From Kocuria atrinae C3-8 (lineage in GTDB: Bacteria > Actinomycetota > Actinomycetes > Actinomycetales > Micrococcaceae): 64,000 nucleotides of DNA. The position numbers were made by a program, and so were the translations under genes. The stretch is from the NCBI RefSeq assembly GCF_000286355.1, contig NZ_AJXN01000082.1, positions 1 to 64,000 of the forward strand, in the 5' to 3' direction. Shown piece by piece: positions 1 to 64,000 of the stretch. Under the pieces are notes generated by a model. The model was given only the letters and a program-made list of their open reading frames with translations. It did not search any database and was not told the DNA's origin. Within the stretch, counting starts at the first letter, position 1. Each line of letters begins with the position of its first letter.

Positions 1-2
1 TG

Positions 3-35
3 GAGTACAAGTACGTGGCCGTGCCGCGCAGCTGA
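3..35 (+). CDS. C-terminal end of an upstream gene (partial)
   Basis: An open frame entering from the left edge reads EYKYVAVPRS and stops at TGA 33-35. A strong hairpin follows 12 bases later, which fits the 3' end of a transcribed gene. Ten residues are too few to name the family. Confidence 0.4.
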   Translation, partial: EYKYVAVPRS

Positions 36-47
36 GGCTCGTGCGAT

Positions 48-78
48 GCGGCTCCGGGGCACTGGGCCCCGGAGCCGC
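48..78. terminator. Hairpin terminator
   Basis: Perfect 13-bp inverted repeat (48-60 with 66-78) around a 5-base loop, between the end of the left-edge gene (+) and the end of the GntR gene (-). There is no T-run; a bidirectional terminator for convergent genes is the likely role. Confidence 0.7.
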
Positions 79-150
79 GGCGCAGCGCTGAGTCATGCGT
101 GGATTGGTGGCGCAGCTCCTGTGCGTGGTGAGCGCCTCTGGGGTTGCGAG

Positions 151-813
151 CTACGCGTCCTCGGTGGTCAGGCGCATCACGGCGTCACGCATGTGATCGA
201 GCAGGAGCAGATCCACGCGGGCCTCGTCCGCCGCGCGGATGGCTTCGGTGATCTCCCGGTGCTCGTCCAGGCGGAAACTGTGGGACGCGTACCGGGTTTC
301 GAGCGCGGTCATGCACATGCGCGTTTCCACCATGAGGGTGTCGTGCATTCGAATCAGACGGGGGCTTTCGGACAGCTCCACGAGCAGTTCGTGGAACGCG
401 ACGTCCGCCTCGGTCAACGCGGCAGTGTCTCCGCGTTCGATGGCCGCGGACATCTCGTCGACCTTTTCCAGCAGTCGATCCGCACCGGCCTCGGGGTCGC
501 CCGCGATGACCCGCGCGGCGGCCGCGCGCTCCACGGCGTTCCGAGCGAGATAGAGGTCGCGAACGTCGTCGTCGGTGACCTCGATGACGAACACGCCGCG
601 GTTACGCACGCTGAGCAGGAGACCTTCTTGTGTGAGGCGCTGCATGGCTTCGCGCAGTGGGCCGCGGCTCACGCCCAGGGAGCGGCTCAATTCCATTTCA
701 TTGAGCTGCTGGCCGGGTGCCAGTTCGCCGTCACCGATGGCTCGTCGCAGTTGCCGGGCGATCAGTGACGGTGTGGTTTCTTGCACCACGGGTCGTAGCA
801 GATTGCCGGGCAT
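151..813 (-). CDS. GntR-family (FCD/FadR-type) transcriptional regulator
   Basis: A DNA-binding repressor of about 220 residues. The N-terminal winged helix (SLIARQLRRAI...GDGELAPGQQLNE...LGVSRGPLREAM) is the GntR signature and the all-helical C-terminal part is an FCD ligand domain with the usual D...H...H metal/ligand positions (ADVAFHELL, LDEHREI, LLDHMRDAV). I chose ATG 813, which has GGAGG six bases upstream; the frame continues 28 codons further but that leader looks non-coding. It is divergent from the MHS transporter and shares its intergenic region, which holds a 12-bp palindrome also found before the M24 operon. Probably the local regulator of the ectoine-like locus; the effector is unknown. 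Confidence 0.88.
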   Translation of the reverse strand: MPGNLLRPVVQETTPSLIARQLRRAIGDGELAPGQQLNEMELSRSLGVSRGPLREAMQRLTQEGLLLSVRNRGVFVIEVTDDDVRDLYLARNAVERAAAARVIAGDPEAGADRLLEKVDEMSAAIERGDTAALTEADVAFHELLVELSESPRLIRMHDTLMVETRMCMTALETRYASHSFRLDEHREITEAIRAADEARVDLLLLDHMRDAVMRLTTEDA

Positions 814-886
814 GGCGGCCTCCGGTCCGGGGCAAACACAAGGTTTGCAGGTCAACGTCTTACGTACCGATAAGCCTAGGGGTAGG

Positions 887-898
887 ATTGTCGACAAT
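887..898. promoter_or_regulatory. Operator candidate ATTGTCGACAAT
   Basis: Perfect 12-bp palindrome in the GntR/transporter intergenic region. The same sequence with one substitution (ATTGTCAACAAT), followed in both cases by CAA, occurs at 6312-6323 before the M24 operon. FCD-type GntR proteins commonly bind such short palindromes and repress their own promoter. Confidence 0.7.
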
Positions 899-983
899 CA
901 AACGGTTTGGGCGTCTTTTGCGTCACGGCCGTAGAGCGCCGGTGCGCCATCAGGTGCCCGCTGAATTCACCATGGAGGGTTCC

Positions 984-2375
984 ATGAATTCGCAACACCA
1001 GGCTGATCCGCCGCACGATCCACGCGGCGCCAATACTCCAGACGGAGCCGCCCACCACCCGGAACCGGACGCCCAGACGGTTCGCCGTGCGGTGGCTGCC
1101 TCTGCGATCGGTAACGCCACCGAGTGGTTCGACTACGGCGTGTATGCAGTGTCGGTCGTCTACATCACCCAGAACTTCTTCCCGGGTGAAGCCGGCACCC
1201 TGCTGGCGCTGAGTACGTTCGCCCTGTCCTTCCTGGTCCGCCCCCTGGGTGGTTTGTTCTGGGGCCCGCTCGGTGACCGGTTGGGCCGCAAGAAGATCCT
1301 GGCGCTGACCATCATCCTGATGGCCGGTGCCACGTTCTGTATCGGCATCCTGCCCACTCACGCGACCATCGGCCTGGCGGCCCCCATCCTGTTGGTGCTG
1401 CTGCGTGTGATCCAGGGCTTCTCGACCGGCGGTGAGTACGGCGGTGCGGCCACGTTCATGGCCGAGTACGCCCCGGACAAGAAGCGAGGCTTTCTGGGCA
1501 GCTTCCTGGAGTTCGGCACCCTGGGTGGCTTCGCCCTTGGTTCGCTGATCGTGCTGATGGGCGAGGTCATCCTCGGCAACGAGGCCATGATGGAGTGGGG
1601 CTGGCGCATTCCGTTCCTGCTGGCTGGACCCATGGGTCTGATCGGTCTGTACCTGCGGTCCAAGCTGGCCGACTCGCCCGTGTTCCTTGAGCTGGAAGAG
1701 GCTGGCCACTCGGAGGAATCCGCGGGCATGGCCCTCAAGGAACTCATCACCACGTACTGGCAGCCCATGCTGATCATGGCCGGACTGGTCGTGTCCGTGA
1801 ACGTGGTCAACTACACCCTGCTCAGCTACATGCCCACCTACCTGGAGGGGCAGACGGAGATGTCCGCGCAGACGGTGCTGACCATCATGTTCATCGCGCA
1901 GTTCGCCATGATGCTCGTGATTCCGTTCGCCGGAACGCTGTCCGACAAGTTCGGACGTAAACCCATGTGGTACTTCTCGCTCATCGGCCTGATCGTGATG
2001 TCGATCCCCATGTACATGCTCATGGCCAACGGTTTCTGGTGGGCGCTGCTGGGCTTCGCGGTGCTGGGGCTGCTCTACATCCCGCAGCTGGCCTGCATCT
2101 CGGCCACCTTCCCGGCGATGTTCCCCACGCAGGTCCGCTACGCAGGCTTCGCGATCACCTACAACGTGTCCACCGCGATCTTCGGTGGCACGGCACCACT
2201 GGTCAACGAGGCGCTGATCGAGTCCACCGGTAACCCGCTGATCCCCGCCTTCTACATGATGGGCGCGTGTGTGATCGGTTTGATCGCCGCCAAGTTCATG
2301 AAGGAGACCGTGGGCGCGTCGCTGCGCGGCACGGAGATCCCGGAGACGGGCAAGATGCCCGTGGTCAACAGGTAA
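984..2375 (+). CDS. MHS-family MFS transporter (ProP-like), candidate ectoine uptake
   Basis: A 463-residue secondary transporter of the metabolite:H+ symporter branch of the major facilitator superfamily. Family marks are ATEWFDYGVYA in the first membrane segment, GDRLGRKK in the first cytoplasmic loop, TGGEYGGAATFMAEYAP and the second-half GTLSDKFGRKPM loop; about 12 membrane segments are visible. Start ATG 984 has GGAGG at 974-978; the frame runs further upstream but without a ribosome site. ProP of this family carries proline, betaine and ectoine. Lying beside a probable ectoine-degradation operon and divergent from its regulator, it may take up ectoine; that substrate is inference. Confidence 0.88.
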   Translation: MNSQHQADPPHDPRGANTPDGAAHHPEPDAQTVRRAVAASAIGNATEWFDYGVYAVSVVYITQNFFPGEAGTLLALSTFALSFLVRPLGGLFWGPLGDRLGRKKILALTIILMAGATFCIGILPTHATIGLAAPILLVLLRVIQGFSTGGEYGGAATFMAEYAPDKKRGFLGSFLEFGTLGGFALGSLIVLMGEVILGNEAMMEWGWRIPFLLAGPMGLIGLYLRSKLADSPVFLELEEAGHSEESAGMALKELITTYWQPMLIMAGLVVSVNVVNYTLLSYMPTYLEGQTEMSAQTVLTIMFIAQFAMMLVIPFAGTLSDKFGRKPMWYFSLIGLIVMSIPMYMLMANGFWWALLGFAVLGLLYIPQLACISATFPAMFPTQVRYAGFAITYNVSTAIFGGTAPLVNEALIESTGNPLIPAFYMMGACVIGLIAAKFMKETVGASLRGTEIPETGKMPVVNR

Positions 2376-2392
2376 GCGCTCTCGCGGAGAAA

Positions 2393-3606
2393 TCAGCGCG
2401 ACAGCAATCGCAACGCGGCCAGGGTGTATGCCCTGGCCGCTTGCGTTAACTCGCGAACGCTCACGGACTCATCCACCTGATGGGCCTGGTCATTGAGCCC
2501 GCCGGGGCCCATGACCACGGTGGGTACCCCGTGGTCGCGGGCGATGAATCCGCCGTCACACGCGGCCGTCCAGCCGCCGATCGATGCCGCACCGCCCACG
2601 TCCGCGACCGCTCCGTGCACGGTGCTGACCAGCACATGATCCTGATCAGTGCGGAAGCCAGGCATGGACATGGTGATCTCGATGTCCATGGAAATCCCGT
2701 CGCCGGTGATTCCGGCCTGGTCCACGGCGGTGCGGAGTTCGGAGACGATCTGCTCCGGGTCCTCACCCGGCATGAGTCGCCGGTCCAGCCACACGTGGCA
2801 CGACGGCGCCACCATGGACGTGGCCCGGCCACCCTCGATCTTGCCCACGTTCCAGGTGGGGGATCCCAGTAGCGGATCCAGCTCGCGGATGTGCTTCTCG
2901 TGGTCCTGCTTGATCAGCGTGAGGAGGGCCGCGGCGGCGTCGATCGCGTTGCGTCCGTCTGCCGGCCGCCCTGAATGGGCGGGGACGCCGGTGATCTCAA
3001 CCTCGAGGTAAGAATCCCCGCGGCACGCAATCACGGTCTGCAAATCGGTTGGTTCGGCCACGATGCAGCCGCGGAATTCACGTCCCAGCCCGCGCGCGGT
3101 GAGGTGACGAATTCCGAGGCCCAGATCCTCCTCATCCACGGTGGACGACAACCGCACCGGTCCGGAGAGTTTCGCACCCGAACGGCGCAGCGCATCCATC
3201 GCGACGAGTACCGCAGCCAGCCCGCCCTTCATGTCCGTGGCGCCGCGGCCGTACAGCCGATCGCCCTCGACCTCCGCGTTGTAGGGCTGCCGCGTCCACC
3301 CGGGCCCGGCGGGCACCACGTCGGAGTGGCCCAAGAACAACAACCCCGGCCCATCTGCACGGGGCCGCCCACGGGCAGGTCCACGTCCACATTAGGTCGC
3401 CCAGGGGCGACGACGTCGCTGCGGGCCAGTAACCCTCGCTCCTCGGCTGCCCGCTCCAAGGCTTGGGCGGTCGGTTCCTCACTGCCCCCGGGATTCTCAC
3501 CGGCGGTGTTCACCAGGGTGCACGTGAGCGCGACCAGCTCATCGGGGTCGATGAGATCGAGCACGGCCCGTTCCTGTGGGGTGCACTGAACATCGTCACT
3601 GGTCAT
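2393..3606 (-). CDS. M20-family deacylase/peptidase (ArgE/DapE-like), frameshifted
   Basis: Zinc amidohydrolase of about 404 residues once one lost base is restored in the G run at 3361-3364. M20 motifs are present: metal-binding GHSDVVPAG, GRGATDMKGG with the bridging Asp, the DEE catalytic/metal pair, and the lid domain with GVPAHSGRP. The first 82 residues (starting MTSDDVQCTPQ) are in one frame and the rest in another. Start ATG 3606 has GGAGAT upstream. Last gene of an operon led by the ectoine hydrolase-like protein. It could remove acetate from N-acetyl-diaminobutyrate, the job of DoeB/EutE in known ectoine loci, although DoeB belongs to another fold. It lacks the features of allantoate amidohydrolase. 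Confidence 0.8.
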
Positions 3607-3731
3607 GAGGATCTCCGTTCATGTGTGGTGCCTGTTCAGGGCCGCTGATTCTCGGTCCTGCGGATCCTTGGTTCCGTGCGCGCTCGGCCCCGGTCACGGC
3701 GGCGGTTTGCCTGTGAGCGGTCGGGTCAGGT

Positions 3732-5015
3732 TTACCCGTCGACCTCTTGGCGGGCGATGTCGAGAGCTCGAGCGAGTCGCTGCAAGCCTTCTTCCGTGCG
3801 TTCCGGGGTGCTCGAGGCAAAGCACAAGCGGAACGCGTCCTCGAACTGACCCGAAGGCGACAGCGCCGGACCGGGGATGAACGCAACGCCCTCGGCCAAC
3901 GCAATCTCGAACAAGCGCGAGGAGGACACCCGAACGTCGTCGCCCTGGAGGGTGACCCACAGGAAGAAGCCGCCGTCGGGATCGGTGGTGCGCACGCGAT
4001 CGCCCAGGTGCCTGGCGATGGATGCGTCCATGGCTTCCTTGCGGCGCTTGTACTCGGTGCGCAGGCCGGCCAGGTGCTCGCCGTAGCCACCGCGCGCGAT
4101 GTAGGCGTTGATGATGTGCTGGGCCGGGACGTTGGCGCACGTGTCCATGGCCTGCTTGCCGGCGATCAGCAAATTGCGCAGGCGGGGATCCGCGTTGATC
4201 CAGCCCACGCGCAGGCCCGGGGCCAGGACCTTGGAGAAGGTCCGCACCGAGAAGACCAAGGGGTCATCCGGCTGATCTCTCGGAAGCCGGGAACGGGATC
4301 GCCGGAGAAGCGCAGGCGCCGTACGGATCGTCGTCGAGGATCATGGCGCCCCATTGGTGCGCGAGGTTCAGCAAGCGGCGTCGTCGATCCTCGCTCAGGG
4401 TGGTGCCGGACGGGTTCTGGAAGTTGGGGATCGTGTAGATCATGCGGGGCGTGCGGCCAGTCTCCGCGACCAGGGTCTCGAGCGCGTCGATGTCCATGCC
4501 GTTGTTATCAACGGGGACTTCCAACACGTCTGCGCCGTAGCTCAGCGCGGTGCCGGAGCCGTTGGTGTAGGTGGGGCTCTCCACGACCACCAGGTCACCG
4601 GGATCCGTGAACAGTTTGAACGCCAGGTCCAGGCCCTGCATGCCACCGGAGGTGATCACGATGCGCTCGGGGTCGGTGGATCCACTCGAGAACTGCTCGG
4701 TGACCGTGGTGATCAGCTCCGGTTCTCCCTCGGTGGCACCGTAGGTGAAGCTCGCGTCCGTGAGCACCTCGCCAGCGATCTGCCGGAACTCTTCCGTGGG
4801 AATCACTTCCGCGGCGGGCGCGCCCATCGCGAAGCGCACAATGTCGTGGGTCTGGGCCGCCAGCAGGGAGGTTGAGGAGTCGATGACAGACCCCACGAGC
4901 CGTCGGCGCGGGAGGCCAGGGGGAACAAGCCCTCGGACGCCGGGCCCGAGATACCCGCGGTGGGGTTGGGATCCAAGGAACGGACGGTGGTGATGTGTGG
5001 CGTGGTGCTGGTCAT
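3732..5015 (-). CDS. PLP-dependent aminotransferase, class I/II (LysN/MocR-like domain), frameshifted
   Basis: A fold-type I aminotransferase of about 428 residues, split into four pieces by three single-base losses (near 4891-4894, 4315 and 4270). Reassembled, it shows the PLP pocket: GGMQGLDLAF, YTIPNFQNPSG, DDDPYGALRF and the Schiff-base lysine in RTFSKVLAPGLRVGW. It has no N-terminal HTH, so it is an enzyme rather than a MocR regulator. Start ATG 5015 has AGGAAG upstream and lies 4 bases after the M24 gene stop, so the two are co-translated. In the proposed pathway it would transaminate 2,4-diaminobutyrate to aspartate semialdehyde; 2-aminoadipate-type or other amino acid activity is also possible. 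Confidence 0.82.
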
Positions 5016-5019
5016 GAGC

Positions 5020-6285
5020 TCACTTCCTGATGATCTGGCGGGGGAAGGATGTGAACGTTTCCACCCCCGTGCTGGTCACTCGGATGGTCTCCGAAACTTC
5101 GTAGCCGTACCCCGTCATCCACATGCCGCAGATGAGGTGGAAGGTCATGTTTTCTTCGAGGATGGTCTCGTCCTCGGAGCGAATGCTGATGGTCCGTTCG
5201 CCCCAGTCGGGCGGGTAACCGATGCCGACCGAGTAGCCCAGGCGGCTGTGTTTCTCGAGCCCGTAAGCGGCCAGTTTCCAGTTCCAGGCACTGGCCAGTT
5301 CGCGGACGGGCACCCCCGGGGCGATGGCGTCCAAGACGGCCTGCAAACCTGCGGCCACTGCATCTTCCAGCCGCAGCATCTCAGCACTGGGTTCGCCCAG
5401 GGTCACGGTGCGGGCCAGGGGTACGTGGTAGCGCCGATGGACGCCGCTCAACTCGACCACCACGGCGTCGCCGGATTTCAAGATCCTGTCCGACCACGTC
5501 AGGTGAGGTGTGTCTGCGGAGGCGCCGGTGGGCATCATAGGAACGATCGCCGGGAAGTCACCCCAGGCGTCGTCGTCGCCCTCAGCCTGCGCCGCGGCGA
5601 TTCGGGCGGCCACTGTGTTCTGGGGGACGCCGGGCTCGATGGCATCGATCGCTGCTTGCATGGCCGCGGTGGTTACCCTCGCTGCGAGACGCATGTAGTA
5701 GATCTCGGCCTCCGACTTCACGGAGCGTACCCAGTTGACCAGCTCGAAGCAGTCGACCAGGAGCCATTCGGGGAGGGCGTTGATCAGGGAGCGATAGCCC
5801 TTGGGGGAGAAGAAGTGCGCGTCCATTTCCAAACCCACGCAGCCGTGGGCGGCCGGGGCGACCTGACCGCGCCGTCGTAGGGCGAAGGCCACCCAGTCGA
5901 AGGGGTGCAGGTGCGGGCGCTGAACGTAGCGTTCCGGGTAGCCGATGATTTGATGAGGAGGCAGCCACGAGGTGCGGAACGCTCCCTGGGCATCCATTTC
6001 GCGCAGGAACAGCAGGATATCTCCCTCGGCGGGAACGAACAGCATCTGCGGAACGTAGAACGACCAGGCGTCGTAGCCGGTCAGGTAGAAGAGATTGGCC
6101 GGATCCGTCACGATCAGCGCGGACAGTCCCTGCTGTGCCATCTTCTCGCGGACACACCGCAACCGTTGCTCGTACTCCAGGGCCGTGAAGAGCGGCGAAC
6201 GGACATCCGCAGGGTCTGGCACGGCCTCCGTTGCGGGGGCCGGATCGGGGGAGGGATAACCCTCAGACACGTCCCATGTGCTCAT
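5020..6285 (-). CDS. doeA: M24-family ectoine hydrolase-like protein (DoeA/EutD type)
   Basis: A 421-residue creatinase-fold hydrolase with no break. The N-terminal creatinase domain has NLFYLTGYDAWSFYVPQ and the C-terminal pita-bread domain has GYSVGIGYPPDWGERT, MTFHLICGMWMTGYGYEVSE and FPRQIIRK. From memory these match ectoine hydrolase rather than prolidase or creatinase. That enzyme opens ectoine to N-acetyl-2,4-diaminobutyrate. First gene of the three-gene operon. A TTGACA/AATCAT promoter pair with a 17-base spacer (minus strand, 6314-6319 and 6291-6296) puts the transcript start near the ATG, so the mRNA may be leaderless. The operator at 6312 overlaps the -35 box. Confidence 0.82.
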   Translation of the reverse strand: MSTWDVSEGYPSPDPAPATEAVPDPADVRSPLFTALEYEQRLRCVREKMAQQGLSALIVTDPANLFYLTGYDAWSFYVPQMLFVPAEGDILLFLREMDAQGAFRTSWLPPHQIIGYPERYVQRPHLHPFDWVAFALRRRGQVAPAAHGCVGLEMDAHFFSPKGYRSLINALPEWLLVDCFELVNWVRSVKSEAEIYYMRLAARVTTAAMQAAIDAIEPGVPQNTVAARIAAAQAEGDDDAWGDFPAIVPMMPTGASADTPHLTWSDRILKSGDAVVVELSGVHRRYHVPLARTVTLGEPSAEMLRLEDAVAAGLQAVLDAIAPGVPVRELASAWNWKLAAYGLEKHSRLGYSVGIGYPPDWGERTISIRSEDETILEENMTFHLICGMWMTGYGYEVSETIRVTSTGVETFTSFPRQIIRK

Positions 6286-6290
6286 GGTTC

Positions 6291-6319
6291 ATGATTGAAG
6301 GAAATCCGCCTATTGTCAA
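6291..6319 (-). promoter_or_regulatory. Promoter of the M24 operon
   Basis: Read on the minus strand: TTGACA at 6319-6314, 17-base spacer, AATCAT at 6296-6291, then ATG at 6285. The spacing predicts a start site at or beside the initiation codon. No Shine-Dalgarno sequence is evident, consistent with a leaderless mRNA. Confidence 0.55.
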
Positions 6320-6323
6320 CAAT
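6312..6323. promoter_or_regulatory. Operator candidate ATTGTCAACAAT
   Basis: A 12-bp near-perfect palindrome that contains the -35 box of the M24 operon promoter. It matches the palindrome at 887-898 in 11 of 12 positions and shares its CAA extension, so one regulator (the GntR/FCD protein) probably binds both. Confidence 0.68.
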
Positions 6324-6478
6324 CAAGCGATCCAGGGAAAAGGCGGGGCAGGATGGCCGGGCGGGAGCCTCATGTGAGGGAACGACAGTCGCGAAGTCTC
6401 AGGGGAGGGAAATGCAGATAGTGGGCACCTTTTCTACATCTTCATCACATGAGGCCGCCGTGCTGCAGGTTCCTCACA

Positions 6479-7307
6479 TCAGGACACCAAGATCGACGCC
6501 GCCAAATCAGCGGGGATTTCCACGGCCTCCGTGCCGTCCGAGCGGCGCAGCGTGACAGGTCCGGGGTGAGCCGAGTGGGCATCCGCATCGGCGGGGGCTG
6601 AGCTGCTGACCACCACGGTGCACCCGGCATGAGCCCGCGTCGTAGAGGGAGCGCAGCAACTCCGCGTGGGTCTGAACAGACTCCGAGATCAGCTCCAAGG
6701 TGTATTCGCGCTCGCCGTTGGAGTGGGGTGCACCAGCTTCGGCAGCATCCGCGCCAGTTCCAGCACCCGTGCCAGCGCCACCGGGCCGAACCGAATCAGC
6801 ACCAGCAGTATCCGCCTCGGCACCACCAGAAGCAGCACCCGCCTGCGCCACCGCATCCAACAGCGAGACACCCTCGGGGTTCTGCGTGAATGCCCCGTGG
6901 ATCGGGGTGCCGTAGGGGGAGGTGGTTGGCGAGGATAGAAGCTTCTCGAGCAGCACTTCCACCCGATCACTCATGACGTGCTCCCAGCGGCAGGCTTCTT
7001 CGTGTACGTAGGGCAGCTCCAGCCCGATGACGTCCGCCAACAAGCGCTCGGCCAAGCGGTGCTTGCGCATCACGGAGGTGGCCTGCTCGCGCCCTTCCGG
7101 GGTCAGGGACACCGTGCGGGTGCGGATGTCACCCTCGGAGAGCACCATGAGCCCCTTGCGGCACAGTCTTTGGACGGTTTCGGACACGGTGGGGCCGGTG
7201 TGGCCCAGGCGCTCCACAATGCGGGCGCGCAGGGCTGGGATGCCCTCTTCTTCGAGCTCCAGCACGGTGCGCAGGTACATCTCGGTGGTATCGATCAAAT
7301 CTGTCAT
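6479..7307 (-). CDS. DtxR/MntR-family metal-dependent repressor, frameshifted near its C-terminus
   Basis: Iron- or manganese-dependent repressor. The N-terminal winged helix ([37 protein letters not shown]) is followed by the metal-binding dimerisation domain with [28 protein letters not shown] and the SP..P-G-P-like segment. A stretch of about 50 residues, rich in Gly and Ala ([18 protein letters not shown]), separates this from the C-terminal SH3/FeoA-like domain. Two lost bases (near 6634 and 6617) push the end out of frame; corrected, the protein ends [13 protein letters not shown] at 6479. It probably controls metal uptake genes elsewhere. It shows no operon with either neighbour. Confidence 0.85.
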
Positions 7308-7353
7308 GGTGCGCTCCTAGCTGCGGAACCGTTCCTTCCCGTATCCGAACCTG

Positions 7354-7401
7354 TCAGGCGGGCCAACCCGGGCGGGCCACCTCAGGCGGGCCAACCCGGG
7401 C
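7354..7401. repeat. Two 20-bp direct repeats rich in CCCGGG
   Basis: TCAGGCGGGCCAACCCGGGC occurs at 7354-7373 and again at 7382-7401, a 28-bp period. Further CCCGGGC copies lie in the hairpin at 7431-7466, giving four in about 110 bp. They lie upstream of the DtxR gene start; function unknown. Confidence 0.7.
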
Positions 7402-7430
7402 AAGTCATACGTGAAAAATATCAATAGTGT

Positions 7431-7466
7431 GCCCGGGCTTCACAGTATGAACCGTGAAACCCGGGC
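7431..7466 (-). terminator. Hairpin downstream of allantoinase
   Basis: Inverted repeat GCCCGGGCTTCAC / GTGAAACCCGGGC (7431-7443 with 7454-7466, one mismatch) lies about 40 bp past the allB stop on the minus strand. Probable terminator of the hyi-to-allB operon; no T-run. Confidence 0.55.
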
Positions 7467-7507
7467 AAGCCACTCATAGGCCACTACCAGCCCCTACCGA
7501 GTGTGAA

Positions 7508-9236
7508 TCACACCTGGCCGCGGTTGAGCAGCCGACCCGAGGGCTTCTTGTAGTCGACTTCCTTGCCGCCCACAAAGGTCTTGCGGACCTTACCGGAGAG
7601 CACCTTGCCTGGTACGGGGTGATGGGGTTTTTGTGGTTGAGGGACTTGGCGTCCACCACAAAGCTCTCGTCCTGCGCGAAGACGGCCATATCGGCGTCGT
7701 AGCCCAGGGACAGGCGACCCTTGGAGCGCAGGCCCACGCGCTCGGCCGGGCGAGTGGACATCCACTGGAGAACCTTGTCCAGGCCCACGCCGCGGCGTCG
7801 TGCTTCGGTCCAGATCAGGGACAGACCCAGCTGCAGCGACGAAACGCCGCCCCATGCCACGCCGAAGTCACCGTTGCCCAGGTTCTTCAGGTCCAGGGTC
7901 GACGGCGAGTGGTCCGAGACGATGAAGTCAATGGTCCCGTCCAGCAAGCCCTCCCACAGCTTCTCCCGGTTGGAGACCTCGCGCACCGGCGGGCAGCACT
8001 TGAATGCGGTGGCGCCGTTGGGGATCTCCTCGGAGAGCAGGGTCAGGTAGTGCGGGCAGGTCTCCACGGTGATATCCAGGCCGTCGCGCTTGGCGGAGGC
8101 GATCATGGGCAGCGCATCCGAGGAGGACAGGTGCAGGACGTGCGAGCGCGCCTCGGTCCAGCGGGTGCGCTCGATGACCTCGGCGATGGCGATGTTCTCG
8201 GCACCGCGCGGGCGGGACTTGAGGAAGTGCTCGTACACGTCACCGTTGGGCTGCGGAGCCTTGTCGATGGTGCGCGAATCCTCAGCGTGCACGATCAGCA
8301 GCGAGTCGAAGGTCTTGACCTCGGCTAGCGCCTCTTCCATCTCGTCCGCTTCAAGGTGCGGGAACTCGTCCACGCCGGAGTGGAGCAGGAAGCACTTGAA
8401 GCCGAACACGCCGTCGTCGTGCAGCGGACGCAGGTCCTCCTTGTTACCGGGGATCGCACCGCCCCAGAATCCGACGTCCACAAAGGCGTTCTGCTGGGCG
8501 AACAGGCGCTTGTACTCCAGCGCGGCAACGTTCACGGTGGCGGGCACGGAGTTCAGCGGCATGTCCACGATGGTGGTCACGCCACCGGCCGCCGCGGCGC
8601 GGGTTGCTGAACCGAAGCCTCCCACTCGGTACGGCCGGGCTCGTTGACGTGGACGTGGGTGTCCACGAGGCCGGGGATCAGGGTCTCGTCATCTGCCAGC
8701 TCCACAACCTTGGCGCCCTCGAGGTTCGCGCCGAGCGGTTCGATCGCCACGATCTTGCCGTCCTTGACGCCGATCTCACGCGGCGAGAAGTGATCGCCGC
8801 ACGAAACCTGCTTGCCGCGCACCACCAGGTCGAACTTCCCGGCGTGCTGACCGGTGATGCGGGCCTCGGTGGGCTCGTCAGATTCCTTGAGCTTGTTCTC
8901 CGACTTGTACGCGCGGATCAGTTCGCGCACGCGCTCGGCACTGTTGACCTCGTTGGCGAGCTTGATCTGCTCGGCGCGAGCGGACTCGACCTCTTCGCGG
9001 CGGTCCTCGGTCACGGCCAGCTGCGAGTTCTCCTGGGCCACGTCCTGCGGGGATTCGTTGACCTCGGGGTTCGACGCCGCCTCGGCCACCTTGGCCTTCA
9101 CACTGTCCGTGGCGCGCTCCTCGTTGACCTGCGGGTCCGTGGTGCGCTGGTTCTTGTCCTCAGCGGGCTGGTTGTTCTTGGCGTTGCCGGTGTTCTTACC
9201 GGAGTCTTTGTTGCCCTGTTGAGGGGTTGCGTTCAT
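7508..9236 (-). CDS. allB: Allantoinase with a long N-terminal extension, frameshifted
   Basis: Cyclic amidohydrolase converting (S)-allantoin to allantoate. The metallo-hydrolase core shows [23 protein letters not shown], the carboxylated-lysine region FGFKCFLLHSGVDEF, HAEDSRTID, VETCPHYL and DFIVSDHSPS. Two lost bases (8618 and 7608) split it; restored, it ends KKPSGRLLNRGQV at 7508 and is about 576 residues. Usual allantoinases are about 450, and the surplus is a charged N-terminal region of about 135 residues rich in Glu, Lys, Gln and Asn before the beta-sandwich start (FDLVVRGKQV). Last gene of the hyi-garR-gcl-glxK-allB operon. Confidence 0.9.
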
Positions 9237-9287
9237 GACGGGGAGTTCCTTTCGGAGGTGTGCGGGAGCGGTGACGGCGCGGGCCGT

Positions 9288-10440
9288 TCAGCCGTTCAAG
9301 GTCGAGGCTAGTTCTGAAGCTACCGTGTGTCCCACCTCACGGAGTAACCGGGGTGCTTCACGCATGGATGTCTGAGCGTCCGGAGCTAGGTCGGAGAGAG
9401 CGTGAGTTGCGCGGAAGCCCGTGTCTTCCAGCGTCTTGCGGTCCAGGGTGGTGCGGCCACACACGGCGATCACGGGCACGTCATGGGCTTGCCCGACCTT
9501 GAGCACACCCACCGGGGTCTTGCCGCCCAGGGATTGTTCGTCCAGGCTGCCTTCGCCGGTGATCAGCAGGTCTGCGCCGGTCACGGCATCGTCCAGGTTG
9601 ACCAGATCGAGGACGACGTCGATCCCAGGCCTTCGCGTCGCATTCAAGACGGCCAGCGCGGCATAGCCCACGCCACCGGCGGCACCGGCACCCGGGGCTT
9701 CCGCGGCGTCGCGCGCCGAATCTCCCAAGGCCTCGGCGAGGACGTCGCGGAAGGTGCCCAGGGCGGCGTCGAGCTCGGACACGTCCTGCTCGGAGGCGCC
9801 CTTCTGGGGTCCGAAGACCGCGGCGGCACCGCGCTCGCCGGTGAGCGGGTTGTCCACGTCCGCGGCCAGGATGAACTGTGCGGAGGAAATACCGGGGTGC
9901 AGTCCGGAGACGTCCACGGAGGCCAACTGTGCGAGGGCGGCGCCGCGTCGGGAATCTCGTTGCCCTGGTCGTCCAAGAGGCGGGCGCCCAGGCCGGCGAG
10001 CATGCCCGCGCCGCCGTCCGTGTTGGCGCTGCCGCCCACGCCCAGGATCACCCGGGTGCAGCCGGCGTCGAGTGCGGCGGCGATCAGTTCGCCGGTGCCG
10101 CGACTGGTGGCTTCGCGAGAAGCGAGGATCGGTTCGCCGTTCGCGTCGTGGGGCAGTGCCGCGAGGCCGGAGGCCAGGGACATCTCGACCACGGCGGTGT
10201 CGTCGAGGCGCGCCCAGGCCGCGACCACGGGTTCGCCGATGGGGCCGGTGACCGTGAGGTCGTGGCGCGTGTAGCCGGCGGTGACCGCGGCATCCAACGT
10301 GCCCTCACCGCCGTCGGCCACGGCAGAATCGTGACCTGAGCGTCGGGCTGGGCCTCGCGGATCCCGGCAGCGATGTGCTCGGCCGCCTCCTCGGCGCTCA
10401 CCGAGCCCTTGAACTTGTCTGGTGCCACCACAATGCGCAC
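9288..10440 (-). CDS. glxK: Glycerate kinase (GarK/GlxK family), frameshifted
   Basis: Phosphorylates D-glycerate, the end product of the glyoxylate carboligase branch. Marks are RIVVAPDKFKGSVSAEEAA at the N-terminus, MADGGEGTLDA, GVGGSANTDGGAG and the late ADLLITGEGSLDEQSLGGKTP. Two lost bases (near 10320 and 9935) split the frame; restored it is about 384 residues, normal for the family. The start is GTG 10440 with GGAGG five bases upstream. It lies between gcl and allB in the same direction, separated from gcl by a hairpin that may lower its expression. Confidence 0.9.
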
Positions 10441-10470
10441 GAGAACCTCCCGAAAATCTTTAGCTGAACC

Positions 10471-10503
10471 GCGGGCCGCGCACGGATTCCGTGAGCGGCC
10501 CGC
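10471..10503 (-). terminator. Cruciform hairpin between gcl and glxK
   Basis: GCGGGCCGC (10471-10479) pairs with GCGGCCCGC (10495-10503), and the interior CACGGA-T-TCCGTG is itself palindromic. It could be a partial terminator or mRNA-stability element inside the operon. Confidence 0.5.
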
Positions 10504-10534
10504 GAGGTATCGGACGGAGTAGAACTGTCCGTGA

Positions 10535-12310
10535 TCAGTCGAGCAGGGCGATGGCGGTGGGTGCGTCCACACCGCGTGCCGCCAGCTCCTCGAACTCCAC
10601 CACGTTGTCCAACTCGGTGCCCATGGAGATGTTGGTGACCTTCTCCAAGATGACCTCCACCACCACGGGAACCTGGTGCTCCTGAGCCAACGAGTTGGCC
10701 TCGGAGAACGCGTCCTGCAGCTTGTCGGGATCGGTCACGCGCACGGCCTTGCAGCCCAAGCCCTCGACCACCTTGATGTGGTCCACACCGTATCCCTGGG
10801 TCTCCGGGGAGTTGATGTTGTCGAAGGCCAGCGACACGTTCTGTTCCATCTTGAACCCGCGCTGGGACTGACGGATCAGACCCAGGTAGGAGTTGTTCAC
10901 GACCACGTGGATGTAGGGCAGGTTGAACTGCGCGCCCACGGCCAATTCCTCGATCATGAACTGGAAGTCGTAGTCACCGGACAGCGCCACCACGGTCTCA
11001 CCGGGCTTGCCGCGCACCACACCCAGGGCGGCCGGACCGGTCCAACCCAGGGGGCCGGCCTGGCCGGCGTTGATCCACTTGCGCGGACCGTACACGTGCA
11101 GGAACTGGCCACCGGCGATCTGCGACAGACCGATCGTGGACACGAAGGTGACGTCCTGGCCGAAGGCCGAGTTCATCTCTTCGTACACGCGCTGCGGCTT
11201 GATGGGCACCTCGGTGAAGTGCGTCTTGCGCTGGAGCTGGCCCTTGCGCTGGATGCACTCCTTGGCCCACACGCCGTAATCGGGGACGGAGAACTTTTCC
11301 TTACGTTCCTTGGCCACCTCGAGGAGGACGGTCAGAGCGGCGTCGGCGTCGGAGACGATGCCCAGATCCGGCGAGAACACGCGACCGATCTGGGTGGGCT
11401 CGATGTCCACGTGCACAAAGGTGCGGCCCTCGGTGTACTTGTCGATGGAACCGGTGTGGCGGTTGGCCCAACGGTTACCGATACCCAGGACGAAGTCCGA
11501 GGCCAGGAACGACTCGTTGCCGTACCGGTGCGAGGTCTGCAGCCCCACCATGCCGGCCATCAACGGATGATCGTCGGGAATGGCGCCCCAGCCCATCAGG
11601 GTGGGGATCACGGGAACATCGAGCACCTCGGCCAGCTCGACCAGCTTTTCGGAGGCGTTGGCGTTGATGATGCCGCCACCGGCCACGATCAGCGGACGCT
11701 CGGAGGCGAACAGCATGTCCAGGGCGCGCTCGGCCTGGGCACGGGTGGCCGCGGGCTTGGCCACGGGCAGGGGCTCGTAGAGGTCGATGTCGAACTCGAT
11801 CTCGGCCAACTGCACATCCAGGGGCAGGTCGATCAGCACCGGACCGGGGCGGCCCGAACGCATCTCGTGGAACGCTCGCGCGAAGGTGCCCGGAATCTGA
11901 CCCGGCTCCAGCACGGTCACGGCCATCTTGGTCACCGGCTTGGCGATCGAGGCGATGTCCACGGCCTGGAAATCTTCCTTGTGCAGCTTGGCCACCGGAG
12001 CCTGACCGGTGATGCACAGGATCGGCACCGAGTCAGCGATCGCGGCGTAGAGGCCGGTGATCATGTCGGTGCCCGCGGGGCCCGAGGTGCCCACGCAGAT
12101 ACCGATGTTGCCGGGAGCGGCACGGGTGTAACCGTCGGCCATGTGCGAGGCACCCTCGACGTGGCGGGCCAGCGTGTGGCGGATACCGCCGTCGTTACGC
12201 ATGGCTGAATAGAACGGGTTGATGGCCGCACCGGGCAAACCGAACGCCTCGGTTGCGCCTTCCTTCTTCAGGATGGCGACAATGGCGTCCACCGTACGCA
12301 TCTTGGTCAT
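10535..12310 (-). CDS. gcl: Glyoxylate carboligase (tartronate-semialdehyde synthase)
   Basis: A ThDP enzyme joining two glyoxylates to tartronate semialdehyde and CO2. The 591-residue frame is intact. It starts with [18 protein letters not shown] and has the Gcl-specific [18 protein letters not shown], in which Val replaces the catalytic Glu of other ThDP enzymes. It also has the FAD-binding middle domain and the GDYDFQFM...[15 protein letters not shown] ThDP/Mg2+ site. It is preceded by garR and hyi in the same direction. Length, motifs and neighbours all agree. Confidence 0.96.
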
Positions 12311-12364
12311 GATGTTCTCCTTGAAATCTTGTGTCAGACCGCCGTGCCCGCGTGGGCCGGGGAA

Positions 12365-13247
12365 TTACTTCTTGTCGCCGCCGGACAGTTCATTGGCGAG
12401 CTTGAACAGACCCGAGTGGTCCAGGCCGCCGTCGCCGCGGGCGACCAGAGCGGAGACCAACTGGGCGACGACAGCGCCCAACGGGATGGTGACGCCGGCC
12501 TCGCGTGCGGCGGCGGTGACGATGCCCATGTCCTTGTTGTGCAGGGCCAGGCGGAAACCGGGATCGAAGTTGCGATCGAGCATCTTCTGTCCCTTCTGAT
12601 CGAGAACCTTGGAGCCGGCCAGGCCGCCACCGAGGACCTTGAGAGCGGCGTCCGTATCAACGCCGTAGGCCTCCAGGAACACGACCGACTCGGCGAGCAA
12701 CTGGATGTTGCCAGCAACGATGAGCTGGTTGGCGGCCTTGACCGTCTGGCCGGAGCCGGAGGGGCCCACGTGCACGATGGTCTTGCCCACGCCGTTGAGG
12801 ACTTCCTGGGCGGCCTCGAAATCGGTGGCCTCGCCGCCGACCATGATGGACAGGGCGGCGTCGATCGCGCCTGTTCGCCACCGGAGACGGGAGCGTCCAA
12901 GGGGCGGATGCCGGCCTTGCGGGCGGCGTCGGCCAGGTTCACGGCCACGTCCGGGCGGATGGTGGACGCATCGATCCACAGGGCACCCTGCGGGGCGTTG
13001 GCGAACACGCCGTCCTCGCCCTCGACACGGCCTGAACGTCCGGGGAGTCCGGAACCATGGTGATGATCACCTCGGCGTCCTTGACGGCCTCGGCCACGGA
13101 ACCGGCAGCGGTGCCGCCGGCCTGGGCGAGCTCCTGAGCCTTTTCGGGGGAGCGGTTGTAACCGGTCACCTCGTGGCCTGCGGTGACGAGGTTCTTGGCC
13201 ATGGGAAGGCCCATGATGCCCAATCCGATAACAGCAACCTTGGTCAT
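12365..13247 (-). CDS. garR: 2-hydroxy-3-oxopropionate (tartronate semialdehyde) reductase, frameshifted
   Basis: Beta-hydroxyacid dehydrogenase reducing tartronate semialdehyde to D-glycerate with NAD(P)H. It has the Rossmann GLGIMGLPMAKNL at the N-terminus, DAPVSGGE substrate loop, GPSGSGQTVKAANQLIVAG with the catalytic lysine, and FRLALHNKDMGI. Lost bases near 13026 and 12870 split it into three pieces; restored it is about 294 residues, the usual size. It lies between hyi and gcl; together the three make the glycerate pathway from glyoxylate. Confidence 0.93.
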
Positions 13248-13332
13248 GATGTTCTCCTTAGAAGTTCTGCGGTGATCCGCGGGTGTAGCTGGTGTTCTGT
13301 GGTTCGTTGTTTCCGAGGGCGATGCGGCCGGA

Positions 13333-14117
13333 TCAGGCGCGCTTCTCGCGGGGCAGCCACGCGAAGGGATCCTCCTGCGAAGCCTTGTACTCCAGGCCGA
13401 TCACGCCGTCGTAGCCGAGTTCACGGGAGCGGTCGATCCACTTCTCGAGCGGCAACTCGCCGGTGCCGGGCTCGTTGCGGCCGGGGTTGTCGGCGATCTG
13501 GATGTGACCGAAGTCAGCGGCGTGGTCCTCGATGACGCGCTCCACGTCGTCACCGTTGACGGCCAAGTGGTAGAAGTCGGCCAGCAGCTTGACGTTGTCG
13601 CGGCCCACCTTCTCGATGATGGCCAGGGCGTCCGCAGCGGTCTTGAGCGGGTAGCCTCGGTGCCGGAAACGGGCTCGAGCAGCACGACACCGCCCAGGGG
13701 AGCCACGGCATCCGCGGCGCGCTGCAGGTTTTCGACGCCGATCCGGTCTTGTTCAGCGGCGTCCTCATCGTCCAGACGGTTGCCGTAGAGCGCGTTGAAC
13801 GCCTTGCAGCCGGTGGCCTGGGCGATCTTCACCACGGCGTCGATATTGGCCTGGAACTCTTCCGAACGCGCGGGCTGGGAGAGCACACCGCGCTCGCCGC
13901 CGGGCATGTCACCGGCGTAGAAGTTCAAACCGGTCAGTTGGACGCCCGCGTTCTTGAGCGCGTCCACGAAGTCCTGGATCTCTGCATCCGTGGGGGTGGG
14001 CGTGGGGAACGGCCACCAGAACTCGGCGCGCGTGAAACCTGCGGAGGTCACGGCCTGCGGGCGGTCGTTGATCGGCAGGTCGGTCAGCAAGATCGAAGAG
14101 TTGACGGTGTAGCTCAC
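13333..14117 (-). CDS. hyi: Hydroxypyruvate isomerase, frameshifted
   Basis: TIM-barrel (AP-endonuclease-2 fold) isomerase interconverting hydroxypyruvate and tartronate semialdehyde, typical partner of gcl. N-terminal MSYTVNSSILLTDLP, AEFWWPFP, the metal-site Glu in VVLLEPVSG, LLADFYHLAVNGDD, HIQIADNPGRNEPGTGE and YDGVIGLEYKA are visible. One lost base near 13655 splits it; restored it is about 262 residues. First gene of the minus-strand operon, divergent from the permease across an intergenic region with an IclR-like palindrome. Confidence 0.93.
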
Positions 14118-14167
14118 GGTTTTCCTCCTGTGTGGCGGCCCATCGCGGGTGCCCGTCTTTCGGATTG

Positions 14168-14183
14168 TGGAAGTTAAGTTCTA
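14168..14183. promoter_or_regulatory. IclR-type operator candidate (hyi / permease)
   Basis: A 16-bp imperfect palindrome TGGAA-N6-TTCTA in the divergent promoter region, preceded by ATTG as at the 22215 site (ATTGTGGAA in both). It differs from the TGGAAA-N4-TTTCCA form mainly in the right half. Confidence 0.5.
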
Positions 14184-14332
14184 TCTGGTGAAAACGTTAG
14201 GTTAGAATGTGACCTACGTCAACCTTTGGTGTGAGATGTTTCTGTCTGCGTCTCCCGCCCACCGGTGGAGCACATATCGGGCCAGGTCATCAGGCCGCGT
14301 CCAGAGAACGACTCATCACCTAAGGAGGGGAT

Positions 14333-15877
14333 ATGGCCACTGACGAGACCGCTCTGTCACGCGAACGTGCCGCCGGACGCCCGGAATTCGACCACGTATA
14401 TTCGCCCGGCACGGTTCAGACCGAACCGCCGCCCATCACCAGCGACCGGCTCTACAACGTGGATCTGGCCCCCACGCGCAGGGAAGGTCGCACGTGGAAC
14501 GCGTACAGCATCTTCACGTTGTGGGCCAACGATGTGCACTCGTTGGGCAACTACTCATTCGCCATCGGGCTCTTCGCACTCGGACTCGGGGCGTGGCAGG
14601 TGCTCACGGCTTTGGGTGTTGGCGCGCTGCTGTTGTTCTTCCTGCTGTGCCTGTCCGGATTCATGGGTTACAAGACCGGTGTTCCGTATCCGGTGATGAG
14701 CCGCATCTCCTTCGGTGTGCACGGCGCGCAGTTGCCGGCCGCGGTGCGCGGAATTGTTGCCATTGCCTGGTTCGGCATTCAGACCTACCTGGCCTCGGTG
14801 GTGCTACGCGTGATGCTCATTGCCCTGTGGCCGGGGCTGGCGCCGTTGGACTCCAACGACGTCCTGGGGCTCTCCACTCTGGGGTGGATCAGCTTTGTGG
14901 CTTTGTGGATCATTCAGGTGATCATCGTTTGCTACGGCATGGAGATGATTCGCCGGTACGAGGCCATGGCCGGTCCGATCATCCTGGTCACCTTTGTGGC
15001 GTTGGCCGTGTGGATGCTGTGGCGCGTGGACTTCTCCATTGCGTGGGCCACCGAGAACCCGTTGACCGGCTGGGAGATGTGGGTTCACATCCTGGGCGGC
15101 GGTGCACTGTGGGTGTCCATCTACGGAACGTTCGTGCTGAACTTCTGTGACTTCACGCGTTCGGCCACCAGCAGGGGCGCGATCGTGAAGGGCAACTTCT
15201 GGGGCATCCCCATCAACATGCTCTTGTTCGGCCTGATCGTGGTGTCCCTGGCCGGTGCGCAGCTGAAGTTGGACGGAACCATCATCACGGCACCGGCGGA
15301 TATCGTTCAGACGATTCCCTCCGTGCCGTTGATCGTGCTGGCCTCCCTGGCGCTGCTGATTCTCACGGTCGCGGTGAACCTGATGGCCAACTTCGTGGCA
15401 CCCACCTACGCGCTGACCAACATGTTCCCCAAGGCGTTGAACTTTTAGAAGGCTGCCATCGTCTCCGCGGTGATCGGACTGATCATCCTGCCCTGGAACC
15501 TGTACAACTCACCCGTGGTGATCGTGTACTTCCTGGGTGGACTGGGTGCCCTGCTGGGCCCGCTGTTCGGCATCATCATGGTCGACTACTGGATCATCCG
15601 CCGCTCCAAGGTCAACGTTCCGCAGCTCTACATCGACACCAATGACGGCGCGTACTACTACCGCAAGGGTGTGAATCCACGAGCGATTGCGGCGTTCATC
15701 CCCTCATCGCTGGCATCCCTGGCCGTGGCACTGCTTCCGTTCTTCGCCGGAGCCAGCGAGTTCTCGTGGTTCATCGGCGCCGCACTGGGCGCGATCTGCT
15801 ACTTGATCACCGCCAAGAAACGCGTGGAATACACCGATCAGCACGGCGAGGCCATCGCCGTGGCCACCACCCACTGA
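14333..15877 (+). pseudogene. pucI: NCS1-family allantoin permease with an in-frame TAG
   Basis: Nucleobase:cation symporter-1 transporter, about 514 residues and 12 membrane segments, with YNVDLAPTRREGRTWNAYSIF, NDVHSLGNYSFAIGL and the later FGIIMVDYWIIRR. AAGGAGGGG precedes ATG 14333. TAG at 15446-15448 interrupts the same frame after NMFPKALNF, and the next codons (KAAIVSAVIGLIILPW) continue a normal NCS1 protein. Unlike the other breaks here this is a substitution, probably from AAG or CAG, so it may be a true nonsense mutation or a base error. Context (racemase next, allantoin genes around) supports allantoin uptake. Confidence 0.78.
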
Positions 15878-15896
15878 CCTTGAATAGGAGAACACC

Positions 15897-16614
15897 ATGC
15901 GCATTTTGACGGTCAACGTGAACACCACGGAGTCCATGACGGAATCGATTGCGGAGTCGGCACGAAAAGTGGCCGAGTCCGGCGTCGAGATTGTGGGACT
16001 GACCCCGCGTTTCGGGCGCCCTCGTGTGAAGGCAACATGGAGTCCTACCTGGCCGCGGTGGGCGTCATGGACGCCGTGCTCAGCTACGACCAGCCCTTCG
16101 ACGCCGTGATTCAGGCCGGTTTCGGCGAACACGGCCGCGAAGGCCTACAGGAGCTGTTGGAGCAACCGGTCGTGGACATCACCGAGGCCGCCGCGTCCAT
16201 GGCGACGTTCGTGGGGCGCAGCTATTCGGTGGTGACCACCCTGGACCGCACGGTTCCCCTCATCGAGGACCGGCTGCAGCTGGCGGGTCTCATGGATCGC
16301 TGTGCGTCCGTGCGGGCATCCAACACATCGGTGCTGGATCTGGAAGCGGATGAGAACGCCGCGATCCAGTCCATCGTGGCCGAGGCCCAGCGGGCCATCG
16401 ACGACGATCGTGCGGAGGTCATCGTGCTCGGCTGCGGCGGTATGGCGGCACTGGAAGCCGCCGTGCGTGAACAGTGCGGTGTGCCCGTGGTGGACGGAGT
16501 CGCCGCCGCGGTGACCATCGCACAATCCTCGTGCGCCTGGGACTCACCACGTCCAAGTCCCGCACCTACGCATCTCCGCTGCCCAAGGACCTCAAGGGCT
16601 TCCCGCTGAGCTGA
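15897..16614 (+). CDS. Allantoin/hydantoin racemase, frameshifted
   Basis: Asp/Glu racemase-superfamily protein that interconverts allantoin (or hydantoin) enantiomers. It starts MRILTVNVNTTESMT with the family NPN-like motif changed to NVN. The two catalytic cysteines appear in the restored FGAPSCEGN and in VLGCGGM. Lost bases at about 16014 and 16527 split it; restored it is about 239 residues and ends KDLKGFPLS at 16614. It begins 19 bases after the permease with a GGAGAA ribosome site, so the two form an operon. Confidence 0.88.
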
Positions 16615-16645
16615 GCAAGCTGAGCGCTCTCGCCCGGGAATGGAA

Positions 16646-16697
16646 TAAGGTTCCTTATCCCCGATTCCAGTGCGGAAATCGGGGATAAGGAACCTTA
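16646..16697. terminator. Perfect 21-bp stem, bidirectional terminator
   Basis: Bases 16646-16666 are exactly complementary to 16677-16697 with a 10-base loop. It sits between the racemase (+) and allE (-) 3' ends, so it probably ends both transcripts. Confidence 0.85.
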
Positions 16698-16729
16698 AAC
16701 CTTCAACGGCAAACCGTCAGCAGTCGAGA

Positions 16730-17587
16730 TCAGCGCCCCGCATGCCCTCCCAGGGACAGGGGAGCGTGCCGGTTGACGTCTTTGTACAGCAAGTAGCGGA
16801 AGGGCCTGGGCCCACCGGCGTAGCAGGCCTGCGGGCAGAAGGCGCGCAGCCACATGAAGTCGCCCTCCTGCACCTCGACCCAGTCCTCGTTGAGGCGGTA
16901 CACGGCCTGGCCCTCCAACACGTAGAGCCCGTGTTCCATCACGTGGGTCTCCGCGAACGGGATGATCCCGCCGGGCTGGAACGTCACGATGGTCACGTGC
17001 ATGTCGTGGCGCACGTCCGCCGGGTCCACGAACCGCGAGGTGGCCCAGCGGCCCTCGGTGCCGGGCATGGGCGTGGGTTCCACGTCCTGCTCGTTGGTCA
17101 CGAAGGATTCCGGCTTCTCGATGCCCGCGACCTTCTGGTAGCGCTTACGCACCCACATGAAGCGGACTTCCTCGGAACCGCGGTTGTGCACGGTCCACGT
17201 CTCCCCGGGGGAGATGAATGCGTAACCACCGGGGTTGAGAGTGTGGATGTCATCGTCACCGGGCTCGTCACCCAGGGTCAGCTCGAGCGAACCTTCCATG
17301 ACGAACAGCACCGATTCCGCATCCGGGTCCTCCTCGGGCTTGTCCGAACCGCCGCCGGGGGAGACCTCCATGAGGTACTGCGAGAACGTCTCCGCGAAAC
17401 CGGTCAGCGGTCGCGCGAGCACCCACAGCCGAGTGCCCTCCCAGAACGGCAGGAACGACGTCACGATGTCCCGCTGCGTGCCCCGCGGAATCACCGCGTA
17501 GGCCTCCTTGAACATGGCCCGGTCGGTCAGCAGGTCGGTCTGCGGCGGTTGGCCACCGTGGGTGGCCCAGTACGTGCGTTCGCTCAT
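16730..17587 (-). CDS. allE: (S)-ureidoglycine aminohydrolase
   Basis: Bicupin Mn2+ enzyme releasing ammonia from (S)-ureidoglycine to give (S)-ureidoglycolate. The frame is intact, 285 residues. The C-terminal cupin holds the metal ligands in ETHVMEHGLYVLEGQAVYRLN and the late FCPQACYAGG; the N-terminal cupin has ESVLFVMEGSLELTLG. The start ATG overlaps the stop of the upstream gene (ATGA at 17584-17587), which means translational coupling. Last gene of the malate synthase-DUF6986-allE operon. Confidence 0.93.
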   Translation of the reverse strand: MSERTYWATHGGQPPQTDLLTDRAMFKEAYAVIPRGTQRDIVTSFLPFWEGTRLWVLARPLTGFAETFSQYLMEVSPGGGSDKPEEDPDAESVLFVMEGSLELTLGDEPGDDDIHTLNPGGYAFISPGETWTVHNRGSEEVRFMWVRKRYQKVAGIEKPESFVTNEQDVEPTPMPGTEGRWATSRFVDPADVRHDMHVTIVTFQPGGIIPFAETHVMEHGLYVLEGQAVYRLNEDWVEVQEGDFMWLRAFCPQACYAGGPRPFRYLLYKDVNRHAPLSLGGHAGR

Positions 17588-19022
17588 CGTGTGTCTCCTG
17601 TTTCAGAATGTTCAGCGTTCGACGCCGCAGCCACGCCCGTCTTCGCAACCGAGCTCACCGTTTCCGGGGTCAAGCCGGAGGCGCGCAGCTCGTCCTCGGT
17701 CACCGCGCCACACAGCGTGCCGCGCAGGATGTAGCGGGCCAGGCACGAGCGGTGGCGGGTTCATCGGCCACATCGGCGGCTTCAATGCCGGGCACCGACC
17801 GACGGGAGTAGACCTCCAGGCGGTGGGCGGCGGCGTCGAACCCGTCGCGGTAGAACGCGTAATTGGTGAGGAAGCGCGTGGGCAGCTGGTGGGCGTGCAG
17901 ATCCCAGCCCTGGTAGTAACCGCGCTCCAACGACCGTCGGACCAGCCGTGCGTGCAGTGCCCAGGAATCGCGGCGCTGTTCGGCATCGCCCACGGGCAAT
18001 TGGTTGGTGGAGCCGTCGGAGAGGTGCACGCCCGTTCCGGCCACTGCCACCTGCATGACGTTCTTGGCGAAGTCCGCGGCGGGGTGCTCCATGGACTGGA
18101 ACTGCGCGGAGATCCCCAGGGACGCCGAGTAGTCGTAGGTGCCGTAGTGCAGCGAGGTGGCGCGGCCCTCGGCAGCGCGCAGCATCGCGGGGATCAGGCA
18201 GGTGCCATCCAGCCCCAGGATCATGGGGGCGGTTTCCATCTGGATTTCGAAGCGCAGTCGGCCGTTCGGCAGATCCAGCGCATCCTCGAGTGCTTGGCAC
18301 GCTTCGACCATGATCTGCACCTGTTCCACGGAGGAAACCTTGGGCAGGGTCAGCACGAGTCCCTCGGGTAAGCCATCCGAACTCACGCCGGCCTCGATCA
18401 AGCCGCCCTCGCGCACCAGGGTGGTGACGAAAACGTCGAGCGAACGCAGTCCGCGGGCCCGGGTTGCCTCTTCGAAGCACTTGAATCGGATGCCCGCGAA
18501 GGCCGGGGCCGGTGCGGAACCATTGGCCCGGTTGATCGCGAATTGCGCCACGGTGCGGGCGGCCTGGGCCGCGGCGGCGTCTTCTTCGCCGTCGGAGCGG
18601 TTGCCGAACCCGTCCTCGAGGTCCAATCGCAGGTCCTCGATCGGCTCGGTCTGCAGCTTGGCGGCCACACGGTCGACGACGTCGCTCATGCCGTCCCCGG
18701 AGAGTCCCGCCAACTCGGCGAGCACCTGGAGTCCACCCGCTTCGTCGGCGGCGGCCTGTGCGGCGCGGCCCCATTCTGCGGGGGTGTTCACGGTGACGAG
18801 GTCGGCCGGGACGTAGCACGTGTGTACGGGTTGGCGGACCCCGGAGTCACCCGGGAAGAACCGTGCGAGGTCAGCATCGGTGCCGGCGAGCACCAGGTCG
18901 GCGCGCTGGTAGAACGTGGTGGGCAGGCTCGCGCCGGCCGGGACGGCCCCCGCCGAGTCGTTGGTAGCGACGTCGGCGGGAGCAGCGGAGGCGACTCGCG
19001 CCCCGAGAATGGATTGTGTCAC
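17584..19022 (-). CDS. DUF6986 HpcH/CitE-like aldolase-fold protein, frameshifted
   Basis: Protein of about 479 residues (one lost base near 17742; restored end ...NAEHSETGDTR). It resembles CitE/HpcH-type PEP-pyruvate aldolase-fold proteins: LRLDLEDGFGNRS is a metal/Asp-Glu segment, FEIQMETAPMILG and LHYGTYDYSASLGI match the barrel strands. It uses a GTG start overlapping the malate synthase stop (GTGA) and its own stop overlaps allE, so all three are co-translated. No reaction is established to my knowledge. A role on ureidoglycolate, glyoxylate or malyl-type substrates is suggested by the neighbours. Confidence 0.75.
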
Positions 19023-20625
19023 TTGGCCCCTTCCATGAGGTCATACGCGGGCAGGGTCAGGAAGTCCGGGTAGTTGTCGCTCAGGACCATGTCGGAGATG
19101 AGCTTTCCGGCCGGGACGAACCACTTCTCGTAGTTCTTCGCGTCGATTTCCTGCTTGAGGACCTCCAGCTGCTCGTCCAGAGCGGCGGAGACCAGCTCGC
19201 GCGTTGCAGTGTTTCCGGTGTCGGTGTAGACCACACCGTTCTTGATCTGCTGCCAGATCTGGGAGCGGGAGATTTCCGCAGTGGCAGCGTCCTCCATGAG
19301 GTTGTGAATGGCCACGGCGCCGTTGCCGGACAACCAGACCGCAATGTAGCGAATGGCCACGTAAAGATTGGCGTTGAGTTCTTCCTCGGTGCGCTGATCG
19401 CCGGCGGAGGGAACGTCCAACAGCTGCTCGGGGGTCACCTCGACCTCCGGGCGCTGGCGGTCCAACTGATTGGGCTTGTCGTTCAGTACGCCGTCGAAGA
19501 TCTCCTTGCACACGGGCACGAGGTCCGGGTGGGCGACCCAGGAGCCGTCGAAACCGTCGTTGGCTTCGCGGGTCTTGTCGTTGCGGACCTTCTCGAAGGC
19601 CGCACGGTTGACTTCTTCGTCCTTGCGGGACGGGATGAAAGCGGCCATGCCACCCATCGCGAAGGCACCGCGCTTGTGGCAGGTCTGCACCAGAAGGTCG
19701 GTGTAGGCGCGCATGAGCGGTGCGGTCATGGTGACCGAGGAGCGGTCGGCCAGGATGAACTTGTCACCGGCGTCACGGAAGTACTTGATGATCGAGAACA
19801 GGTAGTCCCAGCGGCCGGCATTCAAACCGGAGGCGTGATCGCGCAGTTCGTAGAGGATCTCGTCCATCTGGAACGCGGCGGGGATGGTCTCGATGAGCAC
19901 CGTGGCCCGAATGGTGCCGTGTTCGATGCCCAGGTACTCCTCGGCAAAGGTGAACACGTCGTTCCACAGGCGAGCCTCGAGGTAGGACTCCATCTTGGGC
20001 AGGTAGTAGTAGGGGCCCTGGCCATTCTCGATGAGCTGCTTGGCGGTGTGGAAGAAGTGCAGGCCGAAGTCCGTGAGGGAGCCGGAGCCTTCCTTGCCGT
20101 TCACGGTGATGTTGTGCTCGGGAAGGTGCCAGCCGCGCGGGCGGGTCACAACCACGGCGAGCGGCGCGTCCTCGCGCAGCTTGTACTCCTTGCCTCGGGC
20201 GATGTGAAGGCCAGGGTGCCGCGGGCGGCGTCGCGCAGGTTGGCGATCGCGTCGATCTGGTTGGCCCAGCTGGGGCTCGCTGCGTCCTCGAGGTCGGCCA
20301 GCCACACCTTGGCGCCGGAGTTGAGCGCGTTGATGGCCATCTTGGCCGGGGAGGCGGGGCCGGTCATTTCCACGCGGCGGTCCTGCAGTGCCTTGGGAGC
20401 CGGGGCAACCTGCCAGTCACCCTCGCGGACCTCGCGGGTCTCCTCGGGGAAGTCCAGCGTGCCGGTAGAGGCTGCTTGCTCACGAGCGGTCTCGCGCTTG
20501 CCCAGTAGCTCTTCGCGGCGGTCGTTGAACTTCTCGTGCAGCGCCTCGACGAACGCGAGTGCCTCGTCGCTGAGGATCTCGCCGGCCGCGGCCACGTTCT
20601 GCGGGCTGTTGTGGGTAATGGTCAT
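19019..20625 (-). CDS. aceB: Malate synthase A, frameshifted
   Basis: Condenses glyoxylate with acetyl-CoA to malate. TIM-barrel marks are VWLADLEDAASPSWANQ, FTSPEGKEYKLRED (restored across a lost base at 20193), VVVTRPRGWHLPEHNI, ATVLIETIPAAFQMDEILYEL with the Mg2+ Glu, and late ANLYVAIRYIAVWLSGNG. ATG 20625 is chosen for its GGAGG; the frame extends 33 codons upstream without support. About 535 residues, typical of isoform A. It drains glyoxylate from allantoin into central metabolism beside malic enzyme. Confidence 0.95.
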
Positions 20626-20708
20626 GGTTGCCTCCTGGAAAGTACGTGTAGTGCTGGTAGTGCTTGGTCTCGCCGGTATCGCTGCGTTGCGCTCGAAGCG
20701 GCGGGTGG

Positions 20709-20743
20709 GCGGCGTCGTCGTCATGAATGAACGACGACGCCGC
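20709..20743 (-). terminator. Hairpin between malic enzyme and malate synthase
   Basis: Perfect 13-bp stem GCGGCGTCGTCGT / ACGACGACGCCGC (20709-20721 with 20731-20743), loop 9. It may end the malic enzyme transcript or reduce read-through into aceB. The ACGACGCCGC word recurs in other hairpins of this window. Confidence 0.65.
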
Positions 20744-20763
20744 TCCTGAGGTTTTTCGCGTGA

Positions 20764-22155
<1,392 letters not shown>

Positions 22156-22214
22156 CTGTGTGAAGTTCCTTTCAGACTGAGCGGAACCCTCGCTCCACTT
22201 CGTTATCCGCATTG

Positions 22215-22230
22215 TGGAAAAAAGTTTCCA
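22215..22230. promoter_or_regulatory. IclR-type operator TGGAAA-N4-TTTCCA
   Basis: Perfect 6+6 palindrome with a 4-base spacer in the malic enzyme/iclR divergent region. It closely resembles the E. coli IclR-box (TGGAAAT-N-ATTTCCA). Related sites lie at 14168 and 47101. Confidence 0.72.
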
Positions 22231-22355
22231 CTTCTTGAATCGTAGATGTAGTCTAGGGCGAAAGACAAGACCCGTGTGAGACTTATTTCACATGGTGACA
22301 TCCGATGGCCCCCAACCCAACGGGTTCCCATCGATCACGGAAAGCGAGTTTCACC

Positions 22356-23119
22356 ATGGCAGAAGGCAAAAGTGGGGGAGGGGTCCAGTCCGTCGAGCGA
22401 GTGTTCGACCTGCTGAACATCATCACCGCCACCGGGGGTGAGTCCTCCTTGAGCGAGCTGGCCAACAAGGCCGAGCTCCCGCTGCCCACCATTCATCGCT
22501 TGCTGCGCACCCTGGTGCCACTGGGCTATGTGCGACAGCTCCCCAACCGCAGCTACGCACTGGGCCCCGGCCTGATTCGCCTGGGCTACACCGCCAGCCT
22601 GCAGCTGGGAACCTACGCGCAGCCCGTGCTCCAGCAACTCGTCCAAGAATTGGGCGAATCCGCCAACATGGCCGTGCTCGACGGCCGCATGGTCGTGTAC
22701 GTGGGCCAGGCGCAGTCCCAGCATTCGATGCGCATGTTCACCGAAGTGGGCCGCCGCGCGCCCTGCACAACACCGGCGTGGGTAAAGCCATCCTGGCCAC
22801 GCTCCCGGAGCAGCAAGTGGTGTCCATCGTGCACTCGATGGGCATGACCACCCCCACCCCCAAGAGCTTGGGCACCGTGGACGACCTGTTGGCCGATCTC
22901 GAGAAGATTCGCGAACGCGGTTACGCCATTGATGACGAGGAGCAGGAGATCGGCGTGCGCTGCTTCTCCATGGCCTTGCCCAACGCCCCCACGCCCACCG
23001 CGATCTCGGTCTCCGGGCCCACCACGCGCGTGGACTGGGACTTCGGCGATCGCGCCGTCCCGCTGCTGCGCAAGGCAGCTCAGGAACTTTCGAGCCAGTT
23101 CACACCGGCCGGTTCCTGA
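22356..23119 (+). CDS. IclR-family regulator (AllR-like), frameshifted
   Basis: Winged-helix repressor with VQSVERVFDLLNII, SLSELANKAELPLPTIHRLLRTL and a C-terminal GAF-like effector domain (ESANMAVLDGRMVVYVGQ, GVGKAILATLPEQ, RGYAIDDEEQEIGVRC, ISVSGP). One lost C near 22761 splits it; restored it is about 254 residues. Start ATG 22356 follows GGAAAG. By family, position and the palindromes at three promoters it is probably the repressor of purine/allantoin/glyoxylate genes, with glyoxylate or allantoin-derived ligands as likely inducers (inference from AllR). Confidence 0.88.
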
Positions 23120-23142
23120 CACACTGCACTAGCTGACGACGA

Positions 23143-23178
23143 CGCCGCGGCCCCCGGTTCTCGGGGCCGCGGCGTTTT
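23143..23178 (+). terminator. Intrinsic terminator after iclR
   Basis: Twelve-bp stem CGCCGCGGCCCC / GGGGCCGCGGCG (23143-23154 with 23163-23174) followed by TTTT. One of the few hairpins here with a T-run. Confidence 0.85.
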
Positions 23179-23362
23179 CGGTGGGTGAAGTAAAAGCACT
23201 GGTCGGAAGTAGCCCACATACGGATCGAACTGCATGTTATTCGCCCCTGAGCCCGTGTTGGGTAGTCTTGTGCGCGGTCTTCACCCCCTGAGTGCATTTT
23301 TATTTCGATCCAGAACGAGTGAGACCGCTGGGCTGCGTTCACGAGAGCAAAGGACAGACCCA

Positions 23363-24454
23363 TTGACGGAACACTACGGAAATACCACTGAGCAACGCAC
23401 CCCTTTATTCAGGCAACGGGTTACTCGCCGTTCAGCACTCGGAGTCACGGCTGCGGTTCTGGGCGGCGGTATCGTCGCCGCATCTGCTGCACCGGCAGCG
23501 GCCTTCACTCTTGGTAGCACAAAGCCCACTCGATCTAACGTGGGACCCCGTACAACTTCACTGCGCAAGCACAAAGGCCGTATCTACGTGGATAAGCCGG
23601 GGCAAGTCATTGAGGGCCTCGACATCGAAGGTGACATTGTGATTCGCGCTCCGCGAGTCACGGTCCGAAACTGCAAAGTCCGCGGTATGCGCGGGATCAA
23701 CTCATCGCGTGGTTTGATCGATTGCACGCACCGCAGTGTCCGTGATGCGCGTATCGAGTTCTGTGAGTTGTTCGTCGATGCACGCTGGCCGAGCGCCTAC
23801 TACGCCGGAGTGCAGGGCCACCATATGCGGGTCTACCGCTGCTACATCCACGAAGTAGTGGATGGGGTGGGGATCATGAACCCTCATGAGCGCAAATCCA
23901 CGTCTTGCCTCATTGAAGGGAACCTCATCGAGAACCTCACGTACTTCACGCCCGTGAGCCACCAAAGTGACCGACGGACCCATAACGATTGCATCCAGCA
24001 CCAAGGTGGTAGCTGGGATGTGATTCGGGGTAACTATTTGTCTGCCAACCCATCACCTGCCGTGGGGGTCGGACTCAAGGCCAACGCAAGCCCACGACCG
24101 AATGAATTCGCTAGTAGTAATTCGGTTCCCGGACAGTGCATTGGTATCACTCCGGTTCTCTCGACGGTGACCAATTGTCAGATCCGAGACAACTGGATGA
24201 AACACGGTGCGCAGTCCGTGAATGTCATTAGGGGTCACCACCACGGAACCAACGTGGGCCGCATTGAAGGCAACCGATTCCTGGGTGGGAACCCCTCCAC
24301 CTTCTTGGCTGGTTCGAAGCAACCACGTTCAATCGTGATCACCCCGGACATGTCAGTCACCGGGATTCGCACGTCCACCGGTCCTGATCACATCAGCCGC
24401 AACGTGAATGGCGCTGGAAAGCCCGTGACCATTTGGCGGATCAAGCTGAGCTAA
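23363..24454 (+). CDS. Tat-exported right-handed beta-helix protein
   Basis: Secreted protein of about 363 residues. Twin-arginine signal VTRRSALGVTAAVLGGG ... APAAAFT, then repeats typical of a parallel beta-helix: GDIVIRAPRVTVRNCKVRG, MRVYRCYIHEVVDGVGI, SCLIEGNLIENL, CIQHQGGSWDVIRGNYL, TNCQIRDNWMKHG. TTG 23363 with AAGGACAG upstream is the preferred start; an ATG at 23234 in the same frame would give a long unlikely leader. First gene of the polysaccharide island, where such folds are often polysaccharide lyases or hydrolases. The substrate cannot be told. Confidence 0.75.
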   Translation: MTEHYGNTTEQRTPLFRQRVTRRSALGVTAAVLGGGIVAASAAPAAAFTLGSTKPTRSNVGPRTTSLRKHKGRIYVDKPGQVIEGLDIEGDIVIRAPRVTVRNCKVRGMRGINSSRGLIDCTHRSVRDARIEFCELFVDARWPSAYYAGVQGHHMRVYRCYIHEVVDGVGIMNPHERKSTSCLIEGNLIENLTYFTPVSHQSDRRTHNDCIQHQGGSWDVIRGNYLSANPSPAVGVGLKANASPRPNEFASSNSVPGQCIGITPVLSTVTNCQIRDNWMKHGAQSVNVIRGHHHGTNVGRIEGNRFLGGNPSTFLAGSKQPRSIVITPDMSVTGIRTSTGPDHISRNVNGAGKPVTIWRIKLS

Positions 24455-24502
24455 GACGGGTCGTTCCCGACGATCCCTGCTCGAGCGGGCAGTAATCAAA
24501 CA

Positions 24503-24545
24503 TGTCATGCGGGCCCAGTGTCCCCTTAAAAGGGCCCGCATGACA
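24503..24545. terminator. Perfect 14-bp hairpin after the beta-helix gene
   Basis: TGTCATGCGGGCCC pairs with GGGCCCGCATGACA (24503-24516 with 24532-24545), loop 15 bases. Likely terminator; no T-run. Confidence 0.65.
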
Positions 24546-24647
24546 CTTGTGAATGTTGTCTTGCCCGGCACTGACTTGACGTAGTTTAGGAAGGAGAGAG
24601 TGTCGACCTGGGGAGAGTCGACTCTGGGCATTTGGGGGGAATTTTCT

Positions 24648-26137
24648 ATGGAGGAGTCCGCAACGGCACCGCGCGGTAGAACGGCCGTAGCCGTTCGTTG
24701 GAACACTTTTTCCATGGGTGTTCGCCAAGTGGCGCAAATCGTGGGCGCTCTGGTTATTGCGCGGATCTTGGGACCGGAAGATTTCGGCGTGATTTCGGCA
24801 GCCATGATTTTAGTTGTCCTGACACCGTTGATCTTGGATCTTGGGTTGTCCTCCGCTCTCATCCAACGGCCGGAGCTCAGAAAAGATCACATCAAGACCA
24901 CTACGACCATCAACGTGGTCAGCGCGCTGATACTGGGCGGGGCCGTCTGGGCATCTTCAGGTTGGATTGCACAGTTCTTCGGATCTTCGGCCTTACAACA
25001 CATATACGCAATTTTGGGAATTGCGATGATTCTCAAGGGCTTGGCCGTTACCCCGCGTGCTTGATCGTGCGCAACCTCAGGTTCAAGCCGTTAGCGATAA
25101 CGGAGTCCATAGCGGCAGTAGTAGGTGTCAGCGCCGGAATTATTGCTGCACTCGCAGGCGCCCGTTATGACGCAGTGCTATGGCAGGTATTGCTTACCGA
25201 CCTCATCACCGTTGTGGGGCTGCAGCTAGCAATTAGGAGCGGCATACCCGGCTGGTCGACCGAGGCTTTCAAAGATTTGGTCGCTTTCGGAGCAAGGATC
25301 TTCGCGGCCAATACGTTGGCGTACTGTTCTCGGAACTTGGACAACATTCTGGTGGGTCGATTCCTGGGGCTGGATGCGCTGGCCATCTACGCCATGGCCT
25401 ATCGAGTCCTGGTCATCCCGGTTCAATTCATCGGGCAAACGGTAAACCGGGTGATGTTCCCGCGCTTCTCACGCGCACAGGGCAACCTGCTGGAAGTACG
25501 CGAGCTTCTGATGGCCTCCACAAGACTGTTGGCCTTCGTCACCATACCGGCCATGGCGCTTGCCGCCGTAGCCGCTCCGGAAGCGGTCCGTCTGATCCTG
25601 GGCGACGCTTGGATGGCTGCAGCCCCGCTCATATCGATCCTCGCCATTGCAGGCGCGCGAGAGACGATTTTTTACATAACACCGGCACTGATGCGCGGTT
25701 TGGGTCGCGCGAAATTGAACCTCCGGATTGAGATTCTCGCCACCGCAGTGCAAGTAACAGGTATTTGTATCGGACTCCTTGGCGGCGTGATGGGTGTCGC
25801 GGTCGGCTATCTAGTTGCCGGCATGGCCCTCGTACCTGTGATGCTTCTCGTGCAACGAAAACTCACGGGAGTTCAAATAAGAAGTCAGCTCCTCACCTTG
25901 GTGCCCGCGCTACATGCCAGTGGTTGGGGAGTCCTTGCCTATCTCGTGCTGCGTTGGTCGGGGTTGTCCGGGATTCCACTCCTTGTGCTTGGCTCACTGA
26001 CCTTTGCTCTGATGTGGGGGGCGGTTAGTGCGCTGGTTCATCGATCCTCGACACGACGGTCAATCCTGGATGTTGCGGAGGTCCTCGGTCTGAAAGCCCG
26101 ACTTTCACGAAGGAAGAATAAGGGAGCTACCTCATGA
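24648..26137 (+). CDS. Oligosaccharide flippase (Wzx/MOP family), frameshifted
   Basis: Polytopic flippase of about 497 residues that would move lipid-linked repeat units across the membrane. The start matches the family (WNTFSMGVRQVAQIVGALVIARILGPEDFGVISAAM) and later hydrophobic segments include ARIFAANTLAYCSRNLDNILVGRFLG. One lost base near 25065 splits it. ATG 24648 is preceded by GGGGGGAA. The stop overlaps the next start (ATGA at 26134). GC is clearly lower than in the metabolic genes on either side. Confidence 0.85.
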
Positions 26138-27213
26138 CGCGAATCATGATGATTACCCCCAATTTCGAGAATAACTCGCTGGGGCGCACATGGTGCCTTT
26201 GGATGTTGGCACGGAACCTCGGATGGCAGGCAGAAATCTACGGTGTAAAGGGCCGCCGGATCTGGGCTCCGCTCGCCGATAGTGACATGGCCGAATATTG
26301 CCATATCCCGGACAACGACAAACTGCGAGACCTAGTTCTGGACGACCTGGTTCGCGTTGCATCCCAGGCGGACTTGATCGTGGCGGTGAAACCGCTCTTG
26401 ACCTCCTACGGTGTCGCCCTAGAAGTGAGCGAACGCGCGAAGGTGCCAATCCTCCTCGACATCGACGACCCAGATATCGAAGTCAGAACGACATGGAAGC
26501 CTCGGTGGGAACGAACAGCCCGATGGATCGCCAAACCTGAGTATCGGCAACTCAGAGGGTTGGCCAAGAAAGTGACTCGGGCACATGGAATCACAGTCTC
26601 GAATCCCGTACTGCAGGGAATCTACGGTGGCAGTATCATTCCGCACGTCAGAGAAATAGTGCCTGAGCGAAGGGAGTCCACCGGGACTTCTCCGGTCGTC
26701 CGATTTGTCGGATCGGTTCGAGGCCACAAAGGTATAGACGTTCTTCGTGCGGCTGTCTCAGAAGTGGCGGATCTTGGGGTCACACTTGAGATCACCGACG
26801 ATCCCCCCGAAGAAGTTCACGCCTGGGAGACCTGGTTAGGCACCACGGGAATCGCTGAAGGCAAGAGACTTGTTTCAGGTGCAGACATCATTGCGGTGCC
26901 CAGCGAGGACTATTCATGGTCCCGCGCGCAGTTACCCGCCAAGCTTCTTGATGCAATGGCCGCCGGCCGCGCGATTGTTGCTTCAGATTTGCCGACCATC
27001 ACCTGGGCGACGGGGAACTCAGCACTTCATGTGAAAGCCGGATCTGCCCCCGAGCTCGCCGCAGCACTGCGAGACCTGGTTGACCCGGAACTGCGCGAAT
27101 CCCTGGGTGCTGCCGCCTACGAACACGCGAGCAAGAACTTTACGCCGGAAATCCTGGCACCACAGTGGGGACAGCTGTGCGAACAGATCGTTTGTGACTA
27201 CAAGGGGAAATAA
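26134..27213 (+). CDS. Glycosyltransferase, GT4-like GT-B fold
   Basis: A 359-residue transferase. Near the C-terminus VPSEDYSWSRAQLPAKLLDAMAAGRAIVASDLP is a GT4-like nucleotide-sugar site and RFVGSVRGHKGIDVLRAA is the inter-domain segment. The N-terminal IMMITPNFENNSLGRTW is Rossmann-like. Donor and acceptor unknown. Translationally coupled to the flippase gene. Confidence 0.8.
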   Translation: MTRIMMITPNFENNSLGRTWCLWMLARNLGWQAEIYGVKGRRIWAPLADSDMAEYCHIPDNDKLRDLVLDDLVRVASQADLIVAVKPLLTSYGVALEVSERAKVPILLDIDDPDIEVRTTWKPRWERTARWIAKPEYRQLRGLAKKVTRAHGITVSNPVLQGIYGGSIIPHVREIVPERRESTGTSPVVRFVGSVRGHKGIDVLRAAVSEVADLGVTLEITDDPPEEVHAWETWLGTTGIAEGKRLVSGADIIAVPSEDYSWSRAQLPAKLLDAMAAGRAIVASDLPTITWATGNSALHVKAGSAPELAAALRDLVDPELRESLGAAAYEHASKNFTPEILAPQWGQLCEQIVCDYKGK

Positions 27214-27216
27214 AAC

Positions 27217-28158
27217 GTGGACAATATTGAAAGCCGTGGCAATTCTGAAGTGGTCATCGCCGTCTTGACGTTCAAACGGCCGGATGACATAGCCCGAATC
27301 ATCCCCTTATTGATCGAGCAAGCTGTGTCGATCACGCCGTCGGCGTCAGTTCTCGTGGTTGACAATGACCCTGACGGTGGAGCTCGTGAGGATGTAGCGC
27401 AGGCCAGTGGCGGGTCTGACTTGGTCCGATATGTTCATGAACCCACTCCTGGAATCGCGGCTGCGCGGAACAAGGCGTTGGAAGAAGCGGGAGGGGCGAG
27501 GTATCTGGTCTTCATCGACGACGATGAAACGCCCTTTCCGAATTGGCTACGACTTCTCATGACCACTCTGCGTGACACGGGGGCACAGGCCGTTGTTGGG
27601 TCGGTTGTGTCCGACTATGAAATTCCCTTGACGGACTGGGTCAAGGCGGGTCGTTTTTTTGACCGACGTAGACTCCCCACAGGGACTGATGTGTCGGTAG
27701 CGGCCACCAATAATCTTCTCCTTGACGTGAACTGGGTCAATTCAATCGGTTTGAGATTCGACAATCACTTTGGTGTCACTGGTGGTTCAGACACACTGTT
27801 TACGCGACAGTTGCACGTCGCTGGGGGTCGAATGGTCTGGAACGACGAGGCAGAAGTCATCGATCGTGTGCCTGCCAAGCGAACTCATGCCAAATGGGTA
27901 CTTCAAAGGGCCTACCGATCCGGTAACGGTTGGAGCCGTGTTTCCTTGTACATGGCTGGTTCTGGAGCCCACATCGGATTGCGTGCACGGCTGGTCGGCC
28001 GTGGGCTAATTCGACTTGTGGGTGGCTCGACTCGTGCCTTACTGGGACTGTTGACCAGGGACATGACCCACCAGGCTAAAGGGCTTCGCACCGCGTGTCG
28101 CGGGGCGGGTCTTCTTCTGGGAGCATTAGGCCAGCACTACAGCGAATACCGAAGGTAA
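27217..28158 (+). CDS. Glycosyltransferase family 2
   Basis: GT-A fold transferase of 313 residues with VVIAVLTFKRPDDI, LVVDNDPDGG, GIAAARNKALEEA and the DxD-type metal motif FIDDDETP. A GTG start follows the previous stop by 3 bases. C-terminal amphipathic/hydrophobic stretches suggest membrane contact. Sugar specificity unknown. Confidence 0.85.
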   Translation: MDNIESRGNSEVVIAVLTFKRPDDIARIIPLLIEQAVSITPSASVLVVDNDPDGGAREDVAQASGGSDLVRYVHEPTPGIAAARNKALEEAGGARYLVFIDDDETPFPNWLRLLMTTLRDTGAQAVVGSVVSDYEIPLTDWVKAGRFFDRRRLPTGTDVSVAATNNLLLDVNWVNSIGLRFDNHFGVTGGSDTLFTRQLHVAGGRMVWNDEAEVIDRVPAKRTHAKWVLQRAYRSGNGWSRVSLYMAGSGAHIGLRARLVGRGLIRLVGGSTRALLGLLTRDMTHQAKGLRTACRGAGLLLGALGQHYSEYRR

Positions 28159-28164
28159 AGGGTA

Positions 28165-29631
28165 ATGACTGCAACCAGCTCTCGAATGTTCCGGCACACA
28201 CGTGCGCGGCCGGGTGGCGTTTCGAGCCGTTGGGATGCAGCTCTGATTCTCATCTCGGTTTTGAGTCTTTTTCTGCCTCACGGATTGCTCATCCCGATGT
28301 GGGCGGTGATCGCTTTTCTAATCGCCGGGTGGTTATGGGCGAGCCAAGCTGATGCAGGAACCAGGCAAGTTATGTCCGCTACGGTTCTCTTGTGTCTAGT
28401 TGGGCTCATACCGGTTAATCTCCTTGGGCTCACCGCTCCTGATGTACTGATCTTTGCCCTGGCCGTCGGAATTCTCACCTTCTCGATGACCAGATTCAGG
28501 CAGGTGGCTCTACCAGTCGGAACGTTCGGCGTTGTAGCCCTGTGCACTGTTTGGTTCTGTACCACTGCGATCAACGCAGAGTTAGTGCAAGTTCTCGTCA
28601 GGAGCGCCACGGTGCTACTGCCTCTGGCTGCAGTATTTGTTGCAGCTGGCCAAATGCACATGTCGGTCAGAACTCGAGTCGTCAATTTCTTCATTATCTT
28701 CGCAAGTTTCCAAGCTGTTGTAGCAATCATTGAGTCCGAATTGGGGCCGGAAGCGCCTTGGCGGACGAACAATAATTACCGTGGCTTGGACATGACGAGT
28801 CCCCTTCTACCGACACTACAGAGAGTGGAGGGCACCTTTGGGCACCCTCTAATCCTCTCGCTAGTGCTTCTCGTGGCCATGGGCTTTTTGGCGAGTCGAT
28901 TCGGTTGGCTGCCATTAGCCCTCCGAGGCCCACTGGGAATGCTGCTATTAGCCGGAGTTGTGCTCTCGGGCACCAGATCTGCGGCCGCCATGGGTTTGGT
29001 CCTCATGCTGCTGATCGTCGTCTCGGAGAGTTCCACTCCGCGCTATTTATTAGTGACCAGCGGGGTGCTTGTGGCGTCTCCGTTCATTTTCGAATCGAGC
29101 TACATGCAGCAGGTTGTTGGGCGTTTGACGACATCCGGGTCTGTCAGCCACCGCCTGGAGTCCTGGGATGCGTTTGGCAAGTTGATCTTCGAGCAACCGT
29201 TCATGCAAGTCTTGCTCGGTAACGGTCTGGATTCGACGGCGAGATTATTTGATGAAGGTCTTCTTCAGTCTTCGACCTTCACCGTCATCGATAATCAGAT
29301 CGTCACAGCATTAGCCCACGGCGGAATCGTGGCGATACTCCTGTTGGTCGGATTGATGCTGGTGGCAATTCTTAGAGCGGACCTGAGGGACCTACCCGCC
29401 GTGGTCATCATTGCCTCGCAGTTTTTTCTCTTCGACCTCTCTACTTGGCCAGCTACAACAGTGCTTATGGCCTTGGCCCTTGCATGGGGCCTGAACCCTC
29501 GTACAGAGATTGGCGGCGCGAATACGTGGAGCCGCCGACTCACGCCCGCGGCCATACAAGACGCAGATCGTGGTTGGGGCCCAACAAGCCGCCACGACTC
29601 CTTGAAGAAAGATAAGTGGGAAGTCGACTAG
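28165..29631 (+). CDS. Wzy-like polysaccharide polymerase / O-antigen ligase family membrane protein
   Basis: A 488-residue protein with about 10-12 hydrophobic segments. The large loop followed by SGTRSAAAMGLVLMLLIV and the LGNGLDSTARLF motif resemble Wzy/O-antigen-ligase proteins. Its place between glycosyltransferases and Wzz fits a polymerase of repeat units. Start ATG 28165 follows AAGGGTA. Confidence 0.7.
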   Translation: MTATSSRMFRHTRARPGGVSSRWDAALILISVLSLFLPHGLLIPMWAVIAFLIAGWLWASQADAGTRQVMSATVLLCLVGLIPVNLLGLTAPDVLIFALAVGILTFSMTRFRQVALPVGTFGVVALCTVWFCTTAINAELVQVLVRSATVLLPLAAVFVAAGQMHMSVRTRVVNFFIIFASFQAVVAIIESELGPEAPWRTNNNYRGLDMTSPLLPTLQRVEGTFGHPLILSLVLLVAMGFLASRFGWLPLALRGPLGMLLLAGVVLSGTRSAAAMGLVLMLLIVVSESSTPRYLLVTSGVLVASPFIFESSYMQQVVGRLTTSGSVSHRLESWDAFGKLIFEQPFMQVLLGNGLDSTARLFDEGLLQSSTFTVIDNQIVTALAHGGIVAILLLVGLMLVAILRADLRDLPAVVIIASQFFLFDLSTWPATTVLMALALAWGLNPRTEIGGANTWSRRLTPAAIQDADRGWGPTSRHDSLKKDKWEVD

Positions 29632-29635
29632 TTAT

Positions 29636-30265
29636 CTAGTGACCACTGCGTCGAGTCCGCGAAAGCTGTTGGAAGTGCAGCAAAACCGCAGCTGAAATCG
29701 AGATGACGAGAGCCAGTACGCCGCCCACCAGGAGATTGACGGGCCAGCGGGGAGAGACAGGACTCGTAGGTTCTTTCGCGTTGTCGACGGTAATAACTGA
29801 CACCGGTACCTCCGACCCCTCATCGGTTGGCTCGGGTCGTTCGATGACTTGGCCAAGGACATCTGCGGTGGTATTAGCTAACTTTGCAGCCTGCGCGGGC
29901 GATGATCCCTCGGCGTCTATCTGAACGAGGTTGACCTCGACTTCGTGCTTTCCACTAATCTGCTTCTTGATTTGGTCGGGAGTCAGGGATTCGCTGTCCA
30001 GATTGTCCGCGACACGTGTAGCAACCACTTCAGACGAAACTAGCTCACTGTAAGTGCCCAGGCTCCCCTGGAGATATTGGAGGCGTCGGTTCAACGTGTC
30101 TGCGTCATTGCTCGGGGCAGGAGCGATGAGAACTCGGGAGCTTGCTTGGTAACTAGGTTGCTGAAGAAGGGTCAGCCCCACCGTTGCTGCCATGACGGCA
30201 AGAAAAATGGCCACCGCGATTTTCCAGCGGTTCCGCAGAGCTGTCAGCAGGTCAATGAGTGTCAT
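29636..30265 (-). CDS. Wzz/YveK-type chain-length regulator
   Basis: Polysaccharide co-polymerase of 209 residues. N-terminal membrane segment ([20 protein letters not shown]), extracellular helical domain, the Pro-rich segment [13 protein letters not shown] and a second membrane helix. It lacks a fused tyrosine kinase, so a partner BY-kinase would be elsewhere. Its start overlaps the RmlA stop (ATGA). Confidence 0.82.
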
Positions 30266-31140
30266 CGGTCTTCCCCACTGTGGTCCAGTAAATCGAGGAG
30301 ATATTGTCCGTAACCACTCTTCACAAGTGGCTCCGCACGTGACCGCAGCTCCTCATCAGTGAGCAGACCCACGCGCCACGCAACTTCTTCTGGACAGCCG
30401 ATGGACAGCCCTTGGCGGGCTTGCACTGTGCGAATGAAGTTGGTCGCGTCGGCGAGTGAGTCGAACGTACCCGTGTCGAGCCACGCAGTTCCTCGATCAA
30501 GGACTTCGACCTGCAGCTGACCTTGTTCCAAGTAAATACGGTTCAAGTCAGTGATCTCGAGTTCTCCACGTGCTGATGGCTTCAGCTGACGCGCGTAGTC
30601 AACCACATGCTGGTCGTAGAAGTAGAGCCCAGGGATAGCAAATGGACTCTTGGGGTGGGAGGGCTTCTCTTCCAAGGAGATTGCCTTGCCCGTTTCATCG
30701 AACTCCACCACGCCGTATGCCGTGGGATCCGCGACGCGATACCCGAAGACAGCTGCGCCTTGAATATCCTCGAAGCGCCTCAGCTTTGTGCCCAGTCCAG
30801 GACCGTAGAAGATGTTGTCCCCCAGGATCAAACAGACGGATTCGTCGCCAATATGTTGAGCGCCAAGTGTGAATGCTTGGGCCAATCCATCCGGTGTGGG
30901 TTGAACTGTGTACGAGATGTTGATTCCGAATCGAGTTCCATCACCAAGCAACCGTTGGAACTGTTCAGAGTCCTGCGGTGTAGTGATGATCAAGATGTCC
31001 TTTATACCCGCCAAAAGCATCGTTGACAGGGGGTAATAGATCATCGGTTTGTCGTACACGGGGACCAGCTGCTTGCTGATGCCCATGGTGATCGGATGTA
31101 GGCGACTGCCCGTGCCGCCGGCAAGAATGATTCCCCTCAT
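30262..31140 (-). CDS. rmlA: Glucose-1-phosphate thymidylyltransferase
   Basis: Makes dTDP-glucose for rhamnose or related sugars. The 292-residue protein starts [18 protein letters not shown] with the nucleotide-binding signature, then [35 protein letters not shown] and [13 protein letters not shown] 31140 begins the conserved domain exactly; an upstream in-frame start adds 26 unlikely residues. No rmlB, C or D lies in the window. Confidence 0.93.
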
Positions 31141-31287
31141 GCCTCCATTGTTGCAGTAAAGCCGTCTGGAAGCGCGTAGGGCTTCCTTTCGGTCTTGTTT
31201 CTGATATCTTGTGGACACATCTACGGGGCGTTCGAGGGGTTGCTGGGCAGCAAAGAACCACCCGATAGCTGTGATCCAAGATAGGGG

Positions 31288-31314
31288 CCGGGATTAATTC
31301 GTCGTTAATCTCGG
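31288..31314. other. Stem-loop in rmlA/lipoprotein divergent region
   Basis: CCGGGATTAA and TTAATCTCGG (31288-31297, 31305-31314) pair with one mismatch around a 7-base loop. It lies in the only 275-bp gap of the island, between divergent genes, so it may be an operator or leader hairpin. Confidence 0.4.
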
Positions 31315-31415
31315 AGTGACAGGGGAGAGCGGGCCTACTAGCCAATCTGGGCCAGGGGATGCATGGGGCATCTCTTTATCTCCACCAGTCACTTAAATAC
31401 TGGGGGAGTAATCAA

Positions 31416-32138
31416 ATGAGTTTGTCCATTCAAGAGGGGACGAATGTAGGTCGCCATTGGCGTGTCGCCAAATTCGCGGTCTCCACTTTTGCCTGTGGTC
31501 TGCTGTTGGTGTCATGTAGCGCATCCCCTGAAACAGGGAATGAGTCCTCAGGTGCTGGTGCGCCGGAGGCGTCCACTGCCACAGAGCAGCAGGAAACTCA
31601 GGCTGATCAATCACCAACTTCTTCACCGGGCGAGTCAAAAACTACGGCTACCGCTGATGCGGACAATGCCGAGGGATCAACAAGTGCGCAGGGCAGTGAG
31701 GCCAGTGGGGGACCTACCGTTCACGCGTCAAATGGGGACGGACGAACTCCCCCGCCTTTGGCGGAGCCTGTGGAGGCGTCCAAAGATGTCAGGTCCGGAG
31801 AACTCACCGTTGGTGTTGGCGACCTCAAGTCAGTAGAACTGGATGACTCGATCCCCGGCGAAGTTGCTGGACCCTCCTCAGCAGTCGAGATCCAACTTCG
31901 CAATGACACCAATGAGGAGGTGTCTGTGGAGCAAGCCTTTGCCCAAGCTGAAAAGGGTGACGAGGGCGAACCTGCAGTGGAACGTGATGGTCGCCGTGAA
32001 GGCGACTTCGGCTCCCCGCTCAAGCCGGGCGAGAATCGCAACCTTTCATTTGTCTTCGCCGGTTCTCCAGATGAAATTACGAAGATTATTTTCGGATACA
32101 CACCCGATCAAGAACTACTTCAATTCGAGGTCCGCTAA
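31416..32138 (+). CDS. Lipoprotein with a low-complexity linker
   Basis: About 240 residues. Signal peptide with lipobox LLLVSC, so Cys becomes the lipidated N-terminus. About 90 residues rich in Ser, Thr, Glu, Gln and Ala follow, then a small C-terminal beta domain (ELTVGVGDLKSVELDD...FGYTPDQELLQFEVR) resembling DUF4352-type lipoprotein folds. ATG 31416 has GGGGGAG upstream. Its TAATG junction overlaps the giant surface protein gene, so the two are co-translated and may act together at the cell surface. Confidence 0.7.
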   Translation: MSLSIQEGTNVGRHWRVAKFAVSTFACGLLLVSCSASPETGNESSGAGAPEASTATEQQETQADQSPTSSPGESKTTATADADNAEGSTSAQGSEASGGPTVHASNGDGRTPPPLAEPVEASKDVRSGELTVGVGDLKSVELDDSIPGEVAGPSSAVEIQLRNDTNEEVSVEQAFAQAEKGDEGEPAVERDGRREGDFGSPLKPGENRNLSFVFAGSPDEITKIIFGYTPDQELLQFEVR

Positions 32139-35100
32139 TGTTTACGCGAAATTTTTCATCAAGTGAGACCTCGAGGGCCCGCAGCGCATATCAGGGTTTA
32201 GTCTTTATTCTCACCTTTGCCCTGGCATTAGGGTGGTTGACTGCCATGAATTCTCCTTCCGCGGAGGCTGCTGTCGTGACTGGTCAGGCCAAGGCAACGG
32301 AGGATGGTCCTTCTCTGCGCAGGAGCTCAGCACCGTGCAGGTCAACGGGGTGGTGTGGGACCAGGCCATCGTCGGAAACACTGTCTACGTGGCCGGAGAT
32401 TTTTCGTCGGCCAGGCCAGCGGGGGCTCCTCTCGGGCAGCGAGAAACTCCGAGGGCGAATCTACTGGCCTACGACATCACTACAGGTGTCATGATTGACA
32501 GCTGGGCGCCATCGGTGAACGCGCAGGTTAAGGCGATTGAAGCATCGGCGGATGGACAAAGCCTTTATATCGGTGGATCCTTCACTGAACTCAATGGTCA
32601 AGTGGTCAGCCGTATGGCCAAGATCTCCACTTCAGACGGTACGCAAGACACCCGGTTCCGAAGCAATCCGGTTGCCACCGTCAATTCCATCGCTGTTGCT
32701 GCCAACGACACTGTTTACTACGGCGGAGTCTTCGGCCAAGTCGGATGGACGACCAGAACACGAGTGGCTGCCGTCGACGCCAACACGGGCGCACTCAGGC
32801 CTTTTGCGCCCAATGTGGTTGGAGGTGCAGTGTGGTCGGTCGCCGTCGACGACTCCAGTGGAGATGTTTATATCGGCGGAGCTTTTACTTCGGTCAATGG
32901 TTCAAGCAACCCGGGTTACGGGATGGCGAGGTTGCAGGGTGCGGATGGCTCGATCAAGCCCTGGTCAGTTAACTCGGTGGTTCGTAACGGTGGTGTCAAC
33001 GGCGCAATCACCTCGTTGAAGATCCGCGATGGTGTGGTTTATGGAAACGGCTACATGTACTCCCGCAACGGGAACAATTTCGAGGGGACATTCGCAGCCG
33101 ACGCTGGTACCGGATCCATGATCTGGTTGAACGACTGCCACGGTGACAGCTACGACAATGTGGCCGTTGAAAATACTGTTTACGTCTCCAACCACGCCCA
33201 CGACTGTTCGACTTTGGGTGAGTGGGATGACACCACGGCTTATCGGTACACCCTGGCAATGACGACCGAAGCTACCGGAACTCTATTGGCCGACAACAAC
33301 GGCTACTGGAATTTCGCTGGCCAGCCGGCACCCACTGTGCGCTCGTGGGAGCCGACATTCATCGCTGGTACTTACACCAATTCCAATCAGGCTTCATGGA
33401 ACGTCGAGTCCAACGGTGACTACTTGATCTACGGTGGCGAGTTCATGTCTGTGAATGGTCGCCAACAGCAAGGCATTGTTCGCTTTCCCGCGAAAAAGCA
33501 GTCGGATACCTATCCGCCCTTCTTGCAGGGGTCTGCTCTCGAGCTGACTGCGACTCCCAATTCACGTGGTGGTATCGACCTCACCTGGCGGGGAAGTTGG
33601 GACAGGGATAGTCGTAATCTGACCTATGAGCTCATCCGCAATGGCGATGAAGCTAACCCGATCGATGTACAGACCGCCAACTCGACTTCCTGGTTCGTCC
33701 CAAACTTCAGTTATCGGGACCTCACGGCAGAGGGGACCAATAGTTACCAGGTGAAGGTGAAAGATCCGAACGGGACATCAGTCCGTTCGAGCACTGTGTC
33801 AGCTACTTCATCCGGCGCAGTGGGCGATCTGGACAGCCGATACGGCCAAGAGGTGATGAAGGGTTCCCCCAGGGACTACTGGCGCATGGGCGACTCCTCC
33901 CGGTCCCGTACCGGATACAACGTGGTTAGAGACAATAATCTCTCCCACAACTCCGCCGTAACCACGGGAGCAACCGGTGCGCTGGCAGAGGACGCAGACT
34001 TGGCAACCTCGTATGCGAATCCGGGATGGTTCGCATCCGCAGGCTCCGTATCAGCAAAGTCGGAGCCAGGGCCCCAGGAATTCACTACGGAATTGTGGTT
34101 CAAGTCCAGCTCAACTCGTGGTGGCCAATTGATCGGCTACGGCAACCGGAATTCGGGTAACTCGTCGAGTACTGACCGGAAAATCATGATGGACAGCGAC
34201 GGCACCCTGGTCGCGGGTGTTTTCCCGGGAAGTGTTCGGAAGCTGACGTCTCCTCAGGCGTACAACGATGGTCAGTGGCACCACGTCGCCACCACGTTGT
34301 CTTCTGACGGATATGCCATGTACGTGGACGGGGAGCGAGTGGCGTACGACGCTGCGACGACCTCCGCCCAAGCGTACAACGGCTATTGGCGAGTGGGTGG
34401 TGACGTGGTCACCGGCTGGGGCATGCGCAGCAGTAACGCCTGGTTCAACGGAGACCTCGATGAGATTGCGATTTACCCGCAGGCTTTGAGTGCCGAGACC
34501 ATTGCCCGTCATTACGTTGCTGGAACCGATCCGGGTCAGCTGGAAGAAGAGGAACAGCCTGAACCGAATCAGGCTCCGCAAGCGGTCCTGTCTCTGGCAA
34601 TTGAAGATTTGACCGTATCTGCGGATGGGCAAGGCTCGACCGATGCAGACGGGGAAATCGCTTCCCATAGTTGGGACTTCGGCGATGGGACCGTGGCGAG
34701 CGGTGCTACAGCTCAACACACTTACACGGAAGCAGGTACGTACACGGTGACTCTGACCGTCACCGACGACAAGGGGGACACCGCGACTTCCACCGAATCT
34801 ATTACGGTGGTCGCGCTGATGTCGTGGAGGAACCTCAGGTGTTCGTGGAAGACAATTTCACGCGCAATATTGATGGTGGCTTGGGCGCGGCCGATATCGG
34901 TGGCGATTGGGTGGTCACGTATCGCGACGCTGAACTCGATGTCGAAGATGGCGCGATGACTGCCGAATTCAGTAGGGCCGGTGTGAGCTCAGCGGCCTAT
35001 CTCATCCCCTCCACGACATCCACGGATCTTCGATCCAGCGTTGCATTGGACAAGTTGCCCAACGGTGGTGGCACTTTTATATCCATGCAAGGGCGCCGCG

Positions 35101-35630
35101 TAGGAAATAGTGACTATCGACTGACGGCCAGGGTGCTCAGTAACGGAAATGCGGTTGTCAGCCTGATCCGTGCCAACGGATCGCAGACCACCACGCTTGC
35201 CACACAGCAGATCAATGACCTGCGGCTTGCCGCCAACGAGCGGCTCGCCATGCGCTTGGTTGTGGATGGCACATCTCCCACCACCCTGAAGGCGAAGGTT
35301 TGGAAGTATGGACAGACCGAGCCGACTGATTGGATGCTCAACGCCGAGGACACTCACGATGCTCTTCAGGCGACTGGTTCCGTCGGGTACATGGTGTACA
35401 TGTCCGGATCAGTGACAAACCTGCCGTTGACTTTCCTGATGGACAGCTTCGTGGCTAACTCATACGTCGACGAAACTAATGCGGAGCAAATGCGCGAGAA
35501 CTCTATGCCCGAGCCTGAAGATGCGGGAACAGAAGCTGACACTGACGCACAGCCTGTGAACGAGGGAGCAGAAGCAGACCAGCAACCAGTGGACGGGGCA
35601 GCGGCAGCTGATGAGGGAGCTGCTCCGTGA
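32138..35630 (+). CDS. Giant secreted propeller / LamG / PKD surface protein, frameshifted
   Basis: About 1164 residues after restoring bases lost near 32293 and 34815. Signal peptide (FILTFALALGWLTAMNSPSAEAA); a beta-propeller with repeats ending in GGxF (VAGDFSSAR, YIGGSFTELNG, YYGGVFGQV, YIGGAFTSVNG, IYGGEFMSVNG) up to about 440; an FnIII-like segment to about 560; a LamG/concanavalin domain about 580-797; an acidic EEEEQPEPNQ linker; a PKD domain about 805-890 (SHSWDFGDGT); a second jelly-roll-like domain about 900-1105; and a Glu/Asp/Gln/Ala-rich tail. No sortase motif is seen. It probably binds surface polysaccharide. Confidence 0.78.
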
Positions 35631-36826
35631 GAATCCGCGGTCGAAAGCGTCTGCTATCAAAGGGGCGGCACAGGGGTCATGCCGTCGCGACAGAGGTGGA
35701 AGTCCGGCATCCTGGTGGTGAACTCTATGGTTCCGACCGAGTCATGCTTGAGCTAGTGACGGCATGGGCTCGCAAGGGCCACGGAGTCTCATTGGCTCTT
35801 GGCGAAGCCGGACCGCTGGAGGGCGAGCTGACACGACGCGGCTTGGAGTACGAGCTCATACCCATGCCGGTATTGCGCGGTGAGATTCTTAGGCCGAGAC
35901 GACTACCAGGATTCTTGCGGGACATAATTCATGACCTGGGACAGGGTCTGAAGGATCGTCAGCGGGGCCGTGGCCCCGCGCGCTACATCAGCACGCTCAC
36001 CATGCCCTCGCAAGTAATTGCTTCGAGACTAGCTGGCAGGCACACAGTCCTCCACGTGCATGAGGCGGAGATCTCCCGCCCGAGGCTCGTGCGCGCGGTA
36101 CTGTCTGCGTCCGCGCTGTGTGCCAACACAGTGATTGCAAACAGCAGGTTCACCAAAGATGTACTTCTCGATTCTTGGCCGCACCTCAAGGACAAGGTCG
36201 AAGTCGTTTACAACCCGATTGACGTGCCAAGCCCCATGCCAATGGCCCTACCGAGTAGGCGCCCGGAAGAGCTGAAGTTGTTGTACCTCGGCAGATTGTC
36301 GGAGCGGAAGGGTGTCGAACTGGCGGTCCGAGCCGTTATTGAACTCTTGAACCGGGGATTACCCGTCCAGCTCACAATCGTGGGTAGTGCGTTCCGGGGC
36401 AATGAGGATTTCGAAATCGGATTGCGAAAACTGGTTGCTATCAACAAGGTTGACAACAAAATTCGATTCCAGGGATTTGTTCCTCATGTGGGCTCTTTTG
36501 TGGCTGAGAACCACATGGTGATGGTGCCTTCTCAGCGGGAAGAATCGTACGGAAACGTGGCAGCCGAAGCGGCTTTGGCCGGTCGGTTCGTGGCGGTTGC
36601 CGATCACACCGGTTTGCATGAGGTGACGAACGACCTATCTGCTGCGCTTCGAGTGAGTGATATGACGCCTGTGGCGTGGGCGGATGCCATCACGGATTTG
36701 TGGGAGCGGTGGGAAGACTACCAACAACTCATCGAATCCGATCAACAGACCCTGAAGCTGAGACACGATCCGATAACGATCTCGAAAATGGCCGCAGACT
36801 GCATCACGATGGCAAACCCGCATTAG
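35627..36826 (+). CDS. Glycosyltransferase family 4
   Basis: A 399-residue GT-B transferase with the acceptor-side GGELYGSDRVMLELV and the donor site LLYLGRLSERKGVELAVRA, VPSQREESYGNVAAEAALAG. GTG start overlaps the preceding stop (GTGA at 35627-35630). Its coupling to the giant surface protein gene is unusual but fits one long transcript. Confidence 0.85.
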   Translation: MRIRGRKRLLSKGRHRGHAVATEVEVRHPGGELYGSDRVMLELVTAWARKGHGVSLALGEAGPLEGELTRRGLEYELIPMPVLRGEILRPRRLPGFLRDIIHDLGQGLKDRQRGRGPARYISTLTMPSQVIASRLAGRHTVLHVHEAEISRPRLVRAVLSASALCANTVIANSRFTKDVLLDSWPHLKDKVEVVYNPIDVPSPMPMALPSRRPEELKLLYLGRLSERKGVELAVRAVIELLNRGLPVQLTIVGSAFRGNEDFEIGLRKLVAINKVDNKIRFQGFVPHVGSFVAENHMVMVPSQREESYGNVAAEAALAGRFVAVADHTGLHEVTNDLSAALRVSDMTPVAWADAITDLWERWEDYQQLIESDQQTLKLRHDPITISKMAADCITMANPH

Positions 36827-36900
36827 GACTTTTGATAGTCTTGAGCCAACTAGGGGTTACTGTCACTTGAACTGAGGGTGAACTTGGGGGAGTCGAGCAC

Positions 36901-36922
36901 AGTGGCGTAGGGGCTACGCACT
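36901..36922. other. Small stem-loop in a 188-bp gap
   Basis: AGTGGCGTAG and CTACGCACT pair with one bulge around GGG. The rest of 36827-37014 shows only G-rich and T-rich stretches and the ribosome site of the next gene. Confidence 0.35.
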
Positions 36923-37014
36923 ATGCGGCAGCGGTCCCATCCAGGGGGTGGGGTTACTGCGTTTTCGTTTCGGTTTTTCTAATTCACCCGTCAGCTCTGC
37001 TGCATGGGGGAATA

Positions 37015-38394
37015 ATGCGATCACGCGACAAATCGGTTTCGGTCAAAAACAACGGCAAACTGTCCATCGCAATGGTGGGCACGCGAGGTGTTCCGGCTGC
37101 CTATGGCGGGTTCGAGACTGCTATTGAAGAGATCGGCTCCAGGTTAGTTGCGCGTGGTCATGAGATCACCGTTTATTGTCGACGGGGCAACCATGCGAAG
37201 AGAAGCGGAAATGAAGCTGCCACGGATCCTAAGATCCACCACGGGATGAGGCTCGTTCACCTGCCCGCGTTGCGGCGAAAGTCCCTGGAGACTCTGAGTC
37301 ATACCGCATTTTCTGCGCTTCACCATGTTGTGAAAGGGCGACAGGACGCAGTGTTGGTTTTTAATGCTGCGAATGCACCATTTGTGCCCGCCTTTCGCCG
37401 AGGAGGTGCCGGAGTCGCTGTCCACGTGGACGGGCTGGAATGGAAAAGGGCCAAGTGGGGCCCGGTTGGACAGAAGTATTATCGGACGGCAGAAGAACTG
37501 TCTGTTCGCTGGGCAGATGCGCTGATTGCCGATGCCCAGGGGATCGCTGACTACTACGAGCATGAGTTCTCCGTCCCTACGCGTCTCATCGCTTACGGGG
37601 CGCCGATCATGGAGGACCTCCGCCCTGAACGGTTGACTGAGGTTGGAGTAAATCCAGGCCAGTATCACCTCGCAGTCGCTCGCTTCGAACCTGAAAACCA
37701 CGTCGATGTGATTTTGGAGGCCTATTCACGGTCGGAGGCGAAATACCCGCTAGTGGTGGTGGGGAGCGCGCCCTACGAGTCGGATCACGTCGCTCGGATT
37801 AACCAGATCGCGGCCAGTGACAAGCGCATCAAGCTCCTGGGTGGAGTTTGGGATCAGGATCTGTTGGACCAGCTTTACGCCCACTCAATGACTTATCTCC
37901 ATGGGCACTCGGTAGGCGGGACCAACCCGTCACTCTTGCGTGCCATGGGCGCAGGAGCCCCGACCATTGCCTATGACGTGGTATTCAACCGGGAAGTTCT
38001 CGGGAACTCAGGTCAGTTTTTCCAGGATGCCCATGACCTGGCGGCGCAATTGGACGAAGTGGAGACATCTCCCGAGACCATGTCCCGTGCCGGGCAAAGG
38101 CTCCAACTGCGAGCACGTGAAAACTACGATTGGGATCTTGTGACTGATGGATACGAAGAACTTGCGTATTCATTGGCTGCGGGGGATGGTCTTGAACGGT
38201 CTGGCGTCCGAAAGCGGCGTCGAGACGGTGTCCAATGGCAGGACCGGATTCGCACCTCGAGTGTGGGAAGCCGTTCAGTTCAGATTCAGGATGTCCGGGT
38301 GCCGGTGTCCGAGAGAGAGCACCAGCGCCAGGAGAAGCCAACGCGGCGTTCTATACGCCAGTTCGTGCGGTCGGCCCAACGGGAAGAACGGTAA
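37015..38394 (+). CDS. DUF1972-type glycosyltransferase (rhamnosyltransferase-like)
   Basis: A 459-residue GT4 protein. MVGTRGVPAAYGGFETAIEEI at the N-terminus is typical of DUF1972 transferases, some of which are rhamnosyltransferases, which fits rmlA in the island. The donor domain has HGHSVGGTNPSLLRAMGAGAP. The last 65 residues are basic and not conserved in the family as far as I know. Start ATG 37015 follows GGGGGAAT. Confidence 0.8.
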   Translation: MRSRDKSVSVKNNGKLSIAMVGTRGVPAAYGGFETAIEEIGSRLVARGHEITVYCRRGNHAKRSGNEAATDPKIHHGMRLVHLPALRRKSLETLSHTAFSALHHVVKGRQDAVLVFNAANAPFVPAFRRGGAGVAVHVDGLEWKRAKWGPVGQKYYRTAEELSVRWADALIADAQGIADYYEHEFSVPTRLIAYGAPIMEDLRPERLTEVGVNPGQYHLAVARFEPENHVDVILEAYSRSEAKYPLVVVGSAPYESDHVARINQIAASDKRIKLLGGVWDQDLLDQLYAHSMTYLHGHSVGGTNPSLLRAMGAGAPTIAYDVVFNREVLGNSGQFFQDAHDLAAQLDEVETSPETMSRAGQRLQLRARENYDWDLVTDGYEELAYSLAAGDGLERSGVRKRRRDGVQWQDRIRTSSVGSRSVQIQDVRVPVSEREHQRQEKPTRRSIRQFVRSAQREER

Positions 38395-39131
38395 ATGAAC
38401 GCATCGACCAGTAGCTATCGGGAGACCGTCAGGTCACTGGCTGCCGCGCAAAAAGGCAAGGCATCCGGTGCCCCGCTATATTCCGTGATGGTGAATCGGC
38501 CGGTAGGCCGTCTGCTGGCTGCGGCTTGCTACCGCGCTGGTCTGACACCCAACCAAGTCACGGGTATCAGCGCACTGTGCTCCGCCATAGGCGTTGCTGT
38601 ACTGCTCGCAATGGACCCATCCTGGGTTAGTGGAATTCTTGTGTGGTTCCTACTTGCCCTGGGCTACGCTTTCGACTCGGCAGACGGTCAAGTGGCTCGA
38701 CTCCGGGGTGGCGGCAGCCCGCCGGCGAATGGTTGGACCATGTGGTGGATTGCGTGAAAATTAACGCGGTTCACCTTGGAATCTTCGCGGGAGTGTGGCT
38801 GAACCAGGACGTCTGGTCGAATTGGACTGCAGCCATTCCCTTGGCGTTCCTTGTTGTAGGTAACACTTCGTTTTTCACGATGATCCTCAACGACTCGCTG
38901 AAGCAGATCCACGGTGTGGCCCTGCGGAAACCGGGGCAGTACAACTGGAAACGATCTGTTATGGCTCTGCCCACGGACTACGGCATCTTGTGCCTGAGCT
39001 TTGTCCTGCTCGGAGCCTTGCCACTGTTCCTCGGCTTTTACGCGCTACTTTTCATCGGCAGCTTGGGTCACTTGGTTTTGGCGCTCCGTAAGTGGTACCG
39101 CGATATGGAAGCGCTTCCGTCTAAACGCTGA
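38395..39131 (+). CDS. CDP-alcohol phosphatidyltransferase family protein, frameshifted
   Basis: Membrane phosphotransferase of about 245 residues. The catalytic signature DG-x2-AR-x8-G-x3-D-x3-D is rebuilt only across the lost base near 38718: DSADGQVARLR in the first frame and AGEWLDHVVD in the second. Several membrane helices follow. The alcohol and acceptor are unknown; in a polysaccharide island such enzymes may add alditol- or inositol-phosphate or act on phospholipid. It starts right after the previous stop (TAAATG). Confidence 0.82.
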
Positions 39132-39172
39132 TCGATCATTGGTAGTCGGGTGTATTTTGAGGGCCGGATCGA

Positions 39173-40563
39173 CTAGAACCGCTTCGCTGCGGCCTTCAAT
39201 GCCCGCGCCAGCCGGTCGCTGTCCTGCGGGGTGTTGTACAGGGCCGGTGTCACACGAATGACTTCGCCCTTGGTCACCCCGCCACGTCGCACGGTGAACA
39301 CTCCCCACTCGTTCGTGAGGTAATCGGTGATGGCCACGCTCTGGTCTCGGGTGGTGTTGCCGTCGATCCGGAACGAAGTCAGCGCACCGTACATGCGGCG
39401 ATCCTCCGGCGTCATGATGGTCAGATTGGGCACGTCCAAAACCTGCTGGACCCAACGGTCGCGCAGGTACTGCAGTCGCGCGAACTTGTTGGCGGCACCC
39501 ACCGCGTGGTGGAAGTCCAAGGCTGCGGGGATGGACAGGTAATTGGCCGAGTTGGCCGTGCCGGTGTGAATCCTGGACCGCACGTCGTCGGCGTCGAAGT
39601 CTTCGTCAGCGAAGTGCCGATCAATGTCTCCCAAGCGGTCCTTTTGGATGTAGAGGAAGCCACACCCCAGCGGTGCGCCGATCCACTTGTGCAGGTTGAA
39701 TCCCACGAACGGGCTGTTGAGGTCCTTGACGTCGAAATCCACGTGACCCCACGAGTGGGCGGCATCCACAACGGTGTCCACCCCGCGCTCGGCAGCCATC
39801 CGGGAGATCTCGGCAACGGGGACCTTGAGGCCGGTGCGGTGCGAGATGTGGGTCAGCAGAAGCAGCTTGATGCGAGGGCTGTCCGCGAGCAGTTTGGTGT
39901 AGTGATCGATCACGTTCTGGTACGTGGCCGGCTCCGGAATCGCGGTGGTGATCACCTCCACGCCGCGGCGGTCCTTGAGCCAGTTCATGGCGTACTGCAT
40001 GGAGTCGTAATCGAGGTCCGCGTAGGCCACGGCGTCCCCGGGCTTGAGCTTGTTGTACCCGCCGATCATGACCTGCAGCGCCTCGGTGGCCCCGCGGGTG
40101 ATGGCAATTTCATCCACGGAACACCCGACCGCCTTGGCCAACCGGCACGCACCTCGGTGATGTGTTCCTCGTAGTCATTGCGCAGGAACCAGGAGTTCTG
40201 CTCCTGAATGATCCGGTTCTTCTCCGCATAGGTGTCGCGCACGATCTGCGGGTTCGCGCCGAAGTACCCGTTCTCGAAATTGATCACGGGCATGTCCATG
40301 CGGAAGTGCCGGGCCACGCTGCGCCAATAACGTTCGTCACGAGCCAGCCGATCCGCCGGAGTCCGGGGTGCGTTGGGCAGCTTGGGACCACCTCTTTCGT
40401 GGCCGCGGCCCTCGTGGGCGTGGGCGGGGGAGGCCACGAGACCGCCGACCGCCAGGGTGCCCAGGCCCGCAGTTCCCTTGACCAAATTTCTACGATTGAG
40501 TTCCACGGTCCGCTGCCTTCCCCCGAGAGTGTTGCTGTCGAGCACACTCTGGTGGTCTGACAT
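39173..40563 (-). CDS. Tat-exported class V PLP aminotransferase-like protein, frameshifted
   Basis: About 463 residues. LNRRNLVKGTAGLGTLAVGG followed by ASPAHA is a twin-arginine signal. The mature part is an isopenicillin-N-epimerase/cysteine-desulfurase-like fold-type I enzyme: TRGATEALQVMIGGY, TVVDAAHSWGHVDFD and the PLP lysine in GFNLHKWIGAPLGCGFLYI. One lost base near 40143 splits it. ATG 40563 is preferred; 40647 is possible in the same frame. A Tat signal implies folding with PLP before export. The substrate is unknown. Confidence 0.78.
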
Positions 40564-40720
40564 CACGCCTGGTCGGACTACAACTTGCGGGTAGGGGAGC
40601 CTCGGGTGAAATTCAGGTGACGACGTTGCTGTTGCGCCAGGTGACATCTTCGGGTGCTCCGAAGGCAGCCACAGCTACGCCCATTCTTGCAGCAGTCAGT
40701 GCAGACGAATGGATTCGGAC

Positions 40721-40762
40721 ACAGCTGTGGCCCCCGTCCGACAAGGAGCGGGGGCCAGCTGT
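40721..40762 (-). terminator. Hairpin terminator after aceE
   Basis: ACAGCTGTGGCCCCCG (40721-40736) pairs with CGGGGGCCAGCTGT (40749-40762) with a 2-base bulge, 12 bp past the aceE stop on the minus strand. Confidence 0.7.
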
Positions 40763-40773
40763 ACCGGGTGGAA

Positions 40774-43512
40774 TCAGGCGTCTCCGCCGGCGTTGCCGGA
40801 GGTTCCGGCGTTCGGGTTGAGCAGGTCGTACTTCTCGATGGCCTGCTTGGGAGCCTCAGCGTCCACCTCACCGGCTTCCGCGAGCATCTCCAGCGTGCGC
40901 ACCACCATGGAGTGGGCGTCGATGTTGAAGAAGCGGCGCGCACCGGCGCGGGTGTCCGAGAAGCCGAACCCGTCCGCACCCAGCGAGGCCCACTCGTTGG
41001 GCACGTACTGGCGGATCTGGTCCTGCAGATCGGAGGCGAAGTCCGACGTCGCCACGACCGGTCCCTGGGTCGCGCCCAGTTTCTCGGTTACGTACGGCAC
41101 ACGACGAGCCTCTCCCGGGTTGAGGAACGCGTCCCGCTCGGCGGCCAAGGCGTCGCGGCGCAGGTTGGTCCAGGAAGTTACCGACCAAACATCAGCGGAA
41201 ACACCCCACTCGTCGGCGAGGATCTGCTGAGCTTCAAGAGCCCAGGCGACACCCACGCCGGAGGCGAGCAGCTGGGCCTTGGGGCCCTCGGTCTCGGCGG
41301 GCTTGAGCAGGTAGATGCCCTTGATGATGCCCTCGACGTCCACGTTCTCGGGTTCCGCTGGCTGGCGGATCGGCTCGTTGTAGACGGTCAGGTAGTACAT
41401 CACGTTGTGGTCTTCATCCTTGGACCCGTACATGTGCTCGATGCCGCGCTTGATGATGTGCGCGATCTCGTAGCCGTAGGCGGGGTCGTAGTGGATGACC
41501 GCCGGGTTGGTGGCCGCGATCAACGGGGAGTGGCCGTCCGCGTGCTGCAGGCCCTCGCCGGTGAGCGTGGTGCGACCGGCGGTTGCGCCGATGATGAAGC
41601 CACGCGCCAGCTGATCCGCTGCGGCCCAGAAGGAGTCACCCGTGCGCTGGAAACCGAACATCGAGTAGAACACGTAGAACGGAATCATTGCCTCGCCGTG
41701 CGTGGCGTAAGAGGTGCCCGCAGCGGTGAACGCGGAGGTCGCACCGGCCTCGTTGATGCCCGGGTGCAACAGCACACCCTGCGGAGATTCCTTGTAGGCC
41801 AGCATGAGTTCGCGGTCCACGGACAGGTAGTTCTGCCCGTTGGGGTTGTAGATCTTGGACGTCGGGAAGAACGAGTCCATACCGAACGTGCGCGATTCGT
41901 CAGGAACGATCGGCACAATGCGGTGGCCGAATTCCTTCTCGCGCATGAGGTCCTTCAAGATGCGCACGAAGGCCATGGTGGTCGCGGCCATCTGCTTGCC
42001 GGAACCCTTCTTGCCCGAGGCGTAGGCCTTGTCGCTGGGCAGCGCAATGTCCTTCTGCTCGTGCGGGCGATCCGGCACGAATCCACCCAGTTCCTTGCGG
42101 CGCTCCAGGAGGTACTTGATCTCGGGGGAGTCCGGTCCGGGGTGGTAGTACGGCGCGTTGTAGAGGTCCTTCTCAAGTTCCTCATCGCTGATGGGGATGC
42201 GCAGGTGATCGCGGAAGACCTTGAGGTCGTCCAGGGTCAGCTTCTTCATCTGGTGGGTCGCGTTGCGGCCCTCGAAGTGCGTACCCAGACCGTAGCCCTT
42301 CACAGCCTGCGCCAGGATCACCGTGGGCTGACCCTTGTGCTCCATGGCAGCCTTATAGGCCGCGTAGACCTTGTGATAATCGTGGGCACCGCGCTTGAGC
42401 TTCCAGATCTCGTCGTCGGACATCTCCGCCACGAGTTCCTTGGTTTCGGGTGACTTGCCGAAGAAGTGATCGCGGACAAAAGCACCGTTCTCGGCCTTGT
42501 AGGTCTGGTAGTCGCCGTCCAGGGTCTCGTTCATGATGCGGACCAGGTCGCCGGTTTTGTCCTTCTCGAGTAGTGCGTCCCACTCGCGACCCCAGACGAC
42601 CTTGATGACGTTCCAGCCGGCACCGCGGAAGAAGGCCTCAAGTTCCTGGATGATCTTGCCGTTGCCGCGCACGGGTCCATCGAGACGCTGCAGGTTGCAG
42701 TTGACCACGAAGGTCAGGTTGTCCAACTTGTCATTGGCGGCCAACTGAAGCAGACCGCGGCTTTCCGGCTCGTCCATCTCGCCGTCACCGAGGAACGCCC
42801 ACACGTGCTGGTCGGACGTGTCCTTGATGCCGCGGTTGTGGATATAGCGGTTGAACTGCGCCTGGTAGATCGCGTTCATCGGGCCCAGACCCATGGACAC
42901 CGTGGGGAACTGCCAGAAGTCCGGCATGGATCGCGGGTGCGGGTAGGACGAGAGTCCCTGCGGAGCCTTGGTCTTCTCCTGGCGGAACGCGTTGAGGTCC
43001 TCCTCGGTCATGCGACCCTCGAGGAACGCGCGCGCATAGTTACCGGGGGAGGAGTGACCCTGCCAGAACACCTGATCGCCGCCGCCCGGGTGCTCGGGAC
43101 CGCGGAAGAAGTGGTTCAGACCCACTTCGTAGAGCGTGGCCACACCGGCGTACGAGGAAATGTGACCGCCCACACCGATCTCCGGGTGCTGCGCGCGGTG
43201 CACCATGACCGCTGCGTTCCACCGCAGGTAGGCACGGTAGCGGCGCTCGATCTCCTCGTCACCGGGGAATTCCGGCTCCTGATCGACCGGGATGGTGTTG
43301 ACGTAATCCGAGGTGGTCACCATGGGCACGCCCACGGAGTGAGTGCCCGCGTGCTGCAGCAGCGCGCGCATGATGTACTCCGCGCGTTCTGTGCCTTGGG
43401 CTTCGATCAGTCCGTCGAAGGACTCGATCCACTCCTGGGTTTCCTCGGAGTTGGCGTCTTTGAGGTTGTTGGTCAACCCGCTCAAAATATGGTGATTGCT
43501 TGAAGGCTGCAC
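40774..43512 (-). CDS. aceE: Pyruvate dehydrogenase E1, homodimeric
   Basis: ThDP-dependent E1 of pyruvate dehydrogenase, about 912 residues and unbroken. Marks are [49 protein letters not shown]...[19 protein letters not shown] (ThDP motif), [18 protein letters not shown] and ITWR-equivalent segments late. GTG 43512 has GGAG five bases upstream and is preferred over the GTG at 43542. It stands alone, flanked by hairpins, as usual in Actinobacteria where E2 and E3 lie elsewhere. Confidence 0.95.
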
Positions 43513-43554
43513 AGTTTCTCCTGCAGTGTCACGGTGGTTCACCGATGTGGCAGT

Positions 43555-43590
43555 GCGGCTGCCAGGCTCCGGTGGGGGCCTGGCAGCCGC
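43555..43590. terminator. Hairpin 1 of a tandem pair before aceE
   Basis: Perfect 13-bp stem GCGGCTGCCAGGC / GCCTGGCAGCCGC (43555-43567, 43578-43590). It lies between the urate permease end and aceE start, both on the minus strand. Confidence 0.6.
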
Positions 43591-43607
43591 GAGTTCTTGT
43601 CAGGGTG

Positions 43608-43655
43608 ACGACGTCGCTCGGTGCCCTCGCGCTCGAAGGTCGCGAGCGGCGTCGT
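43608..43655 (-). terminator. Hairpin 2, terminator after the permease
   Basis: ACGACGTCGCTCG and CGAGCGGCGTCGT (43608-43620, 43643-43655) pair with one G-T wobble, 5 bp past the permease stop. It again contains the ACGACGYCGC word. Confidence 0.7.
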
Positions 43656-43660
43656 TCCCG

Positions 43661-45211
43661 TTAGTGGTCGCTGTTCGAGGACCCGGAGCGATTCTCCACG
43701 ACCGGAGCCTGGACGACCTCGCCCGCCGCGGTGATCGCTGGAATTTCCTTGCCGTCGGCATCCACGAGCTTGCCGTTCTTGATGGTGTCGCCCTCGCGCA
43801 GGGATCCCTGCAGGTGCTCGAGCGATTCCTGGCGAACGTAGCGAGGTGGGGCGGCAGTGAAGACCGAGCCTTCGCCCTTGGGCGGGTTACCCAGCTTGAT
43901 CTCGTTGAACAGGATGTTCAGGAGAACGGCTGCCACGGCGGCGGAAGAAATACCGGAGTGGAAGATGGTCTCGAACCACGTGGGGAAGCCGCTGTAGATG
44001 TCCGGAGCGGCAATCGGGAGCATGCCGATGCCGATCGCGGTGGAGACGATGACCAGGTTCGGAGTGCCCTGGTACTTGACCTTGCCCAGGGTACGGATAC
44101 CGGAAGCGGCCACGGTGCCGAAGAGCACGATGCCTGCACCACCCAGAACCGGCATGGGAACTGCGGCGACCACGCGACCCAGGATGGGCAACAGGCCCAG
44201 GATCAGCATGATCAGACCGCCGGCCGTCACCACGAAGCGACTCTTCACGCCCGTGATGGCGACCAGACCAACGTTCTGCGCGAACGCGGACTGGGTGAAG
44301 CCGTTGAACAGCGGGGCCAGGAAGGAAGCGCCCATATCGGCACGCAGACCGTCAGCGATACGACGACGATCAACCTTGGTGTCCACGATCTCACCAACGG
44401 CAATGATGTCAGCGGTGGTTTCCGTGAGGATCACCAGCACCACAATGGTCATCGAGATGATGGCCGCGGGCTGGAAGGTGGGCGGGCCGAACGCGAGGGG
44501 CTCGGGGAAGGCGAAGATCGCGCCGTTCATGACCTGAGAGAAATCGGCCATGCCGATAGCCAGTGCGAAGACCGTGCCCAGAACAATGCCCAACAGAATG
44601 GACAGCCGCGAGATGATCGCGCTGCCCACCTTGGACAGGAGCATGATGATCAGCAGCGTTGCGCCGGCCAGACGCACGTTCTTGAAGATCGCGTTCTCAT
44701 CCCCGGCATTCGCGACGGCGGCGCCACCCATGGCCCACTGCGCGGATACGGGGAACAGGGACAGACCAATGGTCGTGATAACCACACCGGTAACCACCGG
44801 TGGGAAGAACCTGATGATGCGCGCGAAGAACGGTGCAATCAGGAACCCAATGGCGGCAGATGCCATCACCGCGCCGAAGACCGCCTGGATACCGCCGTCA
44901 CCATTGACGATCGCGGTCATGGTGGCCACACCGGCGAACGAGGTGCCCTGGACCAAGGGCAACTGGGAACCGAAGAACTTGATGCCGAAGGACTGGAGCA
45001 TGGTTGCCAGACCGCCGACGAACAGACAGCAGGCGACCAGCAGAGCCTGGTCGTTGGTGGACAGACCAGCTGCACCACCCACAATCAACGGCGGAGCGAT
45101 GATGCCGCCGTACATGGTCAGAACGTGCTGGAATCCGTAGCCTAAGCTCGGACCCGCGCCGAGGTACTCGTCCTCGGTCCGCTTGACCTCGGTCGTAGCG
45201 GTTTGTGACAT
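43661..45211 (-). CDS. NCS2-family urate/xanthine permease
   Basis: A 516-residue nucleobase transporter. NCS2 marks: GFQHVLTMYGGIIAPPLIVGG, the QLPLVQGTSFAGV segment, TETTADIIAVGEIV and the signature SAFAQNVGLVAITGVKSR, with about 14 membrane segments. The C-terminal 80 residues are cytoplasmic and longer than in UacT/PucJ. It follows uricase after a strong hairpin. Urate is the likely substrate because it sits in the uricase operon; xanthine cannot be excluded. Confidence 0.9.
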   Translation of the reverse strand: MSQTATTEVKRTEDEYLGAGPSLGYGFQHVLTMYGGIIAPPLIVGGAAGLSTNDQALLVACCLFVGGLATMLQSFGIKFFGSQLPLVQGTSFAGVATMTAIVNGDGGIQAVFGAVMASAAIGFLIAPFFARIIRFFPPVVTGVVITTIGLSLFPVSAQWAMGGAAVANAGDENAIFKNVRLAGATLLIIMLLSKVGSAIISRLSILLGIVLGTVFALAIGMADFSQVMNGAIFAFPEPLAFGPPTFQPAAIISMTIVVLVILTETTADIIAVGEIVDTKVDRRRIADGLRADMGASFLAPLFNGFTQSAFAQNVGLVAITGVKSRFVVTAGGLIMLILGLLPILGRVVAAVPMPVLGGAGIVLFGTVAASGIRTLGKVKYQGTPNLVIVSTAIGIGMLPIAAPDIYSGFPTWFETIFHSGISSAAVAAVLLNILFNEIKLGNPPKGEGSVFTAAPPRYVRQESLEHLQGSLREGDTIKNGKLVDADGKEIPAITAAGEVVQAPVVENRSGSSNSDH

Positions 45212-45240
45212 TGGGAAGCCTTCCTAAGAATGAATGAGCT

Positions 45241-45280
45241 GATGTGTCCCCGCCTCGGCCTCAAGAGGCGGGGACACATC
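45241..45280 (-). terminator. Perfect 16-bp hairpin between uricase and permease
   Basis: GATGTGTCCCCGCCTC / GAGGCGGGGACACATC (45241-45256, 45265-45280), loop 8. It could end the OHCU-HIU-uricase transcript, leaving the permease to read-through. Confidence 0.75.
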
Positions 45281-45298
45281 GGCGGTAGAGCAGATGGC

Positions 45299-46182
45299 TC
45301 AGCAGAAGCCGGTGATGCCCATCCAGGCGTGCTCGTCCTCGGCAGCGTCCTTGCGCTGCACGGTGGCCTCGATCAGGCCGAAGGGACGGTCAGCCGCGTA
45401 GTGGGTCTCGTTGTTGTTGCCCAGATCGCAGAAGCTCAAGTCGTAGACGAAGTGGTGCTTGTTCGGGCACGAGAACTTGATCTCGTCGATCTCCGGGTGC
45501 GCCTCGATCACGGCCTTGCCCATGAGGTACAGGGTTTCCTGCAGCGCACGGGAGTAGTGGTCGGTGAACTTGGTGAGGATGATGTTCTTGACGCTGTCGT
45601 ACACGGCGTCGAAGTCGACATCGGTGGTGTTGTAACGCCAGCGGGTCGCACGTCCGTGGACATGATGCGGTCCGTGGTTTCCTTCAGGGTCGTGTACTTG
45701 TCCTTGGGGTAACCCTCGAAGCCGGACTCGGTGGACTTCAGGATGGTGAGGTCCTTGAAGCCGGAGATCACGGTCTTCTTGTCACCGTCCGTGACGAGCA
45801 CGGAGGTGCGGACTTCCTGCTTGTTCTGGACGAAGCAGTGATCGTTGTCGTTGATGCGATCCCAGCGGTACTCATCGGCCGCCCAACGGCCACCGGAGAT
45901 CCAGTCGAACTCACTGGTGAAGTGATCGGAGAGCTTGAGGATCAGATCCTCGGGGGACTTGATGTCGTACTGCTGAGCGAACGCGAACACGGTGTTCTTC
46001 TGGGTGTCGGTGGGGACACAGTGGGCGTTGTCGCCCTTGGTGTGAACCTCGGTCAGGTCACCGCGCAGCTGGGAGGTGACCACCAGGTCGCGGATGATGT
46101 GACGGTCGTTGTCACGGTTGATGCGCACCACGTGGTTCTGCGCCTTGCCGTACTGGTTATTTCCGAGAACTACTTCGGTCAT
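45299..46182 (-). CDS. Uricase (urate oxidase), frameshifted
   Basis: Cofactor-free oxidation of urate to 5-hydroxyisourate. T-fold marks: LGNNQYGKAQNHVVRINRD with the catalytic Lys, VVTSQLRGDLTEVHTKGDNAHCVPTDTQKNTVF (catalytic Thr), STDVATRWRYNTTDVDFD (restored) and KFSCPNKHHFVYDL. One lost base near 45650 splits it; restored it is about 294 residues, the normal size. Downstream of the OHCU decarboxylase and HIU hydrolase genes in one operon. Confidence 0.95.
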
Positions 46183-46258
46183 TTTCCTCTACTCCTATGT
46201 AGAAATTTGGTGTGCTGTCTGAGTGGATCGGCAATCGTCGACTGGGTCGGCTCCTGGG

Positions 46259-46585
46259 TCAACTGCCGCGGTATGTGGAATACGCAAACGGGCTCAGCAG
46301 CAAGGGCACGTGGTAGTGGCCCTGCTCCTGTCGCACCGAGAAATCCACCGAGACGAACGGGTAGAACGTCTCAAGATCGCGCCCGGCAAAGTACTGCTCG
46401 GTTGCGAAGATGATCCGGTAATGGCCGGACTCCAGGGTCTCTGGGCCGAGTTCGGTGACTCGGCCGTCCTCGTTGGTGGTGGCGGTGCCAAGTTCTTGAC
46501 CCTCACCGGTGAGGAGCGTGACGTCGATTCCTTGGGCTGGGCAGCCGTGCACGGAATCAAGGACGTGTGCGGAAATGAAGCTCAT
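46259..46585 (-). CDS. 5-hydroxyisourate hydrolase (transthyretin-like)
   Basis: A 108-residue transthyretin-fold hydrolase turning 5-hydroxyisourate into OHCU. SAHVLDSVHGCPAQGIDVTL carries the catalytic His, and the C-terminus ends with the diagnostic YRGS. The start overlaps the OHCU decarboxylase stop (ATGA). Complete. Confidence 0.96.
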   Translation of the reverse strand: MSFISAHVLDSVHGCPAQGIDVTLLTGEGQELGTATTNEDGRVTELGPETLESGHYRIIFATEQYFAGRDLETFYPFVSVDFSVRQEQGHYHVPLLLSPFAYSTYRGS

Positions 46586-47076
46586 GACAGGATCCCTTCG
46601 ATGCGGAGGAGTGCAATCTGACGAAGCTGATCGGCAACTTCGGTGCGCTCGTTCTCCGGGGTGTTCTGCAGACGACGCTGCAGCTCTGACAAAATTTCGG
46701 GCAGTGAGCGGCCGGCGGCGCGGATCAGGAAGACCTGGCCGAAGCGCTCTTCGTACTCGGCGTTGCCCTTGGCGAGCTCCGCCTTGATGTCGTCCGTGGA
46801 CTCACCCAGACCGGCCTGCTCGTTGCGGGAGAGGTCTGCTTCCTTGGACTCCCCGGCGGCGCGCTCGCCGATCTTGGGGTGGTGCGACAAAGCCTGGTCG
46901 ACCTCTGCATCCGTGAAAGGGTTGGCTGCATCGCGTGCGGCGGCCAGCGCGTCCTCGGTGTTTTCGTACGGGCGACCGTCCACGATCTCTTCGATCCAGC
47001 GCTGGATGTCCAGAGCGGGGCGCACGGTTTCCACCGCCGTCTGTCGATCCGTTTCGTTGAACTCGCTGAGCGTCAT
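46582..47076 (-). CDS. 2-oxo-4-hydroxy-4-carboxy-5-ureidoimidazoline decarboxylase
   Basis: Gives (S)-allantoin from OHCU. The 164-residue all-helical protein has the HHPKIGER motif (catalytic His in HP-x-IG) and LNxxYExRFGxxFLI-like EYEERFGQVFLIRAAGRS. First gene of the urate operon; an IclR-like palindrome lies 25 bp before its ATG. Confidence 0.95.
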   Translation of the reverse strand: MTLSEFNETDRQTAVETVRPALDIQRWIEEIVDGRPYENTEDALAAARDAANPFTDAEVDQALSHHPKIGERAAGESKEADLSRNEQAGLGESTDDIKAELAKGNAEYEERFGQVFLIRAAGRSLPEILSELQRRLQNTPENERTEVADQLRQIALLRIEGILS

Positions 47077-47100
47077 TGCTTCCCTGACTTTTTCGCTATG

Positions 47101-47116
47101 TGAAATCTAAATTCCA
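47101..47116. promoter_or_regulatory. IclR-type operator candidate (urate operon)
   Basis: TGAAAT-CTAA-ATTCCA: a 16-bp palindrome with one mismatch and the same length as the site at 22215. It lies just upstream of the OHCU decarboxylase start. Confidence 0.55.
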
Positions 47117-47275
47117 TATAAAGATAGTGAACTGGATCACAGGGCGGAAGTCAAGGGGGTCGAGCCGGAGTTTTCAGAACTGAAACCAAGTGTCATGCTG
47201 CTGTAATGCGTGACGTGGTGTGACGCACAGTGGGAGGCGAACTTTGGCCGCTGTAACGGTGCCTACGATGAGGTC

Positions 47276-48009
47276 ATGAAACCGTTTGTACTGCTGGCCA
47301 CCCGGCCCGAAGACGATGTGGCCCTGGAGGAATACGACGCGTCCGGCGTTTCGGAGGCTTGCAGGAGTCCCAGCTCGAACACTTGCGGCTGGAGAAGGGC
47401 CCCGTTCCGCAGTTGGAACTGGACCGGTACAGCGGAATCATCGTGGGCGGTTCACCCTTCAACTCGTCCGACCCTGCCGAGGAGAAATCGGCCACCCAGC
47501 ACCGTGCCGAGAAGTGGATCAGCACGATCCTGGACGAGGTCGTGGCCAGGGACTTCCCGTTCCTCGGGGCCTGCTACGGCGTGGGCACGTTGGGAATCCA
47601 CCAGGGTGCGGTGGTGGACCGTACCCGCAGTGAAGAGGTGGGACCCATTACCGTCACGGTCACCGACGAGGGTGCCAAGGACCCGCTGCTGTCCCAATTG
47701 CCGGGGGAGTTCACCGCGTACGTCGGTCATAAAGAAGGCACCCGGTCGCTGCCCGCCAGTGCCGTGCTGTTGGCCAGCGGAACCGTGTGCGAAGTCCAGA
47801 TGTATCGGGTCAAGCAGAACCTCTATGCGACGCAGTTCCACCCGGAACTCGATCCGGACGGACTGATCAACCGAGTGATTGCGTACAAGGACCTGGGCTA
47901 CTTCCGGCCCGAGGACACCCAAACCGTGATCGATCGCGTCAAGGACGGCCCCGAGGTGGACCAGCCCAAGAAGATTCTCGCCGCGTTCGTGGACCGCTAC
48001 GCGGTTTAA
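47276..48009 (+). CDS. Class I glutamine amidotransferase-like protein, frameshifted
   Basis: GMP-synthase-type GATase domain of about 244 residues. Nucleophile elbow FLGACYGVGTLG, oxyanion region YSGIIVGGSPFN and the His-Glu of ATQFHPELD are all present. One lost base near 47343 splits it. Start ATG 47276 gives MKPFVLLATRPED. Stand-alone proteins of this type (YfeJ-like) may hydrolyse glutamyl conjugates; the substrate is unknown. It is divergent from the urate operon. Confidence 0.85.
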
Positions 48010-48080
48010 GGGAGCACGGCCCGCGGTACACACACTCCACAATCACCACGGCGCGGTCCCGCGACCGATAGCGTGGAGGC

Positions 48081-49349
48081 ATGAGCCAGCACCCCGCGCC
48101 CTGGAACCGACCGCCCGCATCGAATTCGAACCCAGCCACGCGGCCCGGTGAGGCAAGAGGTGAAGGTCGGGGAGCGGCGTCGTCGACCATGAACGGCGGT
48201 CCTGTACCCGCGCCCGTGCCGGCTCACGGGCCGTCCCAGGTGCCGCCCGAGCGGATGCGCACGCTGGCGTATCACCGCCTGGGGTTCGCGGATCCCCGGC
48301 ACGAATGGTGGAAGCCCCTGGTCGAGGGTGCCCTGCTGTTCTTCTTTTTCGTTGTGCTGTCGGTGCTGTTCACCATCCCGGTCCTGTTGTTCATGGACAA
48401 CCCCATGGACCTGGACAACGTGGCCACCATGAACCAGCTGGACCCGCTGATCTTCTTCTTCCTGTTCGGGTCCATTGCGCTGATGGCTCCGGCGGCGTAC
48501 CTGGCCAGAAAGATCATGGGGCCGCGGCCGCTGGGCTTGCTGCACTCGGTCACGGGACGGCTGCGCTGGAAATGGATGCTCCAGTGCGGGCTCGCGGCCT
48601 TGGCCATTTTTGTGGTGATCAACGGCCTGTCCATCTTGTTCGATCTGATGACCGGCGGCGAGGCGATCGAGTTCAGCCTGGCGCCCCAGTGGGGCTGGCT
48701 GCTGCTCATGGTGATCCTGCTGGTGCCCATCCAGTGCTTCGCGGAGGAACTGGTCTTCCGGGGTTACCTGATGCAGACGGTGGGCCGTTGGTTGAAGCAC
48801 CCGGCGTGGGCCATTCTTCTGCCGGTTCCGCTGTTCGTTGCAGGACACCTCTACGACGTGTGGGGGCAGACCTCCATTGCCATCATGGCGATCACTATGG
48901 GTGTCATCACGTGGCGCACCGGTGGGCTGGAAGCGGCCGTTGCCCTGCACGTGGTCAACAACTGCACGGTGACGCTCATGGCCATGGTCGGATTGGCGGA
49001 CCTGAACGATACGAGTGGCGGGCCCATCGAGGTGCTGTTCACCCTGGCCATCAACGGGATCTTCCTGCTGGTGGTGTTCCGGATGGCCCGTAAGACTCGG
49101 ATCGCGACCTCCCGCACCATCATCCTGCCGCCTCCGCCGCGCTTGCCCGCGCTCGCGCAACGGCAGCGCGTGGTCGGCCAGAATGGCTCCCACCTCGCGG
49201 CATTCGTGGTGGATCCGCGCACTCAGAACTACCTCTCGCTGCCGGAGCAGTACGGCCCGTACACGGTGCGGGACGGGCAGGGTCGTCCCGTGGGTCTGCT
49301 GGACGTGCGGAAGACCGGCTCGGACACGAACTCGAACCGCACTCCCTAG
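48081..49349 (+). CDS. CPBP-family intramembrane metalloprotease
   Basis: A 422-residue membrane protein with about 8 hydrophobic segments. CPBP/Abi motifs are [19 protein letters not shown] (EE-x3-R), [10 protein letters not shown] and VALHVVNN, which carry the expected active-site residues. The N-terminal 60 residues are Pro/Ala-rich and cytoplasmic; the C-terminal tail is long. Start ATG 48081. Related proteins cleave prenyl-protein-like or signal substrates, or modify bacteriocin immunity; no partner is evident nearby. Confidence 0.88.
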
Positions 49350-49359
49350 ACTGTCCTGC

Positions 49360-50685
49360 ATGGCCCATCACAGCGTTTCTGACTTGGATTCCCACCGCGC
49401 CCCGTTCGGCTACGCCCGAGCCCTGGGCGATTACGTCATGGCCTCGCCCAGCTCGTACCACGCGGTCGCGGCCGCGGCGGAGCTGCTGCGCGGGGCGGGA
49501 TTCACGGAACTGCGCGAATCGGAGGCTTGGAGCGACGTCGTCGGGCGGCACTTCACGATTCGCGACGGCGCTCTGATCGCCTGGGTAGCCCCGCGCGGGT
49601 ATCGCGCGCGCCGGAGCCCGAATTCTGGGCGCACACACGGATTCGCCCGGGTTCAAGCTGAAGCCTAAGCCCACCACGGTTTCCAACGGTTGGTACCAGG
49701 CCGGTGTGGAGGTGTACGGCGGGGTGCTGCTGAACTCGTGGCTGGATCGGGACCTGCGACTCGCCGGACGCATCGTGGTGCGCGGTGAGAGCGGCGAACT
49801 CACGCAGCACCTGTGCGCGACCGAGGCCGTCGCCCGGATTCCGCAGCTGGCCATCCACCTGGACCGTGGCGCGAATGAGGGACTCAAGCTCGACAAGCAG
49901 CAGCACGTGCAACCGATTTGGGGAACCGGGTCCGCACAGGACGCTGACGTGCTGGGACTGCTCGCGGACATGGCCGAGGCGTCGGTGGCTCCGGAAGACA
50001 TCGTGGGCTTCGACGTGGTGCTCGCGGACACCCAGAAACCCGAACTGATCGGCCAGCGGCGGCAACTGCTCGCGAGCGGGCGGCTGGATAATCTGTCCTC
50101 CGTGTACGCGGGGTTGCACGCGCTGGTCGAGCACGCCGAGGAGCTCGAATCCGCGTCACAGATGTCCGTGTTGGCTGCGTTCGATCACGAAGAGGTCGGC
50201 TCCGCGACGCGTTCCGGTGCGGCGGGCCCGTTCCTGGAGGACGTGCTCGTGCGGATCAGCGCCGCGCAGGGCGAATCGCAGGATGACTACCGGCGCTCGC
50301 TGTCTGAATCCGTGTGTTTGTCGGCGGATGCCGGTCACCTGGTGCACCCCAACTATCGCGGTCATCACGACCCCGTGAACACTCCCGAGCCCGGCGCGGG
50401 GCCCTGCTCAAGATCAACGCCAACCAGCGCTACACCACGGATGCCATGGGCGCCGGTTTATGGGCGGAGGCGTGTGAGCGCGCCGGCGTGAGCTATCAAG
50501 AATTCGTGTCCAACAACAACGTGCCCTGCGGATCCACCATCGGGCCCATCACGGCCACTCGTCTGGGCATGCGCACCCTGGACGTGGGTGTGGGGCTGCT
50601 GTCGATGCACTCCGCCCGCGAACTCGCTCACGTGGACGACCTGCACGCGCTGTCCCAGGTGACCGGAGCGTTCTGGCGGTCATAA
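49360..50685 (+). CDS. M18-family aminopeptidase, frameshifted twice
   Basis: Zinc aminopeptidase of about 442 residues (aspartyl-aminopeptidase/ApeB type). Marks: [16 protein letters not shown] with the metal His and Asp, [42 protein letters not shown] and late [13 protein letters not shown]. Bases lost near 49610 and 50398 split it into three. ATG 49360 lies 11 bases past the protease gene stop, so the two are probably co-transcribed. Confidence 0.9.
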
Positions 50686-50737
50686 ACCGTCACGCGCGTT
50701 GACACTCACGTTGGGCGCGTGATGCCCTGAATCCGTA

Positions 50738-50827
50738 ACGCCATCAAGAGCGGCCGAGAGACGTGGCTCGTCAACGCCGCAGCAACCACCCGGATACCGG
50801 GACGGTGCTTCCGCCACGACCGATGGA
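50738..50827 (+). ncRNA. SAM-I (S-box) riboswitch
   Basis: The leader has the S-box core in order: ATCAAGAGCGGC, GAGAGACGTGGCTCGTCAAC, GCAGCAACC, a CCGG-ATA-CCGG stem and GGTGCTTCCGCC. A CCATC/GATGG pair (50741-50745, 50822-50826) closes P1. Downstream, GTGCACGC and GCGTGCAC can pair, and CTCGGT can pair with ACCGAG just before the ATG. Both give a plausible expression platform. It controls the DszC-like monooxygenase gene. Confidence 0.85.
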
Positions 50828-50932
50828 CAGCTTTTCAGCTCCTGCGGTTCTCACGGTCAAGCCCGTGCACGCGCTGTGTTCCTCTCGGTCGGGTGCGTGC
50901 ACCGCGACTGAACGCGAGGGACTACCGAGAAC

Positions 50933-52204
50933 ATGAGCACTGACACCGGGATCAAGGAACAGTTCGACACCCCAGCCCTTCACGGGGATCCGCAGCGATC
51001 GCTGAGCACCCGCGAATTATTCGACGTGTTCCAACCGGTGTTCGACCGGATCGCTGCCGGTGCCGTGGAGCGCGAACAGCAGCGGATTCTGCCGTTCGAA
51101 CAGTTCACGTGGCTCAACGAACGTCGCTTCGGGGCGCTCACGGTTCCGCGCTCGCGGGGTGGTTACGGCGCAACGCTGGAACAGGTGGCGGAACTGCTGA
51201 TTGCCCTGGCCTCTGCGGACTCCAACGTGGCGCACGTGTACCGCTCGCACCTGGGATTCATCGCGAGCCTCAGCTCCGAGGAGTCCGACGTATGGTTCCC
51301 GCGGATCGCCGCCGGTGAGACCGTGGGTAATGCCGCGACGGAGCGCTCCGGCGCTGCTTTGGGTACTGCGGCCACCTCGCTCACTCAGACCGCCGACGGC
51401 GACTGGGAACTCAACGGCACCAAGTACTACTCCACCGGGTCGATCTTCTCCGACTGGATCCAGGTGACCGCTCAGATTCCCGGTCAGGAAGCGCGTTCCC
51501 ACGCGCTGGTGAAGAGCTCGTGGGACGGTATCGAGCTGGTCGACGACTGGGACGGCTTCGGCCAGCAACTCACCGGAACCGGCACCACGCACTTCCGCGG
51601 GGTCAAGGTTCCGGCGGCCAACGTGCGCAACCGCGACGGCCGCGCCACCCAGGAGACCGCTGTCTTCCAGCTCGTGCTGCTGGCTGTCGAAGCGGGGATC
51701 GCCAAGGCCGCAATCGACGAGGGCGTGCACCTGGTGCGGTCACGCACCCGCGGTTTCAACACCGGTACCGGCTCGGTTGCACGCGAGGATCCGCAGGTGC
51801 TGCAGCGCGTGGGCGAGCTCAGCGCCAAGGCAGCTGCCGCGCGGGCCATCGTTCTGCAGGCGGCCCGCGAGCTCGACGCCGCCATCGGAGTCCTCGGCGG
51901 AGACCCCCTTCTCGACAACCCCCAGGAGTTGACCAACGCGTGCGAACTGCCCGTGGCACACGCCCAGGTGGTGGTTCCGGAACTCGTGCGTGATGTGACC
52001 GACGGCATCTTCGACCTGCTCGGCGCCTCCGCCGTGGGCAGGTCCAAGTCCCTGGACCGCTTCTGGCGCAACGCCCGCACCGTGGCGACCCACAACCCCA
52101 CGATCTACAAGGCCCGCATCGTGGGCGACTACCGCGTCAACGGGACCCCGATGTTCGGGCTCAACGCCATTGGCGAGGTTAAGCAGTCGAGTGAGCCCCA
52201 GTAG
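50933..52204 (+). CDS. DszC/SfnC-like flavin-dependent monooxygenase (acyl-CoA dehydrogenase fold)
   Basis: A 423-residue enzyme. FGALTVPRSRGGYGATLEQV, ELNGTKYYSTGSIFSDWI, DDWDGFGQQLTGTGTTHFRGVKV and LDRFWRNARTVATHNPTIYK align by eye with DszC-type FMNH2 monooxygenases that attack organosulfur compounds. It lacks the catalytic Glu context of true acyl-CoA dehydrogenases. The SAM riboswitch upstream indicates use when methionine/SAM is short, so it probably frees sulfur from sulfones or sulfonates. Start ATG 50933. A flavin reductase is not in the window. Confidence 0.85.
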   Translation: MSTDTGIKEQFDTPALHGDPQRSLSTRELFDVFQPVFDRIAAGAVEREQQRILPFEQFTWLNERRFGALTVPRSRGGYGATLEQVAELLIALASADSNVAHVYRSHLGFIASLSSEESDVWFPRIAAGETVGNAATERSGAALGTAATSLTQTADGDWELNGTKYYSTGSIFSDWIQVTAQIPGQEARSHALVKSSWDGIELVDDWDGFGQQLTGTGTTHFRGVKVPAANVRNRDGRATQETAVFQLVLLAVEAGIAKAAIDEGVHLVRSRTRGFNTGTGSVAREDPQVLQRVGELSAKAAAARAIVLQAARELDAAIGVLGGDPLLDNPQELTNACELPVAHAQVVVPELVRDVTDGIFDLLGASAVGRSKSLDRFWRNARTVATHNPTIYKARIVGDYRVNGTPMFGLNAIGEVKQSSEPQ

Positions 52205-52293
52205 ACCTGCATGACGCGGCGGGGGCAGGCCTGAACGCCTTTCGTGCCTTCCAACGCGCCCCTCGCCGCGATGTCGGCACACCTCGAGGGCCG

Positions 52294-53280
52294 CTAGATG
52301 TACTGACCGGAGACGTTGGTCAATCGTGAGAAGGGCGGCTGGTTCCCGCAGGCAGTGTGGGGCCGGTGATGGTTGTAGTAGCGCAGCCAGCCGTCGAGCT
52401 CGCCCCGCCGTTCGGCCTCGGAGGTGTAGCAGCGGGCGTACGCCCAGCCGTCGGCCAGAGTGCGGTGGAATCTCTCGATTTTCCCGTTGGTCTGCGGCCG
52501 GTAGGGCCGTGTGCGCTTGTGCCGGATACCGAGTTCGGCACAGGTGTCGCGCCACAGGTGTGAGCGGTACGCGCCGCCGTTGTCGGACAGGACCCGCTCG
52601 ACGGTGACGCCGCGGGCGTTGAACCACTCGACAGCCCTGACCAGCACGGCAGTCGCGGTCTGCGCGGTTTCGTCGTCGTGGATCTCCGCATAGGCGACGC
52701 GGGAGTGGTCATCGATGACGGTGTGGACGTAGGCCTTGCCCATCAACGGGTCGTGGTGCTTGTTTCTGGGCTTGTCCGGTGTGGCGGCTCGGTTCTTGTC
52801 GCCTTGTTGTCGGCCGACGTAGCGCCAGCCGCCTCCGTCGGGGATGTTGCCGAGCTTCTTCACGTCCACGTGCAGCATCGATCCGGGGTGGTCGTGTTCG
52901 TATCGACGGACGGGTTCGCCGGTGGCGCGGTCGACATGGGACAGCCGGTTCAAGTGTGCGGCGACCAGGATGCGGTGGACGGTCGACGGGGCGATGCCCA
53001 GTCGACAGGCCAACTGGACTGGCCCCTCGCGGAGGCGCAGTCGCAGGTTGATGCAGCGCCGGGTGGTCGTTGGACTGGTGCGGTTCGGCGAGCGATGGGG
53101 ACGGGAGGACCGGTCCTGCATTGATTGGCCTGCCCGGTAGCGGTCGGCCCAGCGCTTCACTGTCGGCCAGGAGACCTGGAAGCGGGCGGCCACCTCGCTG
53201 ATCGGCCAGCCCTCGTCGACGACGAGCTGCGCCACCTTGAGACGGTGGCGTGGGGTGAGGGCAGCGTTGGGGTGTGACAT
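52294..53280 (-). CDS. IS481-family transposase
   Basis: DDE transposase of 328 residues. N-terminal helix-turn-helix (RLKVAQLVVDEGWPISEVAARFQVSWPTVKRW), then the RNase-H core with D in MLHVDVKKLG, D in VLSDNGGAYRS and E in NGKIERFHRTL. It appears intact. Start ATG 53280. The C-terminus NVSGQYI is encoded by the left inverted repeat and the TAG stop (52294-52296) lies in the target duplication. Probably co-transcribed behind the VOC gene. Confidence 0.93.
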   Translation of the reverse strand: MSHPNAALTPRHRLKVAQLVVDEGWPISEVAARFQVSWPTVKRWADRYRAGQSMQDRSSRPHRSPNRTSPTTTRRCINLRLRLREGPVQLACRLGIAPSTVHRILVAAHLNRLSHVDRATGEPVRRYEHDHPGSMLHVDVKKLGNIPDGGGWRYVGRQQGDKNRAATPDKPRNKHHDPLMGKAYVHTVIDDHSRVAYAEIHDDETAQTATAVLVRAVEWFNARGVTVERVLSDNGGAYRSHLWRDTCAELGIRHKRTRPYRPQTNGKIERFHRTLADGWAYARCYTSEAERRGELDGWLRYYNHHRPHTACGNQPPFSRLTNVSGQYI

Positions 53281-53348
53281 GGTTTCCTCGACAAAGAGTC
53301 GTGGCGGCGAGCTGCTGCTCGCCGCCACGCAGGGGATGGGGTGGGATG

Positions 53349-53713
53349 TCAGTCGACGGGGCTGACGCGGATGAGGTTGCCGTCTGGGTCGGCGATCACG
53401 AAGGTGCGGCCGAACACGTCGTCGTGGGGCTCCTCGACACCCGGATGCCCTTGGCGACCCACTGCTGGTAGACCTCGTCGATGGCGTCGCCCCCGCCGGG
53501 CAGCATCAGTCCGAGCTCGCCGGTGCGCGGCGTCTCCAGGGTGGTGTGTTCGTTGTGGCCGGTCCAGATCGCGAACAGGACACCGGGCGCGACCTCGAAA
53601 GCGACATAGCGGGGGCTGGTGAAGGTGGGCTCGATGTCGAACAGGTCGCTGTAGAACGCGGTAGAACGCTGGGCGTCGGTCACGTAGGTCAGGAACAGGT
53701 TGGGTGCCGTCAT
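53349..53713 (-). CDS. VOC-superfamily (glyoxalase/bleomycin-resistance-like) protein, frameshifted
   Basis: Passenger gene, about 121 residues after restoring a base near 53438. Two beta-alpha-beta modules are visible: TAPNLFLTYVTDAQRSTAFYSDLF and FGRTFVIADPDGNLIRVSPVD, the latter a typical VOC end. Metal or drug ligands cannot be assigned. Same direction as the transposase with 68 bp between them; divergent from the WYL regulator. It may protect against a reactive compound or antibiotic, which is inference. Confidence 0.82.
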
Positions 53714-53772
53714 GGCGGGCCTCCAAGGGTTGGGCTGGCGTGTGAACGTCTCCCAGCACATCGCCGATACAC

Positions 53773-53785
53773 GACAGTTCCTGTC
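53773..53785. promoter_or_regulatory. Operator candidate GACAG-TTC-CTGTC
   Basis: Perfect 5+5 palindrome in the 95-bp divergent region between the VOC gene and the WYL regulator. Probable site for the WYL protein. Confidence 0.5.
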
Positions 53786-53808
53786 ATGTTTTTTGTGAAA
53801 ATGAGGGC

Positions 53809-54789
53809 ATGAAGGCTTCTCGTCTGCTGTCGATCGTCCTGCTGCTCCAAGTGCACGGACGGATGACCACCCAGCAGCTCGCTGACCGCTTTGAGGTGTC
53901 TACCCGGACGGTCCTGCGCGACGTTGAAGCCCTGTCCGCTGCCGGTGTCCCAGTCCATGCAGAACGCGGCCGTCATGGCGCGATCGTGCTCGACGCGCGT
54001 TCCCGTCTGGACCTGTCACGGCTCGATCCCTCCGAGCTGCAGCTCCTCGCGGCAGTCGGCCTCAGCCCCGACCAGCTCGCACAGATCGGCCTGGGAGAGG
54101 TAGGTGAACACGCCCGCGCCAAGCTCACGGCAGCCACCCGTCGCTGGGGCCCAGGCGAACCGCCTCTGACCGATGTCCTATTGATCGACCCTGCCGGATG
54201 GTTCACGCCTGCCACGACCCGGGACCTGTCGAGTTTGCTGGCTGCGGCCCGGCAGGGCCGCCGGCTCGTCGTCACCTACCGCCACAGCGGACACGCCACT
54301 GCCGACACCTACCAGGTCGACCCCTACGGGCTGGTCAGCAAGCAGGCCGCCTGGTATCTGGTTGGTGACGTGGACGGCACGCCGCGCATGTTCAACACCA
54401 ATCGCCTGGTGACACACAAGGCTATGGACGAACCGGCCGTGTTGCGGCCCGGCCAGCCCTTGGAGAAGGTCTGGGATCAGTTGGTCGGCGCGTTCACCAC
54501 CGACGCGAGCGTGGAGATTAACGCTCACCTGCGGGCCAACCGGCTGGACCTCGCCGCCAGGATCCTGGGGAGCCGTCTGGTCGACGTGTCCAATCCCGTC
54601 GACGAGTGGCTCACCATCACCGTGGCCTATCCCGACATCGAGTCAGTTCGCCAGCTCCTCCAATTCGGGGACCACATCAAAGTCCTCGACCCACCTGAAG
54701 CCGTGCAGCGCGTCCATGACCTCGCCAACCAACTGATGCAAGCTCACAACCCGGCAGGCTCAATCAACGTCTCCGGTCAGTACAGCTAG
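53809..54789 (+). CDS. WYL-domain transcriptional regulator (transposon passenger)
   Basis: A 326-residue regulator: N-terminal HTH_11 (LSIVLLLQVHGRMTTQQLADRFEVSTRTVLRDVEAL), then a WYL sensor domain (GRRLVVTYRHSG, VDPYGLVSKQAAWYLVGDVDG, NTNRL) and a WCX C-terminal domain. The last residues NVSGQYS come from the right inverted repeat, and the stop TAG 54787-54789 lies in the target duplication. YafY/DeoR-type WYL proteins often regulate the divergent gene, here the VOC gene and perhaps the transposase. Confidence 0.9.
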   Translation: MKASRLLSIVLLLQVHGRMTTQQLADRFEVSTRTVLRDVEALSAAGVPVHAERGRHGAIVLDARSRLDLSRLDPSELQLLAAVGLSPDQLAQIGLGEVGEHARAKLTAATRRWGPGEPPLTDVLLIDPAGWFTPATTRDLSSLLAAARQGRRLVVTYRHSGHATADTYQVDPYGLVSKQAAWYLVGDVDGTPRMFNTNRLVTHKAMDEPAVLRPGQPLEKVWDQLVGAFTTDASVEINAHLRANRLDLAARILGSRLVDVSNPVDEWLTITVAYPDIESVRQLLQFGDHIKVLDPPEAVQRVHDLANQLMQAHNPAGSINVSGQYS

Positions 54790-54796
54790 AACCCCC

Positions 54797-54894
54797 GTGC
54801 GCACCTCATGCGTCGTTAGAGCCCTTGGCATGGCCCAGAAAGGCTCTAACGACACACCAGATGCCTGGCGGGGCGCTAACTTCGCCTGAGATGC
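54797..54894. repeat. Repeat copy A with hairpin
   Basis: A 98-bp unit highly similar to copy B 194 bp further on. It contains a perfect 12-bp hairpin GTCGTTAGAGCC / GGCTCTAACGAC (54812-54823, 54842-54853) and ends GCTAACTTCGCCTGAGATGC. Confidence 0.75.
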
Positions 54895-54900
54895 GAGAGC

Positions 54901-54959
54901 CGCTGGTGGGGCCGCGGCTACGCGACGGAGGCGGCGTCGTCGGCGGTGAAGATGCTGCG
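54901..54959 (+). pseudogene. GNAT gene fragment (59 bp)
   Basis: Matches 55457-55515 of the intact GNAT gene downstream, with a 36-bp identical core beginning CGCGGCTACGCGACGGAGGC apart from its first base. It is an internal piece only, lying between repeat copies A and B: the remnant of a duplicated gene. Confidence 0.7.
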
Positions 54960-54990
54960 ACTGCGAGCCCCGAGCGTCGTTAGAACCCTC

Positions 54991-55088
54991 GTGCGCACCT
55001 CATGCGTCGTTAGAGCTTCTGGCAGCCCTCGAAAAGGTTCTGCCGACGCACCAGATGCCTGGCGGGGCGCTAACTTCGCCTGAGATGC
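54991..55088. repeat. Repeat copy B
   Basis: A 98-bp copy of the unit at 54797. Its hairpin has decayed (GTCGTTAGAGC against GTTCTGCCGAC). It lies directly before the intact GNAT gene. Confidence 0.7.
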
Positions 55089-55162
55089 TGGGGGCCTGCC
55101 GCACGCCAATGTAGGAATGGCTCTACCGGCGCATCACGTGGAATGGGAGGTTCTAACGAGCC

Positions 55163-55663
55163 ATGAGCAGAGTTGCCCGCTTGATCTTGGAACCGCTGCG
55201 CGTCGATCACGCCGTAGAAATGGTCGACGTACTCGGAGATTCGGCGCTGTACGAGTTCACGGGTGGTGAGCCGCCGACACTCGAGGCACTCTCCGCGCGG
55301 CACGTGTCCCAGATCAGGGGAGTTTCATCAGACGGCACCGAAGAATGGCGAAACTGGATCGTGCGATCAGCGGCAACTTCCGAAACGATCGGCTACGTGC
55401 AGGCCACCATCCGGAGTGAACCCCGTTCAGCGGATCTTGCCTGGGTGATCGGCACCCGCTGGTGGGGGCGCGGCTACGCGACGGAGGCGGCGTCGTCGGC
55501 GGTGGAATTGCTGCGGGAAGACGACGTCGCCCACTTCACCGCCCATATTTCCCCTGGCCATGACGCGTCAGAACGGGTGGCGCAGAAATTAGGCCTGCAT
55601 CCCACCGCACAACTGGTCGATGGCGAGGTCGTCTGGGCAATGCACGACCCCACTGACGTCTGA
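55163..55663 (+). CDS. GNAT-family N-acetyltransferase (RimJ/RimL-like)
   Basis: A 166-residue acetyl-CoA-dependent transferase. LILEPLRVDHAVEMVDVL start, ADLAWVIGTRWWGRGYATEAA with the Q/R-x-x-G-x-G/A acetyl-CoA loop, and SERVAQKLGLHPTAQ. Start ATG 55163 follows GGGAGG with modest spacing. It is flanked by members of the local repeat family and has a fragment of a sister copy upstream. Substrate unknown. Confidence 0.85.
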   Translation: MSRVARLILEPLRVDHAVEMVDVLGDSALYEFTGGEPPTLEALSARHVSQIRGVSSDGTEEWRNWIVRSAATSETIGYVQATIRSEPRSADLAWVIGTRWWGRGYATEAASSAVELLREDDVAHFTAHISPGHDASERVAQKLGLHPTAQLVDGEVVWAMHDPTDV

Positions 55664-55686
55664 ACGCCCCGCAAAGACGCACCTCA

Positions 55687-55797
55687 AGGGTCGTTAGGAC
55701 CCTCGCGTACATCTCATGTGCCGTTAGAACCCCTGGCAAAGCCTAAGAAGGTTCTAACGGCGCACCAAGTGCGCAGCAGGTTCCTACGCCACATGAG
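55687..55797. repeat. Repeat copy C, diverged, with two hairpins
   Basis: AGGGTC-GTTAG-GACCCT at 55687-55703, then GCCGTTAGAACC / GGTTCTAACGGC (55720-55731, 55750-55761), both perfect. CTCATGTG (55713-55720) can also pair with CACATGAG (55790-55797). The base changes relative to copy A keep the stem paired, which suggests selection on structure. Confidence 0.65.
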
Positions 55798-55847
55798 GCG
55801 CGCGACCTTCCGTGCGGCACAGTATTTACATGCATTCGCAACGACCA

Positions 55848-55896
55848 ACGACGCCGCCCCGGCACCTTCACGCGGAAGGTGCCGGGGCGGCGTCGT
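55848..55896. terminator. Perfect 22-bp hairpin terminator after GAPDH
   Basis: Bases 55848-55869 pair exactly with 55875-55896 around ACGCG, 14 bp past the gap stop on the minus strand. The stem begins ACGACGCCGC. Confidence 0.85.
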
Positions 55897-55910
55897 ACTG
55901 GCTGCGCAGC

Positions 55911-57324
55911 TTACGGAAGCTGCGGCATGGAGATGTCTGCCATGCGTGCGAGCACGCGCACCACCTGGCAGGAGTAGCCGAACTCGTTGTCGTACCAGAC
56001 GTACAGCACGAGCGAGTTGTTGTTGACGATGGTGGCCAGGCCGTCCACCACGCCGGCGCGGCGGGAGCCGACCAAGTCGGTGGAGACGACGTCCGGGGAG
56101 TCCACGTAGTCGATCTGCTTGCGCATCGCGGAGTTCAAGGAGATGTCCTTGAGGAACTCGTTGACCTCGTCAGCGGACTCGGGTGCCTTGTCCAACTGCA
56201 GGTTGAGGATGGCCATGGAGACGTCCGGGGTTGGCACGCGGATGGCGTTGCCGGTGAGCTTGCCCTTCATCTCCGGCAGAGCTTGGCCACAGCCTTGGCG
56301 GCACCGGTTTCGGTGATGACCATGTTCAGCGCTGCGGAGCGGCCGCGGCGGTCGCCCTTGTGCCAGTTGTCGATGAGGTTCTGGTCGTTGGTGTACGAGT
56401 GAACGGTCTCGACGTGACCCTGCTTGATGCCGTACTGGTCGTTGAGGACCTTGACGACCGGGGTGATGGCGTTGGTCGTGCAGGACGCTGCGGAGAGGAT
56501 CTTGTCCTCGGGCAGGATGTCCTTGTCGTTGACGCCGCACACGATGTTCTTGAGGTCGCCCTTGCCGGGAGCGGTCAGCAGGACCTTGGCAACACCCTTG
56601 GACTGCAGGTGCTGGGAGAGTCCCTCTTCGTCGCGCCAAGCACCGGTGTTGTCGACCACCAGGCGTTGTCGATGCCGTACTCGGTGTAGTCCACCTCGGC
56701 CGGGGAGCCGGCGTAGATGAACTGGATGTCCACACCGTTGGCGGTGATGATGTTCTTGTCTTCGTCCACGGTGATGGTGCCGTCGAAGGAACCGTGCACG
56801 GAGTCACGGCGCAGTAGAGAAGCGCGCTTGACCAGGTCGTTGCCCGGCTTCTTGCGAACCACCACGGCGCGCAGGTTCAGGCCGGTGCCGTCGTTGCGGT
56901 TGATGAGGATGCGAGCCAGCAGACGTCCGATGCGGCCAAAGCCGTAGAGCACCACGTCCTGGGACTCGGGCTCGTTCTCGCCCTGGTGATCGACCACGGA
57001 TGCGAGCTGTTCACGCAGGTACGCCTCGAGGTCGTTGCTACCGGATTCCTTGTAGCCCTGTGCCAGCTTGGCCACGTCGATGTTGCAGGTACCCAGCTTG
57101 AGCTTGGTGAGCGCTTCGACGATCTCCAGGGTGTCCTTGAGCGGCAGCTCTTCGCCCAGGATGCGGCGGGTGAAGCGGTGCGCCTTGATGATTTCGGTAA
57201 CGGACTTGTGAACCAGCGACCGGCCGAACACGGTGGTGACCACCTTGTTCTCGCGGTGCAAACGGCCCACCAGGGGGACCAGTGCTTCAGCAAGTGCTTC
57301 TCGATCGGACCAGGTGGTGCTCAT
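55911..57324 (-). CDS. Glyceraldehyde-3-phosphate dehydrogenase, long (GapB-type) form, frameshifted
   Basis: About 471 residues with a 130-residue helical N-terminal extension before the NAD domain (VVLYGFGRIGRLLARIL). Catalytic Cys in SAASCTTNAITP; catalytic His region HSYTNDQNLID; C-terminal YVWYDNEFGYSCQVVR. Bases lost near 56662 and 56282 split it into three. ATG 57324 is placed well from GAAGG. The long form resembles corynebacterial GapB, which favours the gluconeogenic direction. A window rich in C2 and C3 catabolism fits that, but it is inference. Confidence 0.9.
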
Positions 57325-57539
57325 CAGCATCCTTCTTCCTCGACCCGGACTTCGTCGTGAGGGCCGTGTTGTGCCGCGCTTCGTTGTGCGGTCTAGCGTG
57401 ATGGCGCCGCACAGAGATTGAGGCGGCTCGTCGTAGGCCAGTGTACGTGGCTCGCGCACCCCTCGCGCGCGTATCTCATTAGGTGACGACGCCGCTCCGG
57501 CACCGTATTCTTGTCGGTCGCCTTTGCTAACGTGGTGCC

Positions 57540-58469
57540 ATGTTGACGGTGATCGGTGAAGCTCTCGTGGATGTGGTCTCGCGTGACGGTGAAGCACCCC
57601 GCGCGCACGTGGGCGGAAGCCCCATGAATGTGGCCGTGGGTCTCGCCCGCTTGGACCAAGAAGTGCAGTTCCTGGGCCGTTACGGTCAGGACGAATACGG
57701 CGAACAAGTGGCCGCTCACCTGCGGGATAACAAGGTGAGCCTGCCGTTCAACCCGGACACCAAACCCACCTCGGTCGCCCAGGCCACGCTCGATCAGAGC
57801 GGCGCGGCAACCTATGACTTCCAGCTGGATTGGTCCTTGGATGTGTCCGACGATCAGATCGATCAGCTGCTCAGTGAGACCGGCCTGCTGCACGTGGGCT
57901 CCATCGGCGCCATGCTCGAACCCGGCGCCACCATGGTCCGCAAGGCCGTGGAACGTGCCCATGATCACGCCCTGATTTCTTATGATCCCAACTGTCGGCC
58001 GACCATCATTCCGGACTCCTCGGATGCTCGGGCCCGTGCGGAGGCCATCGTGGCGTCCGCGGACATTGTGAAGGCCTCTGACGAGGACCTGTTGTGGCTC
58101 TATCCGAACCGTTCCATCGAGGACAGCGCCCGGGCCTGGTTGCAGGCGGGTGCACGCTTGGTGGTCGTGACCCGCGGCGCCTTGGGACCGTGGGCCGTCA
58201 GTCGTGGCACGGGTCGCGAAGGTGTGGACACCCCCGCAGCTCGGGTCGATGTGGTGGACACCGTGGGTGCGGGTGACTCGTTCATGGCCGCTCTGATCTC
58301 CACCCTGACCGACCGTGGCCTCACGGGATCCGATGCTCGCAGTGGCTTGGATGCGCTCAGCAAGGACGAGGTGCTCGAGATCCTGCGCTACGCCGCGACC
58401 GCCGCCGGTGTGACGGTTTCCCGGTCCGGTGCGGACCTACCCACCAAGGCAGACCTGCCCGCGAACTGA
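57540..58469 (+). CDS. PfkB-family sugar kinase (fructokinase-like)
   Basis: A 309-residue ribokinase-fold kinase. GEALVDVV and GGSPMNVAVGLARL at the N-terminus, ISYDPNCRPTI mid-protein and the anion-hole/catalytic DTVGAGDSFMAAL near the end. The specificity cannot be fixed; fructokinase-like proteins have this start. Complete and single. Confidence 0.88.
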   Translation: MLTVIGEALVDVVSRDGEAPRAHVGGSPMNVAVGLARLDQEVQFLGRYGQDEYGEQVAAHLRDNKVSLPFNPDTKPTSVAQATLDQSGAATYDFQLDWSLDVSDDQIDQLLSETGLLHVGSIGAMLEPGATMVRKAVERAHDHALISYDPNCRPTIIPDSSDARARAEAIVASADIVKASDEDLLWLYPNRSIEDSARAWLQAGARLVVVTRGALGPWAVSRGTGREGVDTPAARVDVVDTVGAGDSFMAALISTLTDRGLTGSDARSGLDALSKDEVLEILRYAATAAGVTVSRSGADLPTKADLPAN

Positions 58470-58588
58470 CGCGAACCCCTGGCCCGAAGGCGAGTGGCAA
58501 CCGCGGCGAGATGACGTCGTAAACCCGGCCGAGCGCCGTCGGCAACGAATTGTCCGTAAGTACGAACTGTTCAACGAAAGGAACACCG

Positions 58589-59110
58589 ATGCTTGACCGC
58601 GAACCTTACGCAGAACTGCCCGAACTTCCCACGTTCACTCTGACCTCCACGGATGTGGCCGAGGGCGAGACCATGCCCAACGCGCAGGTCTCCGGCATCA
58701 TGGGCGCCGGCGGCGAGGACATCTCCCCGCAACTGTCCTGGTCCGGCGCACCGGAGGGCACCAAGTCCTACGTGGTGACCATGTACGACCCGGATGCACC
58801 CACCCCCAGCGGCTTCTGGCACTGGTGCGTGTCCAACATCCCGGCGTCGGTCACGGAACTGGCCACCGGGGCGGCGTCGAACCCGCCGGAAGGTGCTGTG
58901 AAGCACCGCAACGACGGCGGCACCGATGAGTTCCTGGGCGCGGCCCCGCCCGAGGGGCACGGAGCGCACCGCTACATCCTGTGCGTGACCGCCGTGGACG
59001 TGGACGAACTGGACGTGGACGAGAACGCCAGCCCGGCCGTGGTGAACTTCAACCTGTTCTTCCACGGGATTGCCCGTGCGTTCCTGACCCCCGTGTACGA
59101 AGCCAAGTAA
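58589..59110 (+). CDS. YbhB/YbcL-family phosphatidylethanolamine-binding-like protein
   Basis: A 173-residue PEBP-fold protein with DISPQLSWSGAPEGTKSYVVTMYDPDAP and GFWHWCVSNIP, then GAHRYILCVTAVD. No signal peptide. ATG 58589 has GAAAGGAA upstream. Function of this bacterial branch is not settled. Confidence 0.9.
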   Translation: MLDREPYAELPELPTFTLTSTDVAEGETMPNAQVSGIMGAGGEDISPQLSWSGAPEGTKSYVVTMYDPDAPTPSGFWHWCVSNIPASVTELATGAASNPPEGAVKHRNDGGTDEFLGAAPPEGHGAHRYILCVTAVDVDELDVDENASPAVVNFNLFFHGIARAFLTPVYEAK

Positions 59111-59117
59111 CGCTCCA

Positions 59118-59950
59118 GTGACGCGCGGTGGAATCGAGGAGCCCCAACCAGTCCGAATGATCGCGAGCGATCTGGACGGGACAGTTCTGGGACCCGATTT
59201 TCGATTTCGTCCGCGCACCGTTGAAGCCATTACCGCCGCTCGGGACGCCGGGATTCACGTGGTTTTCGTGACCGGGCGTCCCAAGCGGTGGTTGCACCCG
59301 CTCCACGAACAACTCGAGGACGTGGGAGTAGTGATCTGCTCCAACGGGGCGGTGGTCTACGACCTGCAGACCGAGCGCATCATCGAGACCAGCCTGTTCG
59401 ACGTGGGCGAGGCGTTCGGCATCATGGGGGAGATCAGCGAGCGTTTCCCCAAGACGTTGTACGCCGCGGAGACCCTGGACCGTGTCTTCACGGATCCAGG
59501 CTGGTCCCGCAGCGACCGCATGGAAATTTTCCCGGTGGAAGAGGCACCCATCAAGGACTGCCTGCCCCACGCGCCGGTGTGGTGAAACTGCTGGCCAAAC
59601 TGGACGGCGCCGTGCCCAATGAATACTTCGAACACGTGCGTGACCTGGTGGACGGCCGGTTGGCGGTGACCCATTCGGTGGCTGCGGCGCCGCTCGTCGA
59701 AATCGGCCAGCGGGGGCTGACCAAAGCGCGCACCCTGGAGCGTTTCGCGGCGGAGCATGGCATCGCGAGTGAGCAGGTGATGGCCTTCGGGGACATGCCC
59801 AACGACCTGGAAATGCTCACCTGGGCGGGCCGCGGTTACGCCATGGCGGACGGTCACCCGGGCGTGGTCACGGCAGTGGGTCGCACGGCCCCACCGTTCG
59901 ATGAGGACGGCGTGGCGCAGGTGATTGAGAACTACTTGAACAACGCCTGA
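59118..59950 (+). CDS. Cof-type HAD hydrolase, frameshifted
   Basis: Sugar-phosphate phosphatase-like HAD protein. Motif I is ASDLDGTVLG, motif II FVTGRP, motif IV FGDMPNDLEML. One lost base near 59576 splits it between the cap and core. GTG 59118 is used here, but ATG 59157 (MIASDLDGT) is also likely. About 265-278 residues. Substrate unknown. Confidence 0.87.
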
Positions 59951-59986
59951 CCCTTAATGCCCTAACGGCAAGTTACTGTTTAGTAC

Positions 59987-60856
59987 ATGTCGATTGAACC
60001 CCAGGTCGCAGCACTAGCCCATCGTGGATTCTCGCTGGACGGACACGAGAACACGCTTCGAGCGTTTCGTGCTGCCGCGGACCTTGGATTCGTGTGGGTC
60101 GAGACGGACGTGAACACCACATCGGACGGCGTGGTCCTGGCATTCCACGACCCCACGCTGGATCGCGTGACCAATACCTCCGGGGACATCAGCGATGTTC
60201 CGTGGTCCGATCTGGATGATGTGCGCATCGGCGGCACCGAGCCGCTCTCGACCTTGGGCGAGCTGCTGCGGGCATTGCCCGAGCAGCACTTCAACATCGA
60301 TGTGAAGGACGAATCGTCCGTCGAGGCTCTTCCTCAGGTAATCGCGGACGAAGGCGCTGTGGACCGCGTGCGGGTCACCTCGTTCTCCGAGAATCGCCGA
60401 CGCCGCGCACTCGCCTCGATCGAGCGTCTCACCGGGAAGCGGCCGCTCACCTCGGCGGGCACTGTGGGGGCTGCGGGTCTCACGATCCTGTCCAAAATCG
60501 CGCGAGTGACGGACAGGACCTCACCCAAGATCGCGACCGTCATTTGGTCCGCAATGACCAAGCTGTGGGCCTCCAAGGTCGCCGAGTTCGACACCGTTCA
60601 GCTGCCGGTGACTTACGATCTGAGCCTGCCGGGCGGCTTCAAGCTTCCCGTGTCGGTGGTCAACCAGAAGTTCGTAGAGGTTGCACACCGGCTGGGTATC
60701 GCCGTGCACGTGTGGACCATCAACGACGCCCCCGAAATGCGACGCTTGCTGGACCTGGGCGTGGACGGGCTCGTGACCGATCGTGGGGACATCCTGGCTC
60801 AGGTGTTGGCGGACCGCGGGCAGTGGCCGCCACGATCCGCGTCATCTCGCGTGTGA
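59987..60856 (+). CDS. Glycerophosphodiester phosphodiesterase
   Basis: A 289-residue TIM-barrel phosphodiesterase splitting glycerophosphodiesters to glycerol-3-phosphate and an alcohol. Catalytic HRG (LAHRGFSLDGHENTLRAF), metal Glu/Asp in VETDVNTTSDGVVLAFHDPTLDR, and late VHVWTINDAPEMRRLLDLGVDGLVTDR. No signal peptide, so cytoplasmic. Confidence 0.93.
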   Translation: MSIEPQVAALAHRGFSLDGHENTLRAFRAAADLGFVWVETDVNTTSDGVVLAFHDPTLDRVTNTSGDISDVPWSDLDDVRIGGTEPLSTLGELLRALPEQHFNIDVKDESSVEALPQVIADEGAVDRVRVTSFSENRRRRALASIERLTGKRPLTSAGTVGAAGLTILSKIARVTDRTSPKIATVIWSAMTKLWASKVAEFDTVQLPVTYDLSLPGGFKLPVSVVNQKFVEVAHRLGIAVHVWTINDAPEMRRLLDLGVDGLVTDRGDILAQVLADRGQWPPRSASSRV

Positions 60857-60870
60857 GCTTTGACTCACAC
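60851..60870 (+). terminator. Short hairpin at the GDPD stop
   Basis: GTGTGAG-CTTTGA-CTCACAC overlaps the stop codon. A 7-bp stem without T-run; weak terminator candidate. Confidence 0.4.
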
Positions 60871-60969
60871 CCCGCATCTTTCTAATGTCATAGGTACGCG
60901 AAACACGCGGCGTACTGATCCGTGAGCTCGACTCCGGCCTGCGCCGTCCACAATCGAACGGAGGCGGAG

Positions 60970-61062
60970 ATGCACAAGATCCACTCCGCCCGCGGCCCGG
61001 TTCGTCAACCGGTGGGCTTCGTCCGTTCACGCTGGATCGGCTGTCTCAGCAAGATCCCGTAG
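60970..61062 (+). CDS. Possible 30-residue leader peptide
   Basis: A short frame (starting MHKIHSARG, ending GCLSKIP) with GGAGGCGGAG directly before its ATG, in the 300-bp region ahead of the peptide ABC transporter. It ends 111 bases before the binding-protein start. It may be a regulatory upstream ORF; no amino-acid run indicating a specific attenuator is visible. The rest of the gap shows nothing clear. Confidence 0.35.
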   Translation: MHKIHSARGPVRQPVGFVRSRWIGCLSKIP

Positions 61063-61173
61063 CTGCTTTCCCTTTCCCACTGGTGTGCCCTCTGAGCGCA
61101 CCACGGCACGCTCTTTTATCTGGAGAGCGCTCGCCAGGAGTCTCACAACGACGTGTCTCAACAGCGAGGAAAT

Positions 61174-62810
61174 ATGAGCGCAGAACCCTATCCACATCGC
61201 TCTTCGGTCCCCACCGGAGAATTGCGAAATGAGCGTGGCTCGGCCGCGCGGCGTCGGGCGTTGTCCCGGCGCGGATTCCTGGGAGTGGGTGCGACCGCCG
61301 CGGTGTTCGCCCTGGCCGGTTGCGGAAACAACACGGAGCAGGCCTTCTCGGGAACCGCGGCTACAGGAGCGCCGGAGTCCGGTGGCATTCTGCGAGTTGG
61401 ACTGGCGGGCGGTGGAGCCGCAGACATCGTGGATGCACACATTCCCGTGACCACGCCGGACGGCGGTCGTGTGATCAACCTCTACGACCGGCTCTACGAG
61501 TTCGACCAGAACTACGAACCCGTGCCGGCCCTCGCGGTCAGCGCCGAGCCCGTGGACGGTGGTCGAGCCTGGGTCTTCAAGTTGCGCGACGACGTGACTT
61601 TCCATGACGGGCGGCCGATGACCGCAGCAGACGTGGTTTTTTCCTACGACCGAGTGACCGATCCAGACGACCCCAAGTCGGGTGCATCCGGTTTGGCAAG
61701 TCTGGAAAAGACCGTGGCCGTGGACGATCACACCGTGCGCTTCGAATTGTCCGAACCGGACGCCGCGTTCATCTACTCCACGGCGGAGTACGCGGTGGGC
61801 ATTGTGCCCCCGGATTACGACCCCGCAAACCCGATCGGTACCGGGCCTTTCACCCTGGGCCAGTTCGAACCCGGTCAGATCACGGTGCTCAAGAAGAATC
61901 CGAATTACTGGGGCGGCGCACCCATTCTGGACGAAGTTCACATGATGAACTTCAACGACGAGGACGCGATGGTCAACGCTCTGCTCTCCTCCCAGGTGGA
62001 TGCGGTGGGCCAGCTCCCCATGGCACTCGTGGACGTGGTGGGAACGGACCCGCGTATCTTCACCGAGATGTCCGAAACCGGTGGTTGGTTGCCGTTCACC
62101 ATGCGCGTGGACGTGGAGCCATTCAACGACCCCCGAGTGCGCGAGGCGTTCAAGCTCGTGGTCGACCGAGAACAAATGGTGGAGCAGGTGTTCTCCGGTC
62201 ACGGCAACGTGGGTAACGACATGTATGCCCCGTTTGACCCTGGAACACCGGAGCTACCGCAGCGCACTCGGGATATCGAGAAGGCCAAGCAGTTGTTGGC
62301 CGATGCCGGGTACGCGAACGGGTTGGACGTGGAACTGGTCACGGCGCCCATCCAGGCCGGAGCCGTGGAATCCGCTCAAGTCTTCGCGGAGCAGGCCTCG
62401 GAAGCTGGGATCAACGTGAGCCTGCGCCGCGTGGACACCACCACCTTCTTCGGTGATGGCTACCTGCAGTACCCGTTCGCCCAAGATTTCTGGCTGACTC
62501 GCAACTTCTTGCCCCAGACGGCCAACGGCACGCTTGCGGGCTCTCCGTTCAACGAGACGCACTGGCGGATCCGGAATTCATCGACTTGTACAACAAGGCC
62601 CGCGCCACCCTGGACGATGACGAGCGCAATGAGCTGATCGGTCAGCTACAGGAAATGCTCTACGAAGACGGTGGCTACATCGTGTGGGGGTTCTTCAACC
62701 AGGCCGATGCGTACCAGAACTACGTGGGGGGAACCATGACCTACCGGACGGGTATGCCGGCGAGCGGTTTCCAATTCCGGCATCTCTGGATCGCGCAGGA
62801 AAGCGAGTAA
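61174..62810 (+). CDS. ABC transporter substrate-binding lipoprotein (peptide/nickel family 5), frameshifted
   Basis: About 546 residues. SRRGFLGVGATAAVFALAGC combines a twin-arginine motif with a lipobox, so it is a Tat-exported lipoprotein. The family-5 core has LYDRLYEFDQNYEPVPALA, VFKLRDDVTFHDGRPMTAADVVFSYDR and NPNYWGGAPILDEV. One lost base near 62564 splits it; restored, ADPEFIDLYNKAR continues. ATG 61174 has GAGGAAA; GTG 61153 is an alternative. First gene of a DppABC-like operon. Confidence 0.9.
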
Positions 62811-62813
62811 CCC

Positions 62814-63770
62814 GTGGGAAAAATGATTCTCAAACGCCTGGGCATCTCGATCTTCGTGCTGCTCGCGGTGTCCATCGTTGTGTTCGTTTTCACTCTTCTG
62901 CTGCCCGGTGATCCGGCGCAGGCAATCCTCGGCCAGCAGGCCACTCCGGAACGCCTCGCGGCACTGCGCGAACAACTCAATCTCAACGATCCCTGGTACG
63001 AGCGCTACTTCACGTGGCTGGGTGGCCTGTTGGTCGGTGACCTGGGAACCTCGGCGGCAACCGGCGGTTCGGTCAACGAGCTGCTGGGCCAGAAGGTCTC
63101 CGCGTCCGTACTGCTCATGATCATCGCCGCGGTCATCTCCATTCCCGTGGGCATCCTGCTCGGCACCTGGTCGGCCATGCGCCGCGGTCGCACGACCGAC
63201 CACACCCTGACCGGCATCTCGCTGGTGTTGGCGGCGTTGCCCGAGTTCGTGATCGGTATTGCCCTGACCACGCTGCTGTCCACCACGGTGTTCCAGCTTT
63301 TGCCCTCCGTGACCATGGCGGCGCCGGGAACGCGCGTGTGGGATTACCCGTTGCAGCTGGTGCTTCCCACCCTGACTCTGGTGCTCGTGGTGGTTCCGTA
63401 CATGATTCGCATGACCCGAACCACCATGCTGGACGTGCTCGATTCCGGCTACGTGGAGATGGCCCGACTCAAGGGTGTCCCCGAACGCCAAGTGATCATG
63501 AAACACGCGCTGCCTCACGCGATCGGACCGGTCGCGCAGGTCGTGGCCATGCAGTTGGCCTGGTTGGCCGGCGGCATTGTGGTGGTCGAGTTCCTCTTCC
63601 GCTATCCCGGTCTGGGCCAGGCCATGGTGGACGCGGTGCAGATCCGTGACGTTCAGGTGGTTCAAGCACTGTCCATGATCATTGCCGCGTTCTACGTGGT
63701 CGTGAACCTCATTGCTGATGTGATCGGCATCCTGGCCAATCCCAAGCTGCGGACGGAGTCCTCCAAATGA
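62814..63770 (+). CDS. ABC transporter permease (DppB-like)
   Basis: A 318-residue permease with six membrane segments, LLPGDPAQAILGQQATPERLAALREQLNL near the N-terminus and the EAA-loop MARLKGVPERQVIMKHALPHAIGP that docks the ATPase. GTG start 3 bases after the binding-protein stop; the stop overlaps the next start (ATGA). Confidence 0.93.
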   Translation: MGKMILKRLGISIFVLLAVSIVVFVFTLLLPGDPAQAILGQQATPERLAALREQLNLNDPWYERYFTWLGGLLVGDLGTSAATGGSVNELLGQKVSASVLLMIIAAVISIPVGILLGTWSAMRRGRTTDHTLTGISLVLAALPEFVIGIALTTLLSTTVFQLLPSVTMAAPGTRVWDYPLQLVLPTLTLVLVVVPYMIRMTRTTMLDVLDSGYVEMARLKGVPERQVIMKHALPHAIGPVAQVVAMQLAWLAGGIVVVEFLFRYPGLGQAMVDAVQIRDVQVVQALSMIIAAFYVVVNLIADVIGILANPKLRTESSK

Positions 63771-64000
63771 GCGCGCAGAACCATCAACCGGTGACACCGG
63801 AAACTCCGGTCACCCAGCCCGCAGCAAGTTTTGAACCTGCGGAGTCCCGCGGGGACGCCCGTCCTGTTTCCTTCTTCCGCCGGTTCCTGTCCCAACCCGA
63901 GGCCAAGTTCGGCCTGGTGCTGACCGGCCTGGTGTTGTTGGTGGCCATCGCGGGTCCGTTCGTGGTTCCCGCGTGGACCGGTTACGGTCCTACCTCGTAC
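63767..64000 (+). CDS. ABC transporter permease (DppC-like), partial
   Basis: Starts MSAQNHQPVTPETPV and runs off the right edge. FFRRFLSQPEAKFGLVLTGLVLLVAIAGPFVVP is the usual N-terminal segment of DppC permeases. Coupled to DppB by an ATGA overlap. Confidence 0.85.
   Translation, partial: MSAQNHQPVTPETPVTQPAASFEPAESRGDARPVSFFRRFLSQPEAKFGLVLTGLVLLVAIAGPFVVPAWTGYGPTSY

Follow-up and report, generated by a model that had tools for sequence, protein, structure and literature searches.

A Probable Ectoine Catabolism Gene Set with a Candidate ArgE/DapE-Type Deacetylase and an FCD-GntR Regulator in Kocuria atrinae C3-8

Introduction

Do the genes of an M24 hydrolase, an M20 metallohydrolase, a class I/II aminotransferase (AT1), an MHS transporter, and an FCD-GntR regulator, found side by side in Kocuria atrinae C3-8, encode a pathway for the breakdown of ectoine, a salt-stress compound, in which several enzymes have been replaced? 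This had been proposed in an earlier note on the window, i.e., the whole stretch of 64,000 nucleotides analyzed here. With the proteobacterial doe and eut systems (doe of Halomonas elongata; eut of Ruegeria pomeroyi and Sinorhizobium meliloti) the gene set has in common a DoeA-like M24 protein, a class III aminotransferase, and an SSADH-type dehydrogenase. According to the available part of PMC13188858 (2026), ectoine consumption has not previously been shown for Gram-positives, and the clusters presented there are predictions, “tentative” in the authors' word: the Bacillales clusters comprise pucR, eutBC, and abgB-thrA-adh, and those of the Bacillaceae lack eutE and carry abgB.

Materials and Methods

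Of the best 80 matches listed, the 68 loci from Actinomycetota were surveyed; the flanking sequence is short in some of them, and several are near relatives of each other. Thirteen loci (L022–L034), some of them the same records, are excluded from the 68. Neighbors were counted by the best tblastn match to a gene panel, using identity and score thresholds set by us, within at most 10 kb on each side. In unannotated loci, genes were called by a simple codon-usage script and named from their translations and panel matches. The M24 tree was calculated from 41 of 93 loci, the window, and 24 reference and outgroup proteins, without a characterized creatinase.

Results and Discussion

Organization of the Gene Set

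All five genes were located where the earlier note had placed them (Table 1). The MHS gene, described there together with the regulator gene as divergent from the operon side, is divergent from the regulator gene and convergent with the M20 gene. The gene set is not a product of chance, because the best solved-structure match of the M24 protein is DoeA (PDB 6twj/6twk; E 1.4e-109) and the order M24>AT1>M20 recurs, being found in 41 of the 68 actinobacterial loci among the best 80 matches.

Table 1. Features of the gene set within the window.
Feature	Position	Strand	Basis and remarks
SSADH-type aldehyde dehydrogenase, last 10 codons and stop	3..35	+	C-terminus compared with L121
FCD-GntR regulator	151..813	-	PF00392 and PF07729, both above cut-off
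Palindrome ATTGTCGACAAT, operator-like, between GntR and MHS genes	887..898		Exact-site count
MHS (metabolite:H+ symporter) transporter, ProP-like, proposed ectoine importer	984..2375	+	NF007927 and TIGR00883, below cut-off
M20 metallohydrolase, ArgE/DapE type, proposed N-acetyl-diaminobutyrate deacetylase	2393..3606	-	TIGR01910; frame broken here
Class I/II PLP aminotransferase (AT1)	3732..5015	-	PF00155 in both pieces; frame broken here
M24 pita-bread hydrolase, DoeA/EutD-like, proposed ectoine ring opener	5020..6285	-	PDB match, TIGR02993, tree, residues
Palindrome ATTGTCAACAAT, operator-like, upstream of M24 gene	6312..6323		Same place in L022–L025

The M20 and AT1 frames are broken by single-base differences in the C3-8 assembly. 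Since L022, a close relative with approximately 96% DNA identity over the same stretch, has both genes uninterrupted and further frames nearby show the same kind of break, sequence error is the likely, if not proven, cause. The set extends beyond the left end of the window, where the contig end cuts the SSADH-type gene. The remainder of this gene, with frames also broken, lies on contig C66 (L127) of the same assembly, together with genes of an FAD oxidase, a class III aminotransferase, and a D-2-hydroxyacid dehydrogenase. A link to neighboring genes was considered as well: an allantoinase-like gene adjoins the set in L022–L025, and glyoxylate genes are also among the neighbors.

The M24 Protein

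Compared with solved proteins, the M24 protein scored 370 bits against DoeA, 82 against Xaa-Pro dipeptidase, and 54 against creatinase. With the curated DoeA model TIGR02993 it reached 416.4 bits, below the cut-off of 613 (Leisingera DoeA: 814), and with the DoeA_2 model NF038259 222.2 bits, below the cut-off of 575. In the tree, a clade of 57 rows (support 96/95) united the M24 protein with proteobacterial DoeA, five DoeA proteins in it being adjoined by doeB, whereas Xaa-Pro-type and MetAP-like proteins as well as DoeA_2 fell outside this clade, with long outgroup branches. It has kept 124 of the 179 columns invariant in DoeA, versus 34–74 in seven outgroup proteins. At five positions, which we take to be the metal ligands of M24 peptidases, it has E278, P289, Y351, I385, and S398, the corresponding residues of Leisingera DoeA being E, P, Y, M, and T; judged from these residues, the ligands are replaced as in DoeA.

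A creatinase/prolidase N-domain combined with an M24 domain, and the neighboring member of the M20 peptidase family, would also fit a dipeptidase or creatinase in a cluster that salvages peptides or creatine. A dipeptidase was rejected on the scores, the tree, and the replaced ligands, and the reading as a whole is highly improbable given the low creatinase score and the grouping with DoeA in the creatinase-free tree. The kinship with ectoine hydrolase suggested in the earlier note was supported by the best solved match, the DoeA clade, and the ligand positions, albeit with the curated cut-off missed; the phylogeny it had suggested as a check separated the protein from dipeptidases, with creatinase compared by score. 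The M24 protein is therefore described here as ectoine-hydrolase-like, with ectoine hydrolysis as its predicted activity.

The M20 Enzyme

The longer piece of the window M20 narrowly passed the ArgE/DapE model TIGR01910 (217.8 bits; cut-off 217.6), and the intact L024 copy scored 226.7 bits. The cut-off was also passed by the copies of L087, L084, and L044, and missed by those of L058, L078, and L097. The DoeB model TIGR02994 had no match in the C3-8 assembly (79% complete), its control matching in one of 14 genomes, below cut-off. This agrees with the earlier claim that the M20 neighbor differs from DoeB. For the DoeB2 model NF038260, contig C82 gave no match (E up to 0.001), and a scan of seven actinobacterial M20 proteins listed no hit to it (E up to 1e-40 and 1e-25); nine matches elsewhere in the C3-8 assembly reached at best 300 bits (cut-off 550). 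By sequence, the window M20 is of the ArgE/DapE type and differs both from DoeB and from the M20-type DoeB2 curated by NCBI.

ArgE/DapE-type M20 genes were found in 55 of the 68 actinobacterial loci among the best 80 matches and were out of reach in the other 13, seven of which are from Brevibacterium; in these Brevibacterium loci, the M24 gene adjoins a different class III aminotransferase gene. M24 and M20 distances were correlated across 54 loci (r 0.86; none of 1000 permutations as high), for which common ancestry alone could suffice. DoeA-like M24 genes, M20 genes, and ectoine genes are also linked outside the Actinomycetota: S. meliloti RRI128 has ehuBACD-M24-M20; NGR234 has ehu-M20-eutB-eutC-M24-M24; and Priestia has eutB-pdxS-M24-cyclodeaminase plus an M20. 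The M20 proteins in the scanned loci of Bacillota, Alphaproteobacteria, and haloarchaea belong to another subfamily and therefore lend no direct support to the role of the actinobacterial enzyme. In L135, around a DoeA_2 relative, no M20 gene was recognized by eye among the called genes.

Could this be the pathway already described for Gram-positives, with the M20 enzyme as DoeB2? NCBIfam defines DoeB2 (NF038260) as an M20-type deacetylase, paired with an M24 ectoine hydrolase (DoeA_2, NF038259) much as the window M20 accompanies an ectoine-hydrolase-like M24 protein. A possible parallel is doeBDAC of Methylotuvimicrobium alcaliphilum (PMC7192451), whose DoeB may be of the M20 type. The available text of PMC13188858 presents Bacillota clusters with abgB and mentions Actinomycetota. 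However, the M20 proteins found here to match NF038260 are hit by the amidohydrolase model TIGR01891 as well, whereas the window M20 is of the ArgE/DapE type, NF038260 was silent on contig C82 as described, and blastp of an actinobacterial M20 against the Priestia M20 gave no significant match. This makes the ordinary pathway an improbable explanation. Literature searches on DoeB2, and on ectoine with M20 or deacetylase and Actinobacteria, returned nothing. The preferred interpretation of the M20 enzyme is still not wholly new in kind, as an M20-type DoeB2 has been curated by NCBI and tentative Gram-positive clusters are in print in the part of PMC13188858 available.

Palindrome and Regulator

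Exactly three copies of the palindrome ATTGTYRACAAT are present in the C3-8 assembly, all at the gene set, with two exact sites in the window versus 0.04 expected. Three other genomes of this genus (G018, G011, and G009) likewise have three sites each, all at the set, and the reversed control gave none. A regulon dedicated to the gene set is likely, because every one of the three palindromes per genome lies at the set in the C3-8 assembly and in the three relatives. Across the 68 actinobacterial loci among the best 80 matches, 106 sites were counted (0.05 expected), of which 99 lie near starts of panel genes; 26 loci lack the palindrome. The FCD-GntR protein probably controls this regulon and would be the protein that binds the palindrome.

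None of these 68 loci from the best 80 matches had EutB, EutC, DoeB, or EnuR as its best panel match, which applies to tblastn with DoeB and to EnuR-like (MocR/GabR-type) regulators as well; L111 had one threonine-lyase-like match. The absence of EnuR implied in the earlier note was hence confirmed within this survey. In these absences, as in its ArgE/DapE-type M20, its FCD-GntR protein with a palindrome of its own, and its extra genes, the set differs from proteobacterial doe/eut systems.

Aminotransferases, Transport, and Additional Genes

The earlier note had regarded AT1 as standing in for the usual class III aminotransferase. This part of its proposal was not upheld, and AT1 was rejected as a replacement: in the C3-8 genome, the same regulon includes a class III enzyme, split off by the contig end. 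The closest solved structures of AT1 (intact L024 copy as query) include aminoadipate and multi-substrate aminotransferases. Derivation of AT1 from EnuR by loss of the DNA-binding part was also considered: identity to Leisingera EnuR is 26% over 289 residues, and the best curated matches, to different MocR proteins, all stay well below their cut-offs, so that no specific link is indicated. In comparison with Leisingera, the class III aminotransferase (L028 copy) shares only 29% identity, and the SSADH (L028 copy) 48% with the doe-cluster enzyme. A class III aminotransferase gene was within reach in only 33 of the 68 loci (among the best 80 matches). At the set of Kocuria sp. cx-455 (L035, L123) it was not found, and SSADH, FAD oxidase, and D-2-hydroxyacid dehydrogenase genes were present.

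The MHS protein scored 421.1 bits with the ProP model NF007927 (cut-off 544) and 398.7 bits with TIGR00883 (cut-off 443.45). Six of the 68 actinobacterial loci among the best 80 matches have an Ehu-type transporter, as in proteobacterial systems; the window has the MHS protein instead. EhuB exceeded the curated ectoine cut-off of TIGR02995 in all six, with EhuD above cut-off in five of five and EhuC in two of two tested loci; in four of the six, the palindrome lies 64–95 bp upstream of ehuB as called.

Amidase, DUF3830, FAD oxidase, D-2-hydroxyacid dehydrogenase, and class I aminotransferase genes recur beyond the needs of the classical route, into which several conserved genes of the set do not fit; no literature on DUF3830 was found. 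Instead of ectoine, the regulon might accordingly break down a related small cyclic amidine, an N-acyl amino acid, or a compound resembling peptides, the M24 protein being a DoeA relative with shifted substrate, which would also suit its score below the TIGR02993 cut-off and the lack of EutB, EutC, and DoeB as best panel matches. We consider this unlikely, as EhuB passes the ectoine equivalog cut-off in all six Ehu-bearing loci, in four cases behind the shared palindrome, clade placement and residue conservation favor DoeA, and the C3-8 genome has class III aminotransferase and SSADH genes in the same regulon.

Proposed Pathway

We regard the genes as probably the core of a regulon for ectoine catabolism, and possibly that of 5-hydroxyectoine, in which the deacetylase has been exchanged and the regulator is the set's own. 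The observed basis for this is the family membership of the proteins, the placement in the DoeA clade, the conservation of the cluster, and the distribution of the operator-like sites. All substrates in the following scheme are predicted. Ectoine would be taken up by the MHS transporter and opened by the M24 hydrolase to N-acetyl-diaminobutyrate, from which the ArgE/DapE-type M20 enzyme would remove acetate. The class III aminotransferase encoded on contig C66 would convert diaminobutyrate to aspartate semialdehyde, and the SSADH-type dehydrogenase would oxidize the latter to aspartate. No step in this scheme falls to AT1, the FAD oxidase, or the D-2-hydroxyacid dehydrogenase. FCD-GntR would sit on ATTGTYRACAAT at three promoters and be released when a pathway intermediate is present. 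Of the alternative pathway with replaced enzymes, a different candidate deacetylase and regulator thus stand, and the aminotransferase replacement is withdrawn. EctC (PF06339) was found in none of ten genomes searched, with an equally silent control.

A further-reaching reading, which we put forward tentatively and hold to be doubtful, is a distinct actinobacterial route for ectoine and 5-hydroxyectoine with a DoeA-like opener, an ArgE/DapE-type deacetylase, an extra branch, and one FCD-GntR protein with its own operator. The branch, consisting of the class I aminotransferase, D-2-hydroxyacid dehydrogenase, FAD oxidase, and EutA-like enzymes, would act on hydroxylated or gamma-acetyl intermediates, for which EutBC is used in other bacteria. 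The putative Gram-positive and haloarchaeal clusters of PMC13188858 have the DoeA-like M24 protein in common with this set, those of the Bacillaceae lacking eutE and carrying the amidohydrolase gene abgB; sections 8 and 9 of that text contain no FCD-GntR regulon, palindrome, class I aminotransferase, or ArgE/DapE enzyme.

The three palindromes per genome, seen in four genomes, bound the gene set and mark its members. If the proposed pathway is right, a second M20 subfamily would join the ectoine deacetylases, the regulator would be an ectoine regulator unlike EnuR, and the set would open a way into the still unsolved chemistry by which hydroxyectoine is broken down.

Phylogenetic Affiliation of the M24 Protein

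Among solved structures searched with phmmer, the M24 protein was most similar to ectoine hydrolase DoeA (370 bits), followed by Xaa-Pro dipeptidase (82 bits), with creatinase at 54 bits. Its scores for the NCBIfam models of DoeA (TIGR02993; 416 bits, cut-off 613) and DoeA_2 (222 bits, cut-off 575) are both below the cut-offs, so that under the curated rule it counts as an equivalog of neither one. In a maximum-likelihood tree calculated from 66 proteins, which was rooted for drawing only and contained several long outgroup branches, it fell inside an actinobacterial clade of 36 sequences (support 100/99). This clade was nested in one of 57 (96/95) that also comprised five DoeA proteins with adjoining doeB genes, a Sinorhizobium M24 protein encoded next to ehu, and separate clades of Bacillota and of haloarchaea. 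The proteins branching outside were DoeA_2 and other paralogues, those of Xaa-Pro type and one resembling methionine aminopeptidase. The relationship to DoeA proposed in the earlier note is therefore supported by a tree that was calculated without creatinase. Furthermore, the protein retains 124 of 179 columns invariant across the five DoeA proteins (34 to 74 in seven outgroups). What we take to be the five metal-binding positions of M24 peptidases are occupied by E278, P289, Y351, I385 and S398, and in Leisingera DoeA by E, P, Y, M and T. The closest named proteins among the matches listed, which may not include the window's own records, belong to Kocuria sp. cx-455 and K. marina, placing the organism in or close to Kocuria. 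Within the genus, 10 of 27 genomes, the own assembly among them, have a DoeA-like M24 gene (E up to 1e-40). PMC12343579 gives doeA for all Kocuria strains studied there, and ectA for none.

Gene Layout and Candidate Deacetylase

Gene set around the M24 gene
Feature	Position	Strand or remark
SSADH-type dehydrogenase gene, terminal part	3-35	start of window
FCD-GntR	151-813	(-)
MHS transporter	984-2375	(+)
M20 hydrolase	2393-3606	(-)
Class I/II aminotransferase	3732-5015	(-)
M24 protein	5020-6285	(-)

Single-base differences break the M20 and aminotransferase frames, which are whole in a relative whose M24 protein is 99% identical. Adjoining the set (6507-12310) are a DtxR-type regulator and genes named, from reading of their translations, as allantoinase/dihydropyrimidinase-like, glycerate kinase and glyoxylate carboligase; several of these frames likewise show single-base differences to a relative, suggesting assembly-wide sequence error.

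The longer M20 piece (217.8 bits) and the intact copy at locus L024 (226.7) exceed the cut-off of the ArgE/DapE subfamily TIGR01910 (217.6), and the enzyme scores below those cut-offs specific to ArgE and to DapE that were listed. One ectoine deacetylase of M20 type, DoeB2 (NF038260), is already modelled in NCBIfam, and the M20 proteins matching it in this analysis also match the amidohydrolase model TIGR01891. The own genome yielded nine DoeB2 matches (best 300 bits, cut-off 550), none of them on contig C82, from which the window comes, and the 79% complete assembly contained no match to DoeB (TIGR02994). Gene position makes the actinobacterial M20 a candidate deacetylase: it lies within reach in 55 of the 68 actinobacterial loci among the best 80 M24 matches, in the order M24>AT1>M20 (AT1, class I/II aminotransferase) in 41 and M24>M20>MHS in 9.

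Neighbouring Genes

A tblastn survey of these 68 loci, run with a panel of neighbouring genes, detected class I aminotransferase in 48, SSADH and D-2-hydroxyacid dehydrogenase in 39 each, FAD oxidase in 37, MHS in 34, class III aminotransferase in 33, GntR in 31, EutA-like proteins of the maleate isomerase family in 21, DUF3830 in 19, amidase in 18 and Ehu in 6. EutB, EutC, DoeB and EnuR were found in none, in agreement with the earlier note as to the missing DoeB and EnuR. The EutA-like proteins of locus L028 scored 83 and 101 bits, far below the EutA cut-off of 318.

The same note had the class I enzyme replacing the class III aminotransferase; this is overturned in the own genome, since a second contig, C66, carries a class III aminotransferase (81% to that of L028) with FAD oxidase, SSADH and D-2-hydroxyacid dehydrogenase. 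The class III enzyme was not detected at the set of Kocuria sp. cx-455, which counts against a uniform route. The nearest solved relatives of the class I enzyme include aminoadipate and multi-substrate aminotransferases. On haloarchaeal plasmids (L115, L133, L141), DoeA-like M24 genes adjoin D-2-hydroxyacid dehydrogenase, and in the latter two also an FAD/Fe-S oxidase, a pair shared with the actinobacteria.

Ties to Ectoine

In the Ehu-bearing actinobacterial loci, EhuB (6/6), EhuD (5/5 tested) and EhuC (2/2 tested) exceeded the curated ectoine cut-offs, and the one EhuA tested narrowly missed (343.3, cut-off 345.4). Sinorhizobium RRI128, NGR234 and Priestia carry ectoine genes with DoeA-like M24 and amidohydrolase-type M20 genes, annotated DoeB being absent. 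In S. fredii NGR234 (pNGR234a, L132, 1-7164), ehu genes, M20, eutB, eutC and two DoeA-like M24 genes form an ectoine locus of an alphaproteobacterium in which the candidate deacetylase is of M20 type. The S. meliloti RRI128 plasmid locus (L119, 2157-9414) comprises a MocR-type regulator, ehuBACD, M24 (612.6 bits, 0.4 short of the DoeA cut-off) and M20. doeB is not in view at either locus.

Palindrome and Predicted Regulon

The palindrome ATTGTNNACAAT occurs twice in the window (0.04 expected). The form ATTGTYRACAAT has exactly three sites per genome in four genomes of the genus, one of them the own, and two in a fifth (G002); the reversed control gave none. In the own genome the sites lie at the promoter of the M24 gene, between GntR and MHS, and on C66 between class III aminotransferase and D-2-hydroxyacid dehydrogenase. 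Those of G002 lie between the genes for the latter two enzymes and between an EutA-like gene and amidase-DUF3830-GntR. Across the 68 loci, ATTGTNNACAAT gave 106 sites (0.05 expected), with at least one in 42 loci and none in 26; 99 fall in the regions near panel-gene starts, which together cover 13% of all bases. A site precedes ehuB by 64-95 bp in four of six cases. The FCD-GntR protein is predicted to bind this palindrome. In three Kribbella loci (L087, L088, L095) the shorter TTGTNNACAA is unusually frequent (8-10 per locus), also at a distance from panel genes, and the regulon may therefore be larger there.

Relation to Known Ectoine Catabolism

Ectoine clusters proposed tentatively for Bacillota, Actinomycetota and archaea are described in PMC13188858; those of Bacillaceae contain abgB and lack eutE. 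PMC8739950, which gives the EutD/EutE scheme, states the EutABC activities as unknown. A literature search covering mainly open-access papers retrieved no paper on DoeB2, DUF3830 or an actinobacterial M20 ectoine deacetylase. Judged from sequence, there is good circumstantial support for regarding the actinobacterial set as a variant of known ectoine catabolism. Beside the known M20-type deacetylase DoeB2, the actinobacterial M20 would be a further recruitment to this role, as it is of the ArgE/DapE type and neither a DoeB2 match on C82 nor a DoeB match accompanies it.
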